Below the pieces are notes generated by a model, which did no database searches, was not told the DNA's origin, and saw only the letters and a program-made list of their open reading frames with translations. Position numbers and translations under genes: made by a program. 64,000 nucleotides of DNA from Hyalangium ruber (GTDB taxonomy: Bacteria > Myxococcota > Myxococcia > Myxococcales > Myxococcaceae): positions 1 through 64,000 of the forward strand of contig NZ_JAXIVS010000015.1 of assembly GCF_034259325.1 (NCBI RefSeq), written 5' to 3'. Positions 1 to 64,000 of this stretch are shown here, in pieces (the first letter of the stretch is position 1; the number at the start of each line of letters is the position of its first letter).

Positions 1-1
1 C

Positions 2-73
2 TACCTGCGGCGCGCTGCGCTCGCTGCCATCGAGAACCCGGGCACCGTCACGCTGCCGAAGGCCCAGGGCTGA
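2..73 (+). CDS. 3' end of an unidentified gene (possibly IS66-type transposase C-terminus)
   Basis: An open frame enters from the left edge and ends at a TGA at 71-73, giving a 23-residue C-terminus that begins YLRRAALAAI. The pattern of a YLRxA helix followed by a short proline-containing tail recalls the end of some IS66-type transposases, which would fit the transposase remnant that follows, but 23 residues are too few to be sure. The rest of the gene lies outside the window. Confidence 0.35.
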   Translation, partial: YLRRAALAAIENPGTVTLPKAQG

Positions 74-87
74 CCACCTCTCCCTCC

Positions 88-1084
88 GTGCGGCCAAGGA
101 CGGGGCAGCTCCGTGTCGGGACGGGGCACGGCGAGGACTTACGCATCGCTCAAGCCTTGGGCGTGACGGTGCGCACAGTGTATGGATGGCGCCAGCGCTG
201 GCGCGCCTTGGGACTGGAAGGACTGGCCGATGCGCCTCGCTCCGGTCGTCCTGCGCGTGTGGACGCCGAGTACTTGGCGCTGCTGGTGCGCACGGCCGAG
301 ACGGATCCACACCAGTTGGGCTTCGCCTTCGCACGCTGGACGCGTGCGCGCCTAGCCGCCTACCTCGAGGAATGCACCGGGCTGCAAGTCAGTGCCTACT
401 GGGTGGGGGAGTTGTTGCGCTGCCACGGCTTCGTCTGGCGCCGCACCCAGCTGACGACGCGCAACCTGCCGGACGAGGCGGAAAAAAGCGCGCGCCGCTC
501 GGCGCCTCCACCGCTTGCAGAAGCAGGCCAGCCGTCCGGGAGCAGACTTCGAGCTGTGGTACGCGGACGGAGTACGCTTCGACCTGCTGCCGGTGACGCG
601 CTCCATGTGGAGGAGGCGGGGCAGCCGCTTGGCGCTGCCCACTCCAGGCACCAACGTTCGAGTGGGCGTGGTGGGCGCCATCCGGTACCCCAACCAGCAC
701 CTCCTCTTCACCCACCAACTACGCACCGTCACCGCAGCACTCGTCCCGCCCCTGCTGAAGCAGTTGGTGGCACGCGCCAAGCGCACCGGCAGACGAATCG
801 TGCTCGTCATCGACAACGGACGTCCCTTTTCGGCCCAGCTCGCCCAGACAGCACTTGAAGCGGCGCGGCCGTGGGTGCGCACCTTCGAGTTGCCTCTCTA
901 CACCTCCGAGACGCTCAACTGGATTGAGCGCTTCTGGGGAGTGCTCAAGGACACCTACTTCAGCCGCATGCTGACCCAGCAGCGGGAGGCATTCTATGAT
1001 GATGCCGTCCGCCTCCTGCGCCGTCTTCAGCGACCAGGAGCAGTACGCCGCCTCATGCTGCGTACCCCCCCTGAAAAGACTTAG
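88..1084 (+). pseudogene. IS630-family transposase, frameshifted at an A6 run
   Basis: Two overlapping frames make one DDE transposase. The first (GTG at 88) gives a helix-turn-helix region (IAQALGVTVRTVYGW) and linker; the second, open from about 482 to 1081, gives the catalytic domain with D at YADGVRF (nt 566), D at VIDNGRPF and E at NWIERFWG, the last two 38 residues apart as usual for IS630. The frames meet at six A residues (482-487): reading GAA AAA in frame 1 and continuing with GCG in frame 2 restores a smooth protein of about 331 residues, the normal family length. This requires skipping one base, so it is either a one-base insertion in the homopolymer or recoding by slippage. The N-terminus before the HTH is short and may be damaged too. 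Confidence 0.8.
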
Positions 1085-1134
1085 CCCCGATGACTTAGTA
1101 CGTGGCCGCTTCATCCCATCCATGCGTACAGCGG

Positions 1135-2172
1135 TCACGGGTAGTAGATGCGAGCGCTCATGGCACGGTGACTCGAGTAGTTGAGATCGTCCCGGTCGGA
1201 CCCGGTGAACTGCACGTCGGCGGCATCGCCCTCGTTGTAGGTCACCGTATGGCCATGTGACGAGGTCGCCGCCGCATTGAAGAAGAGGAAGTCGATGCGG
1301 GCACCCGAGCCAACCGTCCAATTGTCTTCCAAGCAGCTCCGGCTCCCAGAACAGACCTCGTAGATCGGGTCGTTCCAGTTGTAGTTGAGCGTGCTGGCAA
1401 TCTGGGAGTTCGCCTGGTTGTACCAGTCCTTGTAACCGTTGCTCCCGTAATCACTCTCGTTGGAGTCGACACCCCAGATGAGCAGGTTGGCGCCGCTGAT
1501 GGCCCGCATCTTCGTGTCCGTGAGTTGGATGTTCTTCTCGGCGCACCCGGGGTCCGACGCCGGACCCTCCTGATTGGTGGGCCAGTGCGATGAGCCGAGG
1601 ACCACCTTCTTGTTCGTGATGAGGTCCGTGAAGGCCATGCGCACGCCGATGGACCGCGCCTGGGTGTTCATCACGCACGAGCCGTTCGCGCCCTTGTAGA
1701 CCTGCCACGTCTCCTTCGTGCCCGAGATGGGCTGCAGGCGCCCGGTGCGATAGATGATGGCGTTGGTCTGGTAATCCTTCGGGGCGCCACAGGGGCTATT
1801 CATGGGATCGGGGTTCGCCTCGGCCACGATGGAGGCATACTGCCCGGGCAGGTTGTCCTCGATGAACTGGGCGAGCGTGGCAGCCTGGCCCGCACCGCTC
1901 ATCTGATGGACGATGAAGACGTCAGGAGAGTACGCCTGGGTCTTCATGTAATAGATGAGGTCCTGCCAGTCCCCAGCGCATTGCTCGCTCGCGGTCGGCA
2001 GGTTCTCGTAATTCACGTTGTAGACCATCAAGAAGTCGGTGTTGTTGTTCACCGAGATCGCTTGGGCAAGCGTGCCTGGAGCGTCGGACTCCGCTGGGGC
2101 TTGTGCTTCGATGCCTCCACAGCCGACCAGGCAGAGGGAGACCATCACCGAGACCACGTCCTTGAGATTCAT
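1135..2172 (-). CDS. Endonuclease/exonuclease/phosphatase-fold lipoprotein
   Basis: A 345-residue protein with a lipoprotein signal (LCLVGCGG, lipid-modified Cys at residue 18 when started at the ATG at 2172, preceded by GAAGG). The mature part looks like a divergent DNase I-fold enzyme: an early strand VYNVNYENL where family members have a metal-binding Asn, a GVDSNES motif resembling the GDxN motif, and a C-terminal SSHRAMSARIYY resembling the catalytic SDH motif. Known members hydrolyse DNA or phosphodiesters; the substrate here cannot be read from sequence. The protein would sit on a membrane facing the periplasm or outside. An upstream in-frame ATG at 2214 would spoil the signal peptide. 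It stands alone. Confidence 0.8.
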   Translation of the reverse strand: MNLKDVVSVMVSLCLVGCGGIEAQAPAESDAPGTLAQAISVNNNTDFLMVYNVNYENLPTASEQCAGDWQDLIYYMKTQAYSPDVFIVHQMSGAGQAATLAQFIEDNLPGQYASIVAEANPDPMNSPCGAPKDYQTNAIIYRTGRLQPISGTKETWQVYKGANGSCVMNTQARSIGVRMAFTDLITNKKVVLGSSHWPTNQEGPASDPGCAEKNIQLTDTKMRAISGANLLIWGVDSNESDYGSNGYKDWYNQANSQIASTLNYNWNDPIYEVCSGSRSCLEDNWTVGSGARIDFLFFNAAATSSHGHTVTYNEGDAADVQFTGSDRDDLNYSSHRAMSARIYYP

Positions 2173-2361
2173 GGGAACCTTCGCCGCGACGCGAGCTGAG
2201 GAATTCAGGCTCAACCTGAAAGAGGGATCGAACCGGCTCCCATCCCAGAAAAAGCGAGGCGCGCCTGGCTGCCAGGAGAGGAAGCAGACCCAGGCCCACT
2301 CCCGTCACATCCGCTGGCTCGCGACTCCCTCTGCCCGAGGTCCATCTCAACGGGAGGAGCC

Positions 2362-2931
2362 ATGAAGCGCATCCTGCTCGCCGTCAATCACAGCTATCTC
2401 TTCTTTGGAGCGACGCTGTACGTGGGCGTCCTCTGGGCGCTGCACTTCTTCTGGTACCCGAGCTGGACGAAAATGACGGTGGACATCGTTCAGGACCACT
2501 TCATCCTGCCAACGAGCGCCGCCACGCGGTTCTTCACCCTCGTGGTGCCGCTCATGTTCCTGGCCAGCATCATCTTCCTCGTCACGGAGTGGAAGACGCG
2601 CTTTCGCTGGACGGCGATCCTCTCGCTGCTGTGCATCAGCGCGGCCACCTATGTGGGCCAGCTCCACATCATTCCCGTCAACAAGATCATCAAGGCCGGT
2701 GTGGCGGATCAGTCGCAGCTGACCCCACTCCTCCAGCAGTGGATGGTTCTGAACGACATCCGCTGGGTGCTCCTCACCGTGATGTGGCTGACGCTCATGT
2801 ATTACTTCATCGCCAAGGGCAACCTGCTGCAGGCCCTCGCTGGGCCACGGCGCCCCGTGTCGGTGCCCACAGAGGCCTCGGGCAAGCTGGCTCATCCGGG
2901 AAAGCCCCTGCACGCGGGCTCGCACTCCTAG
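2362..2931 (+). CDS. Four-helix integral membrane protein (DUF1772-like)
   Basis: A 189-residue protein with about four hydrophobic helices (around residues 10-30, 55-75, 82-100 and 130-152) and a hydrophilic C-terminal tail of about 35 residues. The stretch IIPVNKIIK followed by a W and LNDIRWVL before the last helix resembles the DUF1772 (anthrone oxygenase-like) membrane family, whose biochemical role is mostly unknown. The ATG at 2362 follows a good ribosome site (GGGAGGAG, 3 bases before ATG). It diverges from the DNase-fold lipoprotein gene, leaving 189 bases between. Function not assigned. Confidence 0.8.
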   Translation: MKRILLAVNHSYLFFGATLYVGVLWALHFFWYPSWTKMTVDIVQDHFILPTSAATRFFTLVVPLMFLASIIFLVTEWKTRFRWTAILSLLCISAATYVGQLHIIPVNKIIKAGVADQSQLTPLLQQWMVLNDIRWVLLTVMWLTLMYYFIAKGNLLQALAGPRRPVSVPTEASGKLAHPGKPLHAGSHS

Positions 2932-2992
2932 CGCTCATTCCGGAGGAGGAAGGGAGCCCTCGCGCCCCCTCCCCTCCCCCCGCGTCTGAGTC

Positions 2993-4144
2993 CTACCAGG
3001 GGCAGTTGACGACCTGGACAGTGCGCGTCACGGGCGTGGCGCTGTTGCCGCCTGCATCCGTCACGTTGTAGGTCAAGGTGTAAACACCGACGGCCCAGGC
3101 ATTCACCTCGCCCGTGCGAGACACCCACGGCGAGATGTTGCCGGAGCACGCATCATTCGCCGTCACGCCCGGCTCGATCCACGGGGTGTTGCACGTATGC
3201 ACCATGGACGAGGAGCCGAGGAGCGTCAGGGAGGGCGCCGTCGTGTCATCCACGATCACCGTGCGGGTGGCGTTCGCATCCCCCGCAGAGTTCCACGTGG
3301 CATACGAGACCGGGTACTCGCCCTCGTAGCTCAGCAGAGGGCCCGGCCCGGAGGAGTCCGCGCCCGTGTTGTACGCATGCACCACCAGCGGGTTGCCGCA
3401 CCCATCCACCGCCTGAGCACCCGGATCGCTGTACGTCCCACCCTTGACGCACTCCAGCGTCAGCGGCGAGCCGCCGTTGATCGTGAGCACCGGAGGCAGC
3501 GACGCACAGGCCTGCGCGCCGAGGATGGGCGGTGTCGTCGTGGTGAAGAAGTTGGCATAGGAGGCGACGTACTCATTCCCCTCCCAGATCGGGTAGGGCC
3601 AGGGGACGGCCGCGGGATCCTCCCCGATCGAGTTGCCGGTGAAGGTGCCCGACAGCTGGACGTAAGAGCCCTGGATGGTGAGCGAGCCCAAGGAGACGCC
3701 GCCAGGATACCCGGCCCCACCGTTCGGGGGGAGCCACCCGGACGTCAACCCCGCGCCCCTCAGGGTCCCCAGGGTGTTCGGGTCGAGGTTCCGGATGCTG
3801 ATGCGCCTGAAGTCCCCCATGAACCGGACGGGCTCTCCAAAGGAATACGCCGCCACGATGCCGTCAGCGTTGGATTGGATCGCGACCTCGGGCAGGAGCC
3901 TCGAGGTCGTCAGCTCGAGGGACCGAGGCTGCACCGTGCAGCTCGGTACGAGGACGGAGCTTTCGACAGTGATTCTGTAGAACGGCCGGGGGTATGGGAT
4001 CGGGTCCACGTCTTCGAGAACCTTGATCGAATAAGCACAGCCTCCCCGTGCCGTTTGAGCGACGCTGACGACAGGGAGACTGGCCAGAGCCGAGTTTCCC
4101 AGCAGCGCGACCATCCCAAGGACCATTCTTCCAAGCATTTGCAT
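2993..4144 (-). CDS. Secreted protein with two DUF5011-like Ig domains
   Basis: A 383-residue protein with an N-terminal signal (hydrophobic run LGMVALLGNSALA in the first 25 residues). The N-terminal half is an unrecognised beta-rich region. The C-terminal half holds two immunoglobulin-like domains of the DUF5011 type, shown by the paired phrases TYSDPGAQAVDGCGN and WIEPGVTANDACSGN, each followed by YPVSYATWNSAGD or YTLTYNVTDAGGN strands. Such domains usually act as spacers or binding modules in cell-surface proteins. The Cys pairs fit an extracytoplasmic site. Other Met codons nearby leave the exact start open. It is downstream of and on the same strand as the Cys-rich lipoprotein gene, separated by a hairpin pair. 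Confidence 0.8.
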   Translation of the reverse strand: MQMLGRMVLGMVALLGNSALASLPVVSVAQTARGGCAYSIKVLEDVDPIPYPRPFYRITVESSVLVPSCTVQPRSLELTTSRLLPEVAIQSNADGIVAAYSFGEPVRFMGDFRRISIRNLDPNTLGTLRGAGLTSGWLPPNGGAGYPGGVSLGSLTIQGSYVQLSGTFTGNSIGEDPAAVPWPYPIWEGNEYVASYANFFTTTTPPILGAQACASLPPVLTINGGSPLTLECVKGGTYSDPGAQAVDGCGNPLVVHAYNTGADSSGPGPLLSYEGEYPVSYATWNSAGDANATRTVIVDDTTAPSLTLLGSSSMVHTCNTPWIEPGVTANDACSGNISPWVSRTGEVNAWAVGVYTLTYNVTDAGGNSATPVTRTVQVVNCPW

Positions 4145-4237
4145 TGTTCAACCTCCCGTGGTGATCCGTCGGGCCTCGAAGCTAGCGCCATGCCAAGTCC
4201 CGTGGAAGCCCGCAGCGCACGTGGATGGGAGGGAGCG

Positions 4238-4296
4238 CCGGCAACTTCTTGCCGGGAGTCCTGGCCCGGCAACACAGAGCGGCAACTTCTTGCCGG
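4238..4296. terminator. Two copies of a CTTC-loop hairpin
   Basis: The sequence CCGGCAA-CTTC-TTGCCGG (4238-4255) forms a 7-bp stem with a four-base loop; a second copy with a 6-bp stem, CGGCAA-CTTC-TTGCCG, lies at 4280-4295. Related spacer text (CCTGGCC) follows both. They lie in the gap between the lipoprotein gene ending at 4327 and the gene starting at 4144, both on the minus strand, where they could end transcription or stabilise the mRNA 3' end. No T tract follows. Confidence 0.4.
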
Positions 4297-4326
4297 AGGG
4301 CCTGGCCAGAGGGAATACGCCACGCC

Positions 4327-5016
4327 TCACGGACAATACGGGCACGACACCGTCGCCTCGAGCGAGTCGTAGACGAGGCAGTTCTGGTCCGCGGCGCTGT
4401 TGTTCTTCTGCTGGCATCGGTAGTTCCACACGGACGCGCACTGTGTGTAGACCTGTGCATCGCCGGTAGGCCCTTGGTAGGTGGCCGTGCATGCACCGGA
4501 GCCGCCCGAGCTTCCGCCCGAGACGGTGCAGCTGTACGGATCAGTGCCGCTCGAGCAGCTGAGACCGGAACAGGTGGAGCCGCTGCCCATCCACTTGCCC
4601 GAGCAGCTGGAGGCACCCGTGCGTTGCTCGCAGAGCACGCGGTTCAGGTTTGAGTCGTAGTAGGCGCATGCGCCGGAGCTCCCGCCGCCGGGCGAAGCCG
4701 GTCCGCCCGAAGGCGTTCCCCAGCTCCACTCGGGCGTCCTCGGCTCCGAGAAGGTGTCTTGGGAGGACGTGCCCTCCGAAAATCCGACGTCCGCGCACGT
4801 GTCGCCCGAGAAGTAGCCGCAGTAGTCCCAGTCCTCGCACCAGAAGTCGCGGCACTCGCCCTCGGTGTCCTCCGTGCAGAAGTACAGGTTCGAGCCGTGG
4901 ACGCAGGCGCCCTGCTCGAAGACGCCGCACCCCGACAAGAGGACAGCGCCGATGACCACGAGGGGGAGGAAACGGACGGATGCTGTAGCGGAGACAAGAC
5001 GAGGTGATTGGACCAT
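4327..5016 (-). CDS. Cysteine-rich lipoprotein
   Basis: A 229-residue protein with a lipoprotein signal ending VLLSGC. The mature part is very rich in Cys, Gly and Ser, with many CxxxxC-type spacings (for example FWCEDWDYCGYF and SCPYCP at the C-terminus) and a Gly/Ser-rich linker around residues 100-125, suggesting a small disulfide-stabilised surface protein. No known domain was recognised. A GTG at 5055 would add 13 residues before the signal; neither start has a convincing ribosome site, and 5016 was chosen because it gives a normal signal length of 30. Confidence 0.7.
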   Translation of the reverse strand: MVQSPRLVSATASVRFLPLVVIGAVLLSGCGVFEQGACVHGSNLYFCTEDTEGECRDFWCEDWDYCGYFSGDTCADVGFSEGTSSQDTFSEPRTPEWSWGTPSGGPASPGGGSSGACAYYDSNLNRVLCEQRTGASSCSGKWMGSGSTCSGLSCSSGTDPYSCTVSGGSSGGSGACTATYQGPTGDAQVYTQCASVWNYRCQQKNNSAADQNCLVYDSLEATVSCPYCP

Positions 5017-5089
5017 GTGGCGGAATGGTACCCATATCGCACGCGGCGATCCCACATGGACTTCGCACCCGAATCGGTGCCGCAGTTCC

Positions 5090-5791
5090 TCACGAGGAGG
5101 TCTGGCGCAACAAGGCCGCGGTTTGCGCCATGTCCTCGGGCATGGGGGCTTCCAGCGCTCTCGCCTCCACTCCCGGAAGGGCCGGCCACTCCAACCGTGC
5201 CGCGTGCAGCGGCGTCCTCGCCAGCACCACCGCCTCCCCTGCCCCGCCCAGGTCCTTCTCCGTCAGCGGCTCCTCGCGGCCGTACTGGTGGTCCACCAGC
5301 AGCGGGTGCCCCATCTGCAGCAGATGCACGCGGATCTGGTGCGTGCGGCCCGTGAGCGGTTCGGCTTCCACCAGCGAGGCCTTCGCGAAGGTCTCCACCG
5401 GGCGCACCCGCGTGCGTGAGGGTTTCCCCTCCTCCCCCGGTCGCGCCACCCGCATCCGGCCCTTGCGCCCGGCCACCAGCGCGGCGTCCACCAATTGGGG
5501 CGCCTCTACCCGGCCCTCCACCAGCGCCAGGTAGCGCTTCTTCACCTTGCCCGCCTCGAAGGCCTGCGACAGCGCCCGGTGCCGCTCCGCGTCCAGCGCG
5601 AACACCAGCACCCCCGAGGTGTCTCGATCCAGCCGATGCACCACGAAGACCTTCTTGCGCAGCTGCGCCTCCAGCTGCTCCCGCAGGGACGGGCCGCTGC
5701 CCTCGCCACGCCCGGGGATGACGAGCACCCCCGCGGGCTTGGCCACCACGAGCAGCCCCGCGCCCTCATGGAGAACGCGGAGCTCCGTCAC
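5090..5791 (-). CDS. RluA-family RNA pseudouridine synthase
   Basis: A 233-residue enzyme of the RluA family, which isomerises uridine to pseudouridine in rRNA or tRNA. The catalytic Asp lies in VHRLDRDTSGVLVFA, the family signature; the later PLTGRTHQIRVHL motif is the second conserved block. The N-terminal S4 domain found in RluC/RluD is absent, so this is a short catalytic-domain-only form as in RluA/TruC types; the target site cannot be told. Its ATG overlaps the stop of the M16 subunit gene by four bases (ATGA, 5788-5791), so translation is coupled. Confidence 0.9.
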   Translation of the reverse strand: MTELRVLHEGAGLLVVAKPAGVLVIPGRGEGSGPSLREQLEAQLRKKVFVVHRLDRDTSGVLVFALDAERHRALSQAFEAGKVKKRYLALVEGRVEAPQLVDAALVAGRKGRMRVARPGEEGKPSRTRVRPVETFAKASLVEAEPLTGRTHQIRVHLLQMGHPLLVDHQYGREEPLTEKDLGGAGEAVVLARTPLHAARLEWPALPGVEARALEAPMPEDMAQTAALLRQTSS

Positions 5792-7167
5792 TCGTACTCC
5801 GAGACCGGAACCACCGTGACCGGACCCAGTCCCTTGAGCTGCTTCTTCACCTCGGAGGCCTTGCCCAGCAGCACCATCGTCGGCGCCTGCGGGTACAGGT
5901 ACTTCGCCGCCACCGTCTTCACCTGCTTCGGTGTCACCGCTCGCAGCCGGTCGCGGAACTGCTCCACCCAGTCATCCCCCAACCCATGCACCCGGATGTC
6001 CGCGAGCACCGACGCCACCGACTCGCTCGTCTCCGTGCGCAGCGGGTAGAGGCCCGCAAGGTACGTCTGCGCCGTCTTCAGCTCCCGGGGCGTAATCCCG
6101 CCCTTGCGTACCTTGCCCACCTCGCCCAGCGACACGTCGATGATCTCTCGCGTCGAGGCCGTCTTGGTGAAGGTGGAGATGGCGAAGATGCCGCCCGCGC
6201 TCATCGTGTCGAAGTAGCTGCCGACGCTGTAGGACAGGCCTCGCTCCACGCGTACGGCGTTCACCAGCCGCGAGGTGAAACCGCCGCCCAGGGCGATGTT
6301 CATCGCCGTCGCAGCGAAGTAGTCCGGGTGGCCGATGCGGTAGCCCGGCCCGCCGATGCGCACCTGCGACTGCGACTGGTCCGGCTTGTCGATCAGGAGG
6401 ATTCGGCCCGCCTGCGCCAGGCGCTCCAACGGCGGTACAGTCAGAAGCTCGAGCTGCTCCGGCTGCGTCCAGCCTCCGAAGGCCTTCTCCGCCTCGGCGG
6501 CCACCACCTCCGGCTTTACCGCGCCCACCACCACCAGGAGCGCGCCCTTGGGGCCAATCCGCTCCCGGTGGAAGCGCACCACGTCCTCGCGGGTGAAGGT
6601 ACGCACGTGCGAGGCCGTGCCCCCCACGTCATGCCCGTACGGGTGGTCTCCCCACAGCTCCTGGGTGAAGGCCCGGTCCGCGATGGTGCTCGGATCGTCC
6701 AGATCGTTGGCGAACTGCGCCAGCGAGCGCTCCCGGGCCAGCTCCACCTCCTTCTCGGGGAAGATGGGCTCTCGCACCAACTGCCCCAGCACCGAGAGCA
6801 TCGCCGGGAAGTGCTCGGCCGGCGTGGTGACGTACAGCGACATCAAGTCCTCGCTCACGCCCGCGGCGAGGCTGGCGCCGACGAACTCGATCGCCTCGTC
6901 GATGGCATCCGCGCTCATGCGCTCGGTGCCTCGGCGCAGCAGGCGGACGGTGAAGTCGGCCAGGCCCTGCTTGTCCTTCGGATCCGTGGCGCTGCCAGCG
7001 CGCAGCACCAGGCGCATGGCCACCAGCGGCAGCGGGCCGCGCTCGGCGGCCATCACCTGCAGGCCCGTCGACGTCGTCGTCTCGGTGGCGGTGGGGAGCT
7101 TCAACGGCCGGGAGGCCGCCGACTTGTCCTTCGTCTTCGGAGTGGCTCGGGAACGGGTGGCCATCAT
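5788..7167 (-). CDS. M16 peptidase, non-catalytic partner subunit
   Basis: A 459-residue protein of the M16 (pitrilysin/MPP) metallopeptidase fold. The normal zinc motif HxxEH is replaced near the N-terminus (LADFTVRLLRRGTERM), so it cannot bind zinc in the usual way and should serve as the partner half of a two-subunit protease, as in alpha-MPP or other bacterial M16B pairs. The basic N-terminus (about 25 residues rich in Ser, Lys, Arg) has no signal peptide. The start at 7167 overlaps the stop of the catalytic subunit by one base (TGATG); a longer in-frame extension upstream to 7320 lies inside that gene and is rejected. C-terminal glycine-rich GYRIGHPDYFAATAMN region is typical. Confidence 0.88.
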   Translation of the reverse strand: MMATRSRATPKTKDKSAASRPLKLPTATETTTSTGLQVMAAERGPLPLVAMRLVLRAGSATDPKDKQGLADFTVRLLRRGTERMSADAIDEAIEFVGASLAAGVSEDLMSLYVTTPAEHFPAMLSVLGQLVREPIFPEKEVELARERSLAQFANDLDDPSTIADRAFTQELWGDHPYGHDVGGTASHVRTFTREDVVRFHRERIGPKGALLVVVGAVKPEVVAAEAEKAFGGWTQPEQLELLTVPPLERLAQAGRILLIDKPDQSQSQVRIGGPGYRIGHPDYFAATAMNIALGGGFTSRLVNAVRVERGLSYSVGSYFDTMSAGGIFAISTFTKTASTREIIDVSLGEVGKVRKGGITPRELKTAQTYLAGLYPLRTETSESVASVLADIRVHGLGDDWVEQFRDRLRAVTPKQVKTVAAKYLYPQAPTMVLLGKASEVKKQLKGLGPVTVVPVSEYE

Positions 7168-8495
7168 CAATCCTCGGCGCCGTTGGCGGCGGAGTCTGTC
7201 TCGGGAACCAGCGTCACCACCGAGCGGCGCTCGGGAGCGAAGTACTTCGCGGCGGTGGCCTTCACCTGCTCGTTGGTGATGCCGGCATAGCGGGACGGCA
7301 GCGTCAGCAGCTCCTTCCACGAGCCCAGCAGCGCCTCGTAGTGGCCCAGCGCGTGGGCGCGCCCCGTGTTGGTGCCCAGCTCGCGGAGCTGGTCCGCCCG
7401 CAGGTTGTTCTTGGCCTTCTGCAGCTCGCGCTCGTTCAAGCCCTCGCGCGCCATGCGCTCCAGCTCGGTGTACAGCGCCGCCTCCACCTTCTGCGGATCC
7501 GAGTCCGGCTTGAGCTCCAGGTAGAAGAGGATCGTCCCTGGGTCAATCCGCCAGCCCCAGTCGAGCATCACCGACACGGCCACCTGCTGCTCGTACACCA
7601 GCCCCTTCACCAGCCGGCTCCCCTCCCCCTTGTTCAGCGCGTACTGGATGACGTCCAGCACGAGCGTCTCCTCCTCCGTGGCGCGCGGGCCCCGGAAGCC
7701 GATCATCAGCGAGGGCGACTGCGCCGGGTGGCGCACCACCGCGCGCCGCTCGCCCTTCTGCGCCGGCTCCGCGTCGATGACCGGAATCGGCTTGGGCCCC
7801 TTGGGGATGTCGCCGTAGTAGCGGCGAATCAAGGCCATCGTCTTCTTCGGGTTGATGTCACCCGAGATGTAGAGCACCGCGTTGCTGGGCGCGTAGTAGG
7901 TGCGAAAGTACTCCTCGCAGTCGCGGCGGGAGATGTTCTCGATGTCCGCCATCCACCCGATCACCGGCCAGCGGTACGGGTGCGCCTTGTACACCAGCGT
8001 GCCCAGCTCCTCGTCCAGGATGCCGGTGATCTCATTGTCCACGCGGACGCGGCGCTCCTCCTTCACCACCTCGCGCTCGCTGGCCAGCGTGTCATCCGAG
8101 ATGCGCAGCGAGCGCATCCGGTCCGACTCCAGGTCCAGCACCGTCTCCAGCGCGTCCGACGAGAAGTCGTCGTAGTACACCGTCATGTCATTGGAGGTGT
8201 ACGCGTTGGACCGGCCGCCGTTGGACTCCAGCACCCGGTCGAACTCCTTGGGGCCGTACTTCTTCGCCCCGTTGAACATCATGTGCTCGAACAGGTGGCT
8301 GATCCCCGTGATGCCGGGGCGCTCGTTGCGCGAGCCCACCTGGAAGAAGGTGTAAAGGCTCACCACGGGGGTTTGAGGGTTGGGCAGCAGCCGGATGCGC
8401 AGGCCGTTGGACAACTGGGCCTCGTGGACATCCAGCAGGGACTGCAGCGCGGGGTCCGCCTTACGAGCGGGAGGACGCGAAGAAGCCTTGGGCAT
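7167..8495 (-). CDS. M16 family zinc peptidase, catalytic subunit
   Basis: A 442-residue M16 peptidase with the inverted zinc motif intact: HLFEH at residues 67-71 (two His ligands and catalytic Glu), followed about 75 residues later by the Glu-containing ETVLDLESDRM segment that supplies the third ligand. No signal peptide is visible, so the enzyme appears cytoplasmic. It degrades or processes peptides together with the partner encoded immediately downstream. Gene order catalytic subunit, inactive subunit, pseudouridine synthase, all with overlapping ends, makes a three-gene operon. Confidence 0.9.
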   Translation of the reverse strand: MPKASSRPPARKADPALQSLLDVHEAQLSNGLRIRLLPNPQTPVVSLYTFFQVGSRNERPGITGISHLFEHMMFNGAKKYGPKEFDRVLESNGGRSNAYTSNDMTVYYDDFSSDALETVLDLESDRMRSLRISDDTLASEREVVKEERRVRVDNEITGILDEELGTLVYKAHPYRWPVIGWMADIENISRRDCEEYFRTYYAPSNAVLYISGDINPKKTMALIRRYYGDIPKGPKPIPVIDAEPAQKGERRAVVRHPAQSPSLMIGFRGPRATEEETLVLDVIQYALNKGEGSRLVKGLVYEQQVAVSVMLDWGWRIDPGTILFYLELKPDSDPQKVEAALYTELERMAREGLNERELQKAKNNLRADQLRELGTNTGRAHALGHYEALLGSWKELLTLPSRYAGITNEQVKATAAKYFAPERRSVVTLVPETDSAANGAED

Positions 8496-8531
8496 AGGGC
8501 GGCAGCCTATACCCAGCGCCGAGTGGTGGCG

Positions 8532-9188
8532 CTACAGATCCACCACGCCCGCGCGCAGGGCCAGCACCACCGCCTCCACGTGCGAGTTGACTCCCATCTT
8601 CCGGTAGATATGCGACAGATGGGTGCGCACCGTGCGCCGCTCCAGCGTCATCACCTGCCCCACCTCGGCGTTGGACAGCCCCTTGGCCACGTAGCGCAGC
8701 ACCTCGAACTCGATGGGCGTCAGCGCCCAGGGGTTCTCCTTCTTCTCCGGGGGCCTGGCCTGGATGGACTGGAAGTAGTTCCAGAACCTGCGGGCGATGA
8801 TGGGCTCGAGCACCGTGCCCCCCTCCATCACCTCCTTGATTCCTGAGCGGATCTTCTCCGGCCCCACCCGCTTCACCAGGTAGCCCGAGGCCCCCGCCTG
8901 GATCGCCTCGTACACCTTCTGCTCATCCTCGAAGGACGTGAGGATGAGGATCTCCACCTCGGAGGCCCGGCGCTTGACGCGCTGTGTAACCTGGATGCCG
9001 TTGATCCCCGGCAGCTCCAGATCCAACAGGACGATCTGTGGCCGGACCCGGACGATGTCCTCCACGGCCTCCTCCCCGTCCTGGGAGGTGCCCACCACCT
9101 CGAGTTCCTCGTACGTCGCCAGCACCTTCACCAGGTTCTTGAGGAGGTTGGGCTGATCCTCGACGACATAGACGCGCGTCCGGTCCAT
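8532..9188 (-). CDS. NarL/LuxR-type response regulator
   Basis: A 218-residue two-domain regulator. The receiver domain (1-125) has the acidic pair ED near residue 10, the phosphoacceptor Asp in VLLDLELPG, a Thr in LILTSF and the Lys in YLVKR. The C-terminal LuxR-type helix-turn-helix (about 150-215) reads LTPIEFEVLRYVAKGLSNAEV followed in the same helix pair by RRTVRTHLSHIYRKM. It should bind DNA after phosphorylation by a histidine kinase that is not in the neighbourhood. It lies 2 bases downstream of the kinase-like gene, so the two are co-transcribed. Confidence 0.92.
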   Translation of the reverse strand: MDRTRVYVVEDQPNLLKNLVKVLATYEELEVVGTSQDGEEAVEDIVRVRPQIVLLDLELPGINGIQVTQRVKRRASEVEILILTSFEDEQKVYEAIQAGASGYLVKRVGPEKIRSGIKEVMEGGTVLEPIIARRFWNYFQSIQARPPEKKENPWALTPIEFEVLRYVAKGLSNAEVGQVMTLERRTVRTHLSHIYRKMGVNSHVEAVVLALRAGVVDL

Positions 9189-9190
9189 GT

Positions 9191-11251
9191 TCAGCGCCTC
9201 GGAGTGGAGTCGAACTTCTGCTCGATGGTGTGGTTCTTCCCGCGCTCGAAGCGCGCCTCGAACTCCACGCGCTCCTTCGTCCCCACGGCCTCCAGGACGA
9301 TGTGCCGGGTGCCCGGCTTCACCGGGTACTTCACCAGCGGCGTGCGCCGGCTCAACACCGTGCCATCGATGATGACCCGCGCGGGCACGTTGCTGCGCAG
9401 CGTCAGGAACGCGGAGTTCGGATCCGGCCGGGGCTCGTCCACGGGCTCTTTCCGAGGGGAGACCTCGGGGGGCGCGGGCTTGGGCTCTGGCGGCTTGGGC
9501 GAGGCCACGTACTGGTTCACCGCCCCGGTGATGGCATCCGCGCGGGGATCCGGCTTCGGGGCAGGCGCCGGAGGCTTGGTGGCGCCGAGCTGCCAGATCG
9601 CCAGGGCGAAGGCGATCACCCCCACCAGGAAGATTCCGCTGGCGAGGCCCAGGGCGCTGCGCTTGCGCTGCTCCATGGCGCGCAGGTCCCGCTCCTCGGT
9701 GAACAGGCGCTTCCCGGAGATCCCAATGCGAATGGAGGCATCCGTCGGCGGCGGCATCGGGATCTCCTTCCGCTCCCGAGGGACGTAGCCCTGAGCGGGC
9801 GGCTCCTTGGAGGGGGCCGTGCGCACCAGGGAAGGCGGAGGGCGGGCGGAGGGTGGCGGTGCCGCGGGGGGAGGCGCCGCACGGGCCGCCGGTGCCGCCT
9901 TGGGCGGAGAAGCGGCGGGCTCCTGGAGCTCCTCGGCGACGTGCGTCTTCTCCTCGGAGAGATCATCGACCCACTTGAGGCGGGGGTTGCGGCCGACGAA
10001 GGTGCCCTCCTTGACTCCGGGGGTGCCCATCATCAGACCCGCCGGCTTCTTCGCCTTGGGCGGCGCGGCTCCCGGGGGGGCCTCCCAAGCCTGCTCCAGC
10101 GGCCCCACGCTGCTCGGGGACGTGTCCTCCGCGACGGCCACGGGCTCCGGCTGGCCGGCGCGGGTGGCCTCCAGGGGCGCGTAGGCCTCCGGCTTGTACT
10201 CCTCGAAGATGGGGGCGGCTTCCTGCGTCTCCGCGGCGAACTCCTCCTCGCTCACGGAGCGGCTGAAGGAGGGCCGCACCACCACGGACACCTCGGGGAT
10301 CTCGGCGTGCAGGTGGGCGATCTCGGCGCCGGTGACGGCGGTGAGCTTGAAGGGCTCGGTGAACGCCGGGGGCCCGAGCGTGGAGAAATTCACCTCGTTG
10401 GGCACGAGCTCGCGGACGAAGCGGCGCAGATCCTCCGTGTTCGGCATGCCCCCGTTGGCGGCGAAGAAGTTCCGCAGCGCCCCGGAGAACTCTCCCGCCG
10501 AGCGGAAGCGCCGGTTGGGGTGGGGATCCAGCGCTCGCAGGATGAGCGGATCCAGCCGCGCGTTGATGCGGCGATCGATGCGGCTGGGAGGCGGCAGCCC
10601 GCCGCTGCGGGTGCTCACGTTTCCGGTGACGATGGCCTCGCGCAGGGTGAGCAGCTCGTAGGCGATCGAGCCCAGGGAGTAGATGTCCGACTGGACCGTG
10701 GGCTCCTCGCCGCGGGTCACCTCGGGGGCGCGGTAGGCGCTGCGGCCCCGGGTGGCGAAGGTGCGCTTGAGCTCGGGCACCGCCATCAGGGCCTTGAGCG
10801 CGCCGAAGTCGCAGATGGCCGGCTGCCCGTCCCGCGACAGCAGCAGGTTGCCCGGGGTGATGGCGCCGTGGACGATCTCCGCCTCGTGCGCCTTCTGCAC
10901 CGTCTCCAGGAGCTGGATGACGAGGTAGAGCGCGATGGGCGACGGGAGCAGCACCTCCTTGGTGTTGAGCCGCTGGAGCGCCGTGCCCAGGGTGTAGCCG
11001 TCCACGTGCTCGCGCACCACCGCGAGCCGCTCCTTCACGAAGCCCAGGTCCACGTAGTGGACGATGCCGGTGTGGCTCAGCGGGTTGAGCACCCGCGAGG
11101 TCTCCGCCAGCACCCGCGCGTAGCCCGGATCCGAGGTCTTCGGGTGGAAGAGCTTCACCACCACTTCGCCACCGGAGTCCTGCGTGGCCTTGTACAGGTC
11201 CGCCAGCTCGCCGGCTTCGATCCGCCCTGTCAGGCGGTAGGAGGTGTTCAT
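9191..11251 (-). CDS. Kinase-fold (probable pseudokinase) membrane protein with PEGA-like domain
   Basis: A 686-residue protein. Residues 5-265 have the Ser/Thr kinase fold: Lys33 in VVVKLF, DFG at 148-150 and an APEVTRGE segment. Yet the catalytic loop reads VHGAITPGN, so the HRD Asp is Ala130, and the glycine-rich loop is poor (GRIEAGELADLY). It is therefore probably inactive or strongly impaired and may act as a scaffold or ATP-sensing switch. A long Pro/Ala-rich linker (about 375-540) leads to one membrane helix (SGIFLVGVIAFALAIW) and a C-terminal PEGA-like domain outside (VPARVIIDGTVLSRRTPL). Its ATG overlaps the stop of the small Zn-ribbon gene (ATGA), and a response regulator follows. 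Confidence 0.88.
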   Translation of the reverse strand: MNTSYRLTGRIEAGELADLYKATQDSGGEVVVKLFHPKTSDPGYARVLAETSRVLNPLSHTGIVHYVDLGFVKERLAVVREHVDGYTLGTALQRLNTKEVLLPSPIALYLVIQLLETVQKAHEAEIVHGAITPGNLLLSRDGQPAICDFGALKALMAVPELKRTFATRGRSAYRAPEVTRGEEPTVQSDIYSLGSIAYELLTLREAIVTGNVSTRSGGLPPPSRIDRRINARLDPLILRALDPHPNRRFRSAGEFSGALRNFFAANGGMPNTEDLRRFVRELVPNEVNFSTLGPPAFTEPFKLTAVTGAEIAHLHAEIPEVSVVVRPSFSRSVSEEEFAAETQEAAPIFEEYKPEAYAPLEATRAGQPEPVAVAEDTSPSSVGPLEQAWEAPPGAAPPKAKKPAGLMMGTPGVKEGTFVGRNPRLKWVDDLSEEKTHVAEELQEPAASPPKAAPAARAAPPPAAPPPSARPPPSLVRTAPSKEPPAQGYVPRERKEIPMPPPTDASIRIGISGKRLFTEERDLRAMEQRKRSALGLASGIFLVGVIAFALAIWQLGATKPPAPAPKPDPRADAITGAVNQYVASPKPPEPKPAPPEVSPRKEPVDEPRPDPNSAFLTLRSNVPARVIIDGTVLSRRTPLVKYPVKPGTRHIVLEAVGTKERVEFEARFERGKNHTIEQKFDSTPRR

Positions 11252-11559
11252 CCCTTCCTCGCCCTGCGCCGGACGGCGGAGAAGTGGAACCCGCACCAGA
11301 CGCACGTCTCGCGCTTGCGGCCGCGCGGCAGCTCCAGGGTGCAGCCAGGGCAACGGGGCCGGGGCCGCTCCTGCCGGGCCGGGGCCGCGGCCTGAGCGTG
11401 CCGGGCGCTGGTGGCCGGCTGGGCCCTCAGGGAGGATGACACGGCGCGGCGCACGTGCTGCTCCAGCCGACGCACCCGGTCTTCCAGGGCTTCGATTCGG
11501 GCGGACAGCCGCGCGTGGATCTCGGCGTCCGAGGGCTGGCGTCTGGCTGGCGACCGCAT
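11248..11559 (-). CDS. Small coiled-coil protein with C-terminal zinc ribbon
   Basis: A 103-residue protein hidden within a long spurious frame. Residues 10-40 are a heptad-type coiled coil (ARIEALEDRVRRLEQHV), followed by an Ala/Arg/Pro-rich linker and a C-terminal ribbon with two Cys pairs (CPGC and CVWC, 16 residues apart), likely binding one zinc. It ends with a basic tail. The stop overlaps the ATG of the kinase-like gene (ATGA), indicating translational coupling, so it probably works with that protein, for instance as a partner. A GTG two codons upstream is an alternative start. No named family recognised. Confidence 0.75.
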   Translation of the reverse strand: MRSPARRQPSDAEIHARLSARIEALEDRVRRLEQHVRRAVSSSLRAQPATSARHAQAAAPARQERPRPRCPGCTLELPRGRKRETCVWCGFHFSAVRRRARKG

Positions 11560-11643
11560 TCGCACCCCAGAGCGTGCCACGCTCCCTCGGATACCCGCAA
11601 GGAGGACAGAGGGACTGGGGTGCCAGCTCGATGAGCGCGTGTT

Positions 11644-13350
11644 ATGTCTGAGGATCGCTTGGCTCCGACCGTCCCCAAGAACAGCCCCATCCCCGGAGGG
11701 CCCGCCCCGGACCCCCTCCATGGCAGTTTTCGCTCCGTCCTGGACCGCGCGCACGCAGAGCAAGCGGCTCAGCGCGCCCAGCACCTCATCACCGATGAGA
11801 CGCTCGCCCGCCTGCTCACCGCGCCCCGGGAGCGTCACGAGGTGCCCCGGGCGCGGGACGTGTTCGTCAACCGCAACCTGCGCATGGCCTCCGTCGAGCT
11901 GATCGGCTTCGACATGGACTACACGCTGGCCATCTACCACATGCGCCGGCTCGAGCAGCTCTCGTTCGACATGACGCTGGCCAAGCTGGTGGGCGAGTAC
12001 GGCTACCCGCCGGTGATTGGCCACCTGCTCTACGACCACCACTTCGTGATGCGCGGGCTGGCGGTGGATCGGCTCACCGGCAACATCCTGAAGATGGACC
12101 GCTTCGGGCACGTGGGGCGGGTGTGGCACGGGCTGCGGCCGGTGAAGACCGAGGTGCGGCGCGAGCTGTACCGCAACAAGCGCGTGCGCCCGAGCGACCC
12201 GCGCTTCGCGTGGAACGACACCCTGTTCGCGCTGCCGGAGACGTGCCTGTACGCGGGCGTCATCGAGCTCTTGGAGTCGCTGGGCCAGCGGGTGGACTAC
12301 GGCAAGCTGTACGACGACATCCGCGAGGCCATCGACACGGTCCACCGGGACAACTCGCTCAAGCGCGAGGTGCGCAAGGAGCTCAGCCGCTACGTCTTCT
12401 TGGATCCGGAGCTGGGGCCGGCGCTGCACAAGCTGCGCTCGGGGCACAAGCGGCTGTTCCTGCTGACGAACTCGGCGTGGGACTACACCGACGCGCTCAT
12501 GCGCTACCTGCTGGACGGGCAGCTGGCGGAGTACCCGAGCTGGCGCAACTACTTCGACTTCATCGTCACGGCGGCGGGCAAGCCGGGCTTCTTCACGCAG
12601 CAGCGCCCGTTCCTGGAGCTGGACACCTCCACCGAGGAGGGCCGCGTGGTGGGCGAGGCCAAGAGCCTGGAGCGCGGCAAGGTGTACTCGGGCGGCAACC
12701 TGGTCCAGTTCGAGGAGTTCACCCAGTTCCGGGGCGAGAACGTCCTCTACGTGGGCGATCACATCTACGGTGACATCCTCAAGTCGAAGAAGTCCTCGCT
12801 GTGGCGCACGTGCATGGTGGTGCAGGAGATCGAGGACGAGATCACCTACACCGACTCGCGGCGAGAGGAGATCTCCCGGCTCTCGGAAGTGGAGCTCACC
12901 CGCGCGCGGCTGGATGACGAGGTGAACTTCATCAAGACGTCGCTCAACAGCGTGGAGCGGCGAATGGAGCGCGCCGAGCCGGGGAGCGCCGAGCGGGCGC
13001 GGCTCGAGGAGGAGCGCAAGCAGCTCAAGCTGGAGCTGGACACGGTGCGCAAGGCGCTCAAGGAGTCGATGGAGATCGCCGACACGCTGGAGCAGGACGT
13101 GGAGGAGGGCTTCAACCCGTACTGGGGGCTGCTGTTCAAGGAGGGCAACGAGAACAGCCGCTTCGGCTACCAGGTGGAGCAGTACGCGTGCCTCTACACG
13201 AGCCGCGTCTCCAACTTCCTGCACTACTCGCCGATGCAGTACTACCGCTCGCCCCGCGACCTCATGCCGCACGAGCAGGCCGGCGCGCTGTCCGGAAAGC
13301 TCTCTCCGCTCGGCAGCGAAGGCCCGCCGAAGGGCTCGGGCAAGGAGTGA
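11644..13350 (+). CDS. HAD-type 5'-nucleotidase (cN-II-like)
   Basis: A 568-residue enzyme of the cytosolic IMP-GMP specific 5'-nucleotidase (HAD-IG) family, which dephosphorylates purine nucleoside monophosphates. HAD motif I is FDMDYTLA (Asp90 nucleophile, Asp92), motif II is FLLTNSAWDY, and motif IV is VGDHIYGDI. An insertion of charged, probably coiled-coil sequence (about 420-490, RARLDDEVNF to LKLELDTVRKALKESM) separates the core from a C-terminal cap containing many aromatic residues. No signal peptide. It diverges from the Zn-ribbon/kinase/regulator operon with 84 bases between. Length matches the family. Confidence 0.9.
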   Translation: MSEDRLAPTVPKNSPIPGGPAPDPLHGSFRSVLDRAHAEQAAQRAQHLITDETLARLLTAPRERHEVPRARDVFVNRNLRMASVELIGFDMDYTLAIYHMRRLEQLSFDMTLAKLVGEYGYPPVIGHLLYDHHFVMRGLAVDRLTGNILKMDRFGHVGRVWHGLRPVKTEVRRELYRNKRVRPSDPRFAWNDTLFALPETCLYAGVIELLESLGQRVDYGKLYDDIREAIDTVHRDNSLKREVRKELSRYVFLDPELGPALHKLRSGHKRLFLLTNSAWDYTDALMRYLLDGQLAEYPSWRNYFDFIVTAAGKPGFFTQQRPFLELDTSTEEGRVVGEAKSLERGKVYSGGNLVQFEEFTQFRGENVLYVGDHIYGDILKSKKSSLWRTCMVVQEIEDEITYTDSRREEISRLSEVELTRARLDDEVNFIKTSLNSVERRMERAEPGSAERARLEEERKQLKLELDTVRKALKESMEIADTLEQDVEEGFNPYWGLLFKEGNENSRFGYQVEQYACLYTSRVSNFLHYSPMQYYRSPRDLMPHEQAGALSGKLSPLGSEGPPKGSGKE

Positions 13351-13390
13351 AGCGCCGCTGTCCTCCAACGTAGGTGTCACTCCCCTTCTC

Positions 13391-13405
13391 TCGGGAAGAT
13401 CCCGA
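13391..13405 (+). terminator. Short hairpin after the 5'-nucleotidase gene
   Basis: TCGGGA-AGA-TCCCGA forms a perfect 6-bp stem with a three-base loop 40 bases after the stop codon of the 5'-nucleotidase gene. It is followed by AAAA rather than a T run, so it would be a weak terminator on the plus strand; it could instead be an mRNA-stabilising element. Confidence 0.3.
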
Positions 13406-13477
13406 AAAACCCGCTCGACTCAAGTCACTCTGGACTCTGGGTCGGCGGGCCAAGGCCCCGAAAGCGGAGGAAGCGAC

Positions 13478-16093
13478 ATGGTGCAGAGACAGTGCGTCCC
13501 TGACCGTACGGGTGGAATGGGAAACGGTCGCAAGCGGCTGCTGGCGGCGCTGGTGGCGCTGGCGGTGAGCGGTGGGTGCAGCGCCACGGGCTCGGAGGAC
13601 GAGCGCAGCGGGCGGAACACGGGGAACCTGGGGGATGCGGACTGCGAGGTCATCCCACCCTTCACCCCCAACTTCGAGCCGGAGCTGGCCTGGGAGTGGA
13701 CCGGGAGCGCGCTGGCCCCCGAGTTCAAGCAGGTGATCATGACGCCCATCGTCGTGGAGGTGAACGGCGACGGCATCCCCGACATCGTCTTCAGCACCTT
13801 CGCCGGCAACGAGTTGAACGACGGCGTGCTGCGCGCCATCAGCGGCGATGACGGGCACGACTTGTGGGCGGTGACGAATCCCTCCCACAGCGTCAAGGCC
13901 GGCGCGAGCATCGCCGCGGGCGACATCGACGGTGACGGGCTGGTGGAGATCTGTGGCATCCCCTTCAACGGGCGCGGAATCATCTGTTACGAGAACGACG
14001 GCACCTTCAAGTTCCGCTCGGCCGAGGACGCCTACGACTACAACGAGTGGGGCGGCCCCTCGCTGGCGGACCTCGATGGTGATGGCACCGTGGAGATCCT
14101 CGACGGCAACCGCGTCTACAGCAACACGGGCGCGCTGAAGTGGGTGGGCTCCGACGGCATGGGCGGCGCCCAGTACACCGGCCCCGTCTCCTTCGGCGCC
14201 GACATCGACCAGGACGGCACGCAGGAACTCGTCAACGGTCGCTCCATCTACAAGGCGGACGGCACGCTGCTGTGCGCCAACACGGACATCCCCCATGGCA
14301 CGGCCGCCGTGGGCAACTTCGACGGCGACACCCAGGGGGAGATCGTCGTGGCGGGCAACGGCAAGGTGAGCCTGCTGGATGACAACTGCGCCCTGAAGTG
14401 GACTGCCACCATCCCCGGCGGCTGCGCGGATGGCTGCGGCGGCGCGCCCATCCTCGCGGACGTGGACAGCGACGGTCTGCCCGAGGTCGCCGTGAGCGGC
14501 GACAGGGCGTTCAGCGTCTTCGATACCAACGGCACGCTCAAGTGGACGAGCACCATCCAGGACTGGAGCTCGGGCAAGGCCAGCGCCGCCGTCTTCGACT
14601 TCGAGGATGACGGCCAGGTCGAGCTGGTGTTCGCCGACGAGGTGTCGCTGCGCATCTACAACGGCGCCACCGGCCAGGTGCGCTTCGAGACGCGCCACAG
14701 CTCGGCCACCACGCACGAAAACCCGGTCATCGCCGATGTGGACGGCGATTTCGCCGCCGACCTCGTGGTGGCCACCAACAACACCGCCTATCCGCCCTAC
14801 AACGGCATCCGCGTGTACCACGACCGGCTCGAGGGCTGGGCGCGCACCCGCCGCATCTGGAACCAGTCGGCCTACTCCATCACCAACGTCAACAACGACG
14901 GCTCCATCCCCGCCCACCCCGTGAGCCACTGGCTGCGGCCCAAGCTCAACAGCTTCCACGGCAACGCGGCCAACTACCTGGGCGAGGGCGACAACCCCTA
15001 TGCCGCCGTCGATCTCATCGCCGCCAACGTGACGGCCTCGTGCGGTGACGGGGAGTTCAGCGGCGTGCTGCAGCTCAGCGCCCAGGTGACGAACCAGGGC
15101 GGCGTCGGCGTGGCCGCGGGCGTGAAGGTGTCCTTCTATCGTGGCAACCCGGCCTCGGGCGGCACCCTGCTCGGCACCGCCACCCTCGCCGAGGCGATCC
15201 CCGCCAACGGCAGCGTCCTGGCTTCGCTCACCCTGGGCACGGTCCCCGCCGGGTCGGCCGAGGTCTTCGTCGTGGTGGATGACAATGGCTCGGGCACCGG
15301 CCGCGAGACCGAGTGCCGCGAGGACAACAACACCGCCTCCGCCACGGTGGATCTCACCTGCTCACCGGCCAATGTGCCGCCGGTGGCGCTCTGCCAGAAC
15401 GTCACGGTCAACGCCGATGCCCAGTGCCAGGCCAGCGCCAGCGTGGACAACGGCAGCCACGATCCCGACCAGCAGCCCGGGCCGTTCTCCGTCTCCCAGT
15501 CGCCCAACGGGCCCTTCGGCCTGGGCAGCCACAACGTCACGCTGACGGCCAACGACGGCGCCGATTCCGCGCAGTGCGTGGGCACCGTCACCGTGGTGGA
15601 CACCACGAAGCCCGCCGTGAGCTGCCCTCCCGCACGCGTCATCAACACCTGCGCCGCGGCGGGGAGCCCGGTCCACTACGAGACGCCCTCCAGCGACAAC
15701 TGCGGCGAGGCGCCCGTCTCCTGCTCGCACCCCTCGGGCTCCACGTTCCCGCCGGGCACCACGGCGGTCTCCTGCTCCGCCACGGATGGCTCCGGCAACG
15801 CGTCCACCTGCGGGTTCGACGTGACGGTGGTCGGCGACACCACGCCCCCCACCATCACCTGCCCCGTCTCCCTGGATGCCCGCATCCGCCTGGGAGAGAT
15901 CGGCCTCGTCCTCGACTTCACGGCCAGCGCCACGGATGACTGCGGCACCCCGCAGATGCGGTGCATTCCTCCTCCGGGCTCGCTCTTCCTGCTGGGGCTC
16001 ACGCCGGTGGCCTGCACCGCGACGGACGCCGCTGGCAACTCGGCCTCGTGCCACTTCGGCATCCGGGTGAGCGTCGACCTCTCGCTGCCGTAG
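13478..16093 (+). CDS. Large FG-GAP/CARDB/HYR surface lipoprotein
   Basis: An 871-residue lipoprotein (signal ends VSGGC, Cys34) with an excellent ribosome site (GGAGGAAGCGAC) before the ATG at 13478. Residues about 70-470 are FG-GAP/VCBS-type beta-propeller repeats with Ca-binding-like phrases such as DIDGDGLVEICG, DLDGDGTVEILDG and DVDSDGLPEVAV. About 510-625 resembles a CARDB domain (VTNQGGVGVAAGVKVSFYRG). The remaining part holds about three HYR-type Ig domains with repeated DTTKPAVSC and DTTPPTITC phrases. Such proteins are surface adhesins or matrix components. The last codon directly abuts the stop of the convergent cupin gene. Confidence 0.87.
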   Translation: MVQRQCVPDRTGGMGNGRKRLLAALVALAVSGGCSATGSEDERSGRNTGNLGDADCEVIPPFTPNFEPELAWEWTGSALAPEFKQVIMTPIVVEVNGDGIPDIVFSTFAGNELNDGVLRAISGDDGHDLWAVTNPSHSVKAGASIAAGDIDGDGLVEICGIPFNGRGIICYENDGTFKFRSAEDAYDYNEWGGPSLADLDGDGTVEILDGNRVYSNTGALKWVGSDGMGGAQYTGPVSFGADIDQDGTQELVNGRSIYKADGTLLCANTDIPHGTAAVGNFDGDTQGEIVVAGNGKVSLLDDNCALKWTATIPGGCADGCGGAPILADVDSDGLPEVAVSGDRAFSVFDTNGTLKWTSTIQDWSSGKASAAVFDFEDDGQVELVFADEVSLRIYNGATGQVRFETRHSSATTHENPVIADVDGDFAADLVVATNNTAYPPYNGIRVYHDRLEGWARTRRIWNQSAYSITNVNNDGSIPAHPVSHWLRPKLNSFHGNAANYLGEGDNPYAAVDLIAANVTASCGDGEFSGVLQLSAQVTNQGGVGVAAGVKVSFYRGNPASGGTLLGTATLAEAIPANGSVLASLTLGTVPAGSAEVFVVVDDNGSGTGRETECREDNNTASATVDLTCSPANVPPVALCQNVTVNADAQCQASASVDNGSHDPDQQPGPFSVSQSPNGPFGLGSHNVTLTANDGADSAQCVGTVTVVDTTKPAVSCPPARVINTCAAAGSPVHYETPSSDNCGEAPVSCSHPSGSTFPPGTTAVSCSATDGSGNASTCGFDVTVVGDTTPPTITCPVSLDARIRLGEIGLVLDFTASATDDCGTPQMRCIPPPGSLFLLGLTPVACTATDAAGNSASCHFGIRVSVDLSLP

Positions 16094-17173
16094 CTAGAGG
16101 CCTTCGTAGAGGAAGTGGCTGACCGAGAGCGTCACCTCGTCCAGCGAGTACACCTGATGGAACCAGCCGGGCGGCTGGATGAACAGCTCGCCCGGCTCCA
16201 GGACCGCCTCCACCGGGTGCGCCTCGGCGAACCTCGGGAAGTGCTGGAGATCCACCGCATGCGGCGCCACCCAGCAGGCCTGGTAGTTCAGGAACGCGGC
16301 CCGGGGATAGACGCACGGCGCCTCATGCGGCGCGAACAGCGTGAGGCGCTTGCGGCCATACACCTGCTGGAGGAACCCCGTGCCGAGATCGCGATGGATC
16401 GGCGTCACCGGCTCGCTCGGGTTCTTCCCCGCTCCGAACCAGATCTGCGGAGGGTGGACCTGGTCCGCGAAGTACGCCGGCGGAAAATGAGGCACCAGAT
16501 CCTCGGGCAGATCCGTCCCCAACGTGTAGAGCGGGCCCCCGCTCTTCTGGGAGATCCGCTCCAGGAGTGCGGCCAGCGAGACTGGCTCGGGCGCTCCGGG
16601 CAGCGCGAGCCGAGCCTGTCCGAACGTCTTCCCGAACTCCGCGATCGTCATGCCCACCAGGCGCGTGGGCTCCAGGCCCGTCACGATGAACGGGATGCCG
16701 GCACGGATCCGCTCCAGCACCTCGGCTTCGGACGGAGCCGCGAGCCGCTCCAACCGCTCGATCGTCCGCGTCCGCCGCCGCGAGGTCTCCTCGGCCCTCG
16801 CGAGCACCCCGAGTGCCCAGGCCGAGGGCCGCTGCCAGCTGTGCACCACCTGGAGGTAGAGCTCGTTCTCGCCCTCCGCCTTCAGCGCCTCGGCCAGCCG
16901 CGGGTCTCGAAAGTCGATCTGCCCCCCCAGCGACGTGATGGCCTCGAGCGCCGAGGCCTGGAGCGTCAACGCCGCATTCGCCCCCTCGGCGGCCCCCGGC
17001 GTGAACCGGATCTGGCCCGGTTCGAGGTGGGCGGAGAAGTCCAGGCGCGCGTCATGGGGGAAGCGGAAGGCGCAGACGCCTCGGTGGGTGTGGTGGCGCT
17101 CGAACCCTCCTCGGATCAACTCCTGCAGTGCGAGGACCTGTTCCGGGAAGCCCGTGGCTGGCTGGGCAAGCAT
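16094..17173 (-). CDS. JmjC/cupin-type oxygenase-like protein
   Basis: A 359-residue protein. The C-terminal part (about 150-359) is a cupin_8/JmjC-like fold with the iron motif HRD in TPIHRDLGTGFLQQ and the distal His in IQPPGWFHQVYSLD, the set used by Fe(II)/2-oxoglutarate hydroxylases such as FIH-like and tRNA or protein hydroxylases. The N-terminal part (about 20-110, including RFTPGAAEGANAALTLQASA) resembles a small SCP2-like lipid-binding domain. Substrate unknown. It converges with the FG-GAP lipoprotein gene with no space between the stops, and diverges from the 66-residue-repeat gene across 164 bases. Confidence 0.82.
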   Translation of the reverse strand: MLAQPATGFPEQVLALQELIRGGFERHHTHRGVCAFRFPHDARLDFSAHLEPGQIRFTPGAAEGANAALTLQASALEAITSLGGQIDFRDPRLAEALKAEGENELYLQVVHSWQRPSAWALGVLARAEETSRRRTRTIERLERLAAPSEAEVLERIRAGIPFIVTGLEPTRLVGMTIAEFGKTFGQARLALPGAPEPVSLAALLERISQKSGGPLYTLGTDLPEDLVPHFPPAYFADQVHPPQIWFGAGKNPSEPVTPIHRDLGTGFLQQVYGRKRLTLFAPHEAPCVYPRAAFLNYQACWVAPHAVDLQHFPRFAEAHPVEAVLEPGELFIQPPGWFHQVYSLDEVTLSVSHFLYEGL

Positions 17174-17245
17174 GTCGATGCCTCGTGGCTGGGGCCTTCA
17201 CCTTCACACACCCCGTCGGACCCTGACAAACGCCACTCCGACAGG

Positions 17246-17262
17246 GGGTGCATGACGCACCC
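17246..17262. promoter_or_regulatory. Inverted repeat between divergent genes
   Basis: GGGTGC-ATGAC-GCACCC is a 6-bp inverted repeat in the gap between the divergent cupin and repeat-protein genes. It is placed where an operator for one or both genes would sit. No other support. Confidence 0.22.
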
Positions 17263-17337
17263 AGTCACACAACTCCCCACAATTGCCGCCGATAAACCCT
17301 ACATACCCACCGTTTAATTTCTCTCCGGAGAGCCCCC

Positions 17338-18708
17338 GTGACCGTACGCGTTGGCGATCGTCAGCCCCTCAGCACCTCGCGCACCCCTCCGTCGGCCAAG
17401 ACCGCTGAGGTCCGGCAGTCCGCCACGACTCCCGCGGCAACGGGAGGCCAGCGCAGGGCACTCGATGGGTTCGAGCAGCCGGCGTCTCGGCAGTACGCGG
17501 CTCAGCTGGACCCGCAGCCCCCGGCCAGCACGGTCACCGATGCGAAGCTCACCGCGATGGTGGAGGAGAACTTCAAGGCCGCCTACGGCAACGACAGGGT
17601 CCCCACCCCCGCCGAGCGCCAGAAGTGGCTGGAGTTCGCCCGGACCCTGCGGGCCCAGGGCCACGGCGCCAACCACATCAAGCAGATGATGTTGTCGGGC
17701 ATCTCCCAGGAGAAGCGCGGGGGCAACGACACCAGCGACGCGGCGATCAACACGATGATCGACCAGAACTTCAAGGACGCCTACGGCGCGGATCGGGTGC
17801 CCACTGGCGCCGAGCGCACCAAGTGGCTCGCCTATGCCCGCCAGCTGCGCGCCGAGGGCCACGGCGCCAACCACATCAAGCAGATGATGCTGTCGGGCAT
17901 CTCCCAGGAGAAGGGCGGAGGCAACGACACCAGCGACGCCGGCCTCAACAAGATGATCGATCAGAACTTCAAGGCCGCCTATGGCGACGACAAGGTCCCG
18001 TCGGCCTCCGAGCGCCAGAAGTGGCTGAACTTCGCTCGCCAGCTGCGCGCCGAGGGCCACGGTGCCAACCACATCAATCAGATGATGCTGTCCGGGATTG
18101 GCGGGGACAAGGGCGGGGTCAACGACACCAGCGACACCGCGCTCAACAAGATGATCGACCAGAACTTCAAGGCCGCCTACGGCGACGACAAGGTTCCGTC
18201 GGCCTCCGAGCGCCAGAAGTGGTTGAACTTCGCCCGCCAGCTGCGCGCCGAGGGCCACGGTGCCAACCACATCAATCAGATGATGCTGTCCGGGATTGGT
18301 GGGGACAAGGGCGGCGGTGACAGCACCGGCGACACCGCGCTCAACGCGATGATCGATCAGAACTTCAAGGACGCCTACGGCGCGGATCGGGTGCCCACCG
18401 GGGCCGAGCGCGCCAAGTGGCTCGCCTATGCCCGCCAGCTGCGCGCCGAGGGCCATGGCGCCAACCACATCAAGCAGATGATGTCGTCGGGCATCAGCGG
18501 CGACAAGCAGGGCGGCAACGACACCAGCGACGCGGCGATCAACAAGATGATCGACGAGAACTTCAAGGCCACCTACGACGCGAACCGGGTGCCCACCGGG
18601 GCCGAGCGCGCCAAGTGGCTGGAGTACGCGCGGCAGCTGCGGGCCCAGGGCCACGGCGCCAACCACATCCGTCAGATGATGCTGTCGGGCATCGGCCAGG
18701 ACAAGTAG
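17338..18708 (+). CDS. Protein of six tandem 66-residue repeats
   Basis: A 456-residue protein starting at GTG (17338) after a GGAG site. Residues 1-66 are a disordered Ser/Thr/Pro/Ala-rich leader ending in LDGFEQPA. Residues 67-456 are six repeats of 66 residues (198 bp); each has a helix MIDQNFKxAYG, a turn with VPTGAER, a helix KWLxYARQLRAEGHGANH and an IKQMMLSGI helix, joined by a GGNDTSD linker. Repeats three and four are nearly identical in DNA, showing recent duplication. No signal peptide or known family. Its leader resembles that of the phospholipase A2-like protein at 22000, so both may be exported by an uncharacterised route. Function unknown; a repeat-mediated binding role is likely. 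Confidence 0.85.
   Translation: MTVRVGDRQPLSTSRTPPSAKTAEVRQSATTPAATGGQRRALDGFEQPASRQYAAQLDPQPPASTVTDAKLTAMVEENFKAAYGNDRVPTPAERQKWLEFARTLRAQGHGANHIKQMMLSGISQEKRGGNDTSDAAINTMIDQNFKDAYGADRVPTGAERTKWLAYARQLRAEGHGANHIKQMMLSGISQEKGGGNDTSDAGLNKMIDQNFKAAYGDDKVPSASERQKWLNFARQLRAEGHGANHINQMMLSGIGGDKGGVNDTSDTALNKMIDQNFKAAYGDDKVPSASERQKWLNFARQLRAEGHGANHINQMMLSGIGGDKGGGDSTGDTALNAMIDQNFKDAYGADRVPTGAERAKWLAYARQLRAEGHGANHIKQMMSSGISGDKQGGNDTSDAAINKMIDENFKATYDANRVPTGAERAKWLEYARQLRAQGHGANHIRQMMLSGIGQDK
17536..18708 (+). repeat. Six in-frame 198-bp tandem repeats
   Basis: Six coding units of 198 bp each, the last truncated. Units at about 17940-18137 and 18138-18335 are almost identical in bases, the others diverge mostly at third codon positions and in a few residues. 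Unit number may vary between strains through unequal recombination. Confidence 0.85.
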
Positions 18709-18727
18709 GCCGCGCTCAGCCCGAAGT

Positions 18728-20233
18728 CTAGCGCTCGTTCGGCTTCGAGCCAGGCTTCGGGGGCTGCGCCCCGGTGTTCTCTTCGCCGGTGCCTGGCGGG
18801 GCCGTGGGGCCCGGAGGCGGTGGTCCAGGATCCTTCGAGACCGCGTCACGCCCATCGGGCGCGGTCGTCTGCCCCTGCGTGGCCTGGAACCTCGCCTCCA
18901 GCTCCGCGAACTTCCCCTGGCGCTCCAGCGCCCACAGGTCCTCGTCCGTCACGTAGGGCCGGTTGAGGAGCTTGCGCGCCTCGAGGATCTTCGCCTTGAA
19001 GAGCGGATCCGTCACCGGGTTGCTCTTCTCCTTGGTGGGCTTGGGCGGCGGGCGCATCACCGAAAAAGCGCCGCGTGCAGGCAGGCCTTCGGAGTCCTTG
19101 CCCTCCAGGTAGTGCTCCAGCGAGAACACGTCCGCGTCCCGGTTCGTGTCCAGCTTCGCCTCGAACTCGATGCCCTTGCCGGGGGGGATGATGCTGGTGC
19201 CCAGCAGCCCGGAGGGGTCCACCACCTGCTGCCCCACGGCCTCCGAGGGCGTCAGCTTGTGTCGGAAGAGCACCGCGTTGTGGATGTACACGGGCCTGTC
19301 GCGGTGGTGGAACAGGCGCACCTTCTGGCGCACCACCCCGTCACTGCCCAGCTCCGGGAAGCGCGGCGTGAGCTGTACCAGCAGCGTCACCACGCCCTTG
19401 GTCGTCAGATCCTCGAACACCGGGTTGATCAGCTGCAGCGAGGTGCGGCCGCGCACCGGCTCGCCCACCTCGCCATGCACCGTCACCTCGACGAGGAGGT
19501 TGGAGAACATCGCGTCCTGCTTGCGCCCCTCGTAGTTGTGGGAGGCGTACGGCAGCTGCGTGGTGAGCTTCTCACCGTCCCCGAAGGACCACTCATAGGA
19601 GCGCGGCTTGAACGAGACGCCCGGCGTGCTCTCGGGGCCTGGGTTTTCGGTGAGCTTCACCTCGAAGTCGAACTCGCCCCAGGTGTTGGCGCGCAGCCGC
19701 GAGGTGACCAGCGCCATGCGCACGGGCTTGCACGGCTTGACCGTGAACTCGGGCACCGGCGCCGCCGTGGACACGTTGTTCTTGCCGAAGACGCGTACCT
19801 CCAGCTTCGGAGACTCACCGTCATCGGCGATCCACGAGCGCACCGGCACGCGCGGGCCCTGCCGGCCGCCGATCGTGTAGTGCAGGTAGGCATCGCTCCC
19901 ATCCGGCGTGTGCGCGCGGACGGTGATCAGGTTCTCCTCGCCCTCGCACACCTCTTTCTTCTCGACGGTGATCTCATCGATCACCGGCGCGGCGGCGGCG
20001 GCCTGGGCGGCGGGAGGCTCCGTCGGGGGAACCGGCGCCTCGGGCTCGGGCTGAGGCGCGGAGGGCCCCGGCCCGGGCTCGGTGAGCCTCGGGCCGGGCA
20101 TCGCGGGCGGCGGCGGGGGCGTGGACTCGGCGGGAGAGCGGTCCCACAGGAGCCATGCCAGGAGCGCCGCCACCATGCCTACGCCCAGGGTGGCAACACC
20201 GACCTTACGCCTGCTGCTCGCGGTCGCTTCCAA
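18728..20233 (-). CDS. Membrane-anchored protein with PKD-like domain
   Basis: A 501-residue protein with one N-terminal membrane helix (about residues 12-29, LGVGMVAALLAWLLW) after a basic tip, a Pro-rich linker (35-80), then an extracytoplasmic region. Within this, EWSFGDGEKLTTQLPYASHNY is a PKD-type strand pair, and preceding strands look Ig-like. The C-terminus is again Pro/Gly-rich. The predicted start is TTG at 20233, six bases into the gap after the preceding gene's stop at 20237; no strong ribosome site is visible, so coupling to that gene is likely. It follows the secreted protein gene on the same strand and probably works with it at the cell envelope. Confidence 0.78.
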   Translation of the reverse strand: MEATASSRRKVGVATLGVGMVAALLAWLLWDRSPAESTPPPPPAMPGPRLTEPGPGPSAPQPEPEAPVPPTEPPAAQAAAAAPVIDEITVEKKEVCEGEENLITVRAHTPDGSDAYLHYTIGGRQGPRVPVRSWIADDGESPKLEVRVFGKNNVSTAAPVPEFTVKPCKPVRMALVTSRLRANTWGEFDFEVKLTENPGPESTPGVSFKPRSYEWSFGDGEKLTTQLPYASHNYEGRKQDAMFSNLLVEVTVHGEVGEPVRGRTSLQLINPVFEDLTTKGVVTLLVQLTPRFPELGSDGVVRQKVRLFHHRDRPVYIHNAVLFRHKLTPSEAVGQQVVDPSGLLGTSIIPPGKGIEFEAKLDTNRDADVFSLEHYLEGKDSEGLPARGAFSVMRPPPKPTKEKSNPVTDPLFKAKILEARKLLNRPYVTDEDLWALERQGKFAELEARFQATQGQTTAPDGRDAVSKDPGPPPPGPTAPPGTGEENTGAQPPKPGSKPNER

Positions 20234-20236
20234 GCG

Positions 20237-21319
20237 TTAGAACCAGCAGCCGTAGACGTTGCCGCCCGAGTTCCACTGGATCGTGTTCGAGGAGTCGTAG
20301 GCCCACACGCTCACGCCGGGGCCCGTGTACGGGTGGCCGCTCCAGCCGCCGAGCCGGTCCGGGCTGATGGACCGGGCGACCGTGTTGCCGTCGTTGGCGA
20401 TGTTGTTCCACACGGTGCCGCTGTCGGTGTCGCAGCGGCCCGCGGACATACAGTTGCGGACCTGGCGGCCGGCGTCGTCACAGATGTTCTCGAAGCAGGA
20501 GATGCTGGAGCCCACTCCGCCCCAGAAGCCGAGGCCCGAGTTGCACTCGTTCTCCACCGAGCTGTAGAGCGAGTTGCCCGCCGTCACCAGCGTGGAGTGG
20601 CCGTAGATCTTCGGCTCCACCGCGCCGAAGCCCGCCTTGTACTGGGCGTGGGCGATCATCGTCGAGCACACCATGCCGTTGTTCCAGCCGGCGCCGCCGA
20701 TATGCACCGTCTCGAGGTCTCGGTACTGGTAGAGCGTGTAGTTGAGCGGGGCGCCGTTGGGCCCCAGGTAGCGGCGGAACGACTGGCCCCCGTCCTGCTT
20801 CGAGGTGGCCGCCACCGTGGGCATCGAGTTGAGCAGCCAGTTGGAGACCGCCTCCCCCTTGGTGTCGTAGCCTGCGGTGGAGCGGCTGCGCTGATAGGCG
20901 AGGTACTGGAGCGCGCCGCCGCCACCATAGAGGTACTGGTAGATGGCGCCCTGGTTGATGCGGCCGGCGCCCGGGAAGCCCGAGGTCAGCTCACCGGCCT
21001 TCACCGGCGTGCTGCAGTAGGTGGGCCAGCCGTTCGTGCCCGGCGTGTACATCGTCTCGTGCGTCACGTCCCCGCCCGGACCGTGGGAGAACATCGAGTG
21101 CGTGCGGTACTCGCCGACCGCGTCCAGCACGGCCGCGATCGGACCTCCGCCACCGCCACGGCTGAGCACCAGGCCCCCGTTGGGTACGTTCCACCCGGCG
21201 GCGGTGCTGCCACATGCGACGTCGCCCGTGTCCTCAGCGCCCGCCAGCGCGACCGGAGCAGTGAGAGCGGCCGCCACGATCGCGGCGGAACGAAGGGTCT
21301 TCATTGCGGGATTGGACAT
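20237..21319 (-). CDS. Secreted protein, possibly permuted NlpC/P60-like
   Basis: A 360-residue protein with a Sec signal (AAIVAAALTAPVALAGA). The ATG at 21319 is preceded by GGAGGGACAGCC, which supports it over a longer frame. The mature part has many Gly, Tyr and Cys. A His in GGDVTHETMYT followed much later by a Cys in GMVCSTMIAHAQ is the order seen in circularly permuted NlpC/P60 (YiiX-like) cysteine hydrolases, but the match is weak and I treat it as a suggestion only. Alternating GGGG runs and C-terminal Cys pairs fit an extracellular disulfide-bonded protein. The membrane-anchored PKD-like protein is encoded three bases downstream. Confidence 0.78.
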   Translation of the reverse strand: MSNPAMKTLRSAAIVAAALTAPVALAGAEDTGDVACGSTAAGWNVPNGGLVLSRGGGGGPIAAVLDAVGEYRTHSMFSHGPGGDVTHETMYTPGTNGWPTYCSTPVKAGELTSGFPGAGRINQGAIYQYLYGGGGALQYLAYQRSRSTAGYDTKGEAVSNWLLNSMPTVAATSKQDGGQSFRRYLGPNGAPLNYTLYQYRDLETVHIGGAGWNNGMVCSTMIAHAQYKAGFGAVEPKIYGHSTLVTAGNSLYSSVENECNSGLGFWGGVGSSISCFENICDDAGRQVRNCMSAGRCDTDSGTVWNNIANDGNTVARSISPDRLGGWSGHPYTGPGVSVWAYDSSNTIQWNSGGNVYGCWF

Positions 21320-21445
21320 GGCTGTCCCTCCAGAGAAAGGGTGAAAGCCGAGCACAGGAAGAGGATCGAAGAACGTGAATTGTGGCCCTTCTGCGCACTA
21401 CCGTGCAAGTCACCCTCTCCGCTCTGTCGAGGGAAGAACGTGCCG

Positions 21446-21901
21446 CTACGGTTGAACGAGCACGCGGTGGAGTTCCTCTGCTTGTTTCCTCAGTTCGGGA
21501 TCAGTCGTTCGGAGCGCCTGAGCCGCGTGGCCGCGTGCGCGCGCCGGGTCCGTCTTCGCCAGGGCCATGGCCATATGGAGGTTGGCGCGCGGGTGTTCCG
21601 GCTGGGCTTTCAACACCGGCGCCAGGACCTGCTCGGCCCGGGAGTCCATCTCCTTCTCCAGGTACAGCATCGCCAGATCGCACGCGGGCTCTGGCTCCGT
21701 CGGCGCCTGGGCGTGGGCCCGCTCCAGCAGCGCGCGGGCCTCGAGCCGCTCCCCGGCCAGATCCAGCGCCCGGGCCAGGCCGTGCATGGCGGACACGGAG
21801 CTGGGGTCGGCTCGCAGCGCTTCCTCCAGGAGGCGGCGCCCCTCTTCCACCTGGCCTTGCTCCAACCGCGCCATTCCGTCTCGATAAAGGTCCGTTCCCA
21901 C
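21446..21901 (-). CDS. TPR-repeat protein
   Basis: A 151-residue protein made of about three to four tetratricopeptide repeats: helices such as GMARLEQGQVEEGRRLLEEA, AMHGLARALDLAGERLEA and ANLHMAMALAKTDPARARG show the W/L-G-Y/A-F/A-P pattern. TPR proteins act as scaffolds for protein contacts; no partner can be named. The start is GTG at 21901 with GGAGG eight bases before. No signal or membrane helix. It diverges from the phospholipase A2-like gene across 98 bases. Confidence 0.85.
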   Translation of the reverse strand: MGTDLYRDGMARLEQGQVEEGRRLLEEALRADPSSVSAMHGLARALDLAGERLEARALLERAHAQAPTEPEPACDLAMLYLEKEMDSRAEQVLAPVLKAQPEHPRANLHMAMALAKTDPARARGHAAQALRTTDPELRKQAEELHRVLVQP

Positions 21902-21999
21902 AGCGCTTCCTCCGTTCCGCGCGGTGCGTCATCCGCTTCGACGCAACTTTAGGACTACATCTTCCGACAAAGTAAGAAAGCCTTCCTCAAGAGATCCCC

Positions 22000-22584
22000 A
22001 TGATCATCCGCAATGATCGCGTTTCGTCCCGCCTCCCGGTGTCCTCCGGCTCGGAGGCCTCTTCTGCCCGCCCGGCGGCGACCGAGCCCTCGCGCAACGT
22101 CGTCCGTGATTCGTTCGAGGGCGCCACCTCGGTGCAGCGTACGGCGCAGGTGGCCGGCGCGCCCGCGGGGGACCACGGCAAGCTGATGTCGGAGTACCTC
22201 ACCGGCGCCCGCCCGCCTCCGGCCGACTTCGAGAAGGTGATGGGTTACAAGCCCTACGCCATCCAGACGAAGCACGGCCAGCGGATGCAGGATCCGCACG
22301 GGGATGCCTCGGCCCCCGGCAAGATCGGCCCGGACAAGGAGTTCGATCCGGCGGCCAAGACGCACGACTACGGCTACGACCTGCTGCGCTACTACGCGAA
22401 GAAGGGCACGCCGCTGAACGCCGATGCTCGCAAGGCGGCCGACGCGCAGTTCCGCGAGGACCTGTTCGACTACGCCAACGATCAGAAGGGCATGGTGGAT
22501 CGCTGGAAGTTCCGCACCTGGGCGCAGATCTACGCCACCGCGGTGGAGCTGAACTCCCGCGTGCAGGGCTACGGCCCTCCGTAG
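22000..22584 (+). CDS. Phospholipase A2-like protein without disulfide cysteines
   Basis: A 194-residue protein. Residues 1-60 are a Ser/Ala-rich leader containing RDSFEGA. Residues 98-190 follow the layout of bacterial/fungal phospholipase A2: a Ca-loop-like GDASAPGK, then FDPAAKTHDYGYDLLRYY with the catalytic His122-Asp123 pair, then AQFREDLFDYAND and a final helix IYATAVELNSRV. In characterised enzymes the DGC and the C three residues before the His-Asp form disulfides; here both are Ala/Lys-type residues, so the protein has no Cys and could fold in a reducing compartment. Function as a lipase acting on membrane lipids is inferred from motif order only. The leader resembles that of the repeat protein at 17338. 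Confidence 0.78.
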   Translation: MIIRNDRVSSRLPVSSGSEASSARPAATEPSRNVVRDSFEGATSVQRTAQVAGAPAGDHGKLMSEYLTGARPPPADFEKVMGYKPYAIQTKHGQRMQDPHGDASAPGKIGPDKEFDPAAKTHDYGYDLLRYYAKKGTPLNADARKAADAQFREDLFDYANDQKGMVDRWKFRTWAQIYATAVELNSRVQGYGPP

Positions 22585-22609
22585 GCTTCAAGGCGAACGT
22601 CTCACCTTC

Positions 22610-22682
22610 GGGCGGAAGCGCCCGCCGGCTGCAGGCGCTGGATGAACCTGTCAGACAACCAGACAGGTTTGGCGGAAGCGCC
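22610..22682. other. Cluster of three small stem-loops
   Basis: Between the phospholipase-like gene and the next lipoprotein gene lie GGGCG-GAAG-CGCCC (22610-22623), an 8-bp inverted repeat AACCTGTC/GACAGGTT with a nine-base loop (22645-22669), and a second GGCG-GAAG-CGCC (22671-22682). The outer two are direct repeats of GGCGGAAGCGCC sixty bases apart. They may end the upstream transcript or shape the leader of the downstream gene, whose AGGAGGT site begins just after. Confidence 0.4.
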
Positions 22683-22706
22683 GCCCCAGGCTGAGGAGGT
22701 ATCGAC

Positions 22707-23111
22707 ATGCGGCTGAGGGTGGCCTGCCGGGTTCTCTCCATTCTCCTGGCAGGGTGCGCATCCGGGTCTGTGACGCAGCTTCCTGCTGCCCCAGCTCCCG
22801 CGTGTCCTACGGAGAAGCTGCGATTCACGCGGGAGACGAGCTGTCGCAACGATGGCTCGGTAGAGTTCTGCCTGCCGAAGGATGCGCAGGTGGTGGAGCG
22901 CGTGCGGCGGCTGGCTCCAGAGATCCAGGGTCCGATGGGCGGTGCCGGACGCATCCGGTGCGATCTGTCTCGCGAGGACCTCTACTTCTTCCCCACGGAC
23001 AACAGGTGTCTGGAGCCGCACGGCGCGCTCACGGATGAGGCCTGGGCGTCGCTCTGTCGGGTGGCGGCGGATCCTGCGATCTCGGGAATCGCGCCCACCT
23101 GGTACGAGTGA
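22707..23111 (+). CDS. Small lipoprotein
   Basis: A 134-residue lipoprotein (signal ending LLAGC, Cys17) with a strong ribosome site AGGAGGT seven bases before ATG. The mature protein has six Cys besides the lipid Cys, several in pairs (ETSCRNDGSVEFCLPK, RIRCDLS, NRCLEP, SLCRV), likely disulfide-bonded, and no recognised domain. It precedes the ABC transporter operon by 43 bases on the same strand and may be transcribed into it, though a functional link is not shown. Confidence 0.8.
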   Translation: MRLRVACRVLSILLAGCASGSVTQLPAAPAPACPTEKLRFTRETSCRNDGSVEFCLPKDAQVVERVRRLAPEIQGPMGGAGRIRCDLSREDLYFFPTDNRCLEPHGALTDEAWASLCRVAADPAISGIAPTWYE

Positions 23112-23154
23112 GTGGGGTGGCACATCGGGGCGCGTGCCGCATAATCGGCGGCGA

Positions 23155-24204
23155 ATGAGCCTCTCCCCTCCCCTCCTTCGAGCCGGCCTCGCGGTCGCGG
23201 TGCTCCTCCTCGCCTCGTGCCGGATCGAGACCGCCGCGCCGTCGGATGCGTCCGTCTCGGCGGCCCGCGACAGTGAGCCCTCGGGAGAGGTGTGGGTCTA
23301 CACGTCCATGTACCGGCACGTGATCGATGCGTTCGAGCCACTGCTGAAGGAGAAGCTGCCCAAGGTACACGTCCAGTGGTACCAGGCCGGGAGCGAGAAG
23401 GTCGCCAGCCGCCTGGAGGCCGAGCGCGCCGCGGGTGCCGTTCGCGCGGATGTGCTCGCCGTCTCGGATCCCTTCCTGTACGAGCGGCTCACGCGCGAGG
23501 GCGCCTTCCTGCGCTACGCCTCTCCGAACGGGCTCCGGGTGCCGCGCTCGCTGCTCGAACTCGACGCGCACTACACGGCGGCGCGCCTGGCCACCATGGT
23601 CCTCGTGCATCGGAAGGGCGCCAGCGCCCCACCCACCTCCTTCGCGGACCTCGCGAGCGAGCGATGGAAGGGACGCGCGGCCCTTGGCGATCCGCTCACC
23701 TCGGGGACCGCGTTCACGTGGGCCGTGTTCGTCCAGGGGAAGTATGGCGATGGGTTCTTCGAGCAGCTTCGTGAGCGGGGGGCGTTCGTCGCCGGGGGCA
23801 ATGCGGCCGTGCTGCAAAAGGTGGAGAGCGGCGAGGCGGACTGTGGGGTGCTGCTGCTGGAGAACGCGCTGGCGGCCCAGGCGCGCGGGAGTCCGATCGC
23901 CTTCGTGTGGCCCGAGGACGGCGCGGTCCTCATTCCCGGCCCTGTCGCCATCTTCAAGACCACGCCCAATCCGGTGGCCGCGAAGGCGTTGGTGGACCTG
24001 CTCCTGTCCCCCGAGGGCCAGCGCATCATCGTGGAGAAGGGCGATATGCACGCGGTGGACCCTCGACTCGAAGGCCCTCGCGGAGAGCCAGGACTGGAGA
24101 CGCTGCTGTCGCGGTCTCAGCCGTGGACGCCCGAGCTGGTCGAGCGGGGCCTGACGCGCGGCGGCGCCACCAAGGAGCTGTTCAGCCGGGCCTTCTCCCG
24201 ATGA
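23155..24204 (+). CDS. ABC transporter substrate-binding lipoprotein (Fe(III)-type)
   Basis: A 349-residue extracytoplasmic solute-binding lipoprotein (signal ending LLLASC, Cys22) of the class that binds iron or other small anionic ligands (FbpA/AfuA, PhnS-like). Typical segments are VWVYTSMYRHVIDAFEP at the N-terminus, the hinge region with ADVLAVSDPFLYERL, and a later EADCGVLLLENAL and AVLIPGPVAIFKTTPNP. A Tyr pair for iron is not obvious, so the ligand is open. It is the first gene of a tightly packed operon: its TGA overlaps the ATG of the permease gene by four bases. Confidence 0.9.
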   Translation: MSLSPPLLRAGLAVAVLLLASCRIETAAPSDASVSAARDSEPSGEVWVYTSMYRHVIDAFEPLLKEKLPKVHVQWYQAGSEKVASRLEAERAAGAVRADVLAVSDPFLYERLTREGAFLRYASPNGLRVPRSLLELDAHYTAARLATMVLVHRKGASAPPTSFADLASERWKGRAALGDPLTSGTAFTWAVFVQGKYGDGFFEQLRERGAFVAGGNAAVLQKVESGEADCGVLLLENALAAQARGSPIAFVWPEDGAVLIPGPVAIFKTTPNPVAAKALVDLLLSPEGQRIIVEKGDMHAVDPRLEGPRGEPGLETLLSRSQPWTPELVERGLTRGGATKELFSRAFSR

Positions 24205-25874
24205 ACGTGCGCGCCCCCGAGGCACGGTGGTGGGGACTCGGCGCCTGGCTGGTGCCCATCCTGTTCTTCGCCGTCGGTCCGGTTGCCGTGCTCATCCTGC
24301 GGAGCGTGGGCGCCCTGGACGGCGGCGCGCTCGCCGCTCTGGCGAGCGAGACGGGGATCCTCGGGAACACGCTCCTCATCTCCCTCGGAGCGGCGGCGTT
24401 CGCGTTCGGGGTCGGGGCTCCGCTGTCGATCCTGCTCTTTCGCACCGACCTGCCGCTGCGGCGTGGCTTCGCGGTGCTCTTCACCCTCCCTTCGGCCATC
24501 CCTCCGTTCATCTGGGGGATGGGTTGGCTCCTGCTGGCCAGCCCTCGCGCGGGCTACCTGAATCGACTCCTGGGAGAAGGCTCGATCGATATCTATGGTG
24601 CGGCGGGCATCGCGTTCGTCGAGGGGCTGTCCGGTCTGCCGCTCGTGCTGCTCGCGGGGGCCGCCGCGCTCCGCAGGGTGGATCCCGCCCTGGAGGAGGC
24701 CGCGCGCGTGTGTGGCGCCTCCCCGCTCCGTGCCCTGTTCGCGGCCACCGTCCCGCTCGCCCTCCCCTCGCTGCTCTCGGGCGCGGTGATGGTGTTCCTC
24801 ATGACGGCCTCGGCGTTCGGTGTGCCGTACATCCTCGGGGTGTCGGCCTCGCCTCCGACGCGCGTGCTCACCACCCGCATCTATGAACTCATCCTCCTGG
24901 GTGGCGAAGGGAACCTCGCGCGCGCCGTGGTCCTCGCCGCCGCTCTGCTGCTGTTCACCCCGCTCGCCCTGTGGGCCACTTGGGTTCTCGGGCGCTCGGG
25001 CCGGGTACGCCTGAGCGCGGGCAAGGGCGTCTCTCCGCGTCCCTTCCCGCTGGGACGGGGCCGAGGATTGGCCACCGTGGGGGTCGGCGCCCTCTGCGCG
25101 ATCCTGGTCCTGCTGCCGCTCGGCGCGGTCGTCCTGACGTCCGTGCAGCGCAGCTTCGGCGCGGAGCTGGCCTGGGAGAGCCTGACGCTCACGCACTGGT
25201 CGGGAGTGCTCCTCGAGCCTCGAACACTGCGGGCCACCGGGCGCAGCCTCCTGCTCGCCGCCGGAGCGGGCCTGCTCGTCTGTGCCTTCGGGCTCGCGGG
25301 CGCGGTGCTCCGGCGCCACTTCCGTCGCTTCGGGGCCGGCGTGGAGGCGCTCGCCGCGTGGCCCTATGCCGTCCCGGGCACGGTGCTGGCCATCTCGCTC
25401 CTCGTCGCGTTCTCGCGGGATCTGCGGTTCGTGCTGCTCGACCGCGTCGCATTCGTGCTCGCGCTGGCGCACACGCCGTGGCTGCTCCTCATCGCCTACT
25501 CGGCGAAGTACCTCGCGCTGGGCACGCAGAACAGCGCCGAGGCCCTGGCGCAGGTGGATCCATCCCTCGCCGAGGCTGCACGGGTGAGCGGGGCCGGTCC
25601 GCTGCGGGCCTTCCTCGACGCACCCCTTCCCTTGTTACGCCCGGCGCTCATCGCGGCATTCGTGCTGGCGTTCCTCGCCTGTGCCACGGAGATCACCATG
25701 TCCGTGCTCCTCGTCCCCGCCGGCTCCGAGGTGCTGGGGACACTCCTGTTCGAGCTGCAGAGCTACGCGGATCCCTCGGCCGCGGCGGTGCTCGCCTGCG
25801 CGTTCGTGGCGCTCGTGCTGCTGGGGCAGGTACTCCTGGCCCTCATGCGGCGGGGCACGGCGGAGGTGCGGTGA
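24201..25874 (+). CDS. ABC transporter permease, two fused membrane domains (FbpB-type)
   Basis: A 557-residue permease with about twelve helices arranged as two tandem six-helix halves, as in FbpB/SfuB and the 2-aminoethylphosphonate permeases. Each half has the EAA loop that contacts the ATPase: EEAARVCGASPLRALFAATVP in the first and AEAARVSGAGPLRAFLDAPLP in the second. The substrate path is fed by the lipoprotein upstream. Start overlaps the stop of the binding-protein gene (ATGA), and its stop overlaps the ATPase start. Confidence 0.92.
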   Translation: MNVRAPEARWWGLGAWLVPILFFAVGPVAVLILRSVGALDGGALAALASETGILGNTLLISLGAAAFAFGVGAPLSILLFRTDLPLRRGFAVLFTLPSAIPPFIWGMGWLLLASPRAGYLNRLLGEGSIDIYGAAGIAFVEGLSGLPLVLLAGAAALRRVDPALEEAARVCGASPLRALFAATVPLALPSLLSGAVMVFLMTASAFGVPYILGVSASPPTRVLTTRIYELILLGGEGNLARAVVLAAALLLFTPLALWATWVLGRSGRVRLSAGKGVSPRPFPLGRGRGLATVGVGALCAILVLLPLGAVVLTSVQRSFGAELAWESLTLTHWSGVLLEPRTLRATGRSLLLAAGAGLLVCAFGLAGAVLRRHFRRFGAGVEALAAWPYAVPGTVLAISLLVAFSRDLRFVLLDRVAFVLALAHTPWLLLIAYSAKYLALGTQNSAEALAQVDPSLAEAARVSGAGPLRAFLDAPLPLLRPALIAAFVLAFLACATEITMSVLLVPAGSEVLGTLLFELQSYADPSAAAVLACAFVALVLLGQVLLALMRRGTAEVR

Positions 25875-26917
25875 TGGCGGCCATCGCGCTGCAGGATCTG
25901 GTGAAGTCCTACGGCACCACTCCCGTGGTGCGAGGACTCTCCCTCGAAGTGCGCGAGGGAGAGCTCGTCTCGCTGCTGGGGCCCTCCGGGTGCGGCAAGA
26001 CGACGACGCTGCGGATGCTCGCCGGGCTGGAGCACCCGGATGCGGGCGTCATCCGCATTGGCGGCGAGACGGTGGCGGGGCCTGGGATACGGATTCCTCC
26101 CGAGCGGCGCGGGCTGGGCATGGTGTTCCAGAGCTACGCCGTGTGGCCCAATCGCTCGGTAGAGGCGAACGTGGCCTATCCACTGACGCTGCGCCGCCTG
26201 CCCAAGGCGGAGATCGCCACGCGCGTCCGGGAAGCCCTGCGTTGGGTGCGACTGGAGGCGCTCGCCGCGAGGATGCCGCACGAGCTGTCCGGTGGGCAGC
26301 TCCAGCGCGTGGCATTGGCCCGGGCGCTCGTATCGAGCCCGCGCGTGCTGCTGCTGGACGAGCCCCTGTCGAACCTGGACGCCGCGCTCCGCGAGGAGCT
26401 GCGCGCGGAGATCGCCACCCTGCGGGCACGGCTGGGCACGACGATGATCTTCGTCACCCACGACCAGGCGGAGGCGCTCGCCCTGTCGGACCGCATCGCG
26501 GTGATGAACCGGGGCGTGATCGAACAGGTGGATGCTCCCGAGCGGCTGTACCACGAGCCGGCAACCCCCTTTGTCGCTGGCTTCGTCGGCGGGGCGAACG
26601 TCTTCGCGGGCGAGGTGCGAGAGGGCGCATTCCACTGCTCCGGTCGGGACGTCGTGTTCGCACTCCCGTCCGAGGGCAGCCACCGCCCCGGCCCGTGTAC
26701 GCTGGTGGTCCGGCCGGAAGATCTGGATCTGGGTGAAGACGGCACCCCGCTTCCCCTCTCCGCGCGTCTATTTCTGGGACACGCGGCGGAGTACCGCTTC
26801 CCCGTAGGAGACACGCTCCTGCGCGTGGTGGGCCCTCCGATAGAGGTCCGCGCCGGACAGATGCTGAAGGTCCGCATCCGCAAGGCGAAGCTGTTCACCC
26901 CAGGGGCTCCTCCATGA
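25874..26917 (+). CDS. ABC transporter ATP-binding protein (FbpC-type)
   Basis: A 347-residue ATPase with Walker A GPSGCGKTT, Q-loop in VFQSYAVWP, signature LSGGQLQRVALARAL, Walker B VLLLDEPLSNLD and switch His in FVTHDQAEA. A C-terminal TOBE-like domain (about 250-345) places it in the MalK/PotA/FbpC group. The substrate class is set by its binding protein. The stop overlaps the start of the Zn-ribbon gene by four bases (ATGA at 26914), so the unknown protein downstream is made together with the transporter. Confidence 0.93.
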   Translation: MAAIALQDLVKSYGTTPVVRGLSLEVREGELVSLLGPSGCGKTTTLRMLAGLEHPDAGVIRIGGETVAGPGIRIPPERRGLGMVFQSYAVWPNRSVEANVAYPLTLRRLPKAEIATRVREALRWVRLEALAARMPHELSGGQLQRVALARALVSSPRVLLLDEPLSNLDAALREELRAEIATLRARLGTTMIFVTHDQAEALALSDRIAVMNRGVIEQVDAPERLYHEPATPFVAGFVGGANVFAGEVREGAFHCSGRDVVFALPSEGSHRPGPCTLVVRPEDLDLGEDGTPLPLSARLFLGHAAEYRFPVGDTLLRVVGPPIEVRAGQMLKVRIRKAKLFTPGAPP

Positions 26918-27915
26918 CTCGAATCGTCGACAAACTCCTGCGGTGCTTCGTCTGCGGTACTCTTAGCGAGCAACGCCTGCCCTACAGCACCCACTCGCGA
27001 GGCTCGCCCGATCTGGATGGACGACCGCCGGAGATGGCTCGCTCGACGATGCCCGTCTGGGTCCAGACATGCCCCGAGTGCGGCTACTGCGCGACGGAGC
27101 TCTCCCAAGGCGATCCCTCCGCGCGCGAGGCCGTCCAGCGCCCCACGTACCAGGAGCAGCTCCACGCGGCGGACACACCGTTCCTCGCCAATCGCTTCCT
27201 CTGCCTGGCGCTATTGAAGGAGGCGGCCGGCCGGGACGCGGATGCCGCCCAGCAGCGGCTGCATGCCGCCTGGGTGGCGGATGACGCGCAAGAGCGCGCA
27301 CTTGCCCACAAGTACCGCTCGGCCGTCGCGGACGCGCTCCTCGCCCGGCGCGAGGCCTTGCGCCGCTGGAGGGGCGACGAGGCCGACTGGAAGGGCGTGG
27401 AGCGGGTATTCCTCGTGGACGTGTTGCGGCGCGCGGGTCGCTTCGACGAGGCGCGACGTGAGGTGGATGCCGCGCTCCAGCAGGGCGTCTCCAGCATCGT
27501 GCGGCAGCTCCTCGGCTTCGAGTACACGCTCCTCGAGCACGAGGACGTGGGGCCACACACCCGGGATGAAGCACTCCGCGGCTCATCCCTACAGGAGGCC
27601 CCACCGCCGGAGGTGATCCCCCTGGTCAGCTACATCCAGCGCTACTACTCGGAATGGATGACTCCGCAGGAAGAGAAGGCCCTCTCCATGGGGAAGCTGC
27701 GGACCCCCGAGGGTGAGCAATGGGCGACGGATGATCCCCAGGTGTTGGCGCTTCTGGCCGGAGGGAAACACGCCATCGTCCATGCCCTCGAGCAGCGCCT
27801 GCTCACGGAGCACCCCGGGAAGGTCTTCATCAACCGCTGCCCGAAGTGCGGCGGTCTGGCGCGGACACCCCAGGCCCGGCAGTGCCGCTACTGTCCACAC
27901 ACGTGGCGAGAGTGA
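26914..27915 (+). CDS. DUF2225-like zinc-ribbon protein
   Basis: A 333-residue protein with Cys pairs at both ends: FVCGTL near the N-terminus preceded by LLRC, TCPECGYC around 52-57, and a C-terminal RCPKCGGL plus QCRYCPHTW, which together should bind zinc. The phrase SPDLDGRPPEM followed by MPVWVQTCPECGY is characteristic of DUF2225. The middle is helical and TPR-like (LLKEAAGRDADAAQQRL, RAGRFDEARREVDAAL). Its start overlaps the ABC ATPase stop, so it may assist the transporter, for example in metal handling, but that is an inference. Confidence 0.82.
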   Translation: MTRIVDKLLRCFVCGTLSEQRLPYSTHSRGSPDLDGRPPEMARSTMPVWVQTCPECGYCATELSQGDPSAREAVQRPTYQEQLHAADTPFLANRFLCLALLKEAAGRDADAAQQRLHAAWVADDAQERALAHKYRSAVADALLARREALRRWRGDEADWKGVERVFLVDVLRRAGRFDEARREVDAALQQGVSSIVRQLLGFEYTLLEHEDVGPHTRDEALRGSSLQEAPPPEVIPLVSYIQRYYSEWMTPQEEKALSMGKLRTPEGEQWATDDPQVLALLAGGKHAIVHALEQRLLTEHPGKVFINRCPKCGGLARTPQARQCRYCPHTWRE

Positions 27916-27979
27916 AGTGTGTGACTTGACTCTCTGGGCCAGCGCCACCAGATGCCCTGGGAACCCCAGGGAGGAATTC

Positions 27980-28237
27980 ATGAAGAAGGTCATGTTGGCG
28001 GGTCTGCTGGCGGCCGCTGCCGTCTTCTCCACCGGCTGCTCCAATGCGTGCGACTCGTTCCAGAGCACCCTCAAGGACCGCTACAAGGAGTGCAGCATCA
28101 GCGCTCCCGACTCCGACGAGGACGGCGAGAAGCTCGAATGCACCCAGAACCTCGCCGACCAGTCCGAGAAGAGCGAGACGTGTCTCAAGAAGGCGAGCTG
28201 TGACCAGGTCCGGGCCAACACCTGGGACAACTGCTAG
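27980..28237 (+). CDS. Small Cys-rich lipoprotein
   Basis: An 85-residue lipoprotein (signal ending VFSTGC, Cys20) starting at ATG 27980 after GGGAGG. The mature 65 residues are acidic (DSDEDGEKLE) and contain six Cys in addition to the lipid Cys, fitting a small disulfide-bonded surface protein. No family recognised. Its stop is two bases from the stop of the convergent glutamyl-tRNA reductase-like gene. Confidence 0.78.
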   Translation: MKKVMLAGLLAAAAVFSTGCSNACDSFQSTLKDRYKECSISAPDSDEDGEKLECTQNLADQSEKSETCLKKASCDQVRANTWDNC

Positions 28238-28239
28238 TC

Positions 28240-29778
28240 CTACGGAAGGTCGAACAACTCGGCGGCAGCGCTTGCGAGCTGGTGGGCCTCTTCTCCGGGC
28301 CCGACAGCACAAAGGCGCACGGTAGGCTCGTGCAGCAACTTGCCGATGAGCGTCTGCCCCAAGCGCTCGATGCTCTCGCGCTGCGCGTCTGTGAGCACTC
28401 CACCCAGGTTGCGAATGATCCGGGCCATGACAGCCTGGGTCTTCTCCGTCTCGTCCTTGGCGATCTGCTCGGCCCTCTTCCAGAGTCGCTCCAGCACAGG
28501 CACCTCATGGAGAGTTCGACGGATTCCTCCGGAGGGCTCTTCCATCAGGCCGAACAACTTGGCTGCAACGTCCGAGATGCCCTCGTGCCCCATTGCACGC
28601 AGGCAGGTGGTGGGCTTGTGCAACAGCTTGTTGACGATAGCGCGTGCCATCGCCTCGATGCTCTTGCGCTGCTGGCCCGTAAGGCCCTCGCCTACCACGG
28701 ACAGCGTCCGTGCCACCTCCTCCTGGGCGATTCGAGCTGCCCACTGGCGCAGGCGCAACAACACCGGCATCTTGTGTCGCGCCTCTCGGTCGCGAATGAA
28801 GTGTGACACCGCTTGGGTGACCAGCACGCAGGCCTCCTGCTCGGCTACAGCCCAATTCGCCTTGTTGGCTTCGAAGAACTTCGCGAGATCGTCCACGTCG
28901 TAGGCTGTGACCCAGTCCAACTCGGCCACGTCCAGGGCGATGTCCCGGGGCACCGCCAGATCCAGCATGAACAAGGGCCGGAACCGGCGTGCCCTGGCCA
29001 CCGGGCTCACGTTCTCGCGGGTGAAAATGGGTACAGGCGATGCCGTCGCGCTCACCACCACATCGACCTTCTTCAGTAACTCTTGCAGTTCCTCGAAGGG
29101 GCGCGCCACGCCTCCCACCTTGGAGGCCAATGTCTCGGCGTGTGCCAGCGTACGGTTGGTGATGATCAGCTGTCCCACCTTCACGAGCTTCAGATGCCGT
29201 GCCGCCAGTTTGGCCATGTCCCCCGACCCGACCACCAGCGCCGTCTTGTGCCCAAGTTCCTCGAACACCTTCGACGTCAGTTCGACAGCCGCCGAGGCCA
29301 TGGAGGGCGCTGTTCGAGCAATGGCCGTCTCCGCACGTACACGCTTGGCGCACTTGAAGGCCGCCGAACACACGCAGCTGAGCACGCCGCGCACCGCGCC
29401 CACTCGCTTTCCCTGCTCGAAGGCATCCCTGAGCTGACCCAGGATCTGCGCCTCGCCCACCACCATCGAGTCCAGACTGGCGGCCACGCGGAACAGGTGC
29501 TCCAGGGCTTTATCTCCCTGGTACTCCTGGAGATGCTCAAATATCTCCAGCCCTCCCAGCTGGAGCAGCTCGGCGCGTGCAAGCTCGACCGCCGCGTTCA
29601 GGTCCGGCGAAGCCACGTACAGCTCCACCCGGTTGCAAGTGGAGACGAGCATCGCCTCGGTAGGCGCCTGGGCCAGGCGTTGGAGCACCTCCACCTGTTT
29701 CGCCTCAGGCAGCGAGAGCCGCTCGCGAAGACCCTGGGGGGTCTTCTTGTGAGACACGCTGATGCAGCACAGTTCCAT
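28240..29778 (-). CDS. hemA: Glutamyl-tRNA reductase paralogue with duplicated dimerisation domain
   Basis: A 512-residue HemA-family protein. Glutamyl-tRNA reductase makes glutamate-1-semialdehyde, the first step of C5 tetrapyrrole synthesis. The catalytic domain has the active Cys48 (VSTCNRVELY), followed by the linking segment FRVAASLDSMVVGEAQILGQ and the NADPH domain with LVVGSGDMAKLAARHL and MLDLAVPRDI. The usual C-terminal dimerisation domain is present at about 330-415 and then again at about 426-512: KMPVLLRLRQWAARIAQEE and VPVLERLWKRAEQIAKDE start the two copies, and IVNKLLHKPT and LIGKLLHEPT end them. Normal HemA is about 420-450 residues. A second paralogue lies at 43463. Starts with ATG after GGGAGG. 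Confidence 0.92.
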   Translation of the reverse strand: MELCCISVSHKKTPQGLRERLSLPEAKQVEVLQRLAQAPTEAMLVSTCNRVELYVASPDLNAAVELARAELLQLGGLEIFEHLQEYQGDKALEHLFRVAASLDSMVVGEAQILGQLRDAFEQGKRVGAVRGVLSCVCSAAFKCAKRVRAETAIARTAPSMASAAVELTSKVFEELGHKTALVVGSGDMAKLAARHLKLVKVGQLIITNRTLAHAETLASKVGGVARPFEELQELLKKVDVVVSATASPVPIFTRENVSPVARARRFRPLFMLDLAVPRDIALDVAELDWVTAYDVDDLAKFFEANKANWAVAEQEACVLVTQAVSHFIRDREARHKMPVLLRLRQWAARIAQEEVARTLSVVGEGLTGQQRKSIEAMARAIVNKLLHKPTTCLRAMGHEGISDVAAKLFGLMEEPSGGIRRTLHEVPVLERLWKRAEQIAKDETEKTQAVMARIIRNLGGVLTDAQRESIERLGQTLIGKLLHEPTVRLCAVGPGEEAHQLASAAAELFDLP

Positions 29779-29959
29779 ATCAGGCGCACCTCCCTGTCGT
29801 GAAAGCGTAGGAGGGAACGAACCCGAGCACGATCCGGAAGCGCAGAATCGTCAACAGCGCCACACGTCAGTTCATGAAACCGCACTGCCGTTAACACGTC
29901 TCGAGTCTCACCCGACCGGTGGATGCCCAGCTTGCGTCGCCCTCCGAAGCCGACCAGAG

Positions 29960-30745
29960 CTACGGAGAGCCTTCGGACGGCCCGACCCGGCCCCAGACGA
30001 CATCGCTAAAGTGGGAGCCGGGTTCGGGCTGGAGCCCGAGCTTCCTCAGATCGTCGGTGTATCGGGCACCCTTGACGACCACCCACCGCCGCGCCACGCG
30101 CCTGCCCTCTTCCAGGGTCTCCGGGGTGAGCGGTGCGTGGTCGGCGAAGCGGCGCAGCACGTCGAACCCGGGCTGTGCCTTCCCGGGCCGCGCGAACATC
30201 GGATCGAAGAAGACGACGTCGAAGGAGCGCGGCGGCAACGTGCGCAGGTGCTCGTGCGCATCCGCATGCACCACCTCCACGTGGCATGAGTCCGGTCCGA
30301 ACGCGTAGGTCTTCATCCCGGCCGAGGCGAGGGCGTAGAGGGCCAGGTTCTTCTCCACCCCCACCACCCTGCCCGTGGGCCCGACGGCGAGCGAGGCCAC
30401 CAGCGCGTCCTGGCCCAGCCCCAGCGTGCAGTCGAGCACGGCGTCGCCCTTTCGCAGCTCCGCTACCCGGACGAAGGTATCCCCCTCGCCCGCGGCCAGC
30501 CGCATCCTTCGCAGGTGGGCCATGCCCGCGTGGAAGCCGTGGTGGCCTTCCTTGTCCCAGAGCGTCACGCCGTCATGCCCGAAGACGATCAGCGCCTCGG
30601 CACGCGCGTCGAACCAGTCGGCGATGCCCTCCCCAGAGCGGCGCGGGAAGAAGGGAACGCCCCACGCCTTGGCGGAGGCCCGCGCCCGGGTGACGAGTTC
30701 CTCGCGCGGGCGGGCGCTGGTGGTGACGGCCAGGGGGACGCGCAT
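29960..30745 (-). CDS. RsmJ-like SAM-dependent methyltransferase
   Basis: A 261-residue class I methyltransferase with motif I LDCTLGLGQDALVASLA, an acidic residue in VVGVEKNLALYA, and the catalytic-type motif VVFFDPMFARPG. The N-terminus VTTSARPREELVTRA and this combination match the RsmJ family (16S rRNA m2G1516 in E. coli), mostly known from gamma-proteobacteria, so the exact RNA target is uncertain here. No signal peptide. It sits 12 bases downstream of the diguanylate cyclase gene on the same strand. Confidence 0.85.
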   Translation of the reverse strand: MRVPLAVTTSARPREELVTRARASAKAWGVPFFPRRSGEGIADWFDARAEALIVFGHDGVTLWDKEGHHGFHAGMAHLRRMRLAAGEGDTFVRVAELRKGDAVLDCTLGLGQDALVASLAVGPTGRVVGVEKNLALYALASAGMKTYAFGPDSCHVEVVHADAHEHLRTLPPRSFDVVFFDPMFARPGKAQPGFDVLRRFADHAPLTPETLEEGRRVARRWVVVKGARYTDDLRKLGLQPEPGSHFSDVVWGRVGPSEGSP

Positions 30746-30757
30746 TCGCCCGAAGAA

Positions 30758-32926
30758 CTACCCCGCCTCCGCCACTTGCAGCCTCTTGCCGCCCTGCATC
30801 TGCGCCACCGTCACCGACTGGTTCCGGCCGTTGCGCTTCGCGTGGTACAGGCACTGGTCCGCCAGGTCGATGAGCTGCTGCTTCTCGTAGCCGTGGTCCG
30901 GCCCCGTGGCGATGCCCAGCGACATCGTCACCTTCAGCGGCCCCATCTCCGTCTGGAACACCTCGGCCTTTACCGCCTCGCGGATGCGCTCGGCGATGAC
31001 CTGCGCGCCCTTCGCATCCGTCTCCGGCATGATGATGGCGAACTCCTCGCCGCCGTAGCGCGCCACGATGTCCGTGTCCCGCGCCTTGTCCCGGAGGATC
31101 TTCGCCACACCCCGGAGCACCGCATCTCCCGTCGGGTGGCCGTACGTGTCGTTGACACTCTTGAAGTGGTCGATGTCCGTGAGGATCATCGACAGCTTGC
31201 GCTGGTAGCGCCGCGCCTGCGCCAGCGACTCGTCCGCCTTGCTCTGGAACGTGCGGTGGTTGAGCAGCCCCGTGAGGCCGTCCGTGGTGGCCATGCGCTC
31301 CATCTGCTCGAAGAGCTGCGCACGCAGCACCGCCTGCGCCGCCTGGATCGCCATCACCTCCAGCATCCGCAGCACGTCCTGGTCCAACGCCTTCTTGCGC
31401 GAGCCCGCCACCAGCGTACCGAGGATCCGATCGCCCGCCGTGAGCGGGAAGATCTTCAGCGCGCCCAGGCCGCGGATCTGCGTCTCCTCGTCGAAGATGA
31501 CCTGCCGGTCCATCGCCTTGATGTCCCGGCCCGGCAGCGGCGCCCCGTAGCGCACCACGTTGGCCACCAGCCCGTTGTTGTCCGGGAACGCGCTGCCCTC
31601 CAGCGCCTTGCCCGAGGCGGTGACGCCCGTCATCCGCGCCACCCGGTGCATGCGCTTGCCTTCCACCTCGGACACCAGCGTCACCGCGCAGAAGTCGAGG
31701 CTGGCGATCTGCCGCGCGCTCTCCAGCACCGCGATGAACACCTGCTCCGGGCTGCCGGCGCGGTTCAGCTCCTCGATGGCGCGGAAGAACCGGTCCTTCT
31801 CGTCCCGGCTCTTGCGGATGTACGTCATCACCCGCTCCACCTCGATGGCGCGCAGCACCTCGCCGGCGATGGTGGTCAACAGCCGCTCGTCCTGGTCCGA
31901 GAACGGCTCGTGCGTCACCCGGTCCGCCACCAACACGCCGCGCACCAGCCCGCTGGCCTCGATGATGGGCACCGCCAGCACCGCCGCCAGCTGCGTCCCG
32001 CCGCCGTCGTAATAGGTGATGCCCTTGAGCCCGTTGGGCGAGTTCATCCGCACCGGAGCCTGGCGCTTGAGCACTCCGCCGATGATGCCCTCGCCGGCGT
32101 GGAAGCGCTCGCGCTGCACCCGCTCGGAGGAGGAGCGGCAGTCGTACAGCTTCAGGCTGCGGTCATCCGAGGCGAGCAGGAAGGCCGCGCAGGTGTGGGT
32201 GCGCAGGGCGGTCTCGGCCACCTCGAGCGCGGCGCCCACCGCGCCCTCGATCTCCTTCACCGAGGCGACCAGCCACTTCTCGTCCTGGTTCATCCCCCCG
32301 GTGAAGCTGTCCTGGGTGCCGGAGTTGATGAGGCGGAAGGTGCGGGCGCGCTCCTCCACCTCCTTGATGCGCTTCTGCACCGCGTCGTTCTCCGCGCGGC
32401 GGGCGACGGCGATGCGCGCCGAGAGCACCAGGTGGTACAGGCCCGCGAAGAGCGCGAGGAACAGCGCGTGCATGCCGAACGAGGCCCCGTTGCCTCCGCC
32501 CGGCGCGCCCAGGGTGACGAGCCCGTCGAACACCAGCGCCACGCCCAGCAGCGTCAGCCCGGCGTTGCGCGGCAGGAAGGCCACCAGGAACGCCATCAGC
32601 AGGTAGACGATGGGGAACAGCTCCCCGCCCCCGATGGCCACGACGATGAAGGCCGCGGCGATGAGGCCACCGCCCAGCTCCAGGTCGTCGCGCAGCTCCA
32701 GCACGGCGCCCAGGGCGTTGCGCCGGATGCGCCGCCACGCCGTCAGCCCCAGGCCCACCAGCAGGAAGGAGACGAGGCACGCCTCGGTCCACTCCAGGGT
32801 GTCCAGCCCCCGGAAGCCGTTGCGCGCCAGGTGTACGAAGACCAGCAGGACGGACGCCGCGGGCACAGCGCGCACCGCGTGACGGACGACCTTGGGCATC
32901 AGCGGGACGGACGAGAGCGCGTTCAT
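30758..32926 (-). CDS. Membrane diguanylate cyclase with two GAF domains
   Basis: A 722-residue protein that should make cyclic di-GMP. The N-terminal 170 residues hold about five membrane helices (for example VSFLLVGLGLTAW, GLIAAAFIVVAIGG, LFLALFAGLYHLVL), then a coiled segment, two GAF domains (about 215-385 and 405-545), and a GGDEF domain (about 560-705). The active-site loop is intact as RYGGEEFAIIM, and the inhibitory I-site RDTD stands just before it, so product feedback is likely. The start overlaps the stop of the FtsB-like gene by four bases (ATGA). An RNA methyltransferase follows. Confidence 0.93.
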   Translation of the reverse strand: MNALSSVPLMPKVVRHAVRAVPAASVLLVFVHLARNGFRGLDTLEWTEACLVSFLLVGLGLTAWRRIRRNALGAVLELRDDLELGGGLIAAAFIVVAIGGGELFPIVYLLMAFLVAFLPRNAGLTLLGVALVFDGLVTLGAPGGGNGASFGMHALFLALFAGLYHLVLSARIAVARRAENDAVQKRIKEVEERARTFRLINSGTQDSFTGGMNQDEKWLVASVKEIEGAVGAALEVAETALRTHTCAAFLLASDDRSLKLYDCRSSSERVQRERFHAGEGIIGGVLKRQAPVRMNSPNGLKGITYYDGGGTQLAAVLAVPIIEASGLVRGVLVADRVTHEPFSDQDERLLTTIAGEVLRAIEVERVMTYIRKSRDEKDRFFRAIEELNRAGSPEQVFIAVLESARQIASLDFCAVTLVSEVEGKRMHRVARMTGVTASGKALEGSAFPDNNGLVANVVRYGAPLPGRDIKAMDRQVIFDEETQIRGLGALKIFPLTAGDRILGTLVAGSRKKALDQDVLRMLEVMAIQAAQAVLRAQLFEQMERMATTDGLTGLLNHRTFQSKADESLAQARRYQRKLSMILTDIDHFKSVNDTYGHPTGDAVLRGVAKILRDKARDTDIVARYGGEEFAIIMPETDAKGAQVIAERIREAVKAEVFQTEMGPLKVTMSLGIATGPDHGYEKQQLIDLADQCLYHAKRNGRNQSVTVAQMQGGKRLQVAEAG

Positions 32927-33204
32927 GGCGTCTCCAGGTGGAAGACGAGCTCGCCCGGCTTGACGTAGCCGAGCTCCTCGCGGGCGGCGCGCTCGAGGGC
33001 GGCGGGATCCTTGCGCAGTGCGTTGATTTCCCGCAGCAAGGTGTCGTTCTGCTCAGCCAGCACGCGGTTGCGCTCCTGGAGCGACTCCACGTCCTGGCGC
33101 AGCTTGAGGTAGCGCCGGAAGCCCCGGGCATCGGCCACGGAGGCCAGGGACAGCACCCCCGCCACCACCGCCGCCACCACCAGGAACTTTTTCCGCGCTG
33201 TCAT
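32923..33204 (-). CDS. ftsB: FtsB-like septum initiator protein
   Basis: A 93-residue bitopic protein: basic start MTARKKF, one membrane helix (LVVAAVVAGVLSLASVA), then a periplasmic coiled coil with heptads (LKLRQDVESLQERNRVLAEQ) and the conserved tail AREELGYVKPGELVFHL. This is the layout of FtsB/DivIC, which joins FtsL and FtsQ in the divisome. The start at 33204 was chosen because longer frames add a non-homologous leader. Coupled to the diguanylate cyclase gene by a 4-base overlap, which hints at linked expression of division and c-di-GMP genes. Confidence 0.86.
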   Translation of the reverse strand: MTARKKFLVVAAVVAGVLSLASVADARGFRRYLKLRQDVESLQERNRVLAEQNDTLLREINALRKDPAALERAAREELGYVKPGELVFHLETP

Positions 33205-33345
33205 GAGCGGTTGGACGGTACCAGCGACCGAGGGCCAGGCAAGATTTCCGCTCCAGGCCTGTAGCACTCGTCCTCCTGTTGAGGCCACAACGCATGAGAA
33301 GGGGCTGGACCGGGGGCGCACCCACGCTCGTGTACCTTGCCGCAC

Positions 33346-33813
33346 GTGATGCTGCGGGTCCGCGTGCTCGTTCTATTGCTCCCCATGCTTCCAGGCTGTG
33401 CCACGGGCACCTTGACCCTGGTTGAAGGAAGCCTCTACCCCAAGCACTTCCAGTTCGTCACGGTCGTCAACCAGCAAGGCGATGAGCCGGGTGGATGGCG
33501 TGCGGCTTGTCTCCACGTGCCCATCAGGAGAGACATCGGTGACGCGTTCATCTGCAAACTGGGTATTGAAATGCCAATCAAGACCGAAGTGGATGGCATG
33601 ATCTCCGCGCCGCTGGCGCAACGCATCGCCGCCGACTGTGCCAACCTGGCCGCACAAGTCGCCCTAGGCTCCACTACGCCCACAACGCCACTGGGGTTTG
33701 CCTGTGAAAGCTTCAAGGGAGCTTTTCACTCGACGCTGAGGAACGCCCTCAGAGGCTCCGTCGTCAAGACGATCTGCCATAAGGCCACTGAGCCCGTTGT
33801 CGTCGGCCAGTAG
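33346..33813 (+). CDS. Small lipoprotein, first of a tight pair
   Basis: A 155-residue lipoprotein (signal ending LPMLPGC, Cys18). Start may be the GTG at 33346 or the ATG at 33349; no clear ribosome site is seen. The mature part has conserved-looking phrases NQQGDEPGGWRAACLHVP and LAQRIAADCANLAA, four Cys, and no known domain. The gene is followed after only four bases by a cytosolic partner gene. A lipoprotein next to a soluble partner is the arrangement of myxobacterial SitA/SitI kin-discrimination pairs, but no toxin domain is visible, so this is a hypothesis. Confidence 0.72.
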   Translation: MMLRVRVLVLLLPMLPGCATGTLTLVEGSLYPKHFQFVTVVNQQGDEPGGWRAACLHVPIRRDIGDAFICKLGIEMPIKTEVDGMISAPLAQRIAADCANLAAQVALGSTTPTTPLGFACESFKGAFHSTLRNALRGSVVKTICHKATEPVVVGQ

Positions 33814-33817
33814 AACC

Positions 33818-34393
33818 ATGTCCTTCTCAGCAGACGAATTACTGGCTGTGGCGAGACGCTACTGGCGCTCTGACAGGCCCTACGATTACAGCTTCGACAC
33901 CAGCCTTGAGAATCAAAGGCTCCAGGATCTTTGGGAGCAGGAACTGCGCAAGCTCGAAGAGTGGTGGGCGTTCCTGGATAGCCTCAGGAAGGAACTTCCA
34001 GGACTCACCATTGGGGACGCCACCGCGACGCCCGATGCCTGCTTTCGCTGTGCCGCATACTCACCCCGTACGAGCGAGCCCGAGCGCCCCACCCGGTTCA
34101 TCGTCGTCGGCTGCGTCAGCATCCTCGCGCCCGTCTACACCCTCTACGGCGTGGAGTACGCGAGCAGTGACATCAAGCGACGCAAGACCCGGGTCTACTT
34201 CGAGCCGCTCCCCTCGGACATGCGGCAGACGGCGGAGGTCATCGCCAGAAGGATTGAAGCCACCTTCACAGTGACCGCGCTTCCTCGTGAGATCGCCGAG
34301 ACCCCCATTCCGCTCTTCGTGGAGCCCCTCAAGCCACCACAGACCACGCTCTTTCACGCGTTCTTCACGAGCGAGCCCGATCGCCTGCCCTGA
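33818..34393 (+). CDS. Unknown soluble protein, second of a tight pair
   Basis: A 191-residue protein without signal or membrane helix, starting at ATG 33818 four bases after the lipoprotein stop. The N-terminus MSFSADELLAVARRYW and the central DIKRRKTRVYFEPLPSDMRQTA have no match I can name. It is mixed alpha/beta with a charged surface. The spacing suggests co-translation with the lipoprotein; if that protein were a toxin this would be the immunity partner, but nothing in the sequence proves this. Confidence 0.72.
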   Translation: MSFSADELLAVARRYWRSDRPYDYSFDTSLENQRLQDLWEQELRKLEEWWAFLDSLRKELPGLTIGDATATPDACFRCAAYSPRTSEPERPTRFIVVGCVSILAPVYTLYGVEYASSDIKRRKTRVYFEPLPSDMRQTAEVIARRIEATFTVTALPREIAETPIPLFVEPLKPPQTTLFHAFFTSEPDRLP

Positions 34394-34403
34394 CCCGGCG
34401 TCG

Positions 34404-34916
34404 CTACTTGCCCAGCGCCTTCTCGACTTCCTTCGCCACGTCCTCGTGGCTCGCCACGCCCTGCCAGGCGGACACCGCGCGCCCCTGTCGGTCCAGGATG
34501 ACCGCCATGGGCATCGACCGGATCGGCCCGAAGGCGCTCTGCCCCGCGATGATGCTCTCGCTGGCCAGCAGCACCGGGTAGTTCAGCTCGTAGTGCTCGG
34601 CGAACGGCGCCAGCACCCGCTTCCCATCCAGATCCATCCCCACCGCCACCACCCGGAAGCCTCGCGGGCCGTAGTCGCGCTGCAGCGCCTGCAGCGTGGG
34701 GATCTCCGCCACGCACGGAAAGCACCAGGTGGCGAAGAAAGTCACCAGCACCACCTGCCCCGAGAGTTCCGCCGGGCTGTAGCGCACCGGCCCCACCCCG
34801 GGCAGCTCCAACGCTCCGAGGAACCCTTCGCCCGGAGCCTCCACGGCCTTCGTCGTCCGGCACGCGGCAAGCCCCAATACCAGGGCCCACGCCAGGGCGC
34901 GGCGCGACGGCCTCAT
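34404..34916 (-). CDS. TlpA/ResA-like thiol-disulfide lipoprotein
   Basis: A 170-residue thioredoxin-fold lipoprotein (signal ending LGLAAC, Cys19). The active site is WCFPC in TFFATWCFPCVAEIPTL, with the downstream cis-Pro in SMPMAVILDRQG. Such proteins reduce disulfides outside the inner membrane, often for cytochrome c or metal-centre assembly. Its ATG overlaps the stop of the fur-like gene by four bases (34913-34916), so they form one operon. Confidence 0.9.
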   Translation of the reverse strand: MRPSRRALAWALVLGLAACRTTKAVEAPGEGFLGALELPGVGPVRYSPAELSGQVVLVTFFATWCFPCVAEIPTLQALQRDYGPRGFRVVAVGMDLDGKRVLAPFAEHYELNYPVLLASESIIAGQSAFGPIRSMPMAVILDRQGRAVSAWQGVASHEDVAKEVEKALGK

Positions 34917-35440
34917 GCCTCGGTCTTGGGCGAGCCGGGAATGCGCTGGCAGTCCTTGCACAGGCCGTACAGCTCCATCTTGTGCGACGTCACCGTGAAG
35001 CCGTGCTTCTTCGCGACCGCCTCCTGCATCGCCTCGATCCGATCGTTCTCGAACTCGACGATGCGCCCGCACCGGGTGCAGATGAGGTGGTCATGGTGGT
35101 GGCGCCCCGCGGCCGCCTCGTAGCGCGTCTGCCCGTCTCCGAAGTTGCGCGCGTGCGCCAACCCACAGTCGTTGAGCAGCTTCATCGTCCGGTACACGGT
35201 GGCCACCGACACCTTGGTGTCCTGCTCGCGGACCTTGTTCCACAGCTCCTCGACCGAGAGGTGGCCGCCCACCGAGAAGAAGGTATCGATGATGAGGCTG
35301 CGCTGGCGCGTGCTCTTCAGCCCGTGCTGCGCCATGTAGCGGTTCAGCACCTCTTCCTTTTCCTTCGACTCCGCGTTCACGAGCAGCGTGCCTCCCCCCA
35401 ACAGGGTTTCATCCTCTATCTGACGGGTCCTCGGCCCCAT
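34913..35440 (-). CDS. fur: Fur-family metal-dependent repressor
   Basis: A 175-residue regulator. The winged-helix part (about 30-105) contains LKSTRQRSLIIDTFF and VSVATVYRTMKLLNDCGL. The metal-binding C-terminal part has RHHHDHLICTRCGRIVEFE and later CKDC, giving two Cys pairs and the His-rich sensor site of Fur/PerR proteins; which metal it senses is not certain, but HHHDHLIC is Fur-like. A GAAGG site precedes the ATG. No clear Fur box was seen in the 185-base gap to the divergent gene. Confidence 0.9.
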   Translation of the reverse strand: MGPRTRQIEDETLLGGGTLLVNAESKEKEEVLNRYMAQHGLKSTRQRSLIIDTFFSVGGHLSVEELWNKVREQDTKVSVATVYRTMKLLNDCGLAHARNFGDGQTRYEAAAGRHHHDHLICTRCGRIVEFENDRIEAMQEAVAKKHGFTVTSHKMELYGLCKDCQRIPGSPKTEA

Positions 35441-35554
35441 GGCGCTACCTTCTCCTACCCACTGGGCGGAGAAGCGCTCCCTCCGCCGCTACCTCGGCGT
35501 GAACTTGAACTTGCGCCGGGCTCAGGCTGTTTACATTGGACTCTGTCTGGCTCA

Positions 35555-35582
35555 TTGACACCCGTCCAGCGTGGAAGATAGA
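35555..35582 (+). promoter_or_regulatory. Possible sigma-70-type promoter
   Basis: TTGACA at 35555-35560 is a perfect -35 hexamer; GATAGA at 35577-35582 (16-base spacing) is a poor -10. If used, it lies inside the upstream extension of the next gene, arguing for the ATG at 35626 rather than the TTG at 35536. Confidence 0.35.
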
Positions 35583-35625
35583 GGCAACCGCCTTCGTAAA
35601 CGAGCATTTTTCCGAAACTTTCCCC

Positions 35626-36861
35626 ATGAATAGCCAGTGGCAGAGAAGACGGCAGCCCGATGATGTCCCCACACCCGTCGCGGTGGCCGTCTCCGACTTC
35701 TGTCGGCGCGCCAAAGCGGCCGCCTCCCCCTCCGAGGTCCGTGAAGCCCTCGCGCTCCTCACCGAGGAGGAGGACTTCCGTGTGCGCACCCTGACCGACA
35801 CCGAGCCAGAGGCCTCGCCCCTGGGGCCTTTCGCCGTGATCGACATCCTGCGCGGGACGGCCGCCTCCCTGGCCTCTCAGCGGCAGGCCTGCGGCTACTA
35901 CGAAGTCGTTCAGGAGCTGGCTCGGGTCCACGAGGAGAAGAAGCCCGATCCCCTCCCCGCTCAGCCCGCGGTGCCCACGTTCGCCGCGCCCCCGCCCCGC
36001 CCCGCGCCCGCCGGAGAGGCCTCCGCCGAAGGCAGCCAAGGGAAGGACGGCAAGGCCAGCCGCTCGGGTGCGCCCACCGTCCAGGAGCGCATTGCTCCCC
36101 GGAAGCGCGCCACCGAGGCCGAGGCGCCCGAGCCGTTCGAGTCCGAGGACGATGCGCCGCGCTTCCTCAAGCGGGATCTGCCCAAGCCCCGGGGCCGCTT
36201 CACCCAGGTGGCCGCGCCCAAGGGCAGCTACCAGACGCTGGTGCGCGCCGAGGGCAAGGACGTCCTGGAGCCGGCCATCGAGCAGAACGAGCACCGCTTC
36301 GCGCTGCTCAAGTCCCTGGCCGAGCAGTACAACGGCTCCAAGGGCGAGCTGAAGATGCCCGACGTGGAGAGCGTGCTGCGCCTGCACGATCTGCTGGACC
36401 CCCTGGCGGACCGGGAGCGGCAGGCCATCCTCGCCGCGTACACCGAGCACCGGGGCGCCGCGGGTCGGGTGGCCTGGGCCCTGGGGCTCAGCCCCTCGGA
36501 GCTGCAGCGGCTCATCTCCACGCTCCAGCTCCAGCAGGAGGTCGAGGACGTGCGCGAGCGCTTCCGTCGTGAGGCGCTGGGCTCCCGCCAGCTCACGCAG
36601 CGCCTGGATATGCTCGGCCGCGACAAGTACCTGGTGGATCTGGGAATCAAGAAGCGCTTCTCGGAGATGCTCCGCAAGGATCTGGAGGCGCTGGTGGACG
36701 ACGAGCTGCCGGACGCCCAGAGCCTGTCCGGGCTCGCCGAGGCCGTCTCGCGCAAGCACGGCGCCCCGCAGGAGCTCGTCCTGCGCGCCATCGAACGCCT
36801 GGGGCTGGCGGACTCACTGCGTGAGCAGCTGGGCGCCGACTCCGATCACTCTTTGCCCTGA
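35626..36861 (+). CDS. Unknown protein with a Fis-like helix-turn-helix segment
   Basis: A 411-residue cytoplasmic protein. The N-terminal 85 residues are helical, then comes a Pro/Ala/Lys-rich linker (about 110-200), and a C-terminal helical domain. A segment GRVAWALGLSPSELQRLIST looks like a Fis/HTH_8 helix-turn-helix, so a role in transcription is possible. Start chosen at the ATG because a TTG at 35536 lies upstream of a possible promoter; neither has a good ribosome site. The FmdB-type gene follows 13 bases after the stop. Confidence 0.75.
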   Translation: MNSQWQRRRQPDDVPTPVAVAVSDFCRRAKAAASPSEVREALALLTEEEDFRVRTLTDTEPEASPLGPFAVIDILRGTAASLASQRQACGYYEVVQELARVHEEKKPDPLPAQPAVPTFAAPPPRPAPAGEASAEGSQGKDGKASRSGAPTVQERIAPRKRATEAEAPEPFESEDDAPRFLKRDLPKPRGRFTQVAAPKGSYQTLVRAEGKDVLEPAIEQNEHRFALLKSLAEQYNGSKGELKMPDVESVLRLHDLLDPLADRERQAILAAYTEHRGAAGRVAWALGLSPSELQRLISTLQLQQEVEDVRERFRREALGSRQLTQRLDMLGRDKYLVDLGIKKRFSEMLRKDLEALVDDELPDAQSLSGLAEAVSRKHGAPQELVLRAIERLGLADSLREQLGADSDHSLP

Positions 36862-36874
36862 CCGAGGTTCAACC

Positions 36875-37225
36875 ATGCCTATCTACGAGTACTCCTGTCA
36901 GAGCTGTGGGAAGACCATCGACGTGCTCCAGAAGATCAGCGATCCGACGCCCGCCGCGTGTACCGAGTGCGGCGCCGAGGGCTCGCTGAGCCGCGCCATC
37001 AGCCGCTCGAGCTTCGTGCTCAAGGGTGGTGGCTGGTACGCCGATCTCTACAGCTCCACCAAGAAGGATGGCTCCAGCAGCAGCTCGGACTCCAGCAGCA
37101 GCAGCTCGTCCAGCAGCTCGTCCAGCAGCTCGTCGACTTCGACTTCGTCTTCGTCCTCGTCGAGCAGCAGCTCATCCAGCGCCTCCCCGGCGCCCGCCGC
37201 CGCAGCCGCCAGCAAGTCTTCCTGA
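36875..37225 (+). CDS. FmdB-type zinc-ribbon protein with poly-Ser tail
   Basis: A 116-residue protein. Residues 1-60 are the FmdB/DUF zinc ribbon (MPIYEYSCQSCGK, with C8, C11, C29 and C32 as metal ligands), found in many small putative regulators. After GGGWYADLY the rest is almost pure serine interrupted by Asp, Thr and Ala, ending in AAAAASKSS. FmdB proteins commonly end in a low-complexity tail, but a tract of this length is unusual and built from AGC/TCG/TCC codons. It shares an operon with the HTH-like protein upstream, and a strong hairpin follows. Confidence 0.87.
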   Translation: MPIYEYSCQSCGKTIDVLQKISDPTPAACTECGAEGSLSRAISRSSFVLKGGGWYADLYSSTKKDGSSSSSDSSSSSSSSSSSSSSSTSTSSSSSSSSSSSSASPAPAAAAASKSS

Positions 37226-37529
37226 GCGCACCTCGCGGCTCAGGCACGGGGATGTCAGGGGCCCGGTCATCGAGGCCCCCGTCCCCGTGCGTGAAGGCGT
37301 GAGCAGTCACCTGCTCCCTGGGGCATCTTGCCGATGCGCCAGGAGGGCCGGGGTTCGACGGGCCAGGCAGAGGAGCGCCTGAGCTTCACCCCGACCCCTT
37401 TGAGAGCAGGCGAGCCATCCGGCTGCCTCGTCTCCATCATCCCGCACGCCAGCCACCTCACACCCGGAGTGGGTGTGACTCCGCCCGCCTCGCGGCCGAC
37501 GGAGAACGTGCGCTGGAGGAGTTCACGGG
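37226..37529. other. Intergenic region without a gene
   Basis: This 304-base gap holds a strong two-part hairpin near its left end (see the terminator at 37244). I found no further gene, repeat or clear promoter; several short open frames in it lack ribosome sites and start or stop inside the hairpin. The next gene's ATG at 37530 has only a weak GGAG site ten bases before. Confidence 0.6.
37244..37290 (+). terminator. Long nested hairpin after the FmdB-type gene
   Basis: GCACGGGGA (37244-37252) pairs with TCCCCGTGC (37282-37290), and inside it GGGGCC (37258-37263) pairs with GGCCCC (37274-37279). The stem starts 18 bases after the stop codon and is long enough to stop transcription or protect the mRNA end, although no T run follows. 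Confidence 0.55.
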
Positions 37530-39059
37530 ATGATTTTCAACGGCACCCTGACCCTCATCACCCAGGTGAAACCCGAGGCGGTGGAGCCGCTCGCTGCGCT
37601 CCTGCGGCAACTCGACCAGGAGATGCGCACCCAGGAGGCCCACCCCTTCGACGGGCTGGAGGCCATTCACTTCGCGCACTGGAGCATCCTCGAGCATCGC
37701 TACCTGCTCTTCGGCGCCGATCTCTGCCTGGAGGGGGCTCCGCCAGGCAAGAAGGCCCGGCTCCAGGCCTGCGTCGAGCAGTTCGTGGCCACCCTGGCGA
37801 AGCCGCGGAACGCGGACTGCGCCGCGACGTTCGACACGCTCTACAGCCACTGCGTGGACTATCCGGGGCCGCTCCAGAGCCACCCCGGCAAGGTCACCGA
37901 CTACCTGCGGCTCAACGCGGTGGACTACACCGCGAGGCACGTGGACTTCGCCTACCGCGTCGCCCCGGTGCGGGGCATCCGGGAGATCATGAAGCTGCGG
38001 AGCGCGGTCGAGCAGCACCTGGACACGCCCTCCTTGGGCTCGCGGCCGGAGCAGCTCGAGCCCCGCCAGGTCCACGAGACCCTGCGCGGCAAGCTCGAGA
38101 AGCTCCTCTCGGGTGAACTCTCGGACGTGCGGTGGGAGAGAGACCTCGCCGCCGCGCAGTTCGAGGCGGCGAGCATCCGGCTGGGCTACCTGGTCCCTGG
38201 CTTCCTCCTGGGGTTGGTCGTCAACGCCCTGGAGCGGCTGCGCAAGAAGGAGCACACACGCGAGTACCCCGAGGTCTCGGATCGGACCCGGCGGGAGATC
38301 GAGGCGCGCCAGCAGCCGGTGCAGAACTCGATGATCCTGATCACCGCCATTCCCGAGAGCTGGTTCGCCCGGAAGAAGCAGCGCTTCTTCCTGAAGCTCA
38401 TCAACCTGCGGCTCCAGCGCAACGTGGTGGGGCTCAACGACATCCGGACCATTCACTTCGCCCGGTGGCTCACCTTCGAGCGCAACGGGCAGCGGCGGCT
38501 GATCTTCATGGTCGCCTACGACGAGAGCTGGGACGCGTACATCGACTCGTTCATCGACAACGACGATGTGAGCCGGTTCCTGAAGGCCATCTGGAGCCCT
38601 ACAAAGGGCTTTCCCCAAGGCATTCCCTTCGTGGAGCCCTTCAAGGAGTGGATCCGCAGCGTGCAGTCTCCGACGCTCGCCTGGTACAGCGCCTACCGGC
38701 ACGGCAAGACGCGCCTCCACGCGGACACCTCCGTGGGCATCTCCGTCACCGATCTGCACGAGGCGCTGCAGCTCCGGCGGGTGCTCACCCGTCCGAGCCT
38801 GCACGGCCTGGGCAACACCCTGGCCCGCCACATGCTGAAGACCTTCCTGGAGCAGGGCCGGTTCCCCTTCCAGAAGAAGCTCATGAGCGTGGGCGAGTCG
38901 AGCTACCTCGTCCTGGCGGTGCTGCTGTCCCGCCTCGGCCAGGGACTGACGGATTACAGGAGGAGACTGCATGTCGCTTTGGGGAAGAAGGCCGAGCGAG
39001 GAACCCTCGGGGTCGCGTCCCAGCCCGCTCTCGTGGCGCAAGAGGCGAGTCGCCCCTGA
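37530..39059 (+). CDS. Unknown protein with two related halves, peroxidase-associated
   Basis: A 509-residue protein without signal peptide. Two similar modules are visible: an early one with ITQVKPEAVEPLAALLRQL and IHFAHWSILEHRYLLFGADL, and a later one with ILITAIPESWFARKK and IHFARWLTFERNGQRRLIF followed by YDESWDAYIDSFI. Each looks like a ferredoxin-type alpha/beta fold. The IHFA(H/R)W phrase with a following [LI]LF strand recurs in proteins encoded near peroxidases and catalases, but no activity is known to me. The last 89 bases overlap the DyP peroxidase gene in another frame, so the two are probably made together. Confidence 0.8.
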   Translation: MIFNGTLTLITQVKPEAVEPLAALLRQLDQEMRTQEAHPFDGLEAIHFAHWSILEHRYLLFGADLCLEGAPPGKKARLQACVEQFVATLAKPRNADCAATFDTLYSHCVDYPGPLQSHPGKVTDYLRLNAVDYTARHVDFAYRVAPVRGIREIMKLRSAVEQHLDTPSLGSRPEQLEPRQVHETLRGKLEKLLSGELSDVRWERDLAAAQFEAASIRLGYLVPGFLLGLVVNALERLRKKEHTREYPEVSDRTRREIEARQQPVQNSMILITAIPESWFARKKQRFFLKLINLRLQRNVVGLNDIRTIHFARWLTFERNGQRRLIFMVAYDESWDAYIDSFIDNDDVSRFLKAIWSPTKGFPQGIPFVEPFKEWIRSVQSPTLAWYSAYRHGKTRLHADTSVGISVTDLHEALQLRRVLTRPSLHGLGNTLARHMLKTFLEQGRFPFQKKLMSVGESSYLVLAVLLSRLGQGLTDYRRRLHVALGKKAERGTLGVASQPALVAQEASRP

Positions 39060-40497
39060 CTACGAGCAGGAGCGCAAGGACATCCAGGGGCTCCTCCTGC
39101 ATGGCTACAAGCGGATGGAGGTCGCCCGCTTCCTGCTCCTGGGCATCAGCGAGGCCCGTGGGTGCAGGGCGTGGCTGCGGGAGCTGCTCCCCGAGCTCAC
39201 GAGCAGCGCGGACAAGTCGCCCGAGGTGCTCGACCAGGAGAGCTCGTGCGCGAACGTCGCCTTCACCTGGCCGGGGCTGCAAGCCCTGGGGCTGGAGCCG
39301 GAGGCGCTGAAGACGTTTCCCTTCGAGTTCCGCCAGGGCATGGCCGAGCGAGCGCACCTGCTGGGAGACTCCGGGGACAGCCACCCCGAGCGCTGGGAGT
39401 TCGGAGGCCAGGGCTCCCAGGGAGTCCCCCAGGAGCGCATCCACGTGATGCTGATGCTCTACGCCACGGACGAGGACGCGATGAAGGAGGTCCTTGCCCG
39501 GCACCGGGATCGGCTCGCGGCGGCGGGGCTGGTGGAGCTCTACTGCCAGCCCGCGGCTCACATGAAGGAGAAGGTGACGGTCCAGGGCAAGGAGCACGTG
39601 TTCTTCAAGGAGCACTTCGGCTTCCGCGACTCCCTCTCCCAGCCTCGGATCGCCGGGTTCCGGGATCCCGACGTCGGCGCCGCCGACTACGACCGGCCCA
39701 TCGCTGCGGGAGAGTTCATCCTCGGCTACGAGAACGAGTACGGCGAGAAGCCGATGTCTCCCCGAATCCCCGCCGCGAAGGGAGACACGGATCTGGGCCA
39801 CAACGGCACCTACCTTGTGCTGCGCAAGCTCCACCAGGACGTCGCCGCCTTCGAGGCCTTCGTCAAGGAGCACCAGGACCTGGCCGCCCGCTACACCTCG
39901 GAGCCGGAGAAGCAGCGGACCTGGCTGAAGGCGAAGCTCATCGGCCGCTGGCCCAACGGCGCCTACCTGCGGCCCGGTGAACACGAACAACCCCAGTGCC
40001 CGCACATGGATGCGCACGGGATCGCCAACGACTTCAACTTCCGCTCCGACAAGGAGGGGTTCGGGTGTCCGCTGACGTCCCACGTGCGGCGCGCCAACCC
40101 GCGCGACTCACTGCCTCCCGATCGCAAGCTGTCGATGAAGCTGAGCCGCCGGCACCGGATCCTCCGCCGAGGCATCCCCTACGAACGGGCCGGAGAGCAG
40201 GGCCTGCTCTTCATCGCGCTCAACGCCAACCTCGGGCGACAGTTCGAGTTCGTCCAGGAGAGCTGGATGAACAACGAGAAGGCCGGTGGGCTCTATGACG
40301 AGCGGGATCCGGTCACCTCGAACCAGGACAGCGGCCGGCTGACGCTCTCGGCGCAGCCCCTCCGCCAGAGTGTGAGAGGGCTCACGCGATTCGTGACGGT
40401 GAAGGGAGGCGGGTACTTCTTCCTCCCAGGGCTCGCGGCGCTGCGGCGGCTGGCGGCCCCCGCTGGCACCCTGGAGCCCGAACAGGCAGCCACGTAG
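38971..40497 (+). CDS. DyP-type haem peroxidase
   Basis: A 508-residue dye-decolourising peroxidase, longer than the usual 300-450. It has the DyP motif GFRDSLSQPRIAGF (distal Asp220; the usual GxxDG Gly is Ser), the proximal haem His in CPLTSHVRRANPR, an essential Arg in HRILRRGIPY and the GLLFIALNANLGRQFEF block. The N-terminal 90 residues fit the first ferredoxin-like half. No signal peptide, so cytosolic. The ATG at 38971 lies inside the upstream gene but has a strong site (AGGAGGAG). DyP enzymes use H2O2 to oxidise varied substrates; the haem-supply gene hemA2 lies 3 kb on. Confidence 0.9.
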   Translation: MSLWGRRPSEEPSGSRPSPLSWRKRRVAPDYEQERKDIQGLLLHGYKRMEVARFLLLGISEARGCRAWLRELLPELTSSADKSPEVLDQESSCANVAFTWPGLQALGLEPEALKTFPFEFRQGMAERAHLLGDSGDSHPERWEFGGQGSQGVPQERIHVMLMLYATDEDAMKEVLARHRDRLAAAGLVELYCQPAAHMKEKVTVQGKEHVFFKEHFGFRDSLSQPRIAGFRDPDVGAADYDRPIAAGEFILGYENEYGEKPMSPRIPAAKGDTDLGHNGTYLVLRKLHQDVAAFEAFVKEHQDLAARYTSEPEKQRTWLKAKLIGRWPNGAYLRPGEHEQPQCPHMDAHGIANDFNFRSDKEGFGCPLTSHVRRANPRDSLPPDRKLSMKLSRRHRILRRGIPYERAGEQGLLFIALNANLGRQFEFVQESWMNNEKAGGLYDERDPVTSNQDSGRLTLSAQPLRQSVRGLTRFVTVKGGGYFFLPGLAALRRLAAPAGTLEPEQAAT

Positions 40498-40554
40498 CAG
40501 CCCGGCAGTCCTCCGCTTTGGTTGGAGCCCACTCCATCTCCGAGGAGGGCTGCC

Positions 40555-41124
40555 ATGGAACCCACGTACGACGGAGAGCTTCGGCATTTCGAAGCGCTCA
40601 TCCGCCAACACCAGCCTCAACTCCACGGGTTCGCGCGCAGACTCTGCCGTCAGGGAGGAGTCGAACCCGAGGATCTGGTCCAGGACACGCTGGAGCGCGC
40701 GCTGCGCCGACGGGAGTGGCTCGCCGCGCAGAACGAGCGCATGCGCCTGGCCTGGCTCTACACCACGCTGCGCCGCCGCTTCCTCGATCTGCGCCGCCAC
40801 CAGCGCGTCGAAGAGCTCGTCGGCGCCACGCTGGAGCTGATCGAGGCGCCCGTGCTGATCCGCCAGAAGCGGCAGTGGCTCCTCTGGGAGCGCGTCTCCG
40901 ATGAACAGTTGCGCGAGGCCTTCGAGCACCTGAAGCCCTCGTTGCGCGAGCCCCTGGAGCTGCACGCGCTGGGGCTTCGCTACAAGGACATCGCCCAGCG
41001 GGTCGGCGCCACGGTGGGCACCGTGGGCGGCAGGATCTTCCAGGCACGTCAGGTGTTGCGCGCGCGACTCGTGGCCCGCCTCTCGGATGAGGAGCCGCAA
41101 GAAATGGCGGGCTCCCCGTCCTGA
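40555..41124 (+). CDS. ECF sigma factor
   Basis: A 189-residue RNA polymerase sigma factor of the extracytoplasmic-function group. Region 2 reads LHGFARRLCRQGGVEPEDLVQDTLERAL with the RxxFLDLRRH stretch; region 4 reads LREPLELHALGLRYKDIAQ and VGTVGGRIFQARQVLRARL (the common GTVKSRL motif is altered to GTVGGRI). Start at 40555, preceded by GAGGAGGG. No anti-sigma gene is adjacent. It lies between the DyP peroxidase and DoxX genes, so it may control this oxidative-stress cluster. Confidence 0.9.
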   Translation: MEPTYDGELRHFEALIRQHQPQLHGFARRLCRQGGVEPEDLVQDTLERALRRREWLAAQNERMRLAWLYTTLRRRFLDLRRHQRVEELVGATLELIEAPVLIRQKRQWLLWERVSDEQLREAFEHLKPSLREPLELHALGLRYKDIAQRVGATVGTVGGRIFQARQVLRARLVARLSDEEPQEMAGSPS

Positions 41125-41178
41125 AAAATGACGGAGCCCATCAGCCACCGTCGTTTCACTTCACTCGCAGGGACATTC

Positions 41179-41796
41179 ATGAAAGCCAGATCGCGATACG
41201 CAGCAGCTCCTCTCCTCACTCCTCCTCCGGCTCACTCCGAGCCCGGGCACACGCGGCAGGTCCACCGCGGACGCTCGACGCCTCCTGGGCTCACCTTCCC
41301 GAAGACCTCGGAGACCGCGCTCCGGCTCGCCTTGCGCATCGTCGCGGGCGCCGTCTTCATCACGCTGGGGCAGATGAAGTTCTTCGACAGCATCCTGCTG
41401 GGCACCGATGCCGTGACGCTGCCGACAGGGCCCGAGGGCTTCGCGCAGTACCTGGGCGCCATCGGCGTCCCCTTCCCGCTCCTCTCCGCGTACATGGTCT
41501 GCATCGTGGAGATGATCTGCGGCGTGGGCCTGGTGCTCAGCGCCTTCCTCCCCGCGCCCGCGATCCTCACGCGCCTGACCGCGCTGCCCCTCTTCATGGA
41601 CATGACGGTGGCCATCCTCACCGTGGGGGTGCCCAACCTCATGGGCGATCCGGTGCGACTGGAGGGCATCGCCGTCACCCATCAGGTCTGGAGATTCCCG
41701 CTCGAGTCCGCCCTGTGGCTGGCTGCCTTGGTCCTCCTGGTGCGGCCCCTGCCCAAGCGGGAACCTACCCCTACGTACGCTCCGAGCGGGTCCTGA
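41179..41796 (+). CDS. DoxX-family membrane protein
   Basis: A 205-residue protein: a hydrophilic N-terminal segment of about 45 residues, then four helices (ALRIVAGAVFITLGQMKFF, a helix around MVCIVEMICGVGLVLSAFL, one with LFMDMTVAILTVGVP, and SALWLAALVLLVRP). This is the DoxX/DoxD fold, seen in quinol oxidase partners and in membrane-associated oxidoreductase complexes. The ATG at 41179 follows AGGGA; an alternative at 41128 abuts the sigma factor stop. It is next in line after the sigma factor gene and is followed by a hairpin. Confidence 0.85.
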   Translation: MKARSRYAAAPLLTPPPAHSEPGHTRQVHRGRSTPPGLTFPKTSETALRLALRIVAGAVFITLGQMKFFDSILLGTDAVTLPTGPEGFAQYLGAIGVPFPLLSAYMVCIVEMICGVGLVLSAFLPAPAILTRLTALPLFMDMTVAILTVGVPNLMGDPVRLEGIAVTHQVWRFPLESALWLAALVLLVRPLPKREPTPTYAPSGS

Positions 41797-41824
41797 TTCC
41801 CCTCCAGCAGTGCGCGGCGAACTC

Positions 41825-41862
41825 ACGCCGCGGTGGCGCGCTCAGGCTCGCTACCGCGGCGT
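41825..41862 (+). terminator. Hairpin after the sigma factor/DoxX genes
   Basis: ACGCCGCGGTGGCG (41825-41838) pairs with CGCTACCGCGGCGT (41849-41862) over 14 positions with one G-U pair and a ten-base loop. It is followed by TGTCGTTT and starts 28 bases after the DoxX stop, the position expected of a terminator that separates the sigma/DoxX unit from the next peroxidase gene. Confidence 0.6.
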
Positions 41863-42006
41863 TGTCGTTTGGGGGGGCACGCCCGCCTCCCTGCCCTCCA
41901 GGCGAGCGAGGCCGCGCGCAAACACCTCCGGCCTCACGTCTGCCCCGTGCCCCCTCCACCCAGCAGCGGTGGGGGAGTCCCCCCGCCCAAAGGGAGGTAC
42001 GTCGAT

Positions 42007-43407
42007 ATGGTGCATCACGGCGCAATGGAGATCCGCGGTATCAACCCCCCTCGCTCGCGCTATCACGAGCGTGGGCGCTTCGGCAGGCTCTTCCCGGGGC
42101 TATCGCCGTTCGCGGTAGACACGCAGGATGTCCGGGAGCGGCTGCTCGAGATGGGAAAGCGCGGCGGCGTGATGGACCCTGGCGCGGACCCCGCCGCCAA
42201 CCCGCCCAACCCGGCGAACCTTTCGGCGGGCTTCACCTTCCTCGGGCAGTTCATTGATCACGACATCACGTTCGATCCCACCTCCAGCCTGGAGCGGCAG
42301 AACGATCCCGAGGCCATCTCCAACTTCCGCACGCCGCTGCTGGAGCTGGACAACGTGTACGGCGCTGGTCCAGTGGCCTCGCCCCAGTTGTACGACGCGA
42401 GCAACCCGAACAAGTTCCTCATCGACGCGTCGGCCCCGAAGGATCTGCCGCGCAACAGCCAGCTCACGGCCATCATCGGCGACCCCCGCAACGACGAGAA
42501 CCTCATCGTCTCGCAGTTGCACCTGGCGTTCCTGAAGTTCCACAACGCCGTCGTCGATGACCTGACCTCCAAGGGAACGGTTCACCGCACGGAGATCTTC
42601 GCGGAGGCGCAGCGGATCGTCCGCTGGCACTACCAGTGGATGGTGCTCCACGAGTTCCTGCCGCACACCGTGGGAGCCTCGGTGGTGGAGGACATCCTGA
42701 AGAACCGCCGCGACAACCGCTGCTACACCTGGCGGCATGAGCCGTTCATCCCCGTGGAGTTCGCCGTGGCGGCGTACCGCTTCGGCCACTCGCAGGTGCG
42801 GCCCGGCTACCGCGTGAACGCCAACTTCGCGGCGCCGATCTTCAACGCCACGCTCGATGCCTCGGTGGCCGATCCGAATGATCTGCGCGGCGGCAAGCGC
42901 TCCGATCGCCGCTTCGTGGAGTGGAAGTTCTTCTTCCGCATCGAGCCCAACTCGACGCAGGTGGGCCTGCGCATCGACACCACGCTGTCGCCCGCGCTCT
43001 TCGAGCTGCCCTTCATCCCGCCGGGGGCTCCGACCACCGATCCGCAGTCGCTGGCGCAGCGCAACCTGCTGCGCGGGCTGGTGTTCGGGCTGCCCTCGGG
43101 CCAGGACATGGCGCGCGCCATGCGCATCAAGCCCCTGAGTCCCGAGGAGCTGTCGGACGTGAAGCACCTGCGCTTCGATCGCTCGACGCCGCCGTGGTTC
43201 TACATCCTCCGCGAGGCGGAGCGGCGCGCGGAGGGCAAGACGCTGGGGCCGGTGGGCGGCCGCATCGTGGCGGAGGTCTTCGTCGGACTGGTGGAGGGCG
43301 ATCGGCTCTCGTACCTGCGGGCCGATCCGGACTGGAAGCCCTTCCTGGGCTCGAAGCCCGGGGAGTTCTTCATCGGTGACCTGCTGAAGTTCGCGGGCGT
43401 GGCGTAG
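42007..43407 (+). CDS. Animal-type haem peroxidase
   Basis: A 466-residue member of the peroxidase-cyclooxygenase (animal haem peroxidase) superfamily. The distal motif GQFIDHDITFDP supplies distal Gln, Asp for haem linkage, His85 and a calcium Asp; the proximal His is in AYRFGHSQVRPGY. Middle part LDNVYGAGP, YRPGY-like strands and SLAQRNLLRGLVFGLPSGQDM are typical. No signal peptide, so probably cytosolic or peripheral. Start at 42007 after GGGAGG, not the longer frame from 41833. Such bacterial enzymes use H2O2 for oxidations or halide chemistry. It is followed by a glutamyl-tRNA reductase gene 55 bases on. Confidence 0.9.
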   Translation: MVHHGAMEIRGINPPRSRYHERGRFGRLFPGLSPFAVDTQDVRERLLEMGKRGGVMDPGADPAANPPNPANLSAGFTFLGQFIDHDITFDPTSSLERQNDPEAISNFRTPLLELDNVYGAGPVASPQLYDASNPNKFLIDASAPKDLPRNSQLTAIIGDPRNDENLIVSQLHLAFLKFHNAVVDDLTSKGTVHRTEIFAEAQRIVRWHYQWMVLHEFLPHTVGASVVEDILKNRRDNRCYTWRHEPFIPVEFAVAAYRFGHSQVRPGYRVNANFAAPIFNATLDASVADPNDLRGGKRSDRRFVEWKFFFRIEPNSTQVGLRIDTTLSPALFELPFIPPGAPTTDPQSLAQRNLLRGLVFGLPSGQDMARAMRIKPLSPEELSDVKHLRFDRSTPPWFYILREAERRAEGKTLGPVGGRIVAEVFVGLVEGDRLSYLRADPDWKPFLGSKPGEFFIGDLLKFAGVA

Positions 43408-43462
43408 CGAAGCGCAATGCCCCTCTCTCCTTCGGGAGAGGGGGGAGTGGAGGGTTACGGAT

Positions 43463-44863
43463 ATGACCGCGCGAACTCCCCGGAGCACCTTTTCGCCCCG
43501 CCGTGGCGGAGCCCTTCTCGCGAGGAAGGGCCCTCCCCGCTCGCCCCGCTGGAGGACCCGATCGGCTCGGCCCGAGCCCTCTCCCGCGCCAGCACCGGCC
43601 GTCGCGCTGGAGCTGGTGTGCGTGGGGCTGTCCCACCGGACGGCCCCGCTGGCGGTGCGCGAGCGGCTGGCGCTGACAGAAGTAGATCGCGCCGGGCTCC
43701 TGCAACAGTGGGGACAGGCGCCCGGCGAGGCCATGCTGGTTGTTACCTGCAACCGGGTGGAGGTGTACGTGGCCACGCCGGACGCGGTGGGGGCCCGGGC
43801 GCGGGTGCGCGAGGCGCTCGGGCGGCTGGGCGGCCCCGAAGTCCTGGAGCACCTCTATGAGCACCAGGGCACCACCGCCCTGGAGCACCTGTTCCGCGTG
43901 GCCGCGAGCCTGGACTCCCTGGTGCTGGGCGAGGCGCAGATCCTGGGCCAGCTCAAGGCCGCCTTCGCGCAGGCTCGGCAGGCGGGAGCGGCGCGTGGGG
44001 GGCTCACGCGCATCTGCGCGGCGGCCTTCTCGTGCGCCAAGCGCGTGCGCACCGAAACGGCCATCGGCCAGGCAGCCACCTCCATGGCCTCGGCGGCCGT
44101 GGCGCTGGCCACCCAGGCCTTCGGCACGCTGTCGGACAAGACGGTGCTGGTGGTGGGCGCCGGGGAGATGGGCCAGCTCGCCGCTCGGCACGTGAAGCAG
44201 GCCCGGCCCGGGCGGCTGCTCATCACCAACCGGACACAGGCGCGCGCCGAGGCGCTGGCCGCCGAGGTGGGCGGCACGGCACGGCCCTTCGAGGAGCTGC
44301 ACCTGCTGCTGAAGGAGGCGGACGTGGTGGTGTGCTCGACCGCCTCGCCGCTGCCCCTGTTCACCCGGGAGAACGTGGGCGCGGCTGGCGCGCTCCGCCC
44401 GCTGCTCATGCTGGACCTGGCCGTCCCCCGGGACATCAGCCCGGACGTGGCCGAGCTGGCCGGGGTGCGTACCTACAACGTGGACGACATCCAGGCCTTC
44501 GTCGCCGAGAACGAGGCGGCGCGCGCCGAGGAGGCTCGCAGGGCCCACGGGTTGATCCTCGAGGAGGTGGCCCGCTTCAGCCGGGAGCGCGCGGTGCGGG
44601 ATGGCGTTCCCGTGCTGGCGCGGCTGCGGCAGCAGGCCGAGCAGATCGCCCGGGCCGAGTCGGAGCGAACACTGGTGGCGTTGGGCGAGGGCCTCACGGA
44701 CAAGCAGCGCAAGAGCGTCGAGGCCATGGCGCGGGCCATCGTCAACAAGCTGCTGCACGAGCCCACCGCGTGCCTGCGCTCCGGCGCCGAGGGCGAAGAG
44801 GGCCAACTGCTGGCCGAGACCGCGGCCCGGCTGTTCGGACTGCTGGGCGAGGCGCCACGCTGA
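43463..44863 (+). CDS. hemA: Glutamyl-tRNA reductase, second paralogue
   Basis: A 466-residue HemA with catalytic Cys96 (VTCNRVEVY; Cys about 48 counted from the usual start), GVGLSHRTAPLAVRERL start block, NADPH motif VVGAGEMGQLAARHV, MLDLAVPRDI and one dimerisation domain (VPVLARLRQQAEQIAR to IVNKLLHEPT). The frame from ATG 43463 adds about 48 basic, Pro-rich residues before the usual N-terminus, and has a GGAGGG site; a GTG at 43616 would give a conventional length. It is about 60 percent like the paralogue at 28240 by eye and lacks that protein's second C-terminal domain. It lies directly after the peroxidase gene. Confidence 0.92.
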   Translation: MTARTPRSTFSPRRGGALLARKGPPRSPRWRTRSARPEPSPAPAPAVALELVCVGLSHRTAPLAVRERLALTEVDRAGLLQQWGQAPGEAMLVVTCNRVEVYVATPDAVGARARVREALGRLGGPEVLEHLYEHQGTTALEHLFRVAASLDSLVLGEAQILGQLKAAFAQARQAGAARGGLTRICAAAFSCAKRVRTETAIGQAATSMASAAVALATQAFGTLSDKTVLVVGAGEMGQLAARHVKQARPGRLLITNRTQARAEALAAEVGGTARPFEELHLLLKEADVVVCSTASPLPLFTRENVGAAGALRPLLMLDLAVPRDISPDVAELAGVRTYNVDDIQAFVAENEAARAEEARRAHGLILEEVARFSRERAVRDGVPVLARLRQQAEQIARAESERTLVALGEGLTDKQRKSVEAMARAIVNKLLHEPTACLRSGAEGEEGQLLAETAARLFGLLGEAPR

Positions 44864-44917
44864 GCGGCGCTGGCCGGAAACTGGCGAGGCCCACGCGGGC
44901 GACGCACACTTCGCTTC

Positions 44918-45112
44918 GTGCCCTTCGCTCCCTCCAAGCGCCCTCCCCGCCGTTGTGTCCTGTGCGGCCACCCGGAGTTGACGGATGCGCGGGGCCTGGG
45001 CCGCTTCCTGCTCGTGCCGGATCCCGATGGCCGAGGCCCCGTGTGCCCGTCCCAGCGGGGGTGTCATTCCCTGGCTCGGACCACGGAGCCGCTGACGCAG
45101 GCCACCCGGTGA
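44918..45112 (+). CDS. Small Cys-rich protein, possibly zinc-binding
   Basis: A 64-residue protein starting at GTG 44918. It has one Cys pair in RRCVLCGHPEL and another in VCPSQRGCHSLA, which could hold a zinc; the basic start MPFAPSKRPPRR and GRFLLVPDPDGRGP middle have no known family. No ribosome site is clear, but the Cys spacing and the position between two real genes favour a real gene. Confidence 0.5.
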   Translation: MPFAPSKRPPRRCVLCGHPELTDARGLGRFLLVPDPDGRGPVCPSQRGCHSLARTTEPLTQATR

Positions 45113-45157
45113 GCTAAAGCAGGGCTCCCACGCGCTTCACGCCTCGGGAGGCCCTTC

Positions 45158-45889
45158 GTGAAGAGATTGTCGGTAGTTCTCCTGGTCCTGGTGGCAGCCG
45201 GCTGCAAGTCCCACACGCAGGTCGCCCCGGATGATCGCGCCACGCTGGAGCAGACGCTCACCGGCCCGGACGCGGATCGCTTCCTGCGCGTGTCCTTCTA
45301 CGTCACCCCCTTCTTCGGGGACGCGTCGCGGCGGCTGCTCACGCCCTATCCGCCCGAGGACGTGGACATGCTCAACGATCGGCTCGGCAAGCCCATCAAC
45401 CCCGGCGCGGTCGAGGCCACGCTGGCCGCGGGCGCCAAGGCCCGCATCCGCAAGGTGGAGTTCCCCACCGCCTGGGTGGTGGCCGAGCGCGTCCTCTATA
45501 CGCCGCGCACCTGGCCCTGGGTCTACGTGGACGTGGAGGGGGCGCCGCCCGGGCCTCCGCTGGTGCTCGTGCTGCCGCCCCACCACAAGACGCGCGAGGA
45601 GTTCCTCGCCGAGGTGGAGCGCTCCCTGGCGGTCCAGGATCTCGCCCCGCGGATCGCCGCCTTCAACGAGCAGGTGCGCGAGGCCGTCCGCCAGAAGAAG
45701 GCCGTCACCGGCATGCCCTCCGAGGCGCTGGAGATGGCCTGGGGCTACCCCGAGACCATCAAGCGCACCCTCGAGGGCACCACCCGCAACGAGGAGTGGA
45801 TCTACCCCCGGGGCCGGCGCCGGGCCTACCTCAGCGATGGGGTGCTGGTCCGCGTGGAGGAAGGCGCTCCTCCGGCGGCCCCGAAGTAG
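45158..45889 (+). CDS. Unknown lipoprotein
   Basis: A 243-residue lipoprotein (signal ending VLVAAGC, Cys16) starting at GTG 45158. The mature part has an alpha/beta look with RFLRVSFYVTPFFG, VEFPTAWVVAERVLYTPRTW and a C-terminal EMAWGYPETIKRTLE plus WIYPRGRRRAYL, phrases also seen in small outer-membrane assembly lipoproteins, where a beta-hairpin follows the PETIKR segment. No domain can be assigned with confidence. It converges with the PHP gene. Confidence 0.75.
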   Translation: MKRLSVVLLVLVAAGCKSHTQVAPDDRATLEQTLTGPDADRFLRVSFYVTPFFGDASRRLLTPYPPEDVDMLNDRLGKPINPGAVEATLAAGAKARIRKVEFPTAWVVAERVLYTPRTWPWVYVDVEGAPPGPPLVLVLPPHHKTREEFLAEVERSLAVQDLAPRIAAFNEQVREAVRQKKAVTGMPSEALEMAWGYPETIKRTLEGTTRNEEWIYPRGRRRAYLSDGVLVRVEEGAPPAAPK

Positions 45890-45901
45890 CCGCTCTGAAG
45901 C

Positions 45902-46660
45902 TCAGCGCTGGCGACGGCGGCGGTTACCACCACCACCCCCACCGCCCCCACCGCCCCGCTTGCCGCCGCCCTTACCGCCGCCCTTGCTCGCCTGGGCCTC
46001 TCCGGGCCGCGTCAGCCGGGGCAGCTCGCCCGCCATCACCGGCCAGAACTCGCCCTTGAGCAGCTCCACCACCAGTTGCTCCTGGGTGGCGATCGGCCGC
46101 TTGAAGAAGGTCGCCCCGCGCCCTACCTCGTCCAGCGAGCCACGCGCGTCGCTGCCGCCGATGCAGGGCAGGTTCAGGGCCTCGGCCGCTTCCACGGCCA
46201 GGTCATTGGCCGTCTGCTTCACCTTGGCGTTGTAGCCCTCCACCGCGCTCAGCAGGTTGAGCGAGCGGATGAAATCCATGGGCGGGTTGGGGAAGTCGCG
46301 ATCATACGGCCGCGCCGCGACGATCGCCGCCCCCATCCCCTTCACCTTGGGCAGGCACTCGACCGCGCTCCACGGCTTCTCGCGGTTGCTGCCCCACATC
46401 TGTACCGGCTCGGGCGCCAGCTCCGGCTTCGGGAAGAAGCACAGGTACTGGCCCTTGTCCGTCACCAGCTCCAGCCCCACGAACACCTTCACCTTGGCCT
46501 TGGCGCCGATCTCGAACAACTCGTCGCAGCCGTCCTGGGTGTTCGTCTCGGTAAAGGCCACGGCATCCAGTCCGAACAGCGCCGCCCGATCGAGCACGGC
46601 GCGCGGATCCAGATCGCAACCCTTCGAGAGATGTGAATGCGCGTGCAAGTCGATCAGCAT
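45902..46660 (-). CDS. PHP-domain phosphoesterase-like protein with Gly/Arg-rich tail
   Basis: A 252-residue protein with the PHP fold: N-terminal metal motif LIDLHAHSHLSKGCDLDP, a second acidic motif AVAFTETNTQDG, and a late GSDARGSLDEVGRGATFF. PHP proteins are metal-dependent phosphoesterases. Family members of this size act on nucleotides or small phosphates; substrate unknown. The last 35 residues are almost only Gly, Lys and Arg (GGGKGGGKRGGGG), an RGG-like tail that could bind nucleic acid. It converges with the preceding lipoprotein gene. Confidence 0.87.
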   Translation of the reverse strand: MLIDLHAHSHLSKGCDLDPRAVLDRAALFGLDAVAFTETNTQDGCDELFEIGAKAKVKVFVGLELVTDKGQYLCFFPKPELAPEPVQMWGSNREKPWSAVECLPKVKGMGAAIVAARPYDRDFPNPPMDFIRSLNLLSAVEGYNAKVKQTANDLAVEAAEALNLPCIGGSDARGSLDEVGRGATFFKRPIATQEQLVVELLKGEFWPVMAGELPRLTRPGEAQASKGGGKGGGKRGGGGGGGGGGNRRRRQR

Positions 46661-46721
46661 GGGCGCCGCTCCCTAACAGGCTCGATGGAGCCTGTCGAGT
46701 CTCGGCGCTCACCGGCGCCGA

Positions 46722-47006
46722 TCAGGCGTACGCGTAGGACTGGAACAGCCCCTTCTGATTCTGGGTGTTCTTCTCCTCATAGGTGCGGATGAGGTAGCCC
46801 ATGAGCATCAGCGAAGAGGTGTTCTCCAGCACCCGCGAGGGGTCCTTGGAGATCAAGTTCGCGCTGTAGTTGAGGAAGAACTGGGCCAGATCCTCGCCCG
46901 CCTCCTTCACGATCAACGCGTTGAGCGCGGCCGGGTCCATCGTCCGGATCGCGTTGATGAAGTCCACCGCCAGGTCTTTCTTGCTCTTGACGTCCACGTT
47001 ACCCAT
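46722..47006 (-). CDS. Small helical protein of unknown function
   Basis: A 94-residue protein, mostly helical, with DLAVDFINAIRTMDPAALNA and a second helix VLENTSSLMLMGYLIRTYEEK and no signal or membrane segment. It was started at the ATG at 47006, where a run of G residues precedes it, rather than in the longer frame, which has no support. No family recognised. It diverges from the small protein at 47205. Confidence 0.7.
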   Translation of the reverse strand: MGNVDVKSKKDLAVDFINAIRTMDPAALNALIVKEAGEDLAQFFLNYSANLISKDPSRVLENTSSLMLMGYLIRTYEEKNTQNQKGLFQSYAYA

Positions 47007-47134
47007 CCCCCGTCGCCCCCACCCTCCCCAGGACCCGTTTCCCAGGCTCGGACCTTGATGCGACCTGCGAAATCTAGGCACGTTCCCCCACCTGCAAACC
47101 CCCACATGCCGGATCACGCTTGCTCGCCAGGTTT

Positions 47135-47164
47135 TTGACACCCTGAAAGGGCGTGTGCGATAAC
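47135..47164 (+). promoter_or_regulatory. Sigma-70-type promoter
   Basis: TTGACA (47135-47140) and GATAAC (47159-47164) are separated by 18 bases, 41 bases before the ATG at 47205. The perfect -35 and a four-of-six -10, in an otherwise GC-rich stretch, make this a likely promoter for the small gene that follows. Confidence 0.5.
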
Positions 47165-47204
47165 CACTACACGCTACGTCGTATCACCACAGGAGGGGTC
47201 GGCG

Positions 47205-47396
47205 ATGTTCACGGGCGTGAAGGTTTTCTCTGCCACGAAGGCCAAGGAGCGCGAGGAGCTCGGCGAGAACGTGACGCGTTGGCTCAAGAGCAACGCCGAT
47301 CTGGAGATCGTCGACCGCGTGGTGTGCCAGTCGAGCGACAACGAGTTCCACTGCTATACGCTGGTGCTCTTCTACAAAGCGAAGTCCCAGCAGTAG
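47205..47396 (+). CDS. Small conserved-looking protein
   Basis: A 63-residue protein starting at ATG 47205 with a strong site (GGAGGGG) and a likely promoter. The sequence MFTGVKVFSATKAKERE, a central helix TRWLKSNADLEIVDR and a strand FHCYTLVLFYKAKS fit a small alpha/beta protein. No family is known to me. It is followed by a large hairpin. Confidence 0.78.
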   Translation: MFTGVKVFSATKAKEREELGENVTRWLKSNADLEIVDRVVCQSSDNEFHCYTLVLFYKAKSQQ

Positions 47397-47463
47397 GACC
47401 GCTCCCCTACCCGCTGCGCCCCTGAGCGTCCTCGGGGGCTTCTCCTCAGGCCTCGCCAAGCCC

Positions 47464-47491
47464 GAGCGTGCCGTCCCATGACGGCACGCTC
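47464..47491. terminator. Perfect 12-bp hairpin between convergent genes
   Basis: GAGCGTGCCGTC (47464-47475) pairs with GACGGCACGCTC (47480-47491) around the loop CCAT. It lies between the stop of the small plus-strand gene and the stop of the minus-strand lipoprotein gene, so it can serve both as a shared terminator. No long T run is present. Confidence 0.65.
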
Positions 47492-47508
47492 CGGTAACGG
47501 GCGAGGCT

Positions 47509-48870
47509 TCAGTCGTTCCCGTCGTCGTCGTCGTCGTCGTGCTTGCGCTCCTTGTGGTCCTTGCCCTTGCCGTCCTTCACCTGGTCCGCGGCCGTGTTGA
47601 GCAATTGCTGGTAGTCGGCCTTGCGCGGGCCGCCGGGACTCAACTCCTGCGTGAGGAACTCCGAGAGCAACGCGGGGCTGCCCACCTCTCGCGTGCGCAC
47701 GTGGAGGAAGTTCGTCCCAGTCTCCGACTTGTGGCACCCGCTGCACGTGGCCACGGCGAAGGCGCGGCGCACCTCCTCGGTGACGCCTGGCACCGGCCAG
47801 GCCAGGGTGCTGGGCACCGGCGCGGCGGCCGCGAGGAAGGGCTGCCCCTGGTATGAGGAGGGCACCACGTGCTGCCCGGCGAGGATGGCCGGAGCGTTCG
47901 CGCTCGCCCAGGCCCCCAGCGTGGCCGAGCCGATGAGCGCCGCGTTCACCTCCTGCTTCACCGTCGCCGGCCGGAGCACCCCGTAGCTGCCCAGCACGAA
48001 CTCGCGCAGCTCCCACAGCTTCGGCTCCACCGGCGAGAGCGGCACCTCATTGGTGCGAATCTGTAGCAACGCGCTGCCATTCACCCTGCCGCGCGCCGCC
48101 TTCTCCTTCGTGAACTCGCGCGTCACGCTGTGCAGCTTCTGATTGTAGTTCCGGCCGAATGGATGGGTGCTCAGCTCATGCCAGCGGCGCGCCCAGGTGT
48201 GGATGTCCTTCTTGTGGGAGATGGGCAGCTGGTACTCGAAGATGACGGTGAAGGCCAGGCGCTCTCCGTCAGGCCCCAGCGCGCCGAAGACGAAGCGCCC
48301 CTGCCCCGCGTGCCCTGGATCCGTGGAAGTGGGCAGGCGCCGCAGGTCCGGCCGGTACACGATGGCCAGCAGCCGGAAGGGCGCCTTGGCGAAGTCCAGC
48401 ACGCAGCGATCGTCGCTGCCCGTGCAGCCGCTGGCCGCGCGCCACGGATCGACGATGAGCGAGCGGATGCGGGGCCGGGCCGGAATCACCTGCCCATTCA
48501 CCGTCTGGTCCTGCTCCCACGTCTTCAGCCAATAGAGGACGTACTGCGAGCGCCCATAGGGCGACTGCCACTGCTCGGGCATCATCGAGTCGATGAGCCG
48601 CCCGAAGGACCAGCCTCCCTCGGGATCGGTGTTCGACTTGCCTGGCGCCCACTTCGTATAGAAGGAGTCGTCCACCACGCTCACGTCGGTGATGAAGAGC
48701 TCGCGCGCTGGATCGATCGCGGCGAGGTCCACCACCTCGTCCTGGCGCGCGGCGGTGACCTGGAGCTCCTCCCCCTCCTCCGCGGGAGGAGCACAAGCGG
48801 CCAGCACCACCAGAGCGCCCATGAAGCACCACGAAGCGACCCACCTACAACCCCTGCGTCCCACCCGCAT
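47509..48870 (-). CDS. Lipoprotein with one CxxCH motif and poly-Asp tail
   Basis: A 453-residue lipoprotein (signal ending VVLAAC, Cys26) starting at ATG 48870 after GGAGG. The body is unrecognised, with RGRFVFGALGPDGERLAF and SLIVDPWRAASGCTG segments. Near the C-terminus, ATCSGCHKSETGT is a CxxCH motif like those that bind haem c, and the last residues are DDDDDDGND after a Lys-rich run. A single haem c in an exported lipoprotein is plausible; a Met or His for the second ligand is not obvious. Long in-frame upstream sequence was rejected because it destroys the signal. Confidence 0.8.
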   Translation of the reverse strand: MRVGRRGCRWVASWCFMGALVVLAACAPPAEEGEELQVTAARQDEVVDLAAIDPARELFITDVSVVDDSFYTKWAPGKSNTDPEGGWSFGRLIDSMMPEQWQSPYGRSQYVLYWLKTWEQDQTVNGQVIPARPRIRSLIVDPWRAASGCTGSDDRCVLDFAKAPFRLLAIVYRPDLRRLPTSTDPGHAGQGRFVFGALGPDGERLAFTVIFEYQLPISHKKDIHTWARRWHELSTHPFGRNYNQKLHSVTREFTKEKAARGRVNGSALLQIRTNEVPLSPVEPKLWELREFVLGSYGVLRPATVKQEVNAALIGSATLGAWASANAPAILAGQHVVPSSYQGQPFLAAAAPVPSTLAWPVPGVTEEVRRAFAVATCSGCHKSETGTNFLHVRTREVGSPALLSEFLTQELSPGGPRKADYQQLLNTAADQVKDGKGKDHKERKHDDDDDDGND

Positions 48871-49138
48871 GTCGGCCTCCGGACGAAACCCCAAGATTCG
48901 GGGAGAGGCGCGGCCCTCAGCGAACCGCATCCTCTTGGCTGGGTGAGGTACGCACCAGGAAGTGGGAATCAACTGGCCATTCAGGCCATGCGAGGACCCA
49001 CTCGAGCGAAAACTTTCTCCAGCCGTCATCCGCGCGATCGGTTCGTCCGCTAACGAAATTCTTTACCCCCTTGGGTACGCGGATTCTTCATGTAGGCCTT
49101 GCGGTACCCCACACCATGCACAGCGTTCGGCTCACACC

Positions 49139-51154
49139 ATGCGGCCCGTGTACCGACGCACTCTGGGACTCCTCGCGACCACCGCCATCCTGGCGGGGGC
49201 TGGCTTCGCCACGTTCAAACTCGATGCGCGCGGACAGAAGATGGCCCGCGCGCGCGCAGCTCAGGTCTCGGGTACGGCCCTGGCCGGAGCCCGGGAGAAC
49301 CTCAGCGCCCGGCTGCGCGAGGTGGAGGCCCGGGCCGTGGCGGGTGCCTCCCTCAACCCCGTGCGCGCCCTCGTCGCCGAGCGCGTCGACGACGCGACGC
49401 TGCTGGATGCTTTTGGCACCGAGGCCTGGTGGCAGGCCTTCCGGGAGGAGTTCACCGTCCACGCTCTCGTGGAGGGCTCCCATCGCTTCGACTTCACCCC
49501 GGACGGCGTGGCCCGTCCGGCGGATCTCTCTGCCCTGCTGAGCGCCGCGGAGACACGCCCCCTGGCCTCGAGCCTGCTGCTCGCCGGAGGCGTGCCGCAC
49601 CTGGCCGCCGCCTCGGCGGTGGATGTCCCTGTCGTGGGACAGCCTGGCCGCGCCCTGCTGGTGCTCGCCCGTCCGCTGGCGGCTCCGGAGCTCGAGGCGA
49701 TCGCCAGGCAGGCCCGCGCCTCGCTGCTGCTCGTGGATGCGCAGGGCCAGCCCCTCTCGCGCGCCGGTGTCGCGCCCCTGGAGGCCGTGCCCTCGCTGGA
49801 CGCGCCGCTCACCGGGCCTCGGGGCGAGTGGGCCCTGGCGCGGGCGGAGGTGGCTCCCGGCTTGTTCCTCTGGGCCCGGGCGGACACGCATGTGGAAGCG
49901 GCGCAGGCGCGCGGCGCGGCGCGGGCGATCATGGTGCCCGTGTGGCTCACCGCCCTGCTGGCCTCGGGCGTCGCCCTCTGGCTCGGCCTGCGCCCCCAGC
50001 GCGACAAGGCCACCGCGGAGATGCTCGCCCGGCGGACCCAGGAGCTCGCCGCCGTGAAGGCCGAGCTCGAGCTGGCCCGGGTGTCGCTCACGGGCATGCC
50101 GGCCATCAAGGACTCCATGCTCCCGGTGGCGCCACGCACGCGCACCGAGCCCTCCCTGTCGGCGCCGGTCCCCTTCGGCCGCTATGAGCTGCTGCGGCAA
50201 CTCGGCGAGGGCGGCATGGCGCGGGTGTACCTTGCGCTCGCGCGGGGCACGGGCGGCTTCGAGCGCCTGTTCGTCATCAAGCGCCTGCACGAGCCGCTGG
50301 CGCGCCAGTCCGACGCGGTGAAGCAGTTCATGGACGAGGCCCGGCTGGGCGCCAGCCTCGTCCACTCCAACATCGTGCCCGTCTATGACTTCGGCCAGGT
50401 CGAGGGCGAGTACTACATGGCCTCGGAGTACATCCTCGGCAGGGATCTCGACGCGGTGCTGCGCCGTGCCTTCGAGCGGGACGGCTACCCGCTGGAGCCC
50501 GCCACCGTGTTCTTCGTGGCGCAAGAGGTGCTCAAGGCGATCGGGTACGCGCACACGCGCACGGACTCGCAGGGCCGGCCGCTGGGCATCGTCCACCGGG
50601 ACGTGTCGCCGATGAACATCCTGGCCTCCGCGCGTGGCGAGGTGAAGCTGCTGGACTTCGGCATCGCCAAGAGCACCGAGCGCTCCACGCGCACCCAGGC
50701 GGGCCTGGTGAAGGGCAACGTGAACTTCATCTCCCCGGAGCAGGCGCGCGGGCTCGAGGTGGATGGGCGCGCGGACCTCTTCTCGCTGGGCCTCACACTC
50801 TACTGGTGCCTCACCGGGGAGCTGCTCTACGACGGGAACAACGACTTCGACCGGCTCCTCTGCGCCGCCGAGGGCCCGAGCGAGGCGCATTGGGAGCGCA
50901 TCGCCCGGCTGCCCCAGCCCGCCGCCTCCATCCTCTACCGCGCGCTGCAGCCGCACCCCGCCGATCGCTTCCAGTCCGCCGAGGAGTTCGCCCTGGCGCT
51001 GCCTCCGGTGAGCTCCGAGGACGTGGCGGGCCTGGGCCGAACCATGTTGCGCCTGTTCGGCGAGGAGCTTCGCGCCGAGGCGGCTTACCGCAAGGCCCTG
51101 TCCACCGTGTCGGGCGCGACGGCCTCTCCGCTCGGACAGATCCACACAGGCTGA
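49139..51154 (+). CDS. Membrane Ser/Thr protein kinase with N-terminal sensor
   Basis: A 671-residue protein kinase. Two membrane helices (LGLLATTAILAGAGFATF near the start and VPVWLTALLASGVALWLGL around 270) frame an extracytoplasmic domain of about 230 residues, an unusual order, since most bacterial kinases have the kinase first. The C-terminal kinase (about 345-620) has a GEGGMARVYLA loop, Lys in FVIKRLH, HRDVSPMNIL, DFGIAKSTE and SPEQARGL, so it should be active. The sensor domain shows no known family. It is the first of a same-strand cluster with an outer-membrane barrel and cupredoxin-like protein. Confidence 0.92.
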   Translation: MRPVYRRTLGLLATTAILAGAGFATFKLDARGQKMARARAAQVSGTALAGARENLSARLREVEARAVAGASLNPVRALVAERVDDATLLDAFGTEAWWQAFREEFTVHALVEGSHRFDFTPDGVARPADLSALLSAAETRPLASSLLLAGGVPHLAAASAVDVPVVGQPGRALLVLARPLAAPELEAIARQARASLLLVDAQGQPLSRAGVAPLEAVPSLDAPLTGPRGEWALARAEVAPGLFLWARADTHVEAAQARGAARAIMVPVWLTALLASGVALWLGLRPQRDKATAEMLARRTQELAAVKAELELARVSLTGMPAIKDSMLPVAPRTRTEPSLSAPVPFGRYELLRQLGEGGMARVYLALARGTGGFERLFVIKRLHEPLARQSDAVKQFMDEARLGASLVHSNIVPVYDFGQVEGEYYMASEYILGRDLDAVLRRAFERDGYPLEPATVFFVAQEVLKAIGYAHTRTDSQGRPLGIVHRDVSPMNILASARGEVKLLDFGIAKSTERSTRTQAGLVKGNVNFISPEQARGLEVDGRADLFSLGLTLYWCLTGELLYDGNNDFDRLLCAAEGPSEAHWERIARLPQPAASILYRALQPHPADRFQSAEEFALALPPVSSEDVAGLGRTMLRLFGEELRAEAAYRKALSTVSGATASPLGQIHTG

Positions 51155-51206
51155 CGCCGCGCTTCGCGCCCTGTCGCCTCCCGTCCAGCCCCACGCGAGG
51201 TACCCC

Positions 51207-52469
51207 ATGACGTGTGAGTCCCACCCTTCGATCCGCGCGGCGCTCGCCCTGGGCTTGTGGCTCCTGCTGCCGGCCTGTGGGCCCTCCAGCACAGCCTCGG
51301 AGCCCACGCCCCACATCTGGACGCTGCGCCAGATGCGCGAGGCCTCCGCCGCCTCGGGCACCATCGCGGGCGTCTCCGCCACCGAGTGGGTGACGCCCCG
51401 GGGCCAGCCCATCGCCCAGTGGTCGCCGCCCTACGCCTCCGCCGCGCTCGTGCAGTCGACGGAGCAGGATGGGCTCAACGTGCTGCCCGCCTTCAGCGAG
51501 GGTCGGCCCGCGGCCTTCTCCGTGCCGGAGGTGTGGGAGCGCGTACCGGAGGTCTGGGTCCAGCCCTGGTACGTGCTCGTCACCGAATACGTGCCCTCCA
51601 ACCCTGGCTCCAAGCGGCTCAAGGACTCGCTGGCGCTGGTGGACATCGAGGAGGAGAGCCTCTTCTACAGTCCCTTCTGGGAGATCATCTACGTCGTCGT
51701 CCCCCAGGACACGCCGCCCGACCGGTACACGAGCGCCGCGGCCCTCTTCGCCGCCGGGCTGCCCATGCACCGGGGCGGAGGCCTGCTGGCGCCACTCACA
51801 CCGGAGGACGTGCTGCCGGCCATCGCCGAGGGCCACACCGGCCCGGTGCGTCCGCTCACGGGAGAGAGCGTGGGCAACGCGGGCAAGGGCGAGGTGTGGC
51901 TGCACGGACGGCGCGTGCCGTACCTGAGCTTTGGTTCGAACACCTTCACCTGGAGCACGGAGGCGAACCGCGTCGGCATCATCGACGAGGTGGCCCTCTA
52001 TGTCTTCGCGCGCGCCGGGGAGGATGGGCGTCCGCGGCCGCTCGGGCTCCCGGCGATCCTTGGCACCGGGCCTCGCGGGGCGGGCCGCGCGCCACGGATC
52101 TCCTCTACCGGAGTGCCCCAGTTCGGCACGCTCACCCGGCCGCACTTCGCGCTGCTGCCGAACACCGCCGGTCCCTTCATCCCCGGCACCCTGGACCTCT
52201 TGAAGGAGGCGCTGCGCGGCGAAGGCGCCCTCGCCGTGGTGGACGTCCACCCGGACATCGAGGCCCGCGCCGACGCGAAGGACTACGTGCTCCGGGTGGC
52301 GCTCAACCCCGAGTGCTTCAAGGACCCGGCGAAGTTCCCCGGGACGTGCCGCTGGCTGGACTCGCAGGCGGCCGTGGAGACGAACCTGGCGCCCTCGAGT
52401 CTCCAGGCGCAGGACGTCCTCTTCACCTCGCCGGTCCTCTTCTATGACGGAAAGAAGGTGGGTAGATGA
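51207..52469 (+). CDS. Unknown lipoprotein upstream of an outer-membrane barrel
   Basis: A 420-residue lipoprotein (signal ending WLLLPAC, Cys24). The mature protein is beta-rich with many Trp and Pro, for example VPEVWVQPWYVLVTEYVP and RLKDSLALVDIEEESLFY, and contains HFALLPNTAGPFIPGTLD and AVVDVHPDIEARADAKD. No domain was recognised. Its TGA overlaps the ATG of the barrel gene (ATGA, 52466), so both are translated together and probably act as a pair at the outer membrane. Confidence 0.82.
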   Translation: MTCESHPSIRAALALGLWLLLPACGPSSTASEPTPHIWTLRQMREASAASGTIAGVSATEWVTPRGQPIAQWSPPYASAALVQSTEQDGLNVLPAFSEGRPAAFSVPEVWERVPEVWVQPWYVLVTEYVPSNPGSKRLKDSLALVDIEEESLFYSPFWEIIYVVVPQDTPPDRYTSAAALFAAGLPMHRGGGLLAPLTPEDVLPAIAEGHTGPVRPLTGESVGNAGKGEVWLHGRRVPYLSFGSNTFTWSTEANRVGIIDEVALYVFARAGEDGRPRPLGLPAILGTGPRGAGRAPRISSTGVPQFGTLTRPHFALLPNTAGPFIPGTLDLLKEALRGEGALAVVDVHPDIEARADAKDYVLRVALNPECFKDPAKFPGTCRWLDSQAAVETNLAPSSLQAQDVLFTSPVLFYDGKKVGR

Positions 52470-53863
52470 GTGCGCACCCGCTGCTGGCTCCGCCCCTCGC
52501 CCTGCTGCTGCTGGCCGCGCCGCTCGCGCAGGCGACCCAGGAGTCCGAGGCCCCTTCCTCCTCCTCCGAGCCCGTGGCGGACGCCTCGGGCGTAGTGCTC
52601 CCGGAGTCCCTGCCAGGCATCGCGGAGGAACCCGAGGCTCCTCCCGAGACTCCGGTTCCCACGGGCTACACCCCGGAGGAGGAAGTGGAGGTCTCGCCGT
52701 TCCGCATCTCCGGCTACGTGGACGTGGGCTTCGCCAAGGCACAGGGCCGGGGCAGCTCCTTCCACCCGGATGACACGCGGGTGCCGGCCGACTACGGCGC
52801 GGATGCCTTCGCTCCGGCGGTGAACTCGCGCGGCGAGGTGGCCTCGCTGGATGCGAGCGGCCGCTTCGTCAACGGCTTCCTGCCTCACACGGTGGACATT
52901 GGCGGGCATGGCTCGTTCCTGCTCAACACCGCCAGCCTGGATCTCTTCTATGAGCCCGGGTCTGCGCCGGTGCTCGTCTTCGCGCGGGCGCAGTTCCTTC
53001 CGCGCTTCGAGAAGGGCAGCGGCGGGACACGGCTGTTGCTCCAGCAGGCGTTCGGCCGCGTCACCCCGTTCGCGGGCAACGAGTTCACCGTCACGCTGGG
53101 CCGGTTCGACTCCGTGTTCGGCATCGAGTACCTGGAGAACGAGGCGCCGCTGCGCACCGGCATCACCCCCTCGCTCATGGCCCGCTACACCACCGGGCAC
53201 CAGCTCGGGGCCAAGGCGCTCTACCGGCGGCAGTTGCCCTCCATCAACTCGGCGGTGTCGCTGAACACGGCGGTGACCAACGGCAGCAGCCGGGTGGACA
53301 GCCTCCAGACGGCGGACCTGAGCCTGACGGGAGCGCCCTACGTGAGCGCGCGGCTCGGCTACGAGCTGCAACTGCTGCGGCTGCAGGTGAAGCTGGGCCT
53401 GAGCGGACAGACGGGCGCGCGCAACGATCAGAACGATGCCCACGTGCGGCAGACGCAGCTCGGCGCGGACGCGCGCCTGACGGCCGGGTGGCTGAGCCTC
53501 GCGGCCGAGTACGTGCGCGCGCGGGACGGAGCGGGCACGGCGCCCGGCAAGCACACCGGCACCGGGGACTTCTTCTACGCCTCCAGCTTCGCGGTGGACG
53601 GCTTCTACGGCACGCTGGCGCTGGCGCTGCCCGTGGAGCGCGACGCGCTGCGCACCGCCACCGTGTATGGCCGGTATGACCGGCGCGCGGCCGAGTTCCA
53701 CGGCTTCGGCGGCATCCTCACCTCGCGCTTCACGGTGGGCACGCGGCTGGACTTCTGGAGCGTGCTGTCGCTCAAGGCCGAGTACCTCTTCAACCGAGAG
53801 AACGCCGGCGCGCCGCGCGTGGACAACGACGTGTTCGCCGCTTCGGCCGTCTACCTCTTCTGA
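52466..53863 (+). CDS. Outer-membrane beta-barrel protein (porin-like)
   Basis: A 465-residue protein with a Sec signal (PLALLLLAAPLAQAT), a Pro/Glu-rich segment (30-80), then an N-terminal strand FRISGYVDVGFAKA and alternating amphipathic strands (for example SLDLFYEPGSAPVLVFARAQF, RLGYELQLLRLQVKLGLSG and RTATVYGRYDRRAAEFH) ending in the aromatic terminal strand SAVYLF, which is the usual signal for barrel assembly. The start overlaps the lipoprotein stop. It probably forms a channel or uptake partner for the neighbouring exported proteins. Confidence 0.87.
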   Translation: MSAHPLLAPPLALLLLAAPLAQATQESEAPSSSSEPVADASGVVLPESLPGIAEEPEAPPETPVPTGYTPEEEVEVSPFRISGYVDVGFAKAQGRGSSFHPDDTRVPADYGADAFAPAVNSRGEVASLDASGRFVNGFLPHTVDIGGHGSFLLNTASLDLFYEPGSAPVLVFARAQFLPRFEKGSGGTRLLLQQAFGRVTPFAGNEFTVTLGRFDSVFGIEYLENEAPLRTGITPSLMARYTTGHQLGAKALYRRQLPSINSAVSLNTAVTNGSSRVDSLQTADLSLTGAPYVSARLGYELQLLRLQVKLGLSGQTGARNDQNDAHVRQTQLGADARLTAGWLSLAAEYVRARDGAGTAPGKHTGTGDFFYASSFAVDGFYGTLALALPVERDALRTATVYGRYDRRAAEFHGFGGILTSRFTVGTRLDFWSVLSLKAEYLFNRENAGAPRVDNDVFAASAVYLF

Positions 53864-53889
53864 GCCCTTTTCTTCCTGGAGTGACTGCC

Positions 53890-54969
53890 ATGTCCTCGCA
53901 CGCACGCTCTCCGCTGGCGCTCCTCGTCGCGGTCCTGCTCGCCCTCCCCGCCCGCTCCGCCCCGCCGCCCGAGGCCTCCGTGGCCCGGATGCCGCTGCCC
54001 GTGGTGGTGCGCACCCCGGAAGACAAGGCCTTCCAGGCCACGGCGGAGCGCCAGTACTTGATCTTCAACCTGCTGGCGAGCGGCCGCCTCGCGTATGACC
54101 GGGGCGACATGGCCACCGCCGCGTCGCACTGGGAAGAGCTGCTGCAGGTGCCTGGCCTGCCCATGGAGCTGGAGGCCGTGGTGAAGCCGCTGGCGCAGGA
54201 AGCCCGGCAAAAGGCCGGAGGCACTGGAGGCGCCGGAAGCGCAGGAGCCAAGGTCGAGCTGCCCATGCCACCTCCGCCCCAGGGCTATTCCCTGATGCCC
54301 ACGAAGGTCGAAAAGCCTTCCCGAAAGGCTCCCAGCAAGCCGCGCGTGGAGGTGCGCCGCTCGCAGGCGAGCCCCCTGGGCACGCTCGAGGGCACGGTGC
54401 AGGGCGGCCCCGGGGGCGCGGGCGGCGCGGTGGTGTGGCTGACGCGGGCCAACGGCCCCACGCCGAAGCCCAGGGCCGCGCCGAAGCAGACCGTCGTCCA
54501 GCGCGGGAAGCGCTTCCTGCCGCACGTGCTGGCGGTGCCCGTCGGCACGGAGGTCGTCTTCCTCAACGAGGACAAGATGTTCCACAACGTCTTCTCGCTC
54601 AGCCGGCCCAATGAGTTCGATCTGGGGCTCTACGAGAAGGGAATCGCCCGCTCCCAGCGCTTCGACGCGCCAGGCGTGGTGCGGCTGCTGTGCAACATCC
54701 ACGCGTCCATGTCGGCGTTCGTCTACGTGGTGGACTCACCCTGGTACACCCAGGCGGATGGCAAGGGCCAGTTCACCCTGCGTGGCGTGCCTGCGGGCGA
54801 GTACGTGCTACATGCGTGGCATGAGCTGTCCGCGAAGCCGAGCACGCAGCGGGTCACCATCACCGAGGGCGTCGTCACCATCACGGCCACCGTCACCACG
54901 GATGCCGAGCGCACCGCGTACGCCCCGGACAAGGCGGGCAAGCCCCGCCAGCCCCAGCTCGGGTACTGA
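53890..54969 (+). CDS. Cupredoxin-like exported protein
   Basis: A 359-residue protein with a Sec signal (ALLVAVLLALPARSAPPPE). Residues 45-105 are helical and TPR-like; 110-160 are a Pro/Lys-rich linker. Residues 165-300 form a cupredoxin-like domain: VPVGTEVVFLNEDKMFHNVF gives His232, and RLLCNIHASMSAFVYV gives Cys268, His271 and Met274, the standard type-1 copper set. The C-terminal strand pair GQFTLRGVPAGEYVLHAWHE resembles carboxypeptidase-regulatory-like domains. The ATG at 53890 follows GGAG; the GTG at 53881 was rejected. It probably carries an electron or copper across the envelope with the barrel protein. Confidence 0.88.
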   Translation: MSSHARSPLALLVAVLLALPARSAPPPEASVARMPLPVVVRTPEDKAFQATAERQYLIFNLLASGRLAYDRGDMATAASHWEELLQVPGLPMELEAVVKPLAQEARQKAGGTGGAGSAGAKVELPMPPPPQGYSLMPTKVEKPSRKAPSKPRVEVRRSQASPLGTLEGTVQGGPGGAGGAVVWLTRANGPTPKPRAAPKQTVVQRGKRFLPHVLAVPVGTEVVFLNEDKMFHNVFSLSRPNEFDLGLYEKGIARSQRFDAPGVVRLLCNIHASMSAFVYVVDSPWYTQADGKGQFTLRGVPAGEYVLHAWHELSAKPSTQRVTITEGVVTITATVTTDAERTAYAPDKAGKPRQPQLGY

Positions 54970-55320
54970 ATGAGCGAGAGCGCCTCCTGGCGGCCCTTCG
55001 AGGGCGGTAGCACCCTGGGCCTGTCCGGCTCGCAGGGGGGCACCATCACCTGGGACGAGGAGTACGGCGGGCAGGCGCGGCTCACGTTGGAGCAGGACGA
55101 GAGCCGCTCCTTCCACGCCATCACCTGCGGCATCACCGGGTGGATGCTCCACACCCGCTTCTTCGGCGGCGCCAGCGAGGCGTTCGCCGCCTTCGAGGAG
55201 ATGCGCCCCGCTCTGGTGGAGCTCGCCTCGCGCCTGCCCGAGGGCGGCCCTCGGAACGCACAGGAGGGGGCGCGCGTGGGAGGCCCGCTGCTCTCGGCCT
55301 TCCTCGCGCGCTTTCCCTGA
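54970..55320 (+). CDS. Small protein following the cupredoxin gene
   Basis: A 116-residue protein with no signal. Its ATG follows the stop of the cupredoxin gene directly with no gap (TGA at 54967-54969, ATG at 54970). It is beta-rich, with TITWDEEYGGQARLTLEQ, FHAITCGITGWMLHTRFF and a C-terminal helix. I know no matching family. Position makes it part of the same operon and probably its last gene; its stop lies 12 bases from the convergent lipoprotein gene. Confidence 0.78.
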   Translation: MSESASWRPFEGGSTLGLSGSQGGTITWDEEYGGQARLTLEQDESRSFHAITCGITGWMLHTRFFGGASEAFAAFEEMRPALVELASRLPEGGPRNAQEGARVGGPLLSAFLARFP

Positions 55321-55332
55321 ACCGCGCGCCGC

Positions 55333-56295
55333 TCAGTAAACGACGAGCGGGTGCGGGATGTAGTAGCTGACGATGCTCAGCACGGGGATGCGCGGGCCGT
55401 CGTCATCCCCCTCGATGGCGCCCGAGGTGGTCCGCATCCCGTCGAAGCGCGCGAGGATGACGAAGTCCTTGCCCGGAGAGAGGAACGGATCGGCCTTCGT
55501 CAGCCGCCCAAGCGCCTCGCGGCCCGTGTCGGAGGACACGTTGTCATAGTGGATGACGGTGTCCCCGCTGCGGCGGGTCTCATTCTTGGAGAACGAGCCC
55601 GCGAGCTGCCCGCCGCCAAGCGTCGTCTGCCCACCCAGGTTGCCCGAGGTGGTGGCGTTGGACTCCTTGCGGCGCACCACGCCGACGGGCTGCTCGCTGG
55701 CGACGGAGCCCAGCCCCTGCTCCACCAGCCACACGGTGGGCTTCTCATCCTCGCTGCGCATGTCGCCCACCTGGGCGCGCACGAGGATGTAGCGGCCCTT
55801 GTAGGTGTCCGGCTGAGCAATGGCCGAGGAGAGCGAGAAGATGGGCAGCCTGCGCTCATGCAGCAGCCGCAGGTCCCCATCCACGCTGCCACCGCGCAGG
55901 GCCACCACGCGGGCGAGCAGCGCGGCGGCCTCGGGCCGGCTGCGCAGCTCCGGGGCCCACTCGGGCGACAGCAGGGCCTGGAGTTGCGTGAAGTAGGTGC
56001 CCTCCGCGCAAGCCTTCAACGCCGCCCACGCGTCCTCTCGGGATGTGGGCAGGTAGCGCCGGGCCTGGCGCTCGCACACGGAGGGGTTCGGGTACTGCGC
56101 GGCGAACGTCTTCACATTGAGGGGATCGGGAGGCAGCTCGGCCTTCAGCGAACCGGAGGAGGAGGGCCGCTCGGCCTCCGCTTCCTCCTGCACGTTGGGG
56201 CGGGAGCTGGAGCAACCCATCATCGCCAGCGCGCCCAACAGGGCCCAGGCCTGGCGCACCACTCGCTTCGAGGGAAGCCGGATGTCTTGGTTCAT
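55333..56295 (-). CDS. Unknown lipoprotein
   Basis: A 320-residue lipoprotein (signal ending ALAMMGC, Cys28) starting at ATG 56295; a GTG at 56304 is also possible. A helical part around 70-150 (RYLPTSREDAWAALKACAEG) precedes a beta part with YKGRYILVRAQVGDMR and VSIVSYYIPHP at the C-terminus. No family was recognised. It follows the small secreted protein gene on the same strand, 21 bases after it. Confidence 0.8.
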   Translation of the reverse strand: MNQDIRLPSKRVVRQAWALLGALAMMGCSSSRPNVQEEAEAERPSSSGSLKAELPPDPLNVKTFAAQYPNPSVCERQARRYLPTSREDAWAALKACAEGTYFTQLQALLSPEWAPELRSRPEAAALLARVVALRGGSVDGDLRLLHERRLPIFSLSSAIAQPDTYKGRYILVRAQVGDMRSEDEKPTVWLVEQGLGSVASEQPVGVVRRKESNATTSGNLGGQTTLGGGQLAGSFSKNETRRSGDTVIHYDNVSSDTGREALGRLTKADPFLSPGKDFVILARFDGMRTTSGAIEGDDDGPRIPVLSIVSYYIPHPLVVY

Positions 56296-56316
56296 GGCGG
56301 TCACCTTCTGCTGCGC

Positions 56317-56847
56317 CTACAGCGACGTCGAGCCACGGCTCGAGCGCGCCTCGGCCTTGGGAAGAGGAGCGGAGACGGTGTCCACGGCGGCCTTCACCTG
56401 CGTCTCCTGCAACACGGTGGACAGCGCCTGGTAGCAGGCGCGCGCGGCGGGAGCAAAGCGCCCCTTCGCGTCGATGAGGGACACGGTGCCCTCCAGCCCG
56501 CAGCGCTCGGTGGCGGCGGAGTACCTCTTCTCGCACGCGCCCGAGAGCCCCTTGTCGGCCTTGGCCTCGCTCGAGGGAGGACGGGCCGCCTCCGCGCACA
56601 GCGCGCGCCCCAGCTCCTGCACGAGTCGCACGTTGTTGGCCGCCTGCTCGCGGTTGGGCTCGGAGGCCGTCACCTGGGCTTCGAAGACGCACTCCTTGCC
56701 CGCGCGCAGTGTGTCCACGGTGCAGGACCACGCCGTGGGCGACTCATCCGCCACGGGAGGCGCTTCGAGAGAGTGAGCGGCAGAGGGCTGCGCGCCTTCA
56801 TTCGGCGCCGCGCCCAGCATCATGGAGAGGAGGACGACCGTAACCAT
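56317..56847 (-). CDS. Small secreted protein
   Basis: A 176-residue protein with an N-terminal signal (MVTVVLLSMMLGAAP). The mature part has six Cys (SCTVDT, KECVFEAQ, LCAEA, ACEKR, RCGLE and ACYQA), suggesting disulfides. It is mainly helical with LVQELGRALCAEAARPP. No known domain. It precedes the lipoprotein gene at 55333 by 21 bases on the same strand, so both are probably one operon. A 16-bp palindrome lies just upstream. Confidence 0.78.
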   Translation of the reverse strand: MVTVVLLSMMLGAAPNEGAQPSAAHSLEAPPVADESPTAWSCTVDTLRAGKECVFEAQVTASEPNREQAANNVRLVQELGRALCAEAARPPSSEAKADKGLSGACEKRYSAATERCGLEGTVSLIDAKGRFAPAARACYQALSTVLQETQVKAAVDTVSAPLPKAEARSSRGSTSL

Positions 56848-56860
56848 GACTCCGCAGCGT

Positions 56861-56876
56861 AGGCCCGAGCGGGCCT
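56861..56876. promoter_or_regulatory. Palindrome before the secreted protein gene
   Basis: AGGCCCG-AG-CGGGCCT is a perfect 7-bp inverted repeat 14 bases before the ATG at 56847 on the minus strand. It could be an operator or an mRNA hairpin near the ribosome site. Confidence 0.3.
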
Positions 56877-57040
56877 CCGCTCAATCGGTGCCCGGCCGAA
56901 CTGTTTCCCCTGCTATCTCGCGGGCTTTTGCGCACCCGTGCCCACCCGTCTGGAGGGCAGGCGAGCGTGTGGCCCTCTCCATGTGGAAGTGGTTGTGACA
57001 CCCCGTCCGAGCCCCCACCTTGCAGGAAAGGAGGCACTTC

Positions 57041-57370
57041 ATGCGTCGGTCGTGGTGGAGCCTGGGAGCGCTGGTGGGGCTGGGGCTCGCAGCCTGTACG
57101 AAGGATGCGCCGCTGGAGAGCGAGGGCGTGCTGGGCGGCCGGGACGTCGCCGAGTTCCGCGGGACGGTGACAGCCGTGAGCGGCACCCAGTTCATCCTCC
57201 GCGACTCCCAGGGAGAGGAACATCCGTTCGAGATCGACGACAAGACGGACTTCTTCAGCCGTGGGAAGCCTGTGGAGCGACTGCAGCTCCAGGAAGGCAA
57301 GCAGGTCCGAACTGTCTACGACGAACGGGAGGGCGAGTGGGTCGCTCATAAGGTGGAGATCGTGGAGTAG
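57041..57370 (+). CDS. Small DUF5666-like lipoprotein
   Basis: A 109-residue lipoprotein (signal ending LGLAAC, Cys19) with a strong site (AAAGGAGG) before ATG 57041. The mature part is a small beta domain: EFRGTVTAVSGTQFILRDSQ and LQEGKQVRTVYDEREGEW, similar in pattern to DUF5666, an OB-like module in many exported proteins. Nine bases separate it from the orphan PstS gene, so they are probably co-transcribed. Confidence 0.82.
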   Translation: MRRSWWSLGALVGLGLAACTKDAPLESEGVLGGRDVAEFRGTVTAVSGTQFILRDSQGEEHPFEIDDKTDFFSRGKPVERLQLQEGKQVRTVYDEREGEWVAHKVEIVE

Positions 57371-57379
57371 ATCGTCTCC

Positions 57380-58240
57380 ATGAAGACGACGCTCCGCGCG
57401 CTCCTCGCCTCGCTGGTGGCACTCGGGCTGCTGTCGGCATGTAGCCGCTCCGAGCGCGCCTCCGAGCCCCAGGCCCAGAGTGGCACCCCCGTCACGGTGA
57501 AGGGCTCCGACACGATGGTGCAGTTGGGCCAGCGCTGGGCGGAGGACTTCATGAAGCAGACCCCGGGAGCGACCATCCAGGTGACGGGGGGCGGCTCCGG
57601 CACAGGCATCGCCGCACTCCTCAACGGCACCACGCACATCGCGATGTCCAGCCGCGCCATCAAGGAGGCGGAGTCGCAGCAACTCCAGACCCGCCACAAG
57701 ACGGCGGCCCGAGAGATCGTGGTGGCGAAGGACGGAGTGACCTTCTACGTCCCCGAGACCAACCCACTCACCGCGCTCACCCTGGAGCAGCTCAAGGGCA
57801 TCTACCTGGGCGACATCACCCACTGGAAGGACGTGGGCGGACCGGACGAGACGATCGTCGTCTATTCGCGCGAGAACTCTTCCGGCACCTACGCCTTCGT
57901 GAAGGAGCACCTGCTCGGAGGGCAAGACTTCACGCCCCGGGCGCTGACACTGCCGGGCACGGCGGCGGTGGTGAACGCGGTGTCCAAGGAGAAGAACGGC
58001 ATCGGCTACGGCGGCGCCGCCTACGCCAAGGGCATCAAGGAGCTGAAGATCAAGATCGGCGCCGAGGAGATCGCCCCCTCGCAGGAGAACATCCAGAGCG
58101 GAAAATACCCGCTCTCACGCGATCTGTTCTTCTACGTGCGCGGGGAGCCGACCGAGGCCGTGAAGCAGTTCATCGACTTCGCGCTCTCTCCCGAGGGCCA
58201 GCGGATCGTCACGCAGGTGGGCTACTTCCCGGTGAAGTAG
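57380..58240 (+). CDS. pstS: PstS-type phosphate-binding lipoprotein
   Basis: A 286-residue phosphate-binding protein (signal ending LGLLSAC, Cys21). The two-lobed fold is clear from VTVKGSDTMVQLGQRWAEDF, the phosphate loop VTGGGSGTGIAALL, REIVVAKDGVTFYV, the SRENSSGTYAFVKEH block and NGIGYGGAAYAKG. These residues bind phosphate in PstS. No pst permease or ATPase genes lie nearby, so it must use a transporter encoded elsewhere or act as an accessory binder. A strong terminator follows. Confidence 0.92.
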   Translation: MKTTLRALLASLVALGLLSACSRSERASEPQAQSGTPVTVKGSDTMVQLGQRWAEDFMKQTPGATIQVTGGGSGTGIAALLNGTTHIAMSSRAIKEAESQQLQTRHKTAAREIVVAKDGVTFYVPETNPLTALTLEQLKGIYLGDITHWKDVGGPDETIVVYSRENSSGTYAFVKEHLLGGQDFTPRALTLPGTAAVVNAVSKEKNGIGYGGAAYAKGIKELKIKIGAEEIAPSQENIQSGKYPLSRDLFFYVRGEPTEAVKQFIDFALSPEGQRIVTQVGYFPVK

Positions 58241-58251
58241 CCCCCTGTCCG

Positions 58252-58287
58252 AAAAAAGGTCACTTCTAGAGGTCTAGAAGTGACTTT
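58252..58287. terminator. Strong bidirectional terminator
   Basis: GTCACTTCTAGA (58259-58270) is the exact reverse complement of TCTAGAAGTGAC (58273-58284), 12 bp; the two inner A-T pairs open to give a usable loop. An AAAAAA tract precedes the stem on the plus strand (a T6 run on the minus strand) and TTT follows it. It lies between the stops of pstS and the VWA gene and can end both transcripts. Confidence 0.82.
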
Positions 58288-58294
58288 CTCGCCA

Positions 58295-60124
58295 TCACTG
58301 CACCAGCCGCTTGATGTCGCCGCAGGCGATGTACGAGCCGCCGCCGGCCACGGTGATGACCTCGTCGACGACGTAGAGGACGTTCTCCTCGCGGATGTCG
58401 CGCGGGAAGCGCATGTTGAGGTTCGGATTGAAGCCGTCGGAGACGACACGGGCGCGCAGCTTGCTGCCCTCCTTCACGCACTGGACGAGCACGCCGGCGC
58501 CCACCGCGTTGGTGGTGGGCAGATCCTGCGCGGAGCCCGTGACCTTGGAGGCCTTGCCGCTCTTCTTCGCCGCCGAGCCACCCGAGGCGCGGGCGCCGCG
58601 CTCCTGGCCCGGCTGCACCAGCCGCTTGATGGTGCCCTGGGCGCGGTAGAACGTCCCATCGGCGGACGGCACCAGCTTCTCCACCACGTACGTGACACCC
58701 TCCTCGCGGGCGCTGCGCGGGAACTGGATGTTGAAGGAGGCGTCGTAGCCCTCGGAGACGGCGCGCACGCGCAGCTTGCCGCCCTCACGCTCGCACTTCA
58801 CGATGATGCCGCCCTCGGCACTGGACACCGACTCCAGCTCATCGGCCGAGCCGCCCGCCGTGCCACGCAGCGCCAGATCATTCCGGTTGCGCGTGCCGGC
58901 CTGGTAGGACTGATCCCTCAGCTCCTTGCGGATGACGGAGTCGTACTTCCGGGCCTCCAGCCGCTTGGCGTAGTGCTCGAGCTGGTCCACCTCCTCGAGG
59001 ATCTCGAAGCTGCTCTTGTCGATGTTCGCCGACAGCGTCGCGATGGTGTTGCGCAGCTGCTGCGAGGCGCCCTTGAAGTCGCCCTGGTCCGCCAGGGTGA
59101 TGGCCTGCTCCTTCACCTGGGCGATGCGCAGCCGGTTCGTCTGCGCCAGCACGTTCTTGTCCGCGGACAGGGCGCTGGCCTCCTCCTCCGAGCCCAGCGT
59201 CACCGTGACGGGCAGCTCGCCGGAGAACTCCTTCAGGGCACCGTCCACGAGCGCCTGGTACTTGTAGGCCACCGTGAGCAGCGGCACGTTGCCCGGGGCG
59301 GCGCCCGCGTCCACGGAGAGCTCCATGGCGAGCTGCCGATCCTCGGTCGTGGACACATCGCCCAGCCCGACCTCGACCTGCGCGCCGCGCGCCTCGAAGC
59401 GGTAGCGGTTGAGCACGCTGGACACCTTCACCGTGGGCGCCGGCTGGATCGTCACCACCAGGTTCTGCGCGGCCACCGAGGACAGGCCCTCCATCTCGAT
59501 GCCGAACACGCCCACGGCGTCATCCGGCGACTGGATGAAGTAGAAGTGCCCCTCTCCCGCTCCCGCCATGCCGATGAGCAGGTCCTCGTTGAAGTTGCTG
59601 CCAAAGCCCAGCGTGGTGGTGGTGATGCCGCTGCCCGCGCCCTCCTTCACCCGGGCGAGGATCTGCGCCGGATCCGTGACGCCGACGTTCGCCTGCCCGT
59701 CGGTCAGCAGCAGCACGCGGTTGATCCGCTCCTTGCTCTGCTGGGTCTTCACATGGTCGAGGCCCTGCTTCCAGCCGCCAGTGAGGTTGGTGCAGCCCGC
59801 GGCGCTCACCTTCGACAGCGCCTTCTCGATGGCCGCGCGATCCTGCACGCGCTGAGGAGAAAGGAACGTGGTGGGCGAGTCGTCGTACCCGACGATCGAG
59901 ATCCAGTCCTCGGGCCCCATCCGCTCGACGAGGTTGCGCGAGGCCTGCAGCGCGTGCTTCAGCGGCGGGCCCGCCATCGAGCCCGAGCGATCGATGACGA
60001 GGCTCAGGTTCAAGCCTCGCCGTGCGGCGCCCGCGGACTCCGCGCGAAAGGACACGAGAACATCGACCTTGGACGAAGTGCCCACGGGGAGCACCGGACG
60101 GCTCAACGTAAACAGGGTTTTCAT
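58295..60124 (-). CDS. VWA-domain protein with two copies of an unknown C-terminal domain
   Basis: A 609-residue cytoplasmic protein. The von Willebrand A domain (about 38-210) has an intact metal site, VIDRSGSM with Asp45, Ser47 and Ser49, plus NLTGGW and LTDGQANVG. A beta region and a helical segment follow. At the C-terminus two related units of about 65 residues, starting GGIIVKCEREGGKLRVRAV and AGVLVQCVKEGSKLRARVV and both ending IKRLVQ, are joined by a Lys/Ser/Ala-rich linker. These units have no name I can give. VWA proteins often work with AAA ATPases or chaperones. GGGAG precedes ATG 60124. Confidence 0.88.
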   Translation of the reverse strand: MKTLFTLSRPVLPVGTSSKVDVLVSFRAESAGAARRGLNLSLVIDRSGSMAGPPLKHALQASRNLVERMGPEDWISIVGYDDSPTTFLSPQRVQDRAAIEKALSKVSAAGCTNLTGGWKQGLDHVKTQQSKERINRVLLLTDGQANVGVTDPAQILARVKEGAGSGITTTTLGFGSNFNEDLLIGMAGAGEGHFYFIQSPDDAVGVFGIEMEGLSSVAAQNLVVTIQPAPTVKVSSVLNRYRFEARGAQVEVGLGDVSTTEDRQLAMELSVDAGAAPGNVPLLTVAYKYQALVDGALKEFSGELPVTVTLGSEEEASALSADKNVLAQTNRLRIAQVKEQAITLADQGDFKGASQQLRNTIATLSANIDKSSFEILEEVDQLEHYAKRLEARKYDSVIRKELRDQSYQAGTRNRNDLALRGTAGGSADELESVSSAEGGIIVKCEREGGKLRVRAVSEGYDASFNIQFPRSAREEGVTYVVEKLVPSADGTFYRAQGTIKRLVQPGQERGARASGGSAAKKSGKASKVTGSAQDLPTTNAVGAGVLVQCVKEGSKLRARVVSDGFNPNLNMRFPRDIREENVLYVVDEVITVAGGGSYIACGDIKRLVQ

Positions 60125-60180
60125 GGACTCCCAGCGTACTCGCCCCTACCCAGAGCGTCACTCGGTAGCCTTATGAAGGT

Positions 60181-60266
60181 ACAGGTAGGTATAATCCCCC
60201 TAGCAGGAGCGAAGGAGGGACCAAAACCTGGATCCACTCCTCCTACCTGTCGCGGCTATAGTCGCG
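60181..60266. promoter_or_regulatory. Intergenic region with inverted repeats and TATAAT-like boxes
   Basis: Between the divergent VWA and aminotransferase genes, ACAGGTAGG (60181-60189) is matched by its reverse complement CCTACCTGT (60242-60250). TATAAT occurs at 60190-60195 right beside the first copy, and TATAGT at 60257-60262 lies inside the near-palindrome CGCGGCTATAGTCGCG (60251-60266). Either could be a -10; no good -35 was seen. The arrangement resembles a repressor site overlapping a promoter. Confidence 0.42.
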
Positions 60267-60282
60267 CCGCACCGGAGGAAAA

Positions 60283-61440
60283 ATGCGTCCGTCGCGAATG
60301 ATGCGGGTGGTGGGGTTCAACGTCGACCGAGTGGTATCGGATGCCACTACGGATCCCGAGGTCCTCCGCCTCGACAATTTCGGAACGGATCTGCCGCCTC
60401 CTCCCGAGGCGATCGCCGCCACGCGGGAGGCGGTGGGGACCAGTGACGCGAACAGCTATGTCCCGTTCACGGGCAACGCGGGCCTGCGCCAGGCGGTGGC
60501 GGCGCGGCTCAAGCGCCAGTGCAACCTCTCCTATGATCCGGACCGGCAGATCGTCATCACCGCCGGCGGCACCCAGGGGTTGATCTCGGCGCTGCTGGCG
60601 ATCATCGAGCCGGGCGACGAGGTGCTGCTCACGGATCCGACGTACGCGGGAATGATTCACCGTGTCACGTTCGCCGGCGGCGTGCCGATGTTCGTGCCGA
60701 TGAAGGTGGTGGACCGTCGCTGGCGGCTGGACCTGGACATGCTGCGGGCGATGGTGACGAGCCGCACGCGCGCCATGGTGCTGTCCAACCCGAACATGCC
60801 CTCGGGACACGTGCTGTCGGAGGCCGAGTGGCTGGCCATCCGCGAGCTGTGCGTCACGCGCAACCTGTGGCTGCTCTATGACGCCGCGCTGGAGGGCGTG
60901 CTCTATGACGGGCTGCAGCTGCGCCACCCGGCGACGCTGACGGGCATGCCGGAGCGCACGCTGATCGTCGGCTCGGTCTCCAAGGAGTACCGGATGATCG
61001 GCTGGCGCATCGGCTGGATCGCCGGCCCACCCAAGGTGATGGCGGACGTCTTCTACACGCACAGCTACCTGGTGATTGCCCCGCCGGGCATCGCCCAGAA
61101 GGGCGCCGAGGTAGCGCTGCGGGCCGAGGACGGCGGCGTCTCGGCGGCGATCTCCGAGTGGCAGCAGCGGCGCGATCTGATGATCGAGCAGCTCGAGGGG
61201 CTACCGCTGGTCATCCCCGAGGGCGGCTGGAGCATGCTGGTGGACGCGCACGCCCTGGGTTACAGCGCCACGGACGCGGCCTCGATCCTGATGAGCCAGG
61301 CGAAGGTGGCGGCCACGCCGATGACGAACTGGGGCTCTTCGGTGGCCGAGCGCTACATCCGCCTCGTGTTCAGCTACGAACCCCAGGAGCGGCTCAAGCA
61401 ACTGCGCGAGCGGCTGCGCCGTACCTCGCTGTTGCCCTGA
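60283..61440 (+). CDS. PLP-dependent class I/II aminotransferase
   Basis: A 385-residue aminotransferase of fold type I. It has ITAGGTQGLISALLAII near the cofactor phosphate site, SNPNMPSGHVLSEAEW and the PLP Lys in GSVSKEYRMIGWRIGW, with the Arg that binds the substrate carboxylate in ERYIRLVFSY. Substrate unknown; likely an amino acid or a keto-acid donor pair. Start at ATG 60283 after GGAGG. It diverges from the VWA gene. Confidence 0.92.
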   Translation: MRPSRMMRVVGFNVDRVVSDATTDPEVLRLDNFGTDLPPPPEAIAATREAVGTSDANSYVPFTGNAGLRQAVAARLKRQCNLSYDPDRQIVITAGGTQGLISALLAIIEPGDEVLLTDPTYAGMIHRVTFAGGVPMFVPMKVVDRRWRLDLDMLRAMVTSRTRAMVLSNPNMPSGHVLSEAEWLAIRELCVTRNLWLLYDAALEGVLYDGLQLRHPATLTGMPERTLIVGSVSKEYRMIGWRIGWIAGPPKVMADVFYTHSYLVIAPPGIAQKGAEVALRAEDGGVSAAISEWQQRRDLMIEQLEGLPLVIPEGGWSMLVDAHALGYSATDAASILMSQAKVAATPMTNWGSSVAERYIRLVFSYEPQERLKQLRERLRRTSLLP

Positions 61441-61455
61441 GCGGACACCCACCTG

Positions 61456-61480
61456 CCCCGCGCTCCAATTGCGCGCGGGG
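61456..61480 (+). terminator. Hairpin after the aminotransferase gene
   Basis: CCCCGCGC (61456-61463) pairs with GCGCGGGG (61473-61480) across a nine-base loop, 15 bases after the stop codon. CTTCC follows. Position and stability fit a terminator. Confidence 0.58.
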
Positions 61481-61539
61481 CTTCCGCCTCCATCCTTCGA
61501 AGCACGTGGTGCCCGGCACCACGCTCAGGAGGAGGCTCC

Positions 61540-61791
61540 ATGGCCCAGTGCGAAGTGTGCGGCAACGAGTACTACCTGGCCTTCCAGGTCGTCACCGCGG
61601 GCGTCACCCACACCTTTGACTGCTTCGAGTGCGCCATCCACAAGCTGGCGCCCATCTGTGACCACTGCGGCTGCAAGATCCTGGGCCACGGCATCGAGGC
61701 GCGGGGCTCGTTCTACTGCTGCGCCCACTGTGCCCACGCGGAAGGGTCCACCGAGATCGTGGACAACGCGGAGCACGCGAGCCCCATCTAG
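61540..61791 (+). CDS. Small Cys/His-rich metal-binding protein
   Basis: An 83-residue protein starting at ATG 61540 after AGGAGGAGG. Cys and His are spaced as ribbons: CEVCGNEYY, FDCFECAIHK, CDHCGCKILGHG and FYCCAHCAHAEG. That is at least nine Cys in 83 residues, enough for two zinc sites or more. No signal peptide. Similar small proteins are widespread in soil bacteria but I know no role. It lies between the aminotransferase and the ECF sigma factor genes. Confidence 0.82.
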   Translation: MAQCEVCGNEYYLAFQVVTAGVTHTFDCFECAIHKLAPICDHCGCKILGHGIEARGSFYCCAHCAHAEGSTEIVDNAEHASPI

Positions 61792-61815
61792 ATCGCCCTC
61801 CCCCGGAAGCCGCAC

Positions 61816-62400
61816 CTACTCCTGAAGCAGCGCGGCGAGCTTCTCCAGCGCGAGCCGGGCCCGCGTCTTCACCGTGCCCAGCGGATCTCCCGTGCGTTCG
61901 GAGATCTCCCGCTGGGACAGGCCCTCGAAGTAGGCCAGCTCCACCACCACGCGCTGCTCGGTGGGAAGCGCTCGCAAGGCGGTCGCGACCCGCGTCCGCT
62001 CCTGCTCCCGAGAGGCCACCTCGGAGGGGTCCGGGGGCGTCGCGCTGACAGGCGGAGGCTGGGACGCCACGTCCTCGACCACGCGGGCAACCGTGCCCAG
62101 GCTCCGCCGACGGTCGATCGCCCGCGTGCGGGCAATCGTCATCACCCACGTCTCCAGCCCACCGCGCCCCGGATCGAACTCCCGGGCGCGACGCCACACC
62201 TCGAGGAACGTCTCCTGCAGCACCTCTTCCGCGTCGGCGCGCGAGGCGAGGATGCGCAGAACCACCGCCCAGGCCCGCCCGGAGCAGCGCGCGTACAGCG
62301 CTCGCATCGCCTCGCTGTCGCCGAGGGCGACCTGCTGGAGGAGTGCCCGGTCATCCGCTGGGTCGCTCGCTCGTGTAGCGGGGGGATCGGAAGGCGCCAT
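61816..62400 (-). CDS. ECF sigma factor
   Basis: A 194-residue sigma factor. Region 2 reads MRALYARCSGRAWAVVLRIL followed by the DAEEVLQETFLEVWRRA box; region 4 reads LPTEQRVVVELAYFEGLSQ followed by REISERTGDPLGTVKTRARLALEKL. The GTVKTRARLALEKL ending is typical of the SigK/RpoE-like groups. Start chosen at ATG 62400; in-frame sequence up to 62523 could extend it, and no clear ribosome site decides. No anti-sigma gene is adjacent. It diverges from glgE. Confidence 0.9.
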   Translation of the reverse strand: MAPSDPPATRASDPADDRALLQQVALGDSEAMRALYARCSGRAWAVVLRILASRADAEEVLQETFLEVWRRAREFDPGRGGLETWVMTIARTRAIDRRRSLGTVARVVEDVASQPPPVSATPPDPSEVASREQERTRVATALRALPTEQRVVVELAYFEGLSQREISERTGDPLGTVKTRARLALEKLAALLQE

Positions 62401-62607
62401 CGATTTGCCGGATACCGCAACCTCGGGTGGGGCCCCACTTTTTAGCACCGATGCCACTGCTCTCTCGCCCGCCGTGGGTGGCCCCCCGGCGTGTCCTGAA
62501 CGTTCACTCGCCAACGCGTCCATGCACGGAGCCGTCCGGCATCAACGTCCTTGTGTCATGGCGCCCGGAAAGCACGGAGCCCCGCCCTATAAGGGCGCGC
62601 GGACCTT

Positions 62608-64000
62608 ATGAACTCACGAATCGGCAGCGTCGTCATCGAGAGCGTCCGCCCCGAGGTGGATGGAGGCCGGTCCGGCGTCAAGCGCGTCGTCGGCGACACC
62701 TTCACCGTCAAGGCGGATCTCTTCAAGGAAGGCCATGACATCCTCGTCGCCGTCGTGCGCTGGCGCCAGTCCAGCCCCGCGGCGCAGCAGACGCAGTGGA
62801 GCGAAGTCCCCATGCGGGCGCTCGGCAATGATCTCTGGGCCGCCGACTTCCCGCTCGCGCGCAATGGCCGCTACGAATACACGGTGGAGGCCTGGCCGGA
62901 CCTCTTCGCCACCTGGGCCTCGGAGCTCAAGCGCAAGGTGGACGTGGGCCGGGACGTGCGCAGCGAGCTGCTGGAAGGCGCCGGACTCCTGGAGGGCGCC
63001 GCCGAGCGCGCCCGCGCCTTCAGCACCGAGGATGCCCAGGTGCTCGCCGAGGCGGCACGGAAGCTGAAGCAGCCGCCCTCTCCCGATCTCATCGCCGTGG
63101 CGCTGGCGCCGGAGCTGGCGCGCGCCGCGGGCCGGTACGCGGATCGCTCCCTGGCCACCCAGTACGAGCGCGTGCTCGAGGTGTTCGTGGAGCGGGAGAA
63201 GGCACGCACCGGTGCCTGGTACGAGTTCTTCCCACGCTCGGCCCTGCGTGATGGCCGCACCCACGGCACCTTCAAGGACGCCGAGGCGTGGCTGCCGTAC
63301 GTCCAGTCCCTCGGGTTCGACATCATCTACCTGCCGCCGATCCACCCCATCGGCGTCACGGCGCGCAAGGGCAAGAACAACAGCCTCAAGGCGGAGCCGG
63401 GAGAGCCGGGCAGCCCGTGGGCCATCGGCGCCAAGGAAGGTGGCCACAAGGCGATCAACCCCGCCCTGGGCACGCTGGCGGACTTCCGCCACTTCCTGCA
63501 GGCCGCCGATGTCCACGGCATCGAGATCGCGCTGGATCTGGCCTTCCAGTGCTCGCCGGATCACCCCTACGTGAAGGAGCACCCGGAGTGGTTCCTGCGC
63601 CGCCCGGACGGCACCATCAAGACGGCGGAGAACCCGCCCAAGCGCTACGAGGACATCGTCAACTTCGACTGGATGGGCCCGGGGCGTGACACGCTCTGGC
63701 CCGAGCTCGAGTCGGTGGTGCTGCACTGGGTGACGCAAGGGGTGCGCATCTTCCGCGTGGACAACCCGCACACCAAGCCGCTCCAGTTCTGGGCCTGGCT
63801 CATCCGCCGCGTGCAGGAGGTCCACCCCGAGGTCGTCTTCCTCTCCGAGGCCTTCACCCGCCCCAAGGTGATGAAGGCGCTGGCGAAGATCGGCTTCAGC
63901 CAGTCCTACACCTACTTCACGTGGCGCAACTTCAAGCAGGAGATCGAGGAGTACCTCACGGAGATCACCTCTCCGCCCGTCTCCGAGTACTTCAAGGGCA
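62608..64000 (+). CDS. glgE: Maltose-1-phosphate maltosyltransferase GlgE (5' part)
   Basis: The first 464 codons of GlgE (alpha-1,4-glucan:maltose-1-phosphate maltosyltransferase), which extends glucan chains from trehalose-derived maltose 1-phosphate. The N-terminal beta domain (residues 1-200) ends in GAWYEFFPRSA. The GH13 barrel follows: DIIYLPPIHPIGVTARKGKN and FRVDNPHTKP with the nucleophile Asp, then FLSEAFTRP with the acid Glu, and QSYTYFTWRNFKQE. The gene runs off the right edge. ATG 62608 has no ribosome site and lies 15 bases after TATAAG (62588-62593), so the mRNA may be nearly leaderless. Confidence 0.9.
   Translation, partial: MNSRIGSVVIESVRPEVDGGRSGVKRVVGDTFTVKADLFKEGHDILVAVVRWRQSSPAAQQTQWSEVPMRALGNDLWAADFPLARNGRYEYTVEAWPDLFATWASELKRKVDVGRDVRSELLEGAGLLEGAAERARAFSTEDAQVLAEAARKLKQPPSPDLIAVALAPELARAAGRYADRSLATQYERVLEVFVEREKARTGAWYEFFPRSALRDGRTHGTFKDAEAWLPYVQSLGFDIIYLPPIHPIGVTARKGKNNSLKAEPGEPGSPWAIGAKEGGHKAINPALGTLADFRHFLQAADVHGIEIALDLAFQCSPDHPYVKEHPEWFLRRPDGTIKTAENPPKRYEDIVNFDWMGPGRDTLWPELESVVLHWVTQGVRIFRVDNPHTKPLQFWAWLIRRVQEVHPEVVFLSEAFTRPKVMKALAKIGFSQSYTYFTWRNFKQEIEEYLTEITSPPVSEYFKG

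Follow-up and report, generated by a model that had tools for sequence, protein, structure and literature searches.

Do six adjacent genes for haem enzymes and their apparent partners form a single unit, and why should a gene for glutamyl-tRNA reductase (HemA), the enzyme of the committed step of haem synthesis, lie at the end of them? The question is raised by a locus in the window analysed here, the first 64,000 nucleotides of contig 15 in a myxobacterial genome of 10.77 Mb, where six genes with high GC3 lie head to tail on the + strand at positions 37530-44863. The initial annotation described them as a self-sufficient oxidative module with its own sigma factor and a second glutamyl-tRNA reductase. 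The present analysis suggests that the genes do belong together, and that the HemA copy is linked to the peroxidases in a way that recurs in relatives, as a booster of haem synthesis rather than as a self-contained pathway.

Results

All six genes are present within 7.3 kb on one strand, as first described, and five of them have curated family matches. The exception is ORF1 (37530-39059), which has an internal repeat and whose stop is overlapped by the gene for a DyP-type peroxidase (39049-40497; 482 aa from a GTG start; PF20628 and PF21105). There follow an ECF sigma factor (40558-41124; PF04542 and PF08281), a DoxX-family membrane protein (41128-41796; PF07681), an animal-type haem peroxidase, here AnPer (42007-43407; PF03098), with a reading frame open from 41833 and a conserved start at 42007, and HemA (43463-44863; TIGR01035 and three GluTR Pfam domains). 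The family matches of DyP, AnPer and HemA uphold the earlier description of two unrelated haem enzymes beside the gene for the committed step.

Comparison with relatives indicates how the genes came to lie here. The flanking genes, at 35536-36861 (+) on the left and 45158-45889 (+; a putative lipoprotein present in 92 of 96 family genomes) on the right, adjoin each other in every one of the 28 relative loci in which both sides are visible. Moreover, five relatives align through the empty site, on the left up to window positions 37096-37216 and on the right from 44872-44874. In the two whose alignments reach both edges about 13-20 bp are unmatched, and in the tightest case the gap is 12-13 bp; homology on the left stops at 37209-37216. 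From these alignments and the adjacency of the flanking genes it follows that about 7.65 kb (about 37217-44871, +), comprising the six genes with some 310 bp 5' of ORF1 and ending 8 bp past the HemA stop, has been added to a locus whose remaining parts are intact throughout the family. Judged by these alignments, the six genes are one inserted cassette.

The block holds only these six genes, with no transposase or integrase among them; no 9-mer is common to its two ends, no terminal repeats were found, and its GC and tetranucleotide composition is ordinary. A transposon or integrative element was rejected on the lack of transposase, end repeats and odd composition, and a foreign origin was rejected on composition. 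Rfam elements and tRNA genes are absent from the window, and so there is no tRNA-type insertion site. In the order-level relatives G033 and G027 (loci L306 and L308), the canonical ccsA-hemA-hemC-hemD genes have homologues of window genes 45158, 45902 and 46722 at a distance of about 4-8 kb; in the window these last three genes flank the inserted block, and the link may be coincidence.

Among the genomes searched, including the 96 family genomes that formed the comparison set, no genome but that of the window showed all six genes in exactly this order. ORF1 lies directly upstream of DyP in all 29 testable loci of the 96 genomes. ORF1-DyP-DoxX-HemA is contiguous in two genomes inferred to be Stigmatella (G070 and G071, the latter of which we take to be Stigmatella aurantiaca DW4/3-1), DoxX-AnPer-HemA occurs in G101, and AnPer-HemA occurs in four Archangium genomes (G007, G040, G041, A. 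lansinium, and G043, A. violaceum Cb vi76); orthologues of DoxX also lie inside the G070 and G071 cassettes. The expectation that the gene order would be conserved in relatives therefore holds for the parts, every neighbouring function recurring in sub-cassettes, and fails for the whole. Because the block is a single insertion with respect to relatives and its sub-units are conserved neighbours elsewhere, the grouping of the six genes goes beyond chance; their proposed unity is borne out by the one inserted block, the conserved pairs and the conserved ORF1-DyP-DoxX-HemA form.

The surroundings of ORF1-DyP in family genomes usually include a divergent Ser/Thr-kinase-AAA gene upstream. At loci L261, L262, L263, L040, L147 and L148 it encodes a Ser/Thr kinase of 1350-1420 aa with an AAA ATPase domain, and several of these loci also encode a small protein that matches sigma-70 region 2. 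Neither gene is present in the window's block.

The HemA of the block (HemA43463) scores 386 bits against the TIGR01035 equivalog, for which the cut-off is 210, and has the catalytic TCNR motif. It is not, as first proposed, a second glutamyl-tRNA reductase: the genome encodes three, the other two being the canonical copy, which adjoins hemC (contig 1, 594203), and a copy on the - strand of the window at 28240-29778. This third copy is divergent and unlinked to peroxidases, has two matches to the GluTR dimerisation domain and no close orthologue seen in the 96 family genomes, and lies 2-3 kb from a binding-protein-type ABC transporter (22882-25874).

At the strict cut-off used for counting, HemA matches were obtained in 72 of the 96 family genomes, with the two matches in G084 treated as pieces of one gene and not as an extra copy. 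Nine of the 72 have an extra HemA, and all nine hold an orthologue of AnPer (60% identity or more). In G067, the only other holder of the orthologue, AnPer is broken and HemA is present once, and in G095 AnPer and HemA decay together. The association of an AnPer orthologue with an extra HemA gives a Fisher p of 1.2e-10, a value that ignores kinship among these related genomes. In seven of the nine genomes the extra HemA follows AnPer directly, and in the other two it lies within ORF1-DyP-DoxX-HemA. These data support the view that the HemA copy goes with the haem peroxidases and not with the canonical hem operon. In the order-level relatives G027, G029, G033 and G035, an extra HemA was also seen (L305, L307, L310 and L312), and no homologues of DyP, AnPer, ORF1 or DoxX were found near it; thus an extra HemA is not always linked to peroxidases, and the link is a feature of the Myxococcaceae genomes compared and no general law.

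In the HemA tree, the copies from the window, G101, G070 and G071 form one clade (100/100) nested among ordinary HemA proteins of the closest genera, and the linked copies of Archangium form another (100/100). A single origin of the linked clades is rejected (AU p 0.018, a value that long branches advise treating with caution). Given these two clades and this rejection, the linkage of HemA to peroxidases probably arose twice, hemA having probably been captured on two occasions by peroxidase loci. The linked copies have dN/dS of 0.10-0.21, against 0.20 for canonical copies, which indicates purifying selection; one dN/dS value (AnPer, G040/G043) was set aside as artefactual, probably because of a stop codon within the slice.

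The N-terminus of HemA43463 is of interest with respect to feedback control. Its core is conserved from 43607 and is preceded by an Arg-rich extension; the linked HemA proteins are without the canonical start Met, and their starts lie 2-60 codons upstream. The codon composition of the HemA43463 extension is not clearly coding, and the length of the extension varies among the linked proteins. In Salmonella, as described in PMC5801465 and the 1999 paper cited there, glutamyl-tRNA reductase undergoes haem-responsive degradation through its N-terminus, and positive charge introduced near that terminus makes a mutant protein more stable. It is an attractive inference that the extension would allow HemA43463 to escape degradation triggered by haem. 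The haem-binding Cys-170 was considered as a further difference between linked and canonical copies and rejected, since it is absent from both in an alignment that included an E. coli row.

ORF1 matches nothing in Pfam, NCBIfam or PDB, and its two halves align to each other (hhalign probability 97.9, E 5.9e-13), so that its initial description as an unknown protein with a duplicated domain was correct and the duplication is real. Comparison of the ORF1 and DyP profiles gave a match probability of 0.2, and the reading of ORF1 as a degenerate DyP was rejected by sequence, a shared fold being possible. An AlphaFold model made from the single sequence (pLDDT 38) was unusable. In Rhizobium leguminosarum a relative of ORF1 is joined to DyP in one protein, and in Pararhizobium and Novosphingobium the fusion also takes in a P450; Skermanella has ORF1, DyP and P450 as three separate genes side by side. 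From these fusions and adjacent genes, ORF1 is best read as a partner protein of DyP. ORF1-DyP-P450 also occurs in three Archangium genomes, and at the Archangium ORF1-DyP locus the P450 lies directly downstream, a patatin-like phospholipase upstream and a GDSL lipase farther on; the window's block has neither a P450 nor lipases. The alphaproteobacterial ORF1-type loci, fused or separate, are at L300:4988-9259, L301:4862-9193, L303:6317-9313 and L302:6152-10397, and their ORF1-DyP-P450 is possibly an undescribed three-part haem enzyme.

The DyP protein keeps the catalytic Asp, the proximal His and the distal Arg, and D194, H345, R347, R348, R373 and R374 are invariant among 12 relatives. In its GXXDG motif, which reads GFRDS, the last Gly is replaced by Ser. 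Class V of the DyP peroxidases, formed by merging the former C and D classes, contains the largest proteins; the best PDB match of the window's DyP is 8re3 (E 8e-52), and D-type enzymes and further long DyPs are among its matches in PDB.

The peroxidase-cyclooxygenase superfamily is marked by the motif G-Q-x-x-D-H-D, in which Asp forms the first haem ester, by R-x-x-E, which holds the catalytic Arg and the Glu of the second ester, and by a proximal His hydrogen-bonded to Asn, the haem being covalently bound (PMC4420034). Among ten relatives of AnPer, G82, Q83, D86, H87 and D88 of the distal motif GQFIDHD are invariant, as are R163 and E166 (DPRNDE), which align with R-x-x-E of 8s6c, and H263 and N355, which also align with 8s6c and are the predicted proximal His-Asn pair. 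By alignment, AnPer is a protein that keeps the sequence signatures of the superfamily given in PMC4420034. In G067, the broken AnPer orthologue (L088:311-1633) has an internal deletion and lies about 5 kb from an intact ORF1-DyP, and the one HemA of this genome is the canonical copy. In a scan of 84,980 species, HemA was found within flanks of up to 8 kb at none of 76 AnPer loci outside Archangium, in other phyla or classes, so that AnPer has no general need of HemA.

The evidence on regulation is mixed. In five Archangium genomes the closest relatives of the ECF sigma factor, with 53-56% identity, are placed 6-12 kb away from ORF1-DyP, in four of them next to DoxX, in keeping with the idea of a dedicated sigma factor; on the other side, the related cassettes of G070, G071 and G101 lack the factor, and the few sequences that the gaps of the window offer upstream of the block genes showed no common promoter motif. 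No sigma-70 promoters were found there. Between AnPer and HemA lies a strong hairpin (43420-43445, +; z -2.7). At the same place in three Archangium genomes (L083, L084 and L085), directly after AnPer and about 40 bp before the HemA start, there is a hairpin with a T-run (z -3.0 to -3.5) that resembles an intrinsic terminator, and so co-transcription of AnPer and HemA may be partial. The hairpins in this gap could act as attenuators that lower HemA output relative to the peroxidase, or could separate the transcripts.

Discussion

Our analysis points to a haem-peroxidase module, inducible and equipped with its own HemA for the committed step, an extra copy that would boost haem for DyP and AnPer; we think this rather probable. 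The module would be switched on, perhaps by its own ECF sigma factor, and the extra HemA would raise glutamate-1-semialdehyde and hence 5-aminolevulinate, which the ordinary downstream enzymes would convert to haem, loading DyP and AnPer. Production of the peroxidases would then neither drain the haem pool of the cell nor depend on the canonical HemA. ORF1 and DyP are probably joined in a complex, DoxX is likely to give or take electrons at the membrane, and the peroxidases may use peroxide to oxidise a substrate, perhaps a lipid. Haem synthesis by the block is not self-sufficient, as had been supposed, since only its committed step is duplicated: hemA is the only haem-pathway gene in the block, and HemB, the one later step searched for, is encoded by a single gene, on contig 5. 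Because HemB is single-copy, the whole pathway is not duplicated and HemA43463 is read as a booster of flux. A further-reaching version, which we offer tentatively and consider doubtful as a whole, holds that the twice-captured hemA with its altered N-terminus would be a feedback-escaping haem supply for induced peroxidases, that the cassette would move as a unit, and that ORF1 would represent a new family of DyP partners that also joins DyP to P450.

The extra HemA might instead feed a secreted product or another tetrapyrrole, with the peroxidases as tailoring enzymes, for example in making a secondary metabolite or a signal derived from an oxidised lipid. Dedicated enzymes that form 5-aminolevulinate are known in natural-product clusters and provide a precedent, and both the Archangium ORF1-DyP locus, with its P450, patatin-like phospholipase and GDSL lipase, and the fusion of ORF1, DyP and P450 in Pararhizobium and Novosphingobium would fit such a role. 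However, the window's block lacks that P450 and those lipases as well as any acyl-CoA ligase, NRPS, PKS or other tetrapyrrole-branch gene, and HemA adjoins haem enzymes in both apparent captures; we regard product formation as unlikely.

That HemA is a passenger, a chance duplicate beside peroxidase genes that is carried with the block and has no functional link to them, appears quite improbable. Linkage that apparently arose twice (AU p 0.018), retention under purifying selection beside different peroxidases, AnPer or DyP, and the absence of the extra copy where AnPer is broken (G067) or its decay together with AnPer (G095) all weigh against it, although physical linkage alone would keep genes together in a discrete insertion, the genome has a third, unlinked HemA at 28240-29778, and HemA is missing next to AnPer outside the myxobacteria. 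The block might also consist of small units, ORF1-DyP, ECF-DoxX and AnPer-HemA, that lie side by side, each with its own regulation and action. Every one of these pairs occurs on its own in some relatives, and the 210 bp gap between DoxX and AnPer and the hairpins between AnPer and HemA would suit such a division; but all six genes, and nothing else, entered the locus as one block, and the borders of the supposed units are crossed by ORF1-DyP-DoxX-HemA in G070 and G071 and by DoxX-AnPer-HemA in G101, which leaves separate action with little likelihood.

The proposed haem-boosting module has partial parallels in known systems. In Bacillus subtilis, PerR controls both hemAXCDBL and katA, so that haem synthesis and catalase are co-induced under peroxide control. 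There too haem supply is coupled to demand by haem peroxidases or catalases, but B. subtilis induces its single main hem operon, whereas the window has a dedicated extra hemA inside a peroxidase cassette. In fungi, fusions of a dioxygenase and a P450 act as linoleate diol or psi-factor synthases; they resemble the DyP-P450 combination in relatives of the locus in that a peroxidase-type haem domain is joined to a P450, but that domain belongs to the cyclooxygenase superfamily, while the one here is DyP, and no P450 occurs in the window's block. Duplicated haem-synthesis enzymes with specialised roles, hemH1 and hemH2 in Shewanella (PMC6664582) and GluTR1 and GluTR2 in plants (PMC6597238), are similarly pathway paralogues with jobs of their own; they are not known to form part of a peroxidase cassette, whereas the link in the window is a recurring gene neighbourhood. 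Operons of the efeUOB type, which serve iron uptake, also carry a DyP peroxidase with a membrane partner in a conserved arrangement (PMC8197335), but without ORF1, HemA or a second haem peroxidase. Our literature search found no paper that joins glutamyl-tRNA reductase, peroxidase and myxobacteria.

With two peroxidases, one spare HemA and an intact canonical HemA, the locus is a clean test case in which genes can be deleted. In addition, the ORF1 family offers a practical lead to the natural substrate of the long DyPs; as a rule these enzymes are studied only for their ability to decolourise dyes. The way in which bacteria adjust the supply of haem when haem enzymes suddenly need it has mostly been explained by the regulation of one hem operon. 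The recurrence of a spare HemA beside the same peroxidases suggests that these peroxidases bring their own booster of haem supply. If this is true, then the hemA that follows peroxidase genes would be a second solution to the problem, in which the enzyme of the control point is packaged with the consumer.
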